Positions 1-32,931 of a stretch of 32,931 nt of DNA are shown here, in pieces. The notes below the pieces were generated by a model, which saw only the letters and a list, made by a program, of their open reading frames with translations, was not told the origin of the DNA and searched no databases. The stretch is from Klebsiella pneumoniae (GTDB lineage: Bacteria; Pseudomonadota; Gammaproteobacteria; Burkholderiales; SG8-39). The stretch is from assembly GCA_945906755.1 (NCBI GenBank), contig CAMDRJ010000014.1:1-32931 (forward strand), read 5' to 3'. The first letter of the stretch is position 1. Every line of letters begins with the position of its first letter. A program made the position numbers and the translations under genes.

Positions 1-1020
1 CGCGTTACCAAACGAGCGGCCCAGCGCCAGCCGTCGCGCCCCCGCGTAGGCGATCATCGCGCCGTTGTCGGTGCAAAGCGCAAGTTCCGGATAGTGGACA
101 CGGAATCGACCCGTGATGGCGGCATCATCGAGGGCCTTGCGCAATGGACGATTCGCGCCAACGCCGCCAGCAACGACCAGATCGCCGATCCCTGCTTTCG
201 TCAAGGCCGCACGCGATTTCGAAACCAGGATCTCCACCACCGCCTGCTCAAACTCGGCCGCGAGATCGGCCTTTTCGTCAGGACTCAGGCTGCGATCCCC
301 GATCCGCGTGAGCACTGCGGTCTTGAGTCCGGCAAAGCTGAAATCGAGCGTGCCGCTTTTCAGCATGGGACGCGGCAGCGTGAACCGCCCAGGCGTGCCA
401 CGGCTTGCCAGCGCCGACAGCGCCGGTCCACCCGGGTAGCCAAGCCCCAGCATATGTGCTGTCTTATCAAAGGCTTCCCCGGCGGCGTCATCAAGGGTTT
501 CGCCCAGCAACGCATAGGTTCCCATCTGCGTGACGCGCATGAGCTGAGTGTGCCCACCGGACACCAGCAACGCCACAAACGGGAAAACCGGCGGGTTGGC
601 GGACAGCATCGGCGAGAGCAGATGGCCTTCGAGATGGTGAATCGGGATCGCCGGCACACCGAGTCCCATCGCGATTGCGGACGCAACGCTGGCGCCAACG
701 AGCAATGCACCGGCTAAGCCCGGGCCGGCGGTGTACGCAATCGCTGAGAGATCGGATAAGTTAGCGTTTGCTTCCGCGATGACTTGTCGAATCAAAGGAA
801 TGATGCGTCGCACATGATCCCGCGATGCCATCTCCGGCACCACCCCCCCATAGACCGCATGCAGATCAACCTGTGAATGAATCGCCTGGCCGATCAGACC
901 GCGCTTGGTGTGATACAGCGCGATGCCGGTTTCGTCGCAAGATGTTTCGATGCCAAGCACAAGTAGCGGGGCCGTTCCAGGAAAAGGCGGGGCGCTGGAT
1001 GGGTTCAATAGTGGCGGCAT
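1..1020 (-). CDS. tsaD: TsaD, tRNA N6-threonylcarbamoyladenosine transferase (3' end cut by window edge)
   Basis: TsaD transfers the threonylcarbamoyl group from TC-AMP to A37 of ANN-decoding tRNAs, with TsaB and TsaE, in the cytoplasm. The translation carries the Kae1/Gcp hallmarks: [12 protein letters not shown] near the start, the metal-binding HLEGHLLSP motif, VSGGHTQLM in the ASKHA fold, and [12 protein letters not shown] near the C-terminus. 340 codons are present and about 20 C-terminal residues are missing beyond position 1. The start is uncertain. ATG at 1020 is the first start after an in-frame TAA but adds about 20 Pro/Leu-rich residues with no clear ribosome site; GTG at 960 starts exactly where the family usually begins. 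It is read divergently from rpsU, an arrangement familiar from proteobacteria. Family identity is very secure; the start is not. Confidence 0.95.
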
Positions 1021-1063
1021 CGACTGGGGCAGCGGGACGGATTAAAAGGATCCACAGGAGTGG

Positions 1064-1093
1064 TTGCTGATTATCTTGCAGAATCGTTATACT
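1064..1093 (+). promoter_or_regulatory. Sigma-70 type promoter for rpsU operon
   Basis: TTGCTG at 1064-1069 and TATACT at 1088-1093 are separated by 18 bases and lie about 40 bases before the rpsU start. Both boxes are one to two bases from the consensus. This is the best promoter match noted in the window and fits a ribosomal-protein operon. Inferred from sequence only. Confidence 0.6.
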
Positions 1094-1130
1094 CCACGGC
1101 TTTCCGCAATTCACCCTAACACGAGTCTTC

Positions 1131-1343
1131 ATGCCGACTGTCCGCGTCAAGGAAAACGAACCGTTCGAAGCCGCGCTTCGACGCTTCAAGCGCACCGTAG
1201 AAAAAACCGGTCTTCTGACTGAACTACGGGCCCGCGAGTTTTACGAGAAACCGACCACTGAGCGCAAGCGCAAGCTCGCCGCGGCCGTTAAGCGACACTA
1301 CAAACGCATTCGCAGCCAGCAACTCCCACCGCGAATGTTCTAA
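1131..1343 (+). CDS. rpsU: 30S ribosomal protein S21
   Basis: S21 sits on the platform of the 30S subunit near the anti-Shine-Dalgarno region and supports initiation. The 70-residue protein is full length for the family and shows its pattern: start [20 protein letters not shown], the central [14 protein letters not shown] segment, and a basic C-terminal half. The ATG lies just downstream of a good promoter (1064-1093); the ribosome site is weak (ACGAG). It heads the classical rpsU-dnaG-rpoD macromolecular-synthesis operon, here with yqeY inserted. A perfect hairpin (1415-1438) follows the gene and may cap S21-only transcripts. Confidence 0.97.
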
Positions 1344-1414
1344 AGACGTAGCGGGTTGCGCACCCCTGGCTTCGGCGTGCTCCTACCTGGTCGCAGTACT
1401 CGTTGTATCGGCGT

Positions 1415-1438
1415 ATCGTTTGGGATCGCCCAAACGAT
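1415..1438 (+). promoter_or_regulatory. Perfect 10-bp hairpin between rpsU and yqeY, possible attenuator or RNA-processing site
   Basis: ATCGTTTGGG (1415-1424) and CCCAAACGAT (1429-1438) pair perfectly around the tetraloop ATCG. No T-run follows, so it is not a textbook intrinsic terminator. In E. coli the rpsU-dnaG gap holds a terminator and an RNase E site that keep DnaG low relative to S21; the position here suggests the same role. That functional reading is inference. A smaller GCAATT/AATTGC inverted repeat follows at 1455-1474. Confidence 0.5.
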
Positions 1439-1563
1439 CTTATCGCTTGGTATAGCAATTCGCGCGAAAATTGCCCGTCTTCCCACGTCAACGGATTGCA
1501 TCGCACCGATCGGGCCCATAGCGGACTGCTTGGTGTGATCTAGATCCTATGGAGGTCCCGTCC

Positions 1564-2010
1564 ATGTCGCTGAAAGCCCGCGTTACCGAAGACATGAAAA
1601 CCGCAATGAAGGCGAAGGATGCACCGCGGCTATCGGCTATCCGCCTGCTGCTTGCGGCCATCAAGCAAAAGGAAGTGGACGAGCGGATTGAATTGACGGA
1701 TGCAGACGTCCTTGCTGCGATCGAAAAGATGCTGAAGCAGCGGCGCGATTCGATTGCACAGTTTCAAGCTGCCGGGCGGAAAGATTTGGCCGATGTCGAG
1801 GTCTTTGAGATCGACGTCTTGAGCGGCTACATGCCGCAGCAACTCTCGGAAGCCGAGGTCCTCGTAGCGGTTTCCGCGGCGATGAAGGAATCGGGTGCCC
1901 AGGGCATGAAAGACATGGGCAAGGTCATGGCGATCCTCAAACCCCAGCTCGCCGGAAAGTTCGATCTGGCCAAAGTCTCGGGATTAGTAAAAGGCAAACT
2001 CGCGGGTTGA
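1564..2010 (+). CDS. yqeY: GatB/YqeY domain protein
   Basis: This 148-residue protein matches the stand-alone YqeY family, which shares its helical fold with the C-terminal tRNA-binding domain of GatB, a subunit of Asp/Glu-tRNA amidotransferase. Family features visible are the opening LKARVTEDMKTAMKAKD, AIRLLLAAIKQKEVDER, ML(K)QRRDSI, LSGYMPQQLSE and the closing GKVMAILKPQLAGK segment. The start is set at 1564 because GGAGGT (1551-1556) lies 7 bases upstream; the in-frame ATG at 1549 overlaps that ribosome site. It lies between rpsU and dnaG in the operon, as in many proteobacteria. Its exact biochemical role is not established; a tRNA-linked function is inferred from the GatB similarity. Confidence 0.92.
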   Translation: MSLKARVTEDMKTAMKAKDAPRLSAIRLLLAAIKQKEVDERIELTDADVLAAIEKMLKQRRDSIAQFQAAGRKDLADVEVFEIDVLSGYMPQQLSEAEVLVAVSAAMKESGAQGMKDMGKVMAILKPQLAGKFDLAKVSGLVKGKLAG

Positions 2011-2083
2011 TCGGGCGGGGGATTGGGGGCGCCGACGTGCGATGTCGTGGCGCTGTCGGATTCGCTAGACTCAGGCATCGCTG

Positions 2084-2120
2084 CTTCCCACCGGCCGCGT
2101 CGGTAGAGCCCAGTGGGAAG
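2084..2120 (+). repeat. Inverted repeat in the dnaG leader
   Basis: CTTCCCAC (2084-2091) is the exact reverse complement of GTGGGAAG (2113-2120), with a 21-base loop that can extend the stem through GGC/GCC. It sits 44 bases before the proposed dnaG start, in the 154-base yqeY-dnaG gap. It may be an mRNA structure affecting dnaG translation; no protein-site match was recognised. Confidence 0.3.
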
Positions 2121-2164
2121 TCGGCATCGCGCTTGCCCGGCGCACCACGCGTGAAAGAATTCGA

Positions 2165-3994
2165 TTGATCACCGAGTCATTCAAACAGGAGTTGCTCGCG
2201 CGCGTCGACATTGTCGATGTCATCGACGCGCGGGTGCCGCTCAAGAAAACCGGTGCCAATTTCTCGGCGCGCTGCCCGTTTCATACGGAAAAGAGCCCCT
2301 CGTTTTCGGTGAGTCCGACCAAGCAGTTCTATCACTGCTTCGGTTGCGGCGTGCATGGCAACGTCATTGGCTTTCTGATGGAGTACGCAGGGCTTGGCTA
2401 TGTTGAGGCGGTGCGCGAACTCGCCGAAGGCGTCGGTATGAAAATGCCCGCGTACGAGCCGAAATCCGACACCGACAAACCGCACGCCCCACTGGCGAAT
2501 GATTTGTTCGAGGTGATGGCCAAGGCGATGCAGTTTTATCGCGACGAGCTGAAAGGCACGCCCACCGCGATCGAGTATTTGAAGAAGCGCGGCTTGACCG
2601 GGCAGATCGCCGCTCGTTTTGGCATTGGCTACGCACCTGCCGAGTCACAGGGCCTGCGCCGCGCCTTCCCACAATACGATGCGGCATCACTGGTCGAATG
2701 CGGGTTGATCATCGAGGGCGAAGGCGGGCGACGATACGACCGGTTTCGCGACCGGATCATGTTCCCCATCATCAATCAGCGTGGTCAGGTCATCGGCTTT
2801 GGCGGCCGCGTGATTGGCGCGGGTGAACCCAAGTACCTCAATTCGCCCGAAACGCCATTGTTCGAAAAGCGCCGTGAGTTGTATGGCCTCAGGGAAGCGC
2901 GTGAGTCGATTCGCAAAGACAGCCGGGTGGTGGTGGTTGAGGGATATATGGACGTCGTTGCGCTGGCACAGCATGGCATCGAAAACGCCGTCGCCACGTT
3001 AGGCACCGCAACGACCTCGAATCACGTCCTTAAACTGTTGCGACAAGCCGAAGAAATCGTGTTTTGTTTCGATGGTGATGCGGCCGGTCGCAAAGCGGCC
3101 TGGCATGCCCTCGATGTGAGCCTCGCATCTTTGCCCGATGGCAAGATGGTGCGCTTTCTCATGCTGTCCCCCGAACACGACCCCGATAGCTTCGTGCGGG
3201 CCGAAGGGGCCGAAGCATTTCGCCAGATGGCCGCGACGGCAGCACCGCTCTCTGAGTTTATGGTGAGCGAGTTGGCGCGACGCAGCCCGGTCACGACGGC
3301 CGAAGGGCGTTCACGTTTTGTCAACGAGGCCAAGCCGCTGTTGCAAAAAATGGTGGCACCCATCCTGCAATTGCAGCTGCTACGCGATGTCGCGCGACGG
3401 GCCGAACTTGACGAGCAGGACCTCACCCGACTGCTTGGCATGCAGACGAACCGACCGACCAGTTCGGCTCGACCCGACGCGGCCTGGCCCGTATGGCGAG
3501 CGGCCGCCAGTGTGACCGTGCCGACGCGCGGCACGCTGATTCCGATGCGGCGCCTGGAGTGGACGATGTTGCAAAGCGTGATGGCACGGCCGGAACTCGT
3601 GTCGGCGGAAGTGATCGAATACGAATCAAGTGATTATCCGGAAGGCCGCGCCTTGACCGCCGTCGTTGCATCGTTGCATGAGGACCCCACGACCACCGCA
3701 GGATTGATTGAACGGTTTCAGAATACCGAGCATGCGCCGATACTTAATGCGGTCTGCGCCGAGTTGCTGAAGCTCAATATTCCGGACGGCGAAATCGAGG
3801 CGGACCTCAAACAAGCCCTCCTGAAAGTGCAACTTGGTCGCATCCAGGCGCGTCTGGTCGCGCTGACCTCCTCAAGTACGCAGCCGAAGGGGGACGGCGC
3901 CCCAGAATCGTTGCAGGGAGAGCAGGTGCTCGAGTTGCTCCGACGCAAAGGAGAGCTGCAACGTGCGCTTAATAGCACCGGTGACGTGGTATGA
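2165..3994 (+). CDS. dnaG: DNA primase DnaG
   Basis: DnaG makes the RNA primers for leading- and lagging-strand synthesis at the replication fork, working with DnaB. The 609-residue protein has the full domain order: a CHC2 zinc finger (C37, H40, C58, C61), the catalytic core with the TOPRIM motifs EGYMD (E259) and DGDAAG (D303, D305), and a C-terminal helicase-binding region. It is slightly longer than E. coli DnaG (581). No ATG fits the usual N-terminus; TTG at 2165 is the best start, giving the family-like ITESFKQELLARVDIVDVID, with a weak AAAGA upstream. The frame is open further upstream, so a slightly longer product is possible. Third gene of the macromolecular-synthesis operon. Confidence 0.96.
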   Translation: MITESFKQELLARVDIVDVIDARVPLKKTGANFSARCPFHTEKSPSFSVSPTKQFYHCFGCGVHGNVIGFLMEYAGLGYVEAVRELAEGVGMKMPAYEPKSDTDKPHAPLANDLFEVMAKAMQFYRDELKGTPTAIEYLKKRGLTGQIAARFGIGYAPAESQGLRRAFPQYDAASLVECGLIIEGEGGRRYDRFRDRIMFPIINQRGQVIGFGGRVIGAGEPKYLNSPETPLFEKRRELYGLREARESIRKDSRVVVVEGYMDVVALAQHGIENAVATLGTATTSNHVLKLLRQAEEIVFCFDGDAAGRKAAWHALDVSLASLPDGKMVRFLMLSPEHDPDSFVRAEGAEAFRQMAATAAPLSEFMVSELARRSPVTTAEGRSRFVNEAKPLLQKMVAPILQLQLLRDVARRAELDEQDLTRLLGMQTNRPTSSARPDAAWPVWRAAASVTVPTRGTLIPMRRLEWTMLQSVMARPELVSAEVIEYESSDYPEGRALTAVVASLHEDPTTTAGLIERFQNTEHAPILNAVCAELLKLNIPDGEIEADLKQALLKVQLGRIQARLVALTSSSTQPKGDGAPESLQGEQVLELLRRKGELQRALNSTGDVV

Positions 3995-4179
3995 TTTCGG
4001 GTTATTCAGGACCTGTCCCGGACCCGCTTTCGGTTGCTTGGCCAGCCCTCCGACGAAGTGCCCCATAGCTGTTAAGCAGTTGAATGTATGAAGGTTTGAC
4101 CGGGATTTGGTCGAATTTCGAGTCGGCATCGCTGCTGATCACACTCTTAACCGCGTTACGTCTCACACCAGGAACGACG

Positions 4180-6534
4180 ATGGTCAAATCGAAGGCGAAA
4201 TCGAAAGCGAAAACCGCAGCCGCCAAACGGCCGGCATCCGCGCAGCCCAAGAAAACGAAGCCGGCGGCAAAGCCTGCGACGCGGGCAAGTTCGAAGCCGG
4301 CCGCCAAGTCGCGTCCGTTGAGCAAGGCCAAGCCGGCCAAGAAGCCCCAGGCCGACAAAGCCGTCGAAAAGGTCAAGGAACACCCGAAGCTTGCTCCTGC
4401 CAAAGGCAAAGCCGCGACGCCCGGGAAGGCCGAAAAGAAAGAAAAAGTGAAAGCTTCGGTCAATGAGACCAAGGCTGAAAAGGTAACGCCACGTGCCAAG
4501 GGTGCCGCCGCTGCCCCGCAGGGCCGGGGTGACAAGACGCCGCAGAAGATCGCCGAGAAACCCGCGAAGCCTGTTGAGCCGGTTGCCATTCCGAAAGAAC
4601 GCGTCAAGGCCATCGCTGAAGAATTGGCGCGCGAGAAGAAGCGCCGTAAGGGCGAAGACCGCGTCGCGCCTGCGATCCTCAAGCCTGAGGACACCGAGGC
4701 ACGCCGCACCCGCCTGAAAAATCTGATCAAGCTCGGCAAAGAGCGTGGGTTCCTCACCTATGCCGAGATCAACGATCATCTCCCCGACGATATGGTCGAT
4801 GCGGAGCAGATCGAATCGATCATCACGACGTTCAACGACATGGGCATCCAGGTCTATGACGTCGCGCCCGATGCCGAGCAGCTCATCATTAACGAGAACG
4901 CGCCGGCACCCGTTTCCGACGAAGACGTCGAAGAAGAGGCTGAGGCGGCGCTCTCGACCGTGGATCCGGAGTTTGGCCGCACCACTGATCCGGTCCGGAT
5001 GTACATGCGTGAAATGGGCTCGGTGGAGCTGTTGACGCGTGAAGGCGAAATCGAGATCGCCAAGCGGATCGAAGAGGGCCTGAAGCACATGATTCAGGCC
5101 ATCTCGGCCTGCCCGACGACGATCACCGAAATTCTCGACCTGTGGGCGAAAGTCGAACGCGATGACATGCGGATCGATGAACTCGTCGATGGGCTGCACG
5201 ATTCGAACGCCAAGGACGTCGCGGCGGCCGCCATTGAAGAAGCCGCCGATGCCGAACCGGAAGCCGATGAAGACGAAGAGGAAGTGGACGACGGCGGTGC
5301 GGCCCTGGCGGCCAGCATGCTGCAATTGAAGCAGGACTCCGCGCCGCATTTTGAGCGGATTCTTCGCCTGTCGGCCAAGCTCAAGTCAGCGCTCACCACG
5401 TACGGACACAAGAGCAAGGAATACATCAAGGTTCGCGACCAGATCAGCAATGAGCTGATGGGTATTCGCTTTACCGCGCGGATCATCGAGCGGCTGTGCG
5501 ATACGGTGCGTGGCATGGTCGATCAAGTGCGTCGCCATGAGCGCACGATTCTCGATTTCTGCGTCGAGAAAGCGGGCATGCCCCGTGTCCACTTCATCAA
5601 GGTGTTCCCCGGCAACGAGACCAATCAGCGTTGGATACGCCATGAAATCGCGGCCGAAGCGCCTTACAGCACAGCGCTCATTCGCCTGGAACCTAACATC
5701 CTCGAGCAGCAGCAAAAGCTCATGGATATCCAACGGCATATTTCGATTCCGCTGCGCGAGCTGAAGGACATCAACAAACAGATGTCGACCGGTGAGGCCA
5801 AAGCACGTCGCGCCAAGCGCGAGATGACGGAAGCCAATCTGCGTCTAGTGATTTCGATCGCGAAAAAGTATACGAACCGCGGCTTGCAATTCCTCGATCT
5901 GATCCAGGAAGGCAACATCGGCCTCATGAAGGCGGTCGACAAGTTCGAGTACCGGCGCGGCTACAAATTCTCGACCTATGCTACCTGGTGGATTCGCCAG
6001 GCCATCACGCGGTCCATCGCCGATCAGGCGCGCACCATTCGTATTCCGGTGCACATGATCGAGACGATCAACAAGATGAACCGCATTTCACGGCAGATTC
6101 TCCAGGAAACCGGCCTTGAGCCCGACCCGGCGACGCTCGCGGTGAAAATGGAGATGCCCGAAGACAAGATCCGCAAGATCTTGAAGATCTCCAAGGAACC
6201 GATCTCGATGGAAACACCGATCGGTGACGACGACGATTCGCATCTTGGCGATTTCATCGAGGACACTTCGACCGTCGCGCCGAACGATGCCGCAATGTAT
6301 TCATCATTGCGCGATGTCACCAAAGACGTGCTCGATTCCCTGACGCCACGTGAAGCGAAGGTGCTGCGCATGCGTTTTGGCATCGAAATGAACACCGATC
6401 ACACTCTGGAAGAGGTCGGCAAGCAATTCGATGTCACACGCGAGCGGATTCGGCAGATCGAAGCCAAGGCGCTGCGCAAGCTGCGTCATCCATCGCGGTC
6501 CGAACGCTTGAAGAGTTTTCTCGACCAGAACTAG
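4180..6534 (+). CDS. rpoD: RNA polymerase primary sigma factor RpoD (sigma-70)
   Basis: RpoD directs core RNA polymerase to housekeeping promoters. The start ATG at 4180 follows AGGA by 6 bases; an open frame continues upstream to 4084 but reads unlike protein. The 784-residue product opens with a Lys/Ala/Pro-rich tract of about 160 residues, then region 1.1 (about 170-240), an acidic non-conserved stretch (about 345-375, [11 protein letters not shown]), regions 2-3 ([19 protein letters not shown] from about 550, then [14 protein letters not shown] and [13 protein letters not shown]), and the region 4 helix-turn-helix ([19 protein letters not shown] from H741). It is far longer than E. coli RpoD (613), mostly through the basic N-terminal tract, a style I associate with betaproteobacteria. 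It closes the operon and is followed by a terminator at 6555-6578. Confidence 0.97.
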
Positions 6535-6554
6535 GATCGGTTGGTTGCAAGGTT

Positions 6555-6578
6555 GAACGCCCCGTTTACGGGGCGTTC
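6555..6578 (+). terminator. Hairpin terminator after rpoD
   Basis: GAACGCCCCG (6555-6564) pairs perfectly with CGGGGCGTTC (6569-6578) around a TTTA loop, 20 bases after the rpoD stop. The T-run is weak (TCGATTCT), but position and stem strength support termination of the rpsU-rpoD operon. Confidence 0.7.
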
Positions 6579-6685
6579 TCGATTCTGGGTGGATGAGACC
6601 GTGTTGTTCCGGCACCGGCATCCAATCGCGCCAGCCCACGCACGGGTAACATTCACCAAGATCATATCGAAGGACGACGCGGCAC

Positions 6686-8059
6686 ATGGCAACCTACGAC
6701 TACGATTTGTTTGTGATTGGCGGCGGTTCGGGCGGCGTGCGTGCATCGCGCGTTGCGGCAGGTCTTGGCGCGCGCGTCGGCATCGCTGAGGATTATCGTG
6801 TTGGCGGCACCTGTGTTATTCGCGGCTGCGTCCCGAAAAAATTGTTCGTCTACGCCGCCCATTTTCGGGACGACTTCGAAGATGCGCGTGCTTACGGTTG
6901 GACAGTCGATGAACCGACCTTCTCATGGCCGACCTTGATGGCCAACAAGGATCGCGAGATTGCACGCCTGGAAGCCATTTACGGACGATTGCTCGATGGC
7001 TCCAAGGTAAAGCTCCATAAGGCGCGCGCTCGCCTCCTTGACCGCCATACGCTCGCAGTCGGCACCGATAAGGTGACGGCCAAGACGATTTTGGTCGCGA
7101 CCGGCGGATGGCCGGTGATGCCCTCGCTTCCAGGCATCGAGCACTGCATCAGCTCGAACGAGGCCTTCGAGTTGCCCGATCTGCCGGCTCGCGTGTTGGT
7201 CGTTGGTGGAGGCTATATCGCAGTCGAATTCGCGGGCATCTTTCGTGGGATGGGTTCGCAGGTGACGATTTCCTATCGTGGTGACCGCGTGTTGCGCGGT
7301 TTCGACCAAGACGTTCGTGCGACCTTGCAAGCCGAACTTGCCAAGAAGGGCTTCGACCTTGCGATGGGCAGCGTAGTCGAGTCGGTCGTGAAGCAGTCAA
7401 ACGGCTCACTGGCCGTAACGCTTCGCACCGGTGCTGATACGCGACGCCTTGAATGCGACGCAGTCATGTTTGCCACCGGTCGTGCGCCCAATACCGCCAA
7501 ACTTGGGCTGCAAGAGGCGGGCGTCGAACTAACACCGGATGGTGCGGTGCGCGTCAATGAGTTCTCCCGGTCAAGCGTCGATAATATTTTCGCGGTGGGC
7601 GATGTCACGAATCGCTATGCGCTGACACCCGTGGCAATCCGCGAGGGACAGGCCTTTGCGATTACTGAATTCGGCAGTACGCGGATTCCGGTTGATCATG
7701 AAACGATCGCCAGTGCCGTGTTTAGTCAGCCGCCGGTTAGCACCGTCGGACTCACTGAAGAGGCCGCGCTCAAGCGGCACGGCAGCGTCGATATTTACAA
7801 GACGGACTTCAAGGCGTTAAAGCACACCTTGTCGGGTCGAGATGAAAGAACGATGATGAAGTTGATCGTCGATGCAAAATCGGGACGTGTGTTGGGCGCG
7901 CACATGGTTGGCGCGGACGCCCCCGAAATCATTCAAGGGATCGCGATCGCGGTCAAGGCCGGACTCACCAAGGCGCAGTTTGATGCGACCTGCGCGATCC
8001 ATCCGACCGCGGCCGAAGAATTCGTCACGCTGAAAGAGAAACGTACGGTTTCAGCGTGA
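6686..8059 (+). CDS. gor: Glutathione-disulfide reductase (NADPH)
   Basis: This cytoplasmic flavoprotein reduces GSSG to two GSH with NADPH. The 457-residue sequence has the FAD-binding motif IGGGSGGVRAS near the N-terminus, the redox-active disulfide GGTCVIRGC (C43, C48), the NADP-binding GGGYIAVEFAG with a downstream YRGDRVLRGFD whose arginines fit NADPH preference, and the C-terminal catalytic HPT (H439). These features set it apart from lipoamide or mercuric reductases. AAGGA lies 11 bases before the ATG. It follows the rpoD terminator and converges on the HDOD gene with a 28-base gap, so it is probably its own transcription unit. Confidence 0.93.
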   Translation: MATYDYDLFVIGGGSGGVRASRVAAGLGARVGIAEDYRVGGTCVIRGCVPKKLFVYAAHFRDDFEDARAYGWTVDEPTFSWPTLMANKDREIARLEAIYGRLLDGSKVKLHKARARLLDRHTLAVGTDKVTAKTILVATGGWPVMPSLPGIEHCISSNEAFELPDLPARVLVVGGGYIAVEFAGIFRGMGSQVTISYRGDRVLRGFDQDVRATLQAELAKKGFDLAMGSVVESVVKQSNGSLAVTLRTGADTRRLECDAVMFATGRAPNTAKLGLQEAGVELTPDGAVRVNEFSRSSVDNIFAVGDVTNRYALTPVAIREGQAFAITEFGSTRIPVDHETIASAVFSQPPVSTVGLTEEAALKRHGSVDIYKTDFKALKHTLSGRDERTMMKLIVDAKSGRVLGAHMVGADAPEIIQGIAIAVKAGLTKAQFDATCAIHPTAAEEFVTLKEKRTVSA

Positions 8060-8087
8060 CGCTGCGCAATCAGCGCAAGGCGGTGCG

Positions 8088-8954
8088 TCAGGCGGCGATC
8101 GCGACATCCGACGATTTCAGCATTGCAGCGACACTCGCCAAGCCCGTTTCGTCGATGCCAAGTTCATTGGCGACCAGCGCTTTGCCGGCAGCCCATTCGC
8201 GGTGCGGCTTACCGGTCTGCTGCATCGATTGAATTTGATCGGCGAGTATCCCCACAGCGATTAGTCGTGCGCCCGCTTTCGATGGTGCCGGTCGACCAGC
8301 GGCTAAATTCGGCGCGTCATGATGGCTGAAAATCGCTTCACAAATTACATCAGACAACTGCCAGCTTTTGGCCAACACCCCACCAATATTCGCGTGATTG
8401 GTCGGAAAGGAAGCACTTTCGACTTCCACCATGCTTTTGTTGGGCGGCACCGCCTCGCCGGTGAAGAGGCCTCGGTAGTTAGGAAATTTGATCAGCATGA
8501 TCGCCTGCCCGCAATCGCGAAATAGCCCGTAGGTGTAGGCGACATAGCGATCGACCTGTACCACCATCGGCGCAAGGGCCGCGCTGTACGCCGCGGTCGT
8601 TGCCGAGTTGCGCCAGAACGCCTCGATGGAATTGGATTGACTGACCGGAAATGACCCTTTAAGAAGCAGGCTCGATACCAGCATCGATGTTGCACGCATG
8701 CCCAACACGGCGAACGCTTGCTGGACCGTGCTCACCTTCGACTTGAGCGCGAACATCGACGAGTTGGCGGTCTTCAATACCGCCGCGGCCAATCCGGGGT
8801 CGGATCCGATCAGATCGGCAAGGCGCCTCATATCGGCATCGTCCTTGCGCATTTCCTGCATGAACTCAAGAACGATCTTCGGACACGGCGGAATGCCGAT
8901 CGCGCGGACGATCTTTTCGGTTTCAGCGTCGATATCGATGGCGCTCGTGGTCAT
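8088..8954 (-). CDS. HDOD domain protein
   Basis: The 288-residue protein carries an HDOD domain over most of its length (PCPKIVLEFMQEM, LADLIGSDPGLAAAVLKTANSS, VSTVQQAFAVLGM, then the HANIGGVLAKSW and FSHHD segments). HDOD is a relative of HD phosphohydrolases that usually lacks the full metal site and acts in signalling or stress regulation. Only one domain is seen; no receiver, GGDEF or EAL domain is attached, so its partner is unknown. The ATG is preceded by GGAG at 7-base spacing. It stands alone, convergent with gor. The domain call is confident; the cellular role cannot be read from here. Confidence 0.85.
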   Translation of the reverse strand: MTTSAIDIDAETEKIVRAIGIPPCPKIVLEFMQEMRKDDADMRRLADLIGSDPGLAAAVLKTANSSMFALKSKVSTVQQAFAVLGMRATSMLVSSLLLKGSFPVSQSNSIEAFWRNSATTAAYSAALAPMVVQVDRYVAYTYGLFRDCGQAIMLIKFPNYRGLFTGEAVPPNKSMVEVESASFPTNHANIGGVLAKSWQLSDVICEAIFSHHDAPNLAAGRPAPSKAGARLIAVGILADQIQSMQQTGKPHREWAAGKALVANELGIDETGLASVAAMLKSSDVAIAA

Positions 8955-9333
8955 GATGGTCTCCGGGCCGCAATAGGCCTTCTATAGGAATTCGGCTATC
9001 AAGCCGATTCAAAGAGGAACGGATGGTTTGTAAATGACCGAGAATTAACGATCGTGCGAGGCCATCAAGAGCCCGCTCATATCGACGCAAGCCACTGGCT
9101 GAATGCATCGCGATTGCAATGTTTGTCGCGGAAATCAGGACTTCGTGAGCGATTCCATGTATAGTGCCGCCCCTGGACTCTCAGTCGCGGCATCCGGTTA
9201 GCGCCCCCAAGTCCCCTCGCGGTTGTTCTCGCTTCCTTCTCGAACTCCTCGATTTTTTTCCACTCAGCAGTCTTGTCTGCCTGAACCGGTTTCGATGGCG
9301 ATTGCTATCGCAGGCTGATTTCAGGAGATTTTT
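8955..9333. other. Intergenic region with probable rhlE promoter and long leader
   Basis: No convincing gene is seen in these 379 bases between the divergent HDOD and rhlE genes. TATAGT at 9160-9165 is a fair -10 box, but no good -35 box sits at the right distance. If used, it gives rhlE an untranslated leader of about 160 bases, rich in pyrimidines near 9225-9275. A long leader would fit cold-regulated helicase genes, but that is inference. Confidence 0.4.
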
Positions 9334-9336
9334 TTG
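9323..9336 (+). promoter_or_regulatory. Ribosome binding site fixing the TTG start of rhlE
   Basis: AGGAG at 9323-9327 lies 6 bases before TTG at 9334. No ATG is available at the family N-terminus, so this site decides the start. Confidence 0.75.
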
Positions 9337-10668
9337 ACTCAGGTATTTTCAGACCTCGGCCTATCGGCCGAGTTGACGCGTGCCGTTTCCGATCAGGGCT
9401 ACACGGAACCCACGCCGGTTCAAGCTAAGACCATCCCGATCGTTCTGCAAGGCCGCGATTTGCTTGCGGCCGCGCAAACCGGCACGGGCAAGACCGGTGG
9501 GTTCGCCCTCCCAATATTGCATCGCCTCTCAGCAACCATGATTGCGCGCACGCCCAAACGCGTTCGTGCATTGGTGCTGACACCCACCCGCGAACTCGCA
9601 GCGCAAGTCGAAACAGCATTCAAAGGCTATGGTCGGCATCTGCGATTGAACTCCACCGCGGTCTATGGCGGCGTGAGCATCGGCGCGCAAATCCAGGCTC
9701 TGAAACGCGGCGTCGAAATTCTCGTCGCTACGCCCGGCCGATTGCTTGACCATGTACAGCAACGCACGGTCGATTTGAGCCGTGTTGAGATCGTCGTGTT
9801 GGATGAGGCCGATCGCATGCTCGACATGGGCTTCATCCATGACATTCGCCGCATCCTGAGTCTGTTGCCCAAACCACGGCAGTCGCTGCTGTTTTCGGCC
9901 ACGTTCTCCAATGAGATTCGTACGCTCGCGAATACGCTGTTGTCCAATCCCGCTGTGATCGAGATCGAGCGACGTCGCGACACATCGGATTTGATCAAGC
10001 AGCGCGTTCATCCGGTTGCGGTTGGGCGCAAGCGCGAGCTGTTGGCCCATTTGGTTACCAAGGGTGATTGGCGGCAGGTGCTGGTATTTACCAAGACCAA
10101 ACACGGCGCCAATCGGCTTGCCGAGCAACTTGAAAAGCAGGGTATCAACAGCGCGACCATTCATGCCAATAAGAGTCAATCACAGCGCATGCGCGCACTG
10201 GCGGAATTCAAGCGAGGCGATGTCCGCGTGCTGGTGGCCACCGATATTGCTGCACGTGGATTGGATATCGAAGCGCTGCCGCATGTCGTCAATTTCGATT
10301 TGCCGAATGCACCGGAAGACTATGTACACCGCATCGGGCGGACCGGGCGGGCTGGCATGTCGGGCGAAGCGATCTCCTTTGTCGCCCCCGACGAGCGACG
10401 CTTGCTCACCGGCATCGAGCGCCTCATTGCTCGGCGCATTGACAGCGAAATCATCCCCGGTTTTGAAGTTGCGGTACATGAAAAGTCAACCGTCGAGCGT
10501 CGGCCGCAGATTCCGCGCGGAAATCAATCGCGCAAATCAAGCCGTAGCGCCGACGCACCGAGTCGCGGTGCGGACACGCGCGCGCGTAGCAGGCCGACGA
10601 GTATCATTCGTGCCATTAAAGCAAAAGGAGCCCCTGATGGAAATCTTCGTCGGCAACCTCGCCCCTGA
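9334..10668 (+). CDS. rhlE: DEAD-box ATP-dependent RNA helicase, RhlE-like
   Basis: The protein unwinds RNA duplexes with ATP, typically in RNA decay or ribosome assembly. All DEAD-box motifs are visible in 444 residues: the Q motif (GYTEPTPVQ), motif I AQTGTGKT (47-54), [19 protein letters not shown] (157-160), SAT, and in the second RecA domain [10 protein letters not shown] and [11 protein letters not shown] basic Arg/Ser-rich tail of about 65 residues follows. It starts at TTG with a strong AGGAG. The last 32 bases overlap the start of the RRM gene, whose ribosome site lies inside this gene, so the two are likely translationally coupled. RhlE is the best subfamily guess from the compact size and basic tail; another DEAD-box subgroup is possible. 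Confidence 0.9.
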
Positions 10669-10903
10669 AGTCACCGAAACGGATTTGCTTGAGATCTTCA
10701 AGCCGTTCGGACAGGTGAAATCGACCGAGATCAAGCGCGAAATGTTTACCGGCACCTCGAAGGGGTTTGGATTCGTCGATATGCCCGGTAAATACCACTC
10801 CATCGCCGCCATAAACGGCCTGAATGGCAAAGACTTGCGCGGGCAACCCTTGCGTGTCAACGAAGCGCAATCGCGGGTTGGTGGCCGTCCGCGGCGACGC
10901 TAG
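10637..10903 (+). CDS. Small RRM RNA-binding protein
   Basis: An 88-residue single RNA-recognition-motif protein. RNP2 (IFVGNL, residues 3-8) and RNP1 (KGFGFVDM, 42-49) are both intact with their aromatic RNA-stacking positions; the short tail is basic (GGRPRRR). The ATG at 10637 is fixed by AAGGAG at 10625-10630, 6 bases upstream and inside the 3' end of rhlE, which it overlaps by 32 bases in another frame. Bacterial single-RRM proteins are often cold-induced. Coupling to a DEAD-box helicase suggests the two act on the same RNA structures, which is inference. Confidence 0.93.
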
Positions 10904-10968
10904 TTGTTCTAAGTGACGCGCGCCGGGGCCGAACACCCTGGCGCCGCGAACCGGCTCTCTTACGCTTC

Positions 10969-12606
10969 CTAAAGCGTTCCTCGTTCGCGAAGATCCCGAT
11001 CGCTAAAATCCCGATCGCTAAAATCAATCACGATATTGCCCGCATCATCACATCCAGCCTGCGCACCCGGCGGAATGACGCAGGTTGAATCGTATTCCTC
11101 GATGATCAACGGCCCGCTACGCGTTGATTGCAGCGCCGCACGGTGCACGATCGGGGTGTCGAGCCAGCCATGGGTTCGGCCGAAATAGGCGCGGCGTGAG
11201 GCTGCGGCGCTGCGTTCTTTCCGCGTTGATCGGACCTTTTCGGGAACACTCGGACGAGCCCTGAGTCCTTCGCCGACGACCTGAATGGCGACAGGTTCCA
11301 CCGGCTCATCGGGCCCGGCACGATGCCCATAGGTTTTTTCATGCTCCTTGCCGAAGGCCTCTTCCAGGTGGGCGGCCAGCGCGGCGTCCAACTTCAGCGC
11401 ACCGCCGACGAGATGCTTCGGATTGAGATAACCCAGCACGACATTCGCATCGGTGATGGTGGGAATCGTGCCGCCCTTGCCGTAACAGACCGGGCCGGGA
11501 TGCGCCCCGGCACTTTCGGGGCCAATCTGCATGGAGCCCGCGGCGTCGATCCAGATATGCGAACCACCCCCTGCACCCACTTCGGCCAGATCAATCGCGG
11601 GTACCTTAAGTGTGTAGCCGGCGCCGGTGAGGAGGCGCGAGCCGATCATGATGCCCGCGCCGACCGAGTATTCGCTCGCGCGACTCACCGCGCCGTCTTC
11701 GACCATTGACGCTTTCGCGGTGGTCCCGCCCATGTCGAACGTGATGATCTTTGGCAGTCCTTTCGCGTGTGCCAGTGCCTGCGCCCCCACCACGCCGCCG
11801 GCCGGACCGGACTCGATGATATTCATCGGGCGTTCGATCGCCGCGAGATCGGTAGTGAGTCCGCCGTTTGATTGCATGAGCAGGATCCGTGCGGGAATGC
11901 CGGCATCATTCAATCTTTTGCGCAGCGACTGCAGATAGCGCGCCACGATCGGCATGACATAGGCATTGACCACCGTTGTTGAGGTGCGTTCGTATTCCTT
12001 GATTTCAGGCAGGACTTCAGCGGAGACACTGAGCGGCAAGTCGGGTGCTTTGCGGTGAACCATGGCCTTGATCGCCAACTCGTGCACCGGATTGGTAAAG
12101 GAATTGATCAGGCAGATTGCCATCGCCTCAACCCGTTCGGCGAGCAGTGCATCGATTTGTCGGATGGCATCGGCTTCATTCAGCGCGCGCTCGATGTGGC
12201 CACGTGCATCGATCCGCTCATCGACGACTCGGCGCAGATAACGTTCCACCAAGGGGACCGGCTTGGTCCATCCCATGTCGTAGAGCCGCGGCATGCGTAG
12301 CGTTCGTATTTCCAGGATGTCGCGAAAGCCTTTGGTGGTGATGAGACCTACGCGTGCGCCTTTTTGCTCGAGGATTGCGTTCGATGCGACGGTGGTGCCA
12401 TGACGAATCTCCTCGATCGCCGTGCCATCCAAGTTCGTTTCGCGAAACAATTCGGCGAGCCCTTGGACGATGGCGCGCGCATAGTCGTCGACGCTCGAGG
12501 AGATTTTCTTGGTATGGATGCTGCCGTCATCACCCAGCAGCACGATGTCGGTGAAAGTCCCGCCGATATCGACGCCGACGCGATAAGTGATCATCGCATC
12601 ACGCAC
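10969..12606 (-). CDS. hyuA: Hydantoinase/oxoprolinase A subunit (HyuA family) with a large internal deletion
   Basis: HyuA-type subunits work with HyuB in ATP-dependent opening or carboxylation reactions (N-methylhydantoinase, 5-oxoprolinase, acetophenone carboxylase relatives). The N-terminal part is canonical: VGVDIGGTFTDIVL, RHGTTVASNAILE, LLMQSNGG, SGPAGGVVGA, FDMGGTTAKAS, GAGGGSHIWID and the GPVCYGKGG motif. After residue 405 (GGALKLDAAL) it jumps directly to the C-terminal segment (KEHEKTYGHRAGPDEPVE). The family's middle block of roughly 150 residues, with the GGAGP nucleotide-site motif, is absent. Length is 545 against about 680-700 usual. The start is GTG at 12606, abutting the hyuB stop, or ATG at 12594. 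The C-terminus holds a 15-bp tandem duplication. Probably inactive or altered; true substrate unknown. Confidence 0.8.
   Translation of the reverse strand: MRDAMITYRVGVDIGGTFTDIVLLGDDGSIHTKKISSSVDDYARAIVQGLAELFRETNLDGTAIEEIRHGTTVASNAILEQKGARVGLITTKGFRDILEIRTLRMPRLYDMGWTKPVPLVERYLRRVVDERIDARGHIERALNEADAIRQIDALLAERVEAMAICLINSFTNPVHELAIKAMVHRKAPDLPLSVSAEVLPEIKEYERTSTTVVNAYVMPIVARYLQSLRKRLNDAGIPARILLMQSNGGLTTDLAAIERPMNIIESGPAGGVVGAQALAHAKGLPKIITFDMGGTTAKASMVEDGAVSRASEYSVGAGIMIGSRLLTGAGYTLKVPAIDLAEVGAGGGSHIWIDAAGSMQIGPESAGAHPGPVCYGKGGTIPTITDANVVLGYLNPKHLVGGALKLDAALAAHLEEAFGKEHEKTYGHRAGPDEPVEPVAIQVVGEGLRARPSVPEKVRSTRKERSAAASRRAYFGRTHGWLDTPIVHRAALQSTRSGPLIIEEYDSTCVIPPGAQAGCDDAGNIVIDFSDRDFSDRDLRERGTL
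10995..11024. repeat. 15-bp tandem duplication at the hyuA 3' end
   Basis: CCCGATCGCTAAAAT occurs twice in direct tandem (10995-11009 and 11010-11024). On the minus strand it encodes FSDRD twice near the HyuA C-terminus, keeping frame. A typical replication-slippage product. Confidence 0.85.
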
Positions 12607-14406
12607 TCAGCGAATCGGCGTGTTGGGTTCATCGCGCTGCACGGTCGGCACTTTCGTCCATCCGCGTGCTTGTCGAATCGATTCGCGAAGAACCTGTGTT
12701 TGCGCTTCGTTGACGGTCCAACGCTCGGTATCCAACACGACGCCATAGTCCTGCCGTGCTTTCGCGGTCGATAGGAATTCATTACGCACGTCTTTCAGCA
12801 CGGCGAGCGGGTCGCGTTTGAGCGGATCGCCCCAACCACCGGCGCCTGCGAGCACATGCCGCAATACATCGCCCTTCTTCACCGTCATCGTGAACTTACC
12901 GGGTAGTGGCCGACCCTCGATATCCGGATTGAGATAGTTCTCGGAGGGGCTGCCCGGATTGCCGCCGTAGAGTCCAAACGGCCGATGATCGCGGCGATCG
13001 GAGCGGACTTGCAATGTGCCTTCCAGCTCATTGAATCGATAGTCGCGCTTGAAGGGGACCCCGCCGCGGTACTCGCCGGCCCCGGCCTTATCGGAGACGA
13101 ATTCATAGGCAAGGAGCGAAACCGGATGCTCCGCTTCAGTGACCTCGATCGATTGCGAGGCCATATTGGCAAACATATGCGAATTGCCGTCGAGCCCATC
13201 TGCCCATGGCCGCGCACCCCATGCGCCGCAGGTGAAATCGACATATACGAAGGGCTTGCGATTGGCGTCATAGCCACCGATCGAGACACCTGAATTGCCA
13301 CCGTCGCCGGCGGCCATCACCTTGTCGGGCAGCATCATCGCGAGCACGCCGAACATGCAATCGACCATCCGAAAGCCGGTCAGGCCACGTGCGGCGCAAG
13401 CCGCCGGCAGCACCCCATTGCCAATCGTTCCCGGCGGGCAGATGACTTCGATCGCCCGAAACACGCCTTCGTTATTCGGAATCCCCTGCGGCAGGACGGA
13501 GCGCACGCCGGTGTACGCGGCGGCTTTGGTGAATGACAGCGTGTTATTGATCGCGCCTTTGACTTGCGGACTCGTGCCGGTCCAATCGACGATGATCTGA
13601 TCGCCGCGTTTAGTCAGCGTAACAAACAGCCGAATCGGTTTGCCATAGTCGATGCCATCATCGTCGATCCAGTCCTCAAACGACCACTCGCCATCGGGGA
13701 GCTTGGCAATCGCCGCGCGCGTCAGCCGTTCTGCATAATCGATCGTTTCCGCCATGAATTGCTTGGTTTCTGCCGCCCCGAATTTTGCGATCAGATGGGA
13801 AAACTGCGTCTCGGCGATATGACATGCGGCAAGCTGTGCGCGCAGGTCACCGGCGACTTGCACCGGCAAGCGCACGTTCTTCTCGATGAACGTCATGACG
13901 GTGCGGTTGAGCTTGCCGGCTTCGTAAAACTTGAGCGGCGCGATACGCAGCCCCTCGGCATAGATTTCAGTGGAATCCGATGCGTTGGACCCCGCCACGC
14001 GACCGCCTACATCGCTGTGATGGCAAACAGTGCAGGCAAACGCGACGCGTTCACCAGCGTGATAGAGCGGTTTGAACACAAAGATGTCCGGCAAATGCAT
14101 GCCGCCATCAAATGGGTCATTCATGATGAACACATCGCCTGCGGCCATGTCGTGTGCATAGTGACGCATGATCGAAGCCATGGCAGTTGGCACGGACCCG
14201 AGATGCCCCGGCAAGGTGAGCCCCTGCGCGACCAGCTTGCCGCTCGCATCGGCGATGCCGGTCGAATAGTCCATGTTGTCTTTCAGCACGCCTGAGTAGG
14301 TCGTGCGAAACACCGTCAACGCCATTTCATCGGCGATCGAAAAGACCGCGTTCTTAAACAGTTCGAACGCGATTGGATCGCGCGTTGCCGACATCGGATT
14401 GTCCAT
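12607..14406 (-). CDS. hyuB: Hydantoinase/oxoprolinase B subunit (HyuB family)
   Basis: Partner of the HyuA-type subunit. From ATG 14406 the product is 599 residues, normal for HyuB, and the whole family pattern is present: RDPIAFELFKNAVFSIADEM, STGIADASGKLVAQG, PGHLGSVP, MNDPFDGGMHLPDI, CHHSDVGG, the GAINNTLSFTKAA region, GNSGVSIGGY, and the C-terminal GAGGWGDPLKRDP. The frame is open upstream to 14586, but that extension is Arg-rich and unlike the family; ATG 14394 (MSATRDP) is an equal alternative start. It is first in a two-gene minus-strand unit, its TGA directly abutting the hyuA start. Unlike hyuA it looks intact. The substrate cannot be told from sequence: hydantoin, oxoproline or an aryl ketone type are all possible. 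Confidence 0.88.
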   Translation of the reverse strand: MDNPMSATRDPIAFELFKNAVFSIADEMALTVFRTTYSGVLKDNMDYSTGIADASGKLVAQGLTLPGHLGSVPTAMASIMRHYAHDMAAGDVFIMNDPFDGGMHLPDIFVFKPLYHAGERVAFACTVCHHSDVGGRVAGSNASDSTEIYAEGLRIAPLKFYEAGKLNRTVMTFIEKNVRLPVQVAGDLRAQLAACHIAETQFSHLIAKFGAAETKQFMAETIDYAERLTRAAIAKLPDGEWSFEDWIDDDGIDYGKPIRLFVTLTKRGDQIIVDWTGTSPQVKGAINNTLSFTKAAAYTGVRSVLPQGIPNNEGVFRAIEVICPPGTIGNGVLPAACAARGLTGFRMVDCMFGVLAMMLPDKVMAAGDGGNSGVSIGGYDANRKPFVYVDFTCGAWGARPWADGLDGNSHMFANMASQSIEVTEAEHPVSLLAYEFVSDKAGAGEYRGGVPFKRDYRFNELEGTLQVRSDRRDHRPFGLYGGNPGSPSENYLNPDIEGRPLPGKFTMTVKKGDVLRHVLAGAGGWGDPLKRDPLAVLKDVRNEFLSTAKARQDYGVVLDTERWTVNEAQTQVLRESIRQARGWTKVPTVQRDEPNTPIR

Positions 14407-14643
14407 TTCACGAAGAATTGGGTGTGAACAAAGTATAAGGGGCGGCGCACGACGGCGCTGTTTGGTAGAGTGACGCATACTTCGCCCCCGCGTTGGATCC
14501 AGCATGCATTGCGCGCACGCGGCGCGCCTCGCATTGCCGCAGCCGAACGCACGCCCCTGGGTCGTCACAGACCCATGCACCGGCACGGGCCGGATGGTAT
14601 GTTTCGCTTCCTCATTTAACTAGATTAATTCAAGGATTACGCA

Positions 14644-15243
14644 ATGGCTTCCATCAAGCTCCTGCCCAGGCGCAAAGTGCGGGTGCGGGGATTTGGGTTG
14701 TTTCAAGTGCCACGACACATCCAAAGAATCGATATCGATGAGCCGGGTAAAGCCGGCACGCATGGCTGGCAGGTTCGTTGGGACGGTACGAAATTTTTTA
14801 GCGACGCGGCTGAAGGCAAGCGCGATGCGGCGGGTTCACTCGCGCGCTCCGAGCGCTACCTACAATCGATCTATACGGGGCCAAGGCCTCGTCTGCGCGA
14901 GACCGAACACAAGGACAAGAAGCACCGCACCGGTATCGCTGGCGTGCAGTTGGCGCATCGCCGCCGCAAGGATCGGCAGATCGCTGAGGTGTATTTGCGT
15001 GTGAATCCGCCGATGCAAGGTGGGGTGCCGCGCAGTATCTATGTTGGAACGGAAAACACGATTACGCAGGCACGGATGCGCGCAGCACTGAAAAAGGCGC
15101 GCGCCATGCGCGACGCGATGCGCGACGCTTACCTGGAGGCCCTCGCAAAGGGCGGCCGCGCGCGCAAGAAATCTGTGGTGGCAAAGAAGAAGGCACCTGC
15201 AAAGAAGGCACCTGCAAAGAAGGCACCCGCACGCAAGAAGTAG
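14644..15243 (+). CDS. Basic protein with two AP2-like repeats and an H1-like tail
   Basis: A 199-residue, very basic protein of unassigned function. After a conserved-looking head (FGLFQVPRHIQRID) come two segments that look like AP2/phage-type DNA-binding repeats: GTHGWQVRWDGTKFFSD with its following helix (about 38-75), and TGIAGVQLAHRRRKDRQIAE through RSIYVGTEN and an Ala/Arg-rich helix (about 97-165). The tail is a KKAPAKKAPAKKAPARKK repeat like the C-terminal part of histone H1. AAGGA lies 7 bases before the ATG, and a strong terminator follows at 15266-15291, so this is a single-gene unit. Nucleic-acid binding is inferred from fold resemblance and charge. I recall similar proteins in other betaproteobacteria but cannot name a studied member. 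Confidence 0.75.
   Translation: MASIKLLPRRKVRVRGFGLFQVPRHIQRIDIDEPGKAGTHGWQVRWDGTKFFSDAAEGKRDAAGSLARSERYLQSIYTGPRPRLRETEHKDKKHRTGIAGVQLAHRRRKDRQIAEVYLRVNPPMQGGVPRSIYVGTENTITQARMRAALKKARAMRDAMRDAYLEALAKGGRARKKSVVAKKKAPAKKAPAKKAPARKK
15193..15237 (+). repeat. 15-bp tandem repeat coding the KKAPA tail
   Basis: GCACCTGCAAAGAAG occurs at 15193-15207 and 15208-15222, followed by a degenerate third copy at 15223-15237. It encodes APAKK units; copy number could vary by slippage without breaking the frame. Confidence 0.8.
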
Positions 15244-15265
15244 CGGAGCGAAGACAGAGCTACCA

Positions 15266-15291
15266 AAAAAGCCGGGCTTGCCCGGCTTTTT
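15266..15291. terminator. Intrinsic terminator after the AP2-like gene
   Basis: AAAAAGCCGGG (15266-15276) pairs with CCCGGCTTTTT (15281-15291) around CTTG. GC-rich stem with A-tract and T-tract: a textbook, potentially bidirectional intrinsic terminator. Confidence 0.92.
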
Positions 15292-15433
15292 CATTCCGGA
15301 TTTCTGCGCTTGCTCAGTTGCGGCGTTGGTGGTTGGCATATCAGACGCGTCCATCAGCCGGGTGAACGCGGCCGCATCTTTTGCTTCCACAAATTGCGGC
15401 GAAAAGTCGCACTCCCTCTGGTGGAGCGCCCTC

Positions 15434-15910
15434 ATGTTGGTGTGGTTGGGCCTCTCGTCGTGCTCGCTTCCCCGCCAAGTGCGCCTTCATTCATGGTTCG
15501 GGCGGTTCGTAGTCAAGGAAACGATCGGTGCGGCCGATACTGAATCTACACCTCGACGAGAACTGCGATCCGTGGATCAGACTGCTAACAACAATACCAA
15601 CGATGCGAAAAATGTCCCGCGCGACGGCAGATTCGCCTTCGTCTCGGCATTTGGCATCAAGCCGCAGAACTTGCGCGAACTGCATGTGTACAGCTCAAAA
15701 GGCAAGCTTGAAGAGTTTCCCCAGAAAGTTGGGGAGCTCCTTCGCAGGCTGTACATGAACGGATCGGCGGTCGGGGAAGGAATTATGGCAATCATCAATC
15801 GTGGACGATTGCTTAACGAAGGCGAGGCGATTTACGTCGCCGTGGAGCGGGACGAGAGCACCAACAGAAACAGGACCGTAGCATTCCTGGATCGTCACCG
15901 CGCCTGCTAG
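15434..15910 (+). CDS. Unrecognised small protein, possible lipoprotein
   Basis: I do not recognise this 158-residue protein. ATG 15434 is chosen because GGAG (15423-15426) lies 7 bases upstream. The N-terminus (MLVWLGLSSCS) contains a lipobox-like LSSC, but the usual positive n-region is missing, so lipidation is doubtful. From about residue 47 the composition is convincingly protein-like (VDQTANNN, then GRFAFVSAFGIKPQNLRELHVYSS, a Lys/Glu helix, and EGEAIYVAVERDES). A shorter product from GTG 15572 (113 residues) is possible; the stretch before it is less convincing and may be a decayed N-terminus. It is bounded by terminators on both sides, so it is monocistronic. No neighbour hints at its job. 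Confidence 0.5.
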   Translation: MLVWLGLSSCSLPRQVRLHSWFGRFVVKETIGAADTESTPRRELRSVDQTANNNTNDAKNVPRDGRFAFVSAFGIKPQNLRELHVYSSKGKLEEFPQKVGELLRRLYMNGSAVGEGIMAIINRGRLLNEGEAIYVAVERDESTNRNRTVAFLDRHRAC

Positions 15911-15939
15911 AAGTGCTCACAGGGAGGGGAGCGTTTTCG

Positions 15940-15967
15940 GGGCGGCTTAGGCCGCCCTGTTTTTTTT
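15940..15967 (+). terminator. Intrinsic terminator after the small unrecognised gene
   Basis: GGGCGGC (15940-15946) pairs with GCCGCCC (15951-15957) around TTAG and is followed by TG and a run of eight T. It also separates this gene from the convergent panC end at 15981. Confidence 0.92.
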
Positions 15968-15980
15968 CCTGATTTGCACG

Positions 15981-16811
15981 CTAGTCGATTTCGAGGCTAT
16001 CGATCAGACGCGTTTTGCCGATGCGCGCCGCACTGAGGACGACCAACGGCGCATTGCCGCCCTCTTGCACTTTGAGGTCGCTCCGCCGCCGCACAGTGAT
16101 GTAGTCGACCTGCCAGCCGCGTCCTGCTAACTCCGCGGTCGCCTTGGCTTCCAGCTCCGCAATCGCCGTTTCACCCGCCTGAACTGCCACGCTGATTGCG
16201 CGCATCACGCGATGCAGATTGGGCGCCTCGGCACGTTCGGATTCAGACAGATAGTTGTTGCGCGACGAAAGCGCCAGTCCATCACTCGCTCGAATTGTGG
16301 GATAGGGCTGAATCGCAATCGGCATATTCAATTGCGCCACCATTCGCTCAATCACTCTCAGCTGCTGATAGTCCTTCATGCCGAAGATCGCCTGCGCGGG
16401 CGCGACGATGTTGAAGAGCTTGGCGACGATCGTGGCGACCCCGCGAAAATAGCCCGGCCGAAACGCCCCTTCGAGCATGTCGGCGAGTTCCGGGTTGGGT
16501 GTGACGAAGAAATCTTGCGGTTGCGGGAAGAGCACTTTTTCGTCCGGGGCGAAAACATAGTCGACGCCTTCGCTCGCAAGTTTTTCGCAATCTGCCGCGA
16601 AGGTGCGTGGATAGCGATCGAAATCTTCGGTGGGGCCGAATTGCAGTCGATTCACAAAGATGGAGGCGACGACGATCCGACCGCGCTTGCGCGCTTCGCG
16701 CACCAACGCCACATGGCCCTCGTGCAGGTTGCCCATGGTGGGCACGAAGGCGATCGCGCTTTGCGCGCCAAGGAGCGACCGCAGGGTTGAAACCGATTCG
16801 ACAACTTGCAT
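15981..16811 (-). CDS. panC: Pantothenate synthetase
   Basis: PanC joins pantoate and beta-alanine with ATP to give pantothenate, the last step of vitamin B5 synthesis, in the cytoplasm. The 276-residue protein has the class I synthetase-like ATP motif PTMGNLHEGH (24-33, H30 and H33), ASIFVNRLQFGP, RPGYFRGVATIV, FGMKDYQQL and ALSSRN. The Arg in VNRLQF matches my memory of Burkholderiales enzymes. It is the last gene of the hda-HAD-btuC-btuD-pcnB-folK-panC run, 42 bases after folK. panB and panD are not in the window. Confidence 0.96.
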   Translation of the reverse strand: MQVVESVSTLRSLLGAQSAIAFVPTMGNLHEGHVALVREARKRGRIVVASIFVNRLQFGPTEDFDRYPRTFAADCEKLASEGVDYVFAPDEKVLFPQPQDFFVTPNPELADMLEGAFRPGYFRGVATIVAKLFNIVAPAQAIFGMKDYQQLRVIERMVAQLNMPIAIQPYPTIRASDGLALSSRNNYLSESERAEAPNLHRVMRAISVAVQAGETAIAELEAKATAELAGRGWQVDYITVRRRSDLKVQEGGNAPLVVLSAARIGKTRLIDSLEID

Positions 16812-16853
16812 ACATCCTCCGCGGATACCGACGACTGCGTGGCCGGTCGGCCA

Positions 16854-17360
16854 TTACGATCCGTCGTGCGCCGCCAAGCGTACAACGTGCTGGCCGATGA
16901 CATCGGCCAGACGTGCCGACGCCAAGCCTTGCCCGGGAATCTCAATGTCTGGGCAGATCTCGATGAGCGGAACCAACACGAAAGCCCGCTCACCCATGCG
17001 CGGATGTGGCAGTGTCAGAGCGGGCGACGAGAGTACGGTCGTGCCATGGAGCAGCAGATCTAGATCAAGCGTGCGCGGGGCGTTCGGAAAGGATCGTTGA
17101 CGGCCGAAGCGCCGCTCGATGTCCTGTAATGCCTTCAACAAAGCAAGTGGTGCAAGGTTCGTTGCGATCTTGGCGACTGCGTTGATAAACGGCGGTTGCT
17201 GTTGGTAGCCGATCGGCGCGGTTGAATAATGCGAAGAGCATGCGACAAGCGTTGTGGATTCGAGTCCGGCAAGCGCCGCGACGGCTTGGGTGATTGTGCT
17301 CCGCGCGTCGCCAAGATTTGCACCCAGGCCGATCAGCGCAATCGTAGATCCGGTTGCCAA
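16854..17360 (-). CDS. folK: 2-amino-4-hydroxy-6-hydroxymethyldihydropteridine pyrophosphokinase
   Basis: HPPK transfers pyrophosphate from ATP to 6-hydroxymethyl-7,8-dihydropterin in folate synthesis. The 168-residue sequence has the glycine-rich start (GLGANLGD), the substrate segment YSTAPIGYQQQPPFINAV, the magnesium-binding RTLDLDLLL (D99, D101), and LPHPRMGERAFVLVPL. The start codon is TTG at 17360, as no ATG fits; no clear ribosome site is visible. It lies 58 bases downstream of pcnB and upstream of panC, the usual betaproteobacterial pcnB-folK-panC order. Confidence 0.95.
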   Translation of the reverse strand: MATGSTIALIGLGANLGDARSTITQAVAALAGLESTTLVACSSHYSTAPIGYQQQPPFINAVAKIATNLAPLALLKALQDIERRFGRQRSFPNAPRTLDLDLLLHGTTVLSSPALTLPHPRMGERAFVLVPLIEICPDIEIPGQGLASARLADVIGQHVVRLAAHDGS

Positions 17361-17418
17361 GGGTAAGGAGCCTATGTCACGTTGAGGGGGTTGATCCCCA
17401 TCTTCCTAACACGCGCAG

Positions 17419-18774
17419 TCAAGACATCGAACCGGAATCGTCGCTGGTCGGCGCCTCATCGTGCCAGGCGCTATCGCGAATCGGTTTGCGACGACGTCGG
17501 CGCCGTGGTTTGTCACCTGTGGTGCGGGTGGTCGCGAGCAATGCACCGCGTTCCGCATCGTTTGCAATTTGGAATTTGGTCCACCAGTCGACCAGATCCT
17601 GCTGCGCTTCGCCGCTCGCTGCGCGCAATGCAAGAAAGTCGTAGGCGGCGCGAAAGCGGGGATGCTCCAAGAGGAGCATCGCGCGCTTGCCGGTCCGATT
17701 CTCAAGTCGGGGTTGCAGCACCCAGATTTCCCGCATCGTCGTGGTGAAGCGCCGCGGAATCGCCAGTTTCTCGGTCTGAATATCGAGGACTTCATCCATC
17801 GCAGCCATCATCGATGGGATTGTGCGTTCACCTTCTTCCTCGCGACTCTTCCAGGCCGCCAGCACTTCATGCCATAGCAGCGCGGCGAGCAGGAAGGCGG
17901 GCGATACGCCCTTGTCGTTCCGAATCCGGTCGTCAGTCTGCTGGAGTGCGAGATTGACGAAGCGCTCCCCAAGCGGTTGTTCGAGAATGACATCCAACAG
18001 CGGCATCATGCCGCGGTGCAGGCCCTCTTGACGCAGCCGGTGTACGCACGCATGCGCATGACCTGACAGCAAGAGCTTTTGCATCTCATCGAACAGCCGG
18101 GCGGCCGGCACGTTTTCGATCAGGGGTCCAAGGCGATCGATCGGCTCGCGCGATTTCTGATCGATTTGGAAGCCAAGCTTCGCTGCGAACCGAACCGCAC
18201 GTAGCATGCGAACCGGGTCCTCGCGATAGCGTGCTTCCGGATCGCCGATGATGCGCACGATCTTCGCCTTCAGATCGGCGGCGCCGCGGTGATAGTCGAG
18301 CACCTGTTCCTTGGCCGGATCGTAGTAGAGCGCATTGATCGTGAAATCGCGCCGTGCCGCATCCTGTGCGCGATTGCCAAAGACATTGTCGCGGAGCACG
18401 CGACCATGCTCATCGGTTTCCGAGGGCGTTTCGGAGCGAAAAGTTGAAACCTCAACCGTTTCATCGCCGAACATCGCATGGACCAGTTTGAACCGCCGTC
18501 CGATCAGTCGCGAGCGGCGAATCTGCTTGTGTACCTGGTCTGGCGTCGCGTTGGTGGCGACATCGTAGTCTTTGGGCTGCACGCCAAGCATGAGGTCGCG
18601 GACCGCGCCACCGACCACATAGGCCTCGAATCCGGCCTCGGCGAGTGCTTCGCAGACCTTGCGGGCGCCTGGGCTAATGGCATCGCGCCGGATGCCGTGT
18701 TTGGCAAACGATAGGACAGTCGCCTCCGTTCCATCTTGGAGTCGAAAAACCTTGCGAATCAAGCTTTTGATCAA
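17419..18774 (-). CDS. pcnB: Poly(A) polymerase I
   Basis: PcnB adds 3' poly(A) tails that promote RNA decay by exonucleases. The 451-residue protein belongs to class II nucleotidyltransferases: GGAVRD (55-60), the metal pair in KDYDVATNATP (D69, D71), the RRSRLIGRRFKLVH signature that favours PcnB over CCA-adding enzyme, RRDFTINALYYD and REDPVRMLRAVRFAAKLGF. The tail is Arg-rich (RRRRRR near 425), as in E. coli PcnB. The start is TTG at 18774 and overlaps the TGA stop of the upstream ABC ATPase gene; E. coli pcnB also uses a poor start codon that keeps levels low. Translational coupling is likely. Confidence 0.94.
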   Translation of the reverse strand: MIKSLIRKVFRLQDGTEATVLSFAKHGIRRDAISPGARKVCEALAEAGFEAYVVGGAVRDLMLGVQPKDYDVATNATPDQVHKQIRRSRLIGRRFKLVHAMFGDETVEVSTFRSETPSETDEHGRVLRDNVFGNRAQDAARRDFTINALYYDPAKEQVLDYHRGAADLKAKIVRIIGDPEARYREDPVRMLRAVRFAAKLGFQIDQKSREPIDRLGPLIENVPAARLFDEMQKLLLSGHAHACVHRLRQEGLHRGMMPLLDVILEQPLGERFVNLALQQTDDRIRNDKGVSPAFLLAALLWHEVLAAWKSREEEGERTIPSMMAAMDEVLDIQTEKLAIPRRFTTTMREIWVLQPRLENRTGKRAMLLLEHPRFRAAYDFLALRAASGEAQQDLVDWWTKFQIANDAERGALLATTRTTGDKPRRRRRRKPIRDSAWHDEAPTSDDSGSMS

Positions 18775-19553
18775 CGGAAGTGAGGTCCGAAATCGGCGTC
18801 CAAACCGGGCCAGTCCAGCCGGCAGCCATAGAGTTGCTCGACCGCCGATTGCGTAACGACCTGTGTCACAGGCCCCAGTTCGAGGCGGCCCGCATCATAC
18901 ATCATGAGGGCGTGACTACAGTACCGCAGTGCATAGACGGGCTCATGCAGTGTACAGACCACTGACCCTCCTTGTGCGGCGTGCTTGGCAAGCAAGCTCA
19001 TAGCAAGCATTTGTTGGGCAAGATCAAGATGATTGAGCGGTTCGTCAAGAAGAAGGAACTTCGGGGTCTGGGCCAGCAGTTGGGCGATCCGCGCGCGCTG
19101 GCGTTCACCGCCCGATAGCGTACGAAACCGACGCGATGCCAAGTCAGTGAGTCGCAGTGCTGCCAACGACTCGATGACCTCGCGATCATTATCGGCGGCG
19201 TCGTTGCCATACCATCCTCGATGTGGGAGCCGCGCGAGTGCCACATAGTCTTGCACGGTTCCCCAATACTCGGGGGACTCATCTTGCAGCAAAAGACCGA
19301 TTCGTCGCGCGAGGTCGCGACGGGCCCATGTTTGAATATTCGAGCCGGCCAGCAGCACCTCGCCCGCATGGTGCTTGCCGATGCCGGCCAGCGCATGCAG
19401 CAGCATCGTCTTGCCCGCACCATTGGGGCCGAGGATGGCCCAGCACTCGTTCGGGCCGATCGTCCAGGACGTCGGCTGCGCGAGGATGCGATCACCGACC
19501 TTGAGCGAAAGTTCGCGCAGTTCGAGCGTCAACGCGACCTCGCAATCAGCCAT
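18771..19553 (-). CDS. btuD: ABC transporter ATPase, BtuD/FepC family
   Basis: Cytoplasmic ATPase of a cobalamin- or siderophore-type importer. In 260 residues it shows Walker A GPNGAGKT (42-49), the Q-loop (Q90), signature LSGGE (146-150), Walker B ending D170-E171, and the switch histidine (H203). It overlaps the permease gene upstream by 25 bases and the pcnB start downstream by 4, so it sits within a coupled minus-strand operon. The BtuD label rests on the FecCD-type partner; a siderophore or heme ATPase (FecE, HmuV) would look much the same. No substrate-binding protein or TonB receptor gene is nearby. Confidence 0.85.
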   Translation of the reverse strand: MADCEVALTLELRELSLKVGDRILAQPTSWTIGPNECWAILGPNGAGKTMLLHALAGIGKHHAGEVLLAGSNIQTWARRDLARRIGLLLQDESPEYWGTVQDYVALARLPHRGWYGNDAADNDREVIESLAALRLTDLASRRFRTLSGGERQRARIAQLLAQTPKFLLLDEPLNHLDLAQQMLAMSLLAKHAAQGGSVVCTLHEPVYALRYCSHALMMYDAGRLELGPVTQVVTQSAVEQLYGCRLDWPGLDADFGPHFR

Positions 19554-20539
19554 AGCAGCACCGGCACGCCAATCACCGCAGTCGCCACGCCAACCGGAAT
19601 TTCAATCGGTGCGGCAATCGTGCGCGCAACGGTATCGGCAACCGTGAGCAGGATGCCGCCACCCAGCACTGAAAGGGGTACGAGCGAACGATGGGCGTGC
19701 CAACCGATCAGGCGAAAGACGTGCGGCACCGCAATGCCGACAAAGCCGATCGCGCCGGCTTCAAGCACCGCAGCGACGGTTGCCACGGTTGCGCAGAGCA
19801 AGGCAATCGATTGCGTCCAGCCCACCGAGACGCCGAGCAGACCCGCTTTCATCGTGCCAAGGGTTAGCGCATCGAGATTCGTGCGCAGCCCAAACGCGAT
19901 GAGGGTGAGGGCTGCCAAGATCGCCGCTGGCCATCCGGGTTCGCGTGATGATGAAAGATCCCCCATGAGCCAAAACAGCATGCCCTGGACCTGTCCGGCC
20001 GGTGAAATCGTTAGGATCAGTGCAACGAAAGCCCCACATGCGGAGGCGATGCCAACGCCTGCTAACAGGACGCGATAGATATCCCATCCGGATGCGCGCG
20101 CCGCAAATCCTGTGACCAGCACCACGACCGCACCGGCACCGAGCAGCCCGAACAGCCCAATAAAAAACGGGCTCAACCCGAGCATCATCGCCAACAAGCC
20201 GCCGACCGAGACGCCGCCCGACACGCCAAGCACATAGGGATCGGCCAGGGGATTGCGCAGCAGCGTTTGTAGCAAGACGCCGGCCAGCGCGAGCAGCCCG
20301 CCGGTGACGAACGCTGTGATGGCGCGCGGCAAGCGATGCGTCCAGACAATCTCCTGGAAGATCGGATCGCCTGCGCCAACCAGCGCGACGGTCCAATCGT
20401 GCATTCCGATTGGCACGCTACCGAATAGCGTCGCCAATAACATGACCGCCGGTGCCATGCCAAGGAGCCCGACGATCGCGAGGCGGTAAGACACGGCTGG
20501 ACCCGGGGTATGGGTCAGTGCAGCGAAATGATCGGCCAA
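19529..20539 (-). CDS. btuC: FecCD/BtuC-type ABC transporter permease
   Basis: Inner-membrane permease for vitamin B12 or iron-siderophore import. The 336-residue protein is strongly hydrophobic, with about 9-10 membrane segments, and has the family motifs RLPRAITAFVTGG(L)LALAG, LLRNPLADPYVLGVSGG, FWLMGDLSS and the cytoplasmic coupling region around GAIGFVGIAVPHVFR. As numbered the start is TTG at 20539, overlapping the HAD gene by 25 bases; GTG at 20494 is a plausible shorter start. It is paired with the downstream ATPase. The cobalamin assignment is a guess; FecCD family membership is secure. Confidence 0.87.
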   Translation of the reverse strand: MADHFAALTHTPGPAVSYRLAIVGLLGMAPAVMLLATLFGSVPIGMHDWTVALVGAGDPIFQEIVWTHRLPRAITAFVTGGLLALAGVLLQTLLRNPLADPYVLGVSGGVSVGGLLAMMLGLSPFFIGLFGLLGAGAVVVLVTGFAARASGWDIYRVLLAGVGIASACGAFVALILTISPAGQVQGMLFWLMGDLSSSREPGWPAAILAALTLIAFGLRTNLDALTLGTMKAGLLGVSVGWTQSIALLCATVATVAAVLEAGAIGFVGIAVPHVFRLIGWHAHRSLVPLSVLGGGILLTVADTVARTIAAPIEIPVGVATAVIGVPVLLWLIARSR

Positions 20540-21177
20540 CCCCGCTCCATAGCGATTGCGCGAAGCCGATCATCCGGATCCACGGCAACCGGATGGCTCA
20601 CAATCTCAAGAAGCGGCAGATCATTGGCCGAGTCGCTGTAGAACCAGACCGCATGGTGAGCCGCCAGCGTTCGTCCATCGCCTGCGAGCCATTGTTCGAC
20701 ACGCGTAATCTTGCCTTCACGAAAGGACGGCGTGCCTGTTGATCGTCCGGTGAAGCGACCGTCGATCTCCTCGATCTCCGTGCCGATCAAATGCGGAATG
20801 TTGAGATGGGCGGCGATCGGGCGAGTAATGAAGGTATTGGTGGCGGTAACGATCGCCAGCGTCCGCTCGCGTATTCGGTGGGATTCGATGAGCGCTGTGG
20901 CGTGCTTGGCAACCATCGGTTCGATGGTCTGTTGCATGAATTGGCGATGCCAAGCGTCCAGTTGCGCTCGGCTGTACTTCGCCAATGGCGCCAGCTGAAA
21001 GTCGAGAAACGTATTGATATCGAGCGTCCCGGCTTTGTACTGTTCATAGAACTCGAGATTGCGCGCTTCATAGGCGGCGCGCTCGAGTACGCCTTGCTCG
21101 ATGAGGAACTGGGCCCAGGCATAGTCGCTATCGCCATTGAGCAAGGTATTGTCGAGGTCAAACAGGGTCAGTTCCAT
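20515..21177 (-). CDS. HAD-IB family hydrolase, SerB-like phosphatase
   Basis: A 220-residue haloacid-dehalogenase superfamily phosphatase. Motif I is FDLDNTLL (nucleophile D7, acid/base D9), motif II lies in AIVTATNTF, and motif III is YSDSANDLPLLE. The helical cap segment between (YAWAQFLIEQG, EFYEQYKAGTL) is typical of subfamily IB, which includes phosphoserine phosphatase and CicA. This gene is regularly found beside hda in betaproteobacteria, in my recollection. Its physiological substrate is unknown. It overlaps hda by 20 bases and the permease gene by 25, so it is cotranscribed. Confidence 0.88.
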   Translation of the reverse strand: MELTLFDLDNTLLNGDSDYAWAQFLIEQGVLERAAYEARNLEFYEQYKAGTLDINTFLDFQLAPLAKYSRAQLDAWHRQFMQQTIEPMVAKHATALIESHRIRERTLAIVTATNTFITRPIAAHLNIPHLIGTEIEEIDGRFTGRSTGTPSFREGKITRVEQWLAGDGRTLAAHHAVWFYSDSANDLPLLEIVSHPVAVDPDDRLRAIAMERGWPIISLH

Positions 21178-21862
21178 GGAGGGGATTGGCGATGCGCAGT
21201 TGTTGAAGGAGTTGCCGGACCAGGGGCAAGGTCGGTGGACGTTTTTGCGACAAGGTGTAGCGATCGAGCATTTCGATCAATGCCATCAGCGTGCCCATAT
21301 CGCGCCCGGCATGTACGAGAAGGTAGCGGAAAATCTCGTTGAGCGGCGGCAGGCTGCGCGCGCTCGCATAGGCTTGCATGGCGGCGAATTTCTCATCATC
21401 AGAGAGCGGCAGCACTTCAAAGACGATGCCCGAGGCAAGGCGCGAGCGAACGTCGTCCCGCGCAGCAAGTGACGCGGGTGATCGATCAGCCGCCACCAGC
21501 ATCGAATCGGCCCGCTGCCCAGGGCGGTTGAACCACTCGAAGATCGCTTGTTCGCCGGCCGCCGATAATCGCTCTGCGTTATCGAGGGCGATGAGATCGG
21601 CGCCAAGCTGCGTGCTGGATTCGAGCACTGGCGCATCGATGTAGCATGCGGTGCGCTGAGCGGTTGCGGCCGCGGCGACCGCGGCATGCAACAGATGCGT
21701 GCGGCCAACGCCGGCACCGCCCCAAAGATAGGCAGCACGATGCGGCAGCTCGCCATCAGCAAGGTGCCTGAGGGCTTGGAGCATCGGGCCGTTGCCGCCA
21801 ATGACGAAGCTGGCGAACGTGGGAGCGGGCGGGGCGGCCAGCTCAAGGACGAATTGTTCCAT
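21158..21862 (-). CDS. hda: DnaA regulatory inactivator Hda
   Basis: Hda is a short DnaA paralogue which, with the loaded sliding clamp, stimulates ATP hydrolysis on DnaA to prevent re-initiation. From ATG 21862 it has 234 residues: an N-terminal clamp-binding type segment (MEQFVLEL), Walker A-like [15 protein letters not shown] with Arg in place of Lys as I recall for many Hda proteins, Walker B-like [10 protein letters not shown], and a sensor region ending [15 protein letters not shown]. It lacks the DnaA DNA-binding domain. ATG 21898 is an alternative start adding 12 residues. It is read divergently from purM, a common betaproteobacterial pair, and overlaps the HAD gene by 20 bases. Confidence 0.9.
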
Positions 21863-21964
21863 CTTTCCAGTAGAATCACGGCGTGTATCGGATGCCACGC
21901 CGTACCAGATGCCACTTTAGCAGGCCGTAACCTTCACGGGCAGAGCGCCCCAGCGGATCGCGTA

Positions 21965-23020
21965 TTGACCTCTCCTAAATCCGGACCGCCCGCGGGCGGC
22001 CTTTCCTATCGCGACGCTGGCGTCGATATCGACGCGGGCGATGCTTTGGTCGAGCGTATCAAGCCGCTGGCGCGACGGACGATGCGCCCCGAGGTGCTGG
22101 CCGGCATCGGCGGTTTTGGCGCACTGTGCGCGATTCCGAAAAAATATCGCGAGCCGATTCTCGTTTCGGGCACCGATGGTGTCGGCACCAAGCTGAAGCT
22201 GGCGTTCGCACTCGACAAACACAATACGGTTGGCATCGATCTGGTCGCGATGAGCGTCAATGATGTGCTGGTGCAAGGCGCCGAGCCGCTCTTTTTCCTC
22301 GACTACTTTGCCTGCGGGAAGCTCGATGTCGATGTTGCCGCGGATGTGGTGGCCGGCATCGCGCGCGGCTGCGAGATGGCCGGCTGTGCATTGATCGGCG
22401 GCGAAACCGCGGAGATGCCGGGCATGTATCCGGTTGGCGAATACGATCTCGCGGGCTTCGCGGTGGGTGTCGTTGAGCGGAGCGCCATTCTGGATGGGCG
22501 CTCGATTGCCGCGGGTGATGCGATCATCGGGCTGGCCTCAAGTGGCCCGCATTCCAACGGCTACTCGATGATCCGGCGCATTCTTGAACTGAGTGGTGCC
22601 GACACCGGCTCGCAATTGGGCGGGCGTACGCTCGGTGAGTGCTTGTTGGAACCGACGCGCATCTATGTGAAATCGGTGCTGGCATTGCGCGAAGCGGTGC
22701 CGATCAAAGGCCTTGCACACATCACAGGTGGTGGCTTGACCGAAAATATTCCGCGCATCCTTCCTGACCAAACCATGGCGGTGTTGCGTCGTGATGCGTG
22801 GCCACGGTCTGATGTCTTCACTTGGATTCAGCAAGCGGGGAATGTCGCCGATGCCGAAATGCATCGCACGTTTAACTGTGGCATCGGCATGGTGGTGGTG
22901 GTGGCCGAAGCCGATGTCGATCGCTCGCTTGCGATGCTTCGTGCGAGCGGCGAGTCGGCGTATCGAATTGGTTCGATCGCCGCGCACGACGCGAGCCTGC
23001 CCCGGGTTGCGATCCGCTAA
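21965..23020 (+). CDS. purM: Phosphoribosylformylglycinamidine cyclo-ligase (AIR synthetase)
   Basis: PurM closes FGAM to aminoimidazole ribotide with ATP, the fifth step of purine synthesis. From TTG 21965 the product is 351 residues, the normal length. Motifs: [78 protein letters not shown], and [16 protein letters not shown]. The frame stays open far upstream but that part is the complement of hda and lacks any ATG near the family N-terminus, so TTG is chosen, with no strong ribosome site. Divergent from hda; dnaE follows 12 bases after the stop. Confidence 0.94.
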
Positions 23021-23032
23021 GGTGGGATGAGT

Positions 23033-26000
23033 ATGGCCGATCCGCGCTTCGTCCACCTACGCCTGCACACCGAGTTCTCGATCACCGATAGCGTGGTGCG
23101 AATCGATGTGGCGGTCGCGCGCGCGGCGCATGATGGCATGGGTGCATTGGCCATCACCGATCTCTCCAACCTGTTCGGCATGACCAAGTTCTATCAGGCG
23201 AGCCGCGCTGCCGGCGTGAAGCCGATTCTTGGCGCTGACGTCTGGATCACTAATGATATCGATCGCGATAAAGCGAGCCGCCTTCTGCTTTTGTGCTGCT
23301 CGAAGGCGGGCTATCTCAATTTATCGAAGCTGCTCTCGCAGGCTTGGCTATCCAATCGTCACCGCGGTCGCGCGGAATTGCGTCGCGAATGGATCGAGCA
23401 CCATGCAGACGGCCTGATCGCCTTATCGGGTGGCATGCAGGGCGACGTCGGCGCTGCGCTGCAAGCCGGCAATGACGCGCTCGCGATGCGCCTTGCAACA
23501 TCATGGGCCCGCATGTTCCCCGAGCGCTTCTACATTGAATTGCAGCGTGCCGGTGCCACTGGCACCGAGGAATACATCGAAGGCGCGTTATCGGTCGCGA
23601 CGCGATTGGGCATTGCGGTGGTGGCCACCCATCCGGTGCAATTTTTGGAGCCCGACCAATTCAAGGCCCATGAAGCGCGCGTCTGTATCGCCGAAGGGTA
23701 TGTGCTTTCCGATCAGCGCCGGCCGCGCCTGATCACGCCGGACAGTTATTTCAAGACGCAAGCCGAAATGGTCGAGTTGTTCGCCGATATTCCGGAAGCG
23801 TTGGCCAACGCGGTGGAAATCGCCAGGCGAAGCAACCTCGTCTTGGAGCTTGGCAAACCGAAGTTGCCGCTGTTTCCGACGCCGACCGGCATCACGCTCG
23901 ATGATCATCTGGTGCAACTGGCGCAAATTGGCCTCGTCAAGCGCATGGAGCAGTTGTATCCGGCGCCGGAAGCACGGGCCGCGGAGGTCAAGCGTTATGC
24001 CGATCGTCTCGCGTTCGAATGCAAGACGATCATTCAGATGGGTTTCCCGGGCTACTTCCTGATCGTCGCCGACTTCATCAATTGGGCGAAAACCAATGGC
24101 ATCCCGGTTGGCCCAGGGCGCGGTTCGGGTGCCGGATCGTTGGTCGCTTATTCCCTTGGCATCACCGATCTCGATCCCTTGCGCTACGATCTTCTGTTCG
24201 AGCGCTTTCTGAATCCTGAGCGCGTATCGATGCCCGATTTCGATATCGACTTCTGCCAGGATGGCCGCGATCGCGTCATCGAGTATGTTCGCGACAAGTA
24301 CGGCAAGGAGTCGGTGTCGCAGATTGCCACGTTCGGCACGATGGCCGCAAAAGCGGTGGTACGCGATGTCGGTCGCGTCATGGAGTGGGGATACGGGCGC
24401 ACCGATGAGCTTGCCAAGCTGATTCCATTCCAACCCGGCAAGCTGATAACGCTCAAGATGGCGCGCGAGATGGAACCGCGGCTGGCCGATCGCGAGCGCG
24501 ACGAAGAAGACACCCGCGATCTGTTGGCGCTCGCCGAGCAACTCGAAGGGCTCACACGCAACGTCGGCATGCACGCAGGCGGGGTGTTGATTGCACCGGG
24601 CAAGCTCACCGATTTCTGTCCGGTCTATGCCGCGGAAGGCTCCACCAATATCGTCTCGCAACTCGATAAAGACGATGTCGAAGCGATTGGCCTGGTGAAG
24701 TTCGATTTTCTCGGTCTCACCACGCTCACGATTCTCGATTGGACCTTGCGCTTCATCAAACGCCTCGATCCGGCGAGTACCATCGCACTCGATGCGCTGC
24801 CGCTTGACGATGCGCCGTCCTACAAGATCTTTCAGAAGGCCAATACCAGCGCGATCTTCCAGTTTGAATCGCGCGGCATGCGCGATCTCCTGAACCGCGC
24901 CCAACCGGATCGCTTCGAAGACATCATCGCGCTGGTGGCGCTGTTTCGGCCCGGTCCGATGGATCTCATCCCGGACTTCATCAACCGCAAGCACGGCCGC
25001 GAGACGGTGCACTATCCCGATCCGCGTCTGGAGCCGATTCTTGGATCGACCTACGGCATCATGGTCTATCAGGAACAGGTGATGCAGATCGCGCAGTCGA
25101 TCGGCGGTTATTCGCTTGGCAGCGCGGATCTGCTACGCCGGGCGATGGGCAAGAAAAAACCGGAGGAAATGGCCTTGCATCGTGGCCAGTTCGTCGACGG
25201 CGCCGCGAAAAACCAGGTGCCCGCGCTCAAGGCCAATGAGCTGTTCGATTTGATGGAGAAGTTCGCCGGCTACGGTTTCAATAAATCGCATGCGGCCGCC
25301 TATGCGTTGGTCGCCTACCAGACGGCGTACTTCAAGGCGCATCATCCGGCGCCGTTCATGGCGGCGAACTTGTGCGCAGTGATGGACGATACCGACAAGG
25401 TCCGTCAGTTCTACGACGATGCCAAGGACAATGGCCTCACCATCCTGCCGCCCGATATCAATGCGAGCGAATACCGCTTCGTGCCGGTCGATGCAAAAAC
25501 CATTCGCTACGGATTGGGCGCATTAAAGGGTACGGGCGAGTCGGCGGTCAATGGTATCGTCGCCGCGCGCGCCGCCAAGCCATTCACCGATTTGTTCGAT
25601 TTTTGCCGGCGCGTTGACAAGCGTCTAGTGAATCGGCGTACCGTCGAATCATTGGTTCGCGGCGGCGCATTCGATTCGCTGGACGATCATCGCGCGCGAT
25701 TGCTCGCATCGGCGGGTGTCGCGATGGAAGCTGCGGAGCAGGCCGAAGCCGATGCCTTGCAGGTGAGTTTGTTTGGCGATGATGCGAATGACGGAGCGCC
25801 GGTTGCGATGGTGCAGGCCGCGCCATGGAGCGAGCGCCAGCGCCTGCAGGAAGAAAAAGTCGCGCTCGGCTTCTATCTGAGCGGACATCCGTTCAATTCG
25901 TATCGCAAGGAAATCGGCGGCATCGTCCGCGTGCGTTTGGCGGAGCTGGTACCGCGCAATGAGCCGATGATGTTGGGCGGCATCGTGGTATCGGCGCGCA

Positions 26001-26458
26001 CGCAGATGACGCGCCGCGGCCGGATGTCGATCGTGCTCATCGATGATGGCACCGCGCAGGTCGAGGTGTCGATCTTCAACGAACTGTTCGAGCAATGTCG
26101 CGACGTGATTCGCGAGGATCAGCCGATCGTGGTGCTTGGCAAGGTCCAGAAGGACGAATTCTCAGGCGGCTTCAGGATTACCGCCGAGTCGATCTATGAT
26201 CTTGCCGCGCTTCGCTCGCGCTTTGCACGTGAGCTGAAGCTCTCGATGAACGGCGAAGCCGACGCACAGAAGCTCGCTACGCTGCTTGGGCCTTATCGAA
26301 ACGGCGTGCTATCGGTGCAGGTGCGCTATCAGAAACACAATGCGATTTGCGAGGCGCGTCTTGGTGAGTCGTGGAAGATCTCGCCCGAGGAGCCGCTCAT
26401 TAGTGCGCTCACCGACTGGCTGACGGCTGAAAACGTGGAAATCGTTTATTCCAGTTAA
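23033..26458 (+). CDS. dnaE: DNA polymerase III alpha subunit
   Basis: The replicative polymerase subunit. The 1141-residue protein has the DnaE1 order: PHP domain (HLRLHTEFSITDS; H-containing motifs), the polymerase core with PDFDIDF (D402, D404) and the third catalytic aspartate in VKFDFLGL (D558), GFNKSHAAAYALVAYQTA, helix-hairpin-helix region, and an OB fold near the end (EPMMLGGIVVSARTQMTRRG). Length matches E. coli DnaE (1160), so it is the main polymerase and not the error-prone DnaE2. ATG 23033 is preferred because AAGGTGG starts at the purM stop, 8 bases upstream; ATG 23027 sits too close to it. It follows purM closely, suggesting cotranscription. Confidence 0.96.
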   Translation: MADPRFVHLRLHTEFSITDSVVRIDVAVARAAHDGMGALAITDLSNLFGMTKFYQASRAAGVKPILGADVWITNDIDRDKASRLLLLCCSKAGYLNLSKLLSQAWLSNRHRGRAELRREWIEHHADGLIALSGGMQGDVGAALQAGNDALAMRLATSWARMFPERFYIELQRAGATGTEEYIEGALSVATRLGIAVVATHPVQFLEPDQFKAHEARVCIAEGYVLSDQRRPRLITPDSYFKTQAEMVELFADIPEALANAVEIARRSNLVLELGKPKLPLFPTPTGITLDDHLVQLAQIGLVKRMEQLYPAPEARAAEVKRYADRLAFECKTIIQMGFPGYFLIVADFINWAKTNGIPVGPGRGSGAGSLVAYSLGITDLDPLRYDLLFERFLNPERVSMPDFDIDFCQDGRDRVIEYVRDKYGKESVSQIATFGTMAAKAVVRDVGRVMEWGYGRTDELAKLIPFQPGKLITLKMAREMEPRLADRERDEEDTRDLLALAEQLEGLTRNVGMHAGGVLIAPGKLTDFCPVYAAEGSTNIVSQLDKDDVEAIGLVKFDFLGLTTLTILDWTLRFIKRLDPASTIALDALPLDDAPSYKIFQKANTSAIFQFESRGMRDLLNRAQPDRFEDIIALVALFRPGPMDLIPDFINRKHGRETVHYPDPRLEPILGSTYGIMVYQEQVMQIAQSIGGYSLGSADLLRRAMGKKKPEEMALHRGQFVDGAAKNQVPALKANELFDLMEKFAGYGFNKSHAAAYALVAYQTAYFKAHHPAPFMAANLCAVMDDTDKVRQFYDDAKDNGLTILPPDINASEYRFVPVDAKTIRYGLGALKGTGESAVNGIVAARAAKPFTDLFDFCRRVDKRLVNRRTVESLVRGGAFDSLDDHRARLLASAGVAMEAAEQAEADALQVSLFGDDANDGAPVAMVQAAPWSERQRLQEEKVALGFYLSGHPFNSYRKEIGGIVRVRLAELVPRNEPMMLGGIVVSARTQMTRRGRMSIVLIDDGTAQVEVSIFNELFEQCRDVIREDQPIVVLGKVQKDEFSGGFRITAESIYDLAALRSRFARELKLSMNGEADAQKLATLLGPYRNGVLSVQVRYQKHNAICEARLGESWKISPEEPLISALTDWLTAENVEIVYSS

Positions 26459-26874
26459 GGGCGCGCAAACCACGCCGCCGCTTCCGGTCCTTGCAACTCA
26501 TAGATCGCGCCGCCACAGGCGAGAATCACCGGCAATAGAAAAATCGCGATCCCGATGAGCGATGACCGTTCGCCCGCCTTCCATGCGGTGTAGCCTTTCT
26601 GGAACGCGATCAGACAACACAATGCGATCAGCACGATGCAGAAGTACTGCAGCATCCAGCGCCCCCAGGGCTTGCCCTGCAGCACGCCGATACTCGCTGC
26701 GAAACCGGCGATCCAGATACCGAAGATCACCATCTCGTTAATCGCATTGTTGACGAGATGCCGGCGCTCCGTCTCAGACGCGCGCATGAGCGCAAGCACG
26801 AAGGCCACGCCAAGGCCCAGCACCACGAAGGACGTGATGAGAAAAAACCAACCGATAATCAGCATGACATTCAT
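26455..26874 (-). CDS. Small integral membrane protein of unknown function
   Basis: A 139-residue protein with four clear hydrophobic segments: residues 3-30 (IIGWFFLITSFVVLGLGVAF), about 45-63 (MVIFGIWIAGFAASIGVL), about 72-92 (MLQYFCIVLIALCCLIAF), and about 105-125 (LIGIAIFLLPVILACGGAIY). Charged loops lie between. I do not recognise a family. It converges with dnaE and the two stop codons share the bases TTAA (26455-26458). No clear ribosome site precedes the ATG. Its upstream side is flanked by the REP-like pair at 26906-26994. Consistent hydrophobic pattern and ATG make it likely real; function is open. Confidence 0.65.
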   Translation of the reverse strand: MNVMLIIGWFFLITSFVVLGLGVAFVLALMRASETERRHLVNNAINEMVIFGIWIAGFAASIGVLQGKPWGRWMLQYFCIVLIALCCLIAFQKGYTAWKAGERSSLIGIAIFLLPVILACGGAIYELQGPEAAAWFARP

Positions 26875-26905
26875 CGTTGCGACTTAGCTGTGTGTTAATA
26901 AGGCT

Positions 26906-26994
26906 CGTCACTCCCGCGAAGGCGGGAGTCCAGAATTATTTGGCCGCGTGTGGAATCCGGTACCTTCTGGATTCCCGCCTTCGCGGGAATGACG
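26906..26994. repeat. Inverted pair of REP-like palindromic elements
   Basis: The 30-base element at 26906-26935 (CGTCACTCCCGCGAAGGCGG...) reappears as a near-perfect reverse complement at 26965-26994 (TTCTGGATTCCCGCCTTCGC...), with a 29-base spacer. Each copy also contains its own CCCGC/GCGGG palindrome. Such elements are dispersed in many proteobacterial genomes as REP/BIME-like units. Here it lies in the gap between the membrane-protein gene and the metG 3' end and may protect mRNA ends or aid termination. Confidence 0.85.
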
Positions 26995-27042
26995 TCTTAA
27001 GTCGAAAGCAAGCGAATTTCAACAAACCTCCAGCTAATGGAC

Positions 27043-29082
27043 TCACTTGACCTTCATGCCGGGCACCGCACCCGTGTCGGGTGACACGACGAAGATGCCG
27101 GGTCCGCCGCCTGGCGTATCGTCCAATGATGCGGCGAGCACCATGCCTTGTGAGACACCGAATTTCATCTTGCGCGGCGCGAGATTGGCCACCATCACGA
27201 CCAATCGACCGATCAGCTGCGCGGGATCATAGGAACCTTTGATGCCGGCAAACACGGTGCGCGTTTCGGTGCCGATATCGAGCGTGAGTTTGAGCAGCTT
27301 GTCGGCGCCTTCGACGCGGTCGGCAGCGAGCACTTTCGCGACCCGGAGATCGAGCTTGCCAAAATCTTCGATCGAGATATCGGGGAGTTTGGGGATGGAG
27401 GGCTTGGCGGGTTCTGGTGGGGTCATCGCGGGGGCTTCGAAAAGTGCGTCGATCATCTTTGCATCGATGCGGGTCATCAGGTGTTGATAGGGGCGGATGC
27501 TGGTCGGCACGCGCGTGACATCCTCCCAGCGAAAGGCGCGATCGGAACCGAACAGTTCCTTCGCGACGCGTTCGGATGTTTTCGGCAAGACCGGCGCCAG
27601 CAAGATGGAAAGGAGCTGGAACGCGTAGAGCGCGCGCGAACAGACGGCATGCAACTCGTCTTTCTTGCTTGGGTCCTTGGCGAGATTCCAGGGCTGGCGG
27701 CGATCGAACTCTTCGTTCACGCGATCGGCGATCCGCATGACGTCGCGTAGCGCCTGGCCGAATTCGCGCGCCTCGAAGCTCGCGGCGCATTCTTCGGCCG
27801 CGGTGCGTGCCATTTCGATGTCGTAGCCGGCCAGTTCTTGAGTTGCGAGCATTCCATTGAAATGCTTGGTGATGAATGGCGCCGCGCGACTGGCGATGTT
27901 GATGTACTTGCCGACGAGATCACTATTGACCCGTGCGACGAAATCGTCCGGATTGAAATCGACGTCTTCAACATGTGAATTGAGTTTGGCCGCGATGTAA
28001 TAGCGCAGCCACTCCGGGTTCATGCCGATCTCGATATAGCGCTTGGGCGAGATGCCGGTGCCACGGCTCTTTGACATCTTCTCGCCGCTCACGGTGATGA
28101 AGCCGTGCACGAACACATTGTTCGGGATTTTGTAGCCTGAGAAATGCAGGGTCGCCGGCCAAAACAGCGTGTGAAAGTAAATGATGTCCTTGCCGATGAA
28201 ATGAATCTGCTCGACCGCCGGATCGGCCATGAATTGTTCGAAGGTCTGCGGCGTCTGCGCACGCGCCTTGCCAAGATCGAAGTAATTCTTGAGGCTCGCG
28301 AGATACCCGATCGGCGCATCCAGCCAGACGTAGAAGTACTTGCCCGGGGCATCCGGAATCTCGATGCCGAAGTACGGCGCGTCGCGTGAGATGTCCCAAT
28401 CGCCGAGCGTGCCGCCCAGCCATTCACTCGCCTTGTTAGCCACTTCTGACTGCAATTTGCCGTCTTGCGTCCAGTGGCGCAGAAACTCGACGCACTCCGG
28501 CGCCGAGAGCTGAAAGAAATAATGCTCGGAGGTCTTGAGCACCGGCCGTGCGCCGCTCAAGGTCGAAAACGGGTCCTTGAGATCGGTGGGTGAATACACC
28601 GCACCGCACACTTCGCACGCATCGCCGAACTGGTCCTTGGCGCCGCACTTCGGGCACTCGCCTTTGATGTAGCGATCGGCAAGGAACATGCCTTTCACCG
28701 GATCGTAGAATTGCTCGACCGGCTTTGAGTACACCAGCCCGCGTGCCTTCAGCTTGCGATAAATGTCTTGCGAGAACAGCGTGTTCTCGGGTGAATGCGT
28801 GCTGTGCCAGTGATCGAAGCTCACATGAAAGCGCGGCCAGTCCGACAAATGATCGGCCGCCACTTGCGCCACCAAGGCTTCGGGCTGCATGCCCATCGCT
28901 TCGGCCTTCAACATGATCGGCGCGCCATGCGCGTCATCGGCGCAGACAAAATGCACCTCATGGCCCCGCATGCGCTGGAATCGCACCCAGGTGTCGGCCT
29001 GGATGTACTCCATGATATGGCCGATATGAAACGCGCCATTGGCGTAGGGGAGGGCGGTGGTAACAAAGAGCCGGCGTGACAT
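27043..29082 (-). CDS. metG: Methionyl-tRNA synthetase
   Basis: MetG charges initiator and elongator tRNA-Met. The 679-residue protein has the class I signature HIGH (19-22), a zinc knuckle CPKCG...CEVCG (about 143-160), a catalytic core with [20 protein letters not shown] (335-339), the anticodon-binding helical domain, and a C-terminal EMAP-II/Trbp111-type tRNA-binding domain from about residue 570 ([12 protein letters not shown]) that supports dimerisation. This matches the E. coli-type long form (677). It is divergent from mrp, separated by about 400 bases, a common proteobacterial pairing. Confidence 0.97.
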
Positions 29083-29486
29083 TGTTCGAGGCGTCTCGGT
29101 GAAGCGTGCGGTGGTGCGGCTGGGGCGAGCGAAAACCGAATTTAGCCCTCGATTCTAGCGTGGATACCCGCACTGCTAAACTACCCCCAGGAATAGCTCA
29201 GGACAATAGTATGAAGGGACGTCGCTGTACCACCGGTGGAGCGCGCTCAGGCGCGAAGTCACCCTCTCCCTCGACGGGACTGGGGAGAGTGAGGTTCGCC
29301 AGGTCGGCATATCGCGCCAAGCGATGCACCCCTCTCCCCATCTCCCGCAGTGGGGCGAGGGGTTTTCTACGACGCCTCCCCCGAAGCGGGCTCGCCCCCT
29401 CGTAATGCCCTGAGGATTTGCGCACGCTGAGAGCCTGAAATGGTTTCATCAGCGTCCACCTAGGTTTATCACTTTCCGGAGTTGGC
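29083..29486. other. Non-coding gap between metG and mrp with palindromic elements
   Basis: No credible gene is seen in these 404 bases. It must hold the metG and mrp promoters, but I could not pick a convincing pair of boxes. The middle (about 29260-29366) is filled by two CCCTCTCC/GGGGAGAG-type palindromes described separately. GGAG at 29478-29481 is the mrp ribosome site. Confidence 0.6.
29260..29366. repeat. Two CCCTCTCCC-type palindromes, dispersed-repeat-like
   Basis: First unit: CACCCTCTCCC (29260-29270) pairs with GGGGAGAGTG (29282-29291). Second unit: CCCCTCTCCCCA (29329-29340) pairs with TGGGGCGAGGGG (29351-29362) with one mismatch and is followed by TTTT. Elements of this wording recur between genes in many GC-rich proteobacteria. 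The second could act as a terminator, although no gene ends just before it on the plus strand. Confidence 0.6.
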
Positions 29487-30575
29487 ATGGGCATCACCGA
29501 AGCAGCGATTCAAGACGTACTGAAGACTATCCAGGATCCCAATACCGGCAAGGACTTCGCAGCGTCGAAGGCGGTTCGGCGCGTCAAGGTGGACGGTGCG
29601 AACGTCGCCGTCGATGTGGAGCTTTCGTATCCGGCCAAGTCGCAATTCGAGCTGCTGCGAAAACTGATCGTGGAGCGACTGCGCGAAACCGCCGGCATCG
29701 GCACTATCACCGTCAATGTCACCTCGAAGATCGTCGCGCATGCAGTCCAGCGTGGCGTGAAACTCATTCCCAAGGTGAAGAACATCATCGCGGTGGCTTC
29801 CGGCAAAGGCGGTGTTGGCAAGTCCACGACGGCCGTCAATCTCGCGCTCGCGCTGGCCGCCGAAGGCGCCAAGGTTGGCGTACTCGATGCGGATATCTAT
29901 GGTCCGTCGCAACCGATGATGCTCGGTATTTCCGGTCGCCCGGAATCGAAAGACGGGAAGACGATTGAACCGATGATCGGGCATGGCATTGAAGCCGCGT
30001 CGATCGGCTTTCTGATCGATACCGACACGCCGATGGTGTGGCGCGGTCCGATGGTCACCCAGGCGCTCGAACAGCTGCTCCGTGATACCAACTGGGGCGA
30101 ACTCGACTATCTCATCGTCGACCTGCCGCCCGGGACCGGCGATATTCAGCTCACCTTGGCACAGAAAGTGCCGGTGACGGGCGCGGTCATCGTGACGACG
30201 CCACAGGACATCGCGTTGATCGATGCCCGCAAGGGGCTCAAGATGTTCGAGAAGGTGGGGGTGCCGATTCTAGGCATCGTCGAGAACATGTCCTTGCACA
30301 CCTGTTCCAAGTGCGGGCACACCGAGCACATCTTCGGTGAAGGCGGCGCCGACCGCATGGGCAAGGACTACGGTGTTGAAGTATTGGGGCAATTGCCGCT
30401 TGACATCAGCATCCGCGAGCAGACCGATTCCGGCAAACCCACCGTCGTCTCGGATCCGGATGGTCCGATCGCGGAGATGTACCGGGGCATCGCACGCCGC
30501 GTGGCAATCCGCATCAGCGATCTGCAACGCGACATGACCTCGAAGTTCCCCAATATCGTGATTCAAAACACATGA
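29487..30575 (+). CDS. mrp: Mrp/ApbC iron-sulfur cluster carrier ATPase
   Basis: A cytoplasmic P-loop ATPase that binds and transfers Fe-S clusters to apoproteins. The 362-residue protein has an N-terminal MIP18/DUF59 domain (1-90), the deviant Walker [11 protein letters not shown] (105-114), [33 protein letters not shown], and the cluster-ligand CxxC (C273, C276) in [14 protein letters not shown] lies 5 bases before the ATG. Its stop overlaps the dcd start in ATGA, so the two are translationally coupled. Divergent from metG. Confidence 0.95.
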
Positions 30576-31138
30576 GCATCAAATCCGATAAGTGGATTCG
30601 CCGCATGGCGAGCACGCAGGGCATGATCGAGCCGTTTGAGCCCGGGCAAATCAAAGAGGTCAATGGACAGCGCGTGGTGTCCTATGGCACCTCGAGCTAT
30701 GGCTATGACATCCGCTGTTCGAGCGATTTCAAGATCTTCACCAACATCAATTCGACCATCGTTGATCCGAAGGCATTCGATGAGCGCTCGTTCGTCGATT
30801 TCAAAGGGAAGGTCTGCATCATCCCGCCGAATTCGTTTGCACTCGCGCGCACCGTCGAATACTTTCGCATCCCGCGCAACGTGCTCACGATTTGCCTTGG
30901 GAAATCGACCTATGCGCGTTGCGGCATCATCGTGAACGTCACCCCGCTCGAACCGGAGTGGGAGGGGCATGTCACTTTGGAATTCTCGAATACCACGCCG
31001 CTGCCCGCGAAGATCTACGCCGACGAAGGGGTCGCGCAGGTGATCTTCCTTGAGTCCGATGAAGTGTGTGAGACCTCTTATCGCGATCGCGGCGGCAAGT
31101 ACCAGGGGCAGCAGGGCGTTACGCTTCCGCGTATTTGA
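30572..31138 (+). CDS. dcd: dCTP deaminase
   Basis: Dcd converts dCTP to dUTP, feeding dTTP synthesis. The 188-residue homotrimer-type protein is full length: opening [31 protein letters not shown], the catalytic region [18 protein letters not shown], and the C-terminal [13 protein letters not shown]...[13 protein letters not shown] lid. This layout fits the monofunctional proteobacterial enzyme. It begins within the mrp stop (ATGA, 30572-30575) and has no separate ribosome site of note. livH starts about 40 bases downstream. Confidence 0.97.
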
Positions 31139-31178
31139 CGCGTCCGGTCGCGCGACAGCCGAACAGCTCACTTGAATC

Positions 31179-32061
31179 GTGGAAGCCCTGCTAGGACAAC
31201 TGGTCAGCGTCGCGTTTCATGGCACGGCCTTCGGGATGATTCTCTATGTCATCTCGGTCGGTCTGTCGGTGACGATGGGCCTCATGGGGTTTGCCAATCT
31301 CGCGCATGGTGTGTTCGCGATGGCAGGTGGATACGTCATGTTGTCCATGATGAATGCCTATGGGCTGCCGTTTCCGCTGGCCCTCGCCATTGCGTTCGTT
31401 GCAGTGGCCTTGGGCAGCATCGTTTTGGAGCGGCTGCTCTACGCCAAGCTGTATGCGGCCGGGGAACTCGCGCAAGTGCTGTTTACGATTGGTTTGATTC
31501 TCATGGCGATCGCCGTGGCGCGCCTCCTGTACGGTACCTTGCAGCAGCCGGTCAATCTGCCCGATTACATGAAGGGGCAATTCCATTTGCTTGGCCGCGA
31601 TTTCCCGGCCTATCGTGTGATTGTCATTTTGTTCAGTCTCACGCTGGTGCTGCTGCTTTGGTTCGGTGTCGAGCGCACGCGCTGGGGCGCGATGCTGCGG
31701 GCCACCGTCGACAACCGCGCCATGGCGCAATCGATCGGCATCAACACCTCCAGACTCTTCACGCTCACCTTTGCGCTGGGCTCCGGGCTCCGGGCTCGCG
31801 GCAATCGGTGGCGGCATGGGCGCCGAATTGCTCGCGATCCAACCGACCTACCCGTTTGAGCACCTCGTCTTTTTCCTGATCGTCGTATCGGTCGGTGGCA
31901 TGGGCACCTTGCGCGGGCCCTTTGTGGCCGCGCTGCTGATCGGTGTGACCGATACCGCATGCAAGTATTGGCTGCCGCAATTTGGCGCGTTCTTTATCTA
32001 TGCGGCGACGATCGCGATCCTGCTATGGCGACCGGCCGGTCTCTTTGGAAAGGCGGCCTGA
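31179..32061 (+). pseudogene. livH: Branched-chain amino acid ABC permease LivH, frameshifted by a 7-bp duplication
   Basis: LivH is one of two inner-membrane permeases of a branched-chain amino acid or amide importer (HAAT family). Starting at GTG 31179 it reads as LivH (SVGLSVTMGLMGFANLAHG, GELAQVLFTIGL, WGAMLRATVDNRAMAQSIGIN) to TFALGSGL at about 31790. There CTCCGGG occurs twice in tandem (31781-31794) and shifts the frame. Without one copy the frame runs on through AAIGGGMGAELLAIQP, VSVGGMGTLRGPFVAALLIG and ends ILLWRPAGLFGKAA at 32061, giving a normal 291 residues. As written the product stops at 31859 with 33 aberrant residues. It may be a mutation, a slippage-variable site, or a sequencing or assembly error. 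The intact downstream livM argues the locus is otherwise under selection. Confidence 0.88.
31781..31794 (+). repeat. 7-bp tandem duplication in livH
   Basis: CTCCGGG is repeated at 31781-31787 and 31788-31794, preceded by GGG and followed by CTC, so the slippage tract is slightly longer. Seven bases shift the livH frame by one. Confidence 0.92.
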
Positions 32062-32062
32062 T

Positions 32063-32931
32063 TTGAACACGCCACCTGGCACCACGTCCGTCGCTGCGCA
32101 CTTGCTGAGTCGTTTGGCGCCGCATGCCGGCGGCTATATCGCCGATGCGCGGATCCGCCCGATCGAATATTTGCCGTGGGTGGTCGCGATCATCATCTAC
32201 TTTGCGGCGCCTGACTATCTGCCGCTTGGCAGCACCATTCTCATCCTGATGCTGTTTGCGCTATCGCTCGATCTGATTCTTGGCTATGGCGGCATCATCA
32301 CGCTTGGCCACACGGCTTACTTCGGCATCGGTGCTTATTCCGCCGGCATTCTCGCCAAGTTCGTGACCGCTGAACCGTTTACCGGTTTGGTTGTCGCGGC
32401 CGTTTGCGCAGGTGTGTTCGGCTTGATAACCGGTGCGGTCATCCTGCGCACCACCGGTCTGACGCTCTTGATGCTGACGCTCGCCATTACATCGATCTGC
32501 TATGAAGTGGCGAACAAGGCGAATGCCTGGACGGGCGGCGCCGATGGGCTTTCCGGCATCACGATGAATCCGTTGTTGGGGCAGTTCCGCTTCGATATGT
32601 TCGGCAACACGGCCTATCTCTACAGTCTGGTGTTTTTGATTCTCGGCTGGTGGATTGTGCGGCGGATCGTCTATTCACCATTCGGTGCGTCGCTGGCCGG
32701 CATCCGCGAAAACCCGATGCGGATGCATGCGGTGGGTGCACCGGTGTATGGCCGCCTGGTCATGGTCTATACGATCTCCGCGATGATCGCCGGCGTTGCG
32801 GGAGCACTGCTTACGCACACGACGCAATTCGTTGGACTCAAGGTGCTTGGCTTTGAGTTGGCGGGCGATCTGCTTGTCATGCTGATCCTGGGCGGTGTCG
32901 GCAGGATTTATGGTGCGATCGTCGGGCCGCT
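32063..32931 (+). CDS. livM: Branched-chain amino acid ABC permease LivM (5' part, runs off window)
   Basis: LivM is the second membrane permease of the HAAT-type importer. 289 codons are present and the frame is open at the window end. Family features: LMLFALSLDLILGYGGIITLGHTAYFGIGAYS, TLLMLTLAITSICYEVANK, GGADGLSGI, FGASLAGIRENPMRM(H)AVG, and the start of the coupling GGVGRIYGAIVGP motif at the edge. The start is TTG at 32063, one base after the livH stop, with GGAAAGG about 9 bases upstream. About 30 or more C-terminal residues are missing. livG, livF and the binding protein would be expected beyond the edge. The substrate is not determined; urea, amide or aromatic-acid importers share this fold. 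Confidence 0.92.
   Translation, partial: MNTPPGTTSVAAHLLSRLAPHAGGYIADARIRPIEYLPWVVAIIIYFAAPDYLPLGSTILILMLFALSLDLILGYGGIITLGHTAYFGIGAYSAGILAKFVTAEPFTGLVVAAVCAGVFGLITGAVILRTTGLTLLMLTLAITSICYEVANKANAWTGGADGLSGITMNPLLGQFRFDMFGNTAYLYSLVFLILGWWIVRRIVYSPFGASLAGIRENPMRMHAVGAPVYGRLVMVYTISAMIAGVAGALLTHTTQFVGLKVLGFELAGDLLVMLILGGVGRIYGAIVGP

Follow-up and report, generated by a model that had tools for sequence, protein, structure and literature searches.

The hydantoinase/oxoprolinase pair HyuAB considered here, a putative ATP-dependent ring-opening enzyme, shares its two-subunit architecture with the Pseudomonas jessenii caprolactamase CapAB (PDB 6YRA; NCBIfam NF050156/NF050157). In CapA, the ASKHA ATPase module is made up of residues 1–84 and 242–494, CapB is contacted by helix N (418–438) and an omega loop (553–560), and DxGGTxTD, DMGGT and GxxPGP are given as the family's ATP-site motifs (PMC8453981). 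Against the NCBIfam equivalogs, HyuAB scores far below the cut-off (397.6 vs. 1000; 288.1 vs. 1000), so that they assign it no substrate. Both subunits have their best sequence match (340.9 and 335 bits) in N-methylhydantoinase (PDB 7HK5, 9H03), whose A and B halves are complete and fused in one chain, whereas here they are encoded by two separate genes, of which that for A is cut. Full-length hyuA orthologues occur in Reyranella, Vineibacter, Enhydrobacter and related proteobacterial genomes; in their N-terminal 400 residues they show c. 80% identity, and most, as here, have hyuB directly upstream. They encode proteins of c. 695 amino acids with a GGNGP block that our HyuA lacks. The locus lies in a stretch of 32,931 nucleotides (the window), where the relevant features are:

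12607..14406, minus strand: hyuB (hydantoinase/oxoprolinase B subunit), intact, 599 amino acids from the ATG at 14406
10969..12606, minus strand: hyuA (hydantoinase/oxoprolinase A subunit), 545 codons, open frame with a 507-bp internal deletion
11371..11388, minus strand: deletion junction in hyuA, inside a short, imperfect direct repeat (window sequence GACGCCGCGCTGGCCGCC)

The hyuA frame, which directly follows hyuB on the minus strand, runs uninterrupted from 12606 to 10969 and determines 545 amino acids rather than c. 695. Its product passes from ...GGALKLDAALAA straight to HLEEAFGKEHEKTYGH, in frame, and against six orthologues (L068, L011, L090, L014, L032 and L053) the register jumps by exactly 507 nucleotides (169 codons). 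This bears out the claim of an earlier note, made from the window alone, that HyuA has lost a central block by an in-frame join between well-preserved flanks; the loss is somewhat larger than the c. 150 residues then estimated, and the nucleotide-binding motif assigned to the missing block is indeed present in orthologues, but as GGNGP and not GGAGP. The blast pieces that align the window with the corresponding locus of a sister genome (L068) overlap by 18 bp at 11371–11388, and the repeats at the junction are likewise of c. 18 bp, imperfect and roughly half matching in the sister.

What has been lost from the protein? The Hydant_A_N domain is present (Pfam, 163.5 bits, profile positions 1–173 of 176), and the three ATP-site motifs are kept at residues 13 (DxGGTxTD), 291 (DMGGT) and 367 (GxxPGP); the Hydantoinase_A (ASKHA) domain is incomplete (230 bits, only positions 1–217 of 291). 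HyuA aligns with CapA (6YRA chain A) in two pieces, residues 7–411 with 5–402 and 404–522 with 567–687, leaving CapA residues c. 403–574 without a counterpart, so that the ATPase module loses its end and neither of the reported CapB contact segments (418–438 and 553–560) remains. The partner subunit, by comparison, is intact, as the earlier note had stated: HyuB aligns end to end with its orthologues, matches Pfam Hydantoinase_B throughout (519 of 519 positions, 548.9 bits), and aligns with CapB 3–575, retaining in the alignment to 6yra_B the residues that correspond to the metal ligands D46, H104 and D107, plus H129 or H130.

AlphaFold models, made for the short HyuA from an alignment of 26 sequences and for a full-length orthologue from nearly the same alignment, are consistent with damage to the fold, the short form reaching a pLDDT of 59.2 where the orthologue has 81.2, and a pTM of 0.51 where the orthologue has 0.83. 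Residues 307–409 of the short form were of low confidence (pLDDT below 50), and within them residues 311–400 scored 21–36, against mostly 65–94 in the corresponding part of the orthologue outside its 307–339 loop; the query-normalized TM-score against 6YRA chain A was 0.58, compared with 0.81 for the orthologue. The models would suggest that the second ATPase lobe is lost, although modelling a deletion mutant carries little weight on its own, because the alignment is made of full-length proteins.

The earlier note had asked whether relatives possess the missing block and whether close homologues share the short form. A scan of 84,980 species genomes gave 80 relatives, and the block was present in all of the c. 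70 orthologues (74–91% identical) long enough to show the region, none of which had the short form. Likewise, when 98 genomes of the same family were searched, there were, leaving aside the gene of the window itself, seven strong matches (the sister among them), and none of the seven was short at the deletion site. By these comparisons, the short form is private to the window genome; a natural short subfamily was considered and rejected, as the form is absent from all orthologues. We draw attention here to three public metagenome-derived genomes (L074, L076 and L089) in which hyuA orthologues align in broken pieces, with gaps or frame changes at window residues 316–357, 297–318 and 185–201, respectively; by these examples, damaged copies of hyuA would seem not to be rare.

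The sister is the only other genome of the genus that was compared (MAG Baikal-deep-G98; its locus L009 in G001 and L068 are identical in sequence). The operon has the same genomic neighbourhood there as in the window, synteny holds on both flanks of the junction, and the sister's hyuA carries the missing block. This also disposes of the idea that the short gene is a chimera of two hyuA paralogues, since on either side of the junction the sister orthologue is the closest relative and is syntenic, and the next paralogue in the genome is only 50% identical. The sister's operon is nevertheless damaged in other places, one of which corresponds to an undamaged part of the window:

13571..14158, minus strand: hyuB stretch present in the window and removed from the sister by a 577-bp frameshifting deletion

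At this deletion, the colinear blast pieces in the sister stop at 593 and restart at 605 (L068 coordinates). In addition, the sister hyuB has a TGA c. 29 codons ahead of the gene end (L068 1479), and its hyuA is frameshifted near residue 325 (L068 c. 2540–2549). Each of the two genomes of the genus thus carries its own, independent damage to the operon. As expected of a pseudogene, the disruption in the window is private to one lineage, the gene being intact or independently damaged in relatives.

Both copies bear the marks of past purifying selection. Between window and sister, dN/dS was 0.086 for HyuA residues 7–400, 0.213 for the C-terminal part of HyuA and 0.076 for HyuB. The C-terminal parts are 76% identical, very much as in orthologue pairs with the same N-terminal identity (91%), for which the mean is 75.8% (sd 3.9), so accelerated evolution of the C-terminal part after the deletion, which we considered, is not seen. 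Together, the low dN/dS (c. 0.08) and the normal C-terminal identity imply that both copies were constrained for most of the time since the split and that the damage is recent in both; any relaxation of selection since the disruption would be too young to show. Changes at conserved sites in the N-terminal part of HyuA were slightly raised in both genomes (6/246 and 10/244, against an orthologue mean of 0.6%), but not decisively so.

How often do such deletions occur between these two genomes? Over 245 kb of aligned sequence, there were 16 sharp length differences of at least 90 bp, only three of them inside clearly conserved genes: hyuA (window genome), hyuB (sister) and a YceH/DUF480-like gene (window genome). 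The last of these (contig C12, L107 c. 4631) has lost 337 bp internally, with a frameshift, in comparison with the sister (L160:2211–3317); it is called YceH-like from family features of its translation. That two of the three fall in the hyuBA operon speaks for relaxed selection on it, while the third indicates that such deletions also arise elsewhere in the window genome's assembly.

The interpretation that we favour, and think probable, is that hyuA has suffered a recent and probably inactivating deletion in an ordinary, dispensable hyuBA operon that is being lost in the genus. In the window's lineage, a 507-bp stretch of hyuA would have been removed between the two short imperfect direct repeats, which fit slippage or illegitimate recombination, with an in-frame outcome by chance. 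The product, if made at all, would have neither the last part of its ATPase module nor its two HyuB-docking segments, and so would presumably be unable to activate substrate with ATP; HyuB would still be intact only because the deletion is recent. Some features sit uneasily with this interpretation, in that an open frame and well-preserved flanks are what a working gene would show, and the sister lesions, like the window's, come from metagenome assembly. There is also a rival account, which we regard as unlikely but by no means negligible: the true hyuA may be full-length, the 507-bp block having been dropped from the assembly through a chimeric read or a bubble collapsed between the short repeats. 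The window genome does look metagenome-derived and is fragmented (381 contigs, 92% complete), the YceH-like gene has its own sharp deletion, and the junction sits in short repeats; these, however, are too short and imperfect to collapse alone in a normal k-mer assembly, and random assembly error would not favour a single operon, hit in different genomes, for two of the three gene-internal differences.

Between the two options offered in the earlier note, a tolerated inactivating deletion fits best, given a private deletion, independent lesions in the sister and the availability of paralogues (see below), and the other, a new role for a shortened A subunit, found no support. A short HyuA that partners or regulates HyuB in truncated form, or that functions by itself, could account for the open frame, the conservation of both flanks and the survival of three ATP-site motifs. 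We consider it very improbable, however, as no relative has the short form, the missing block takes in the counterparts of the CapA segments in contact with CapB, the second ATPase lobe collapses in the model, and the sister operon is broken too. Slightly more doubtful still is the more specific proposal that a stable short HyuA has a role other than ATP-driven substrate activation, and that its frame has for this reason been kept open while the sister's was frameshifted.

If, as we think, hyuA is decaying, its function may have been taken over by paralogues, or the need for it may have gone. The earlier note had suggested looking for another full hyuA, and the window genome in fact has at least eight further genes of the hyuA type, several of them full-length and none more than 50% identical to this one, though among them there is no second copy of the deleted orthologue. 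Its specific function has therefore probably been lost, while related enzymes remain. HyuA-family genes occur on contigs C1, C6, C8, C9, C41, C159, C264, C285, C316 and C369 of this genome (G000), and represent an expansion of ATP-dependent amidohydrolase/carboxylase-type enzymes.

Beyond annotation, the case matters little: the label that suits this hyuA is that of a probable pseudogene, or of a suspect assembly, and not that of a functional hydantoinase subunit. Because the sister's copy of the operon is broken in other places, it is most likely that we are dealing with an ordinary gene in decay and not with a novel type of protein. Separate events in the two compared genomes appear to be removing the hyuBA operon from the genus.
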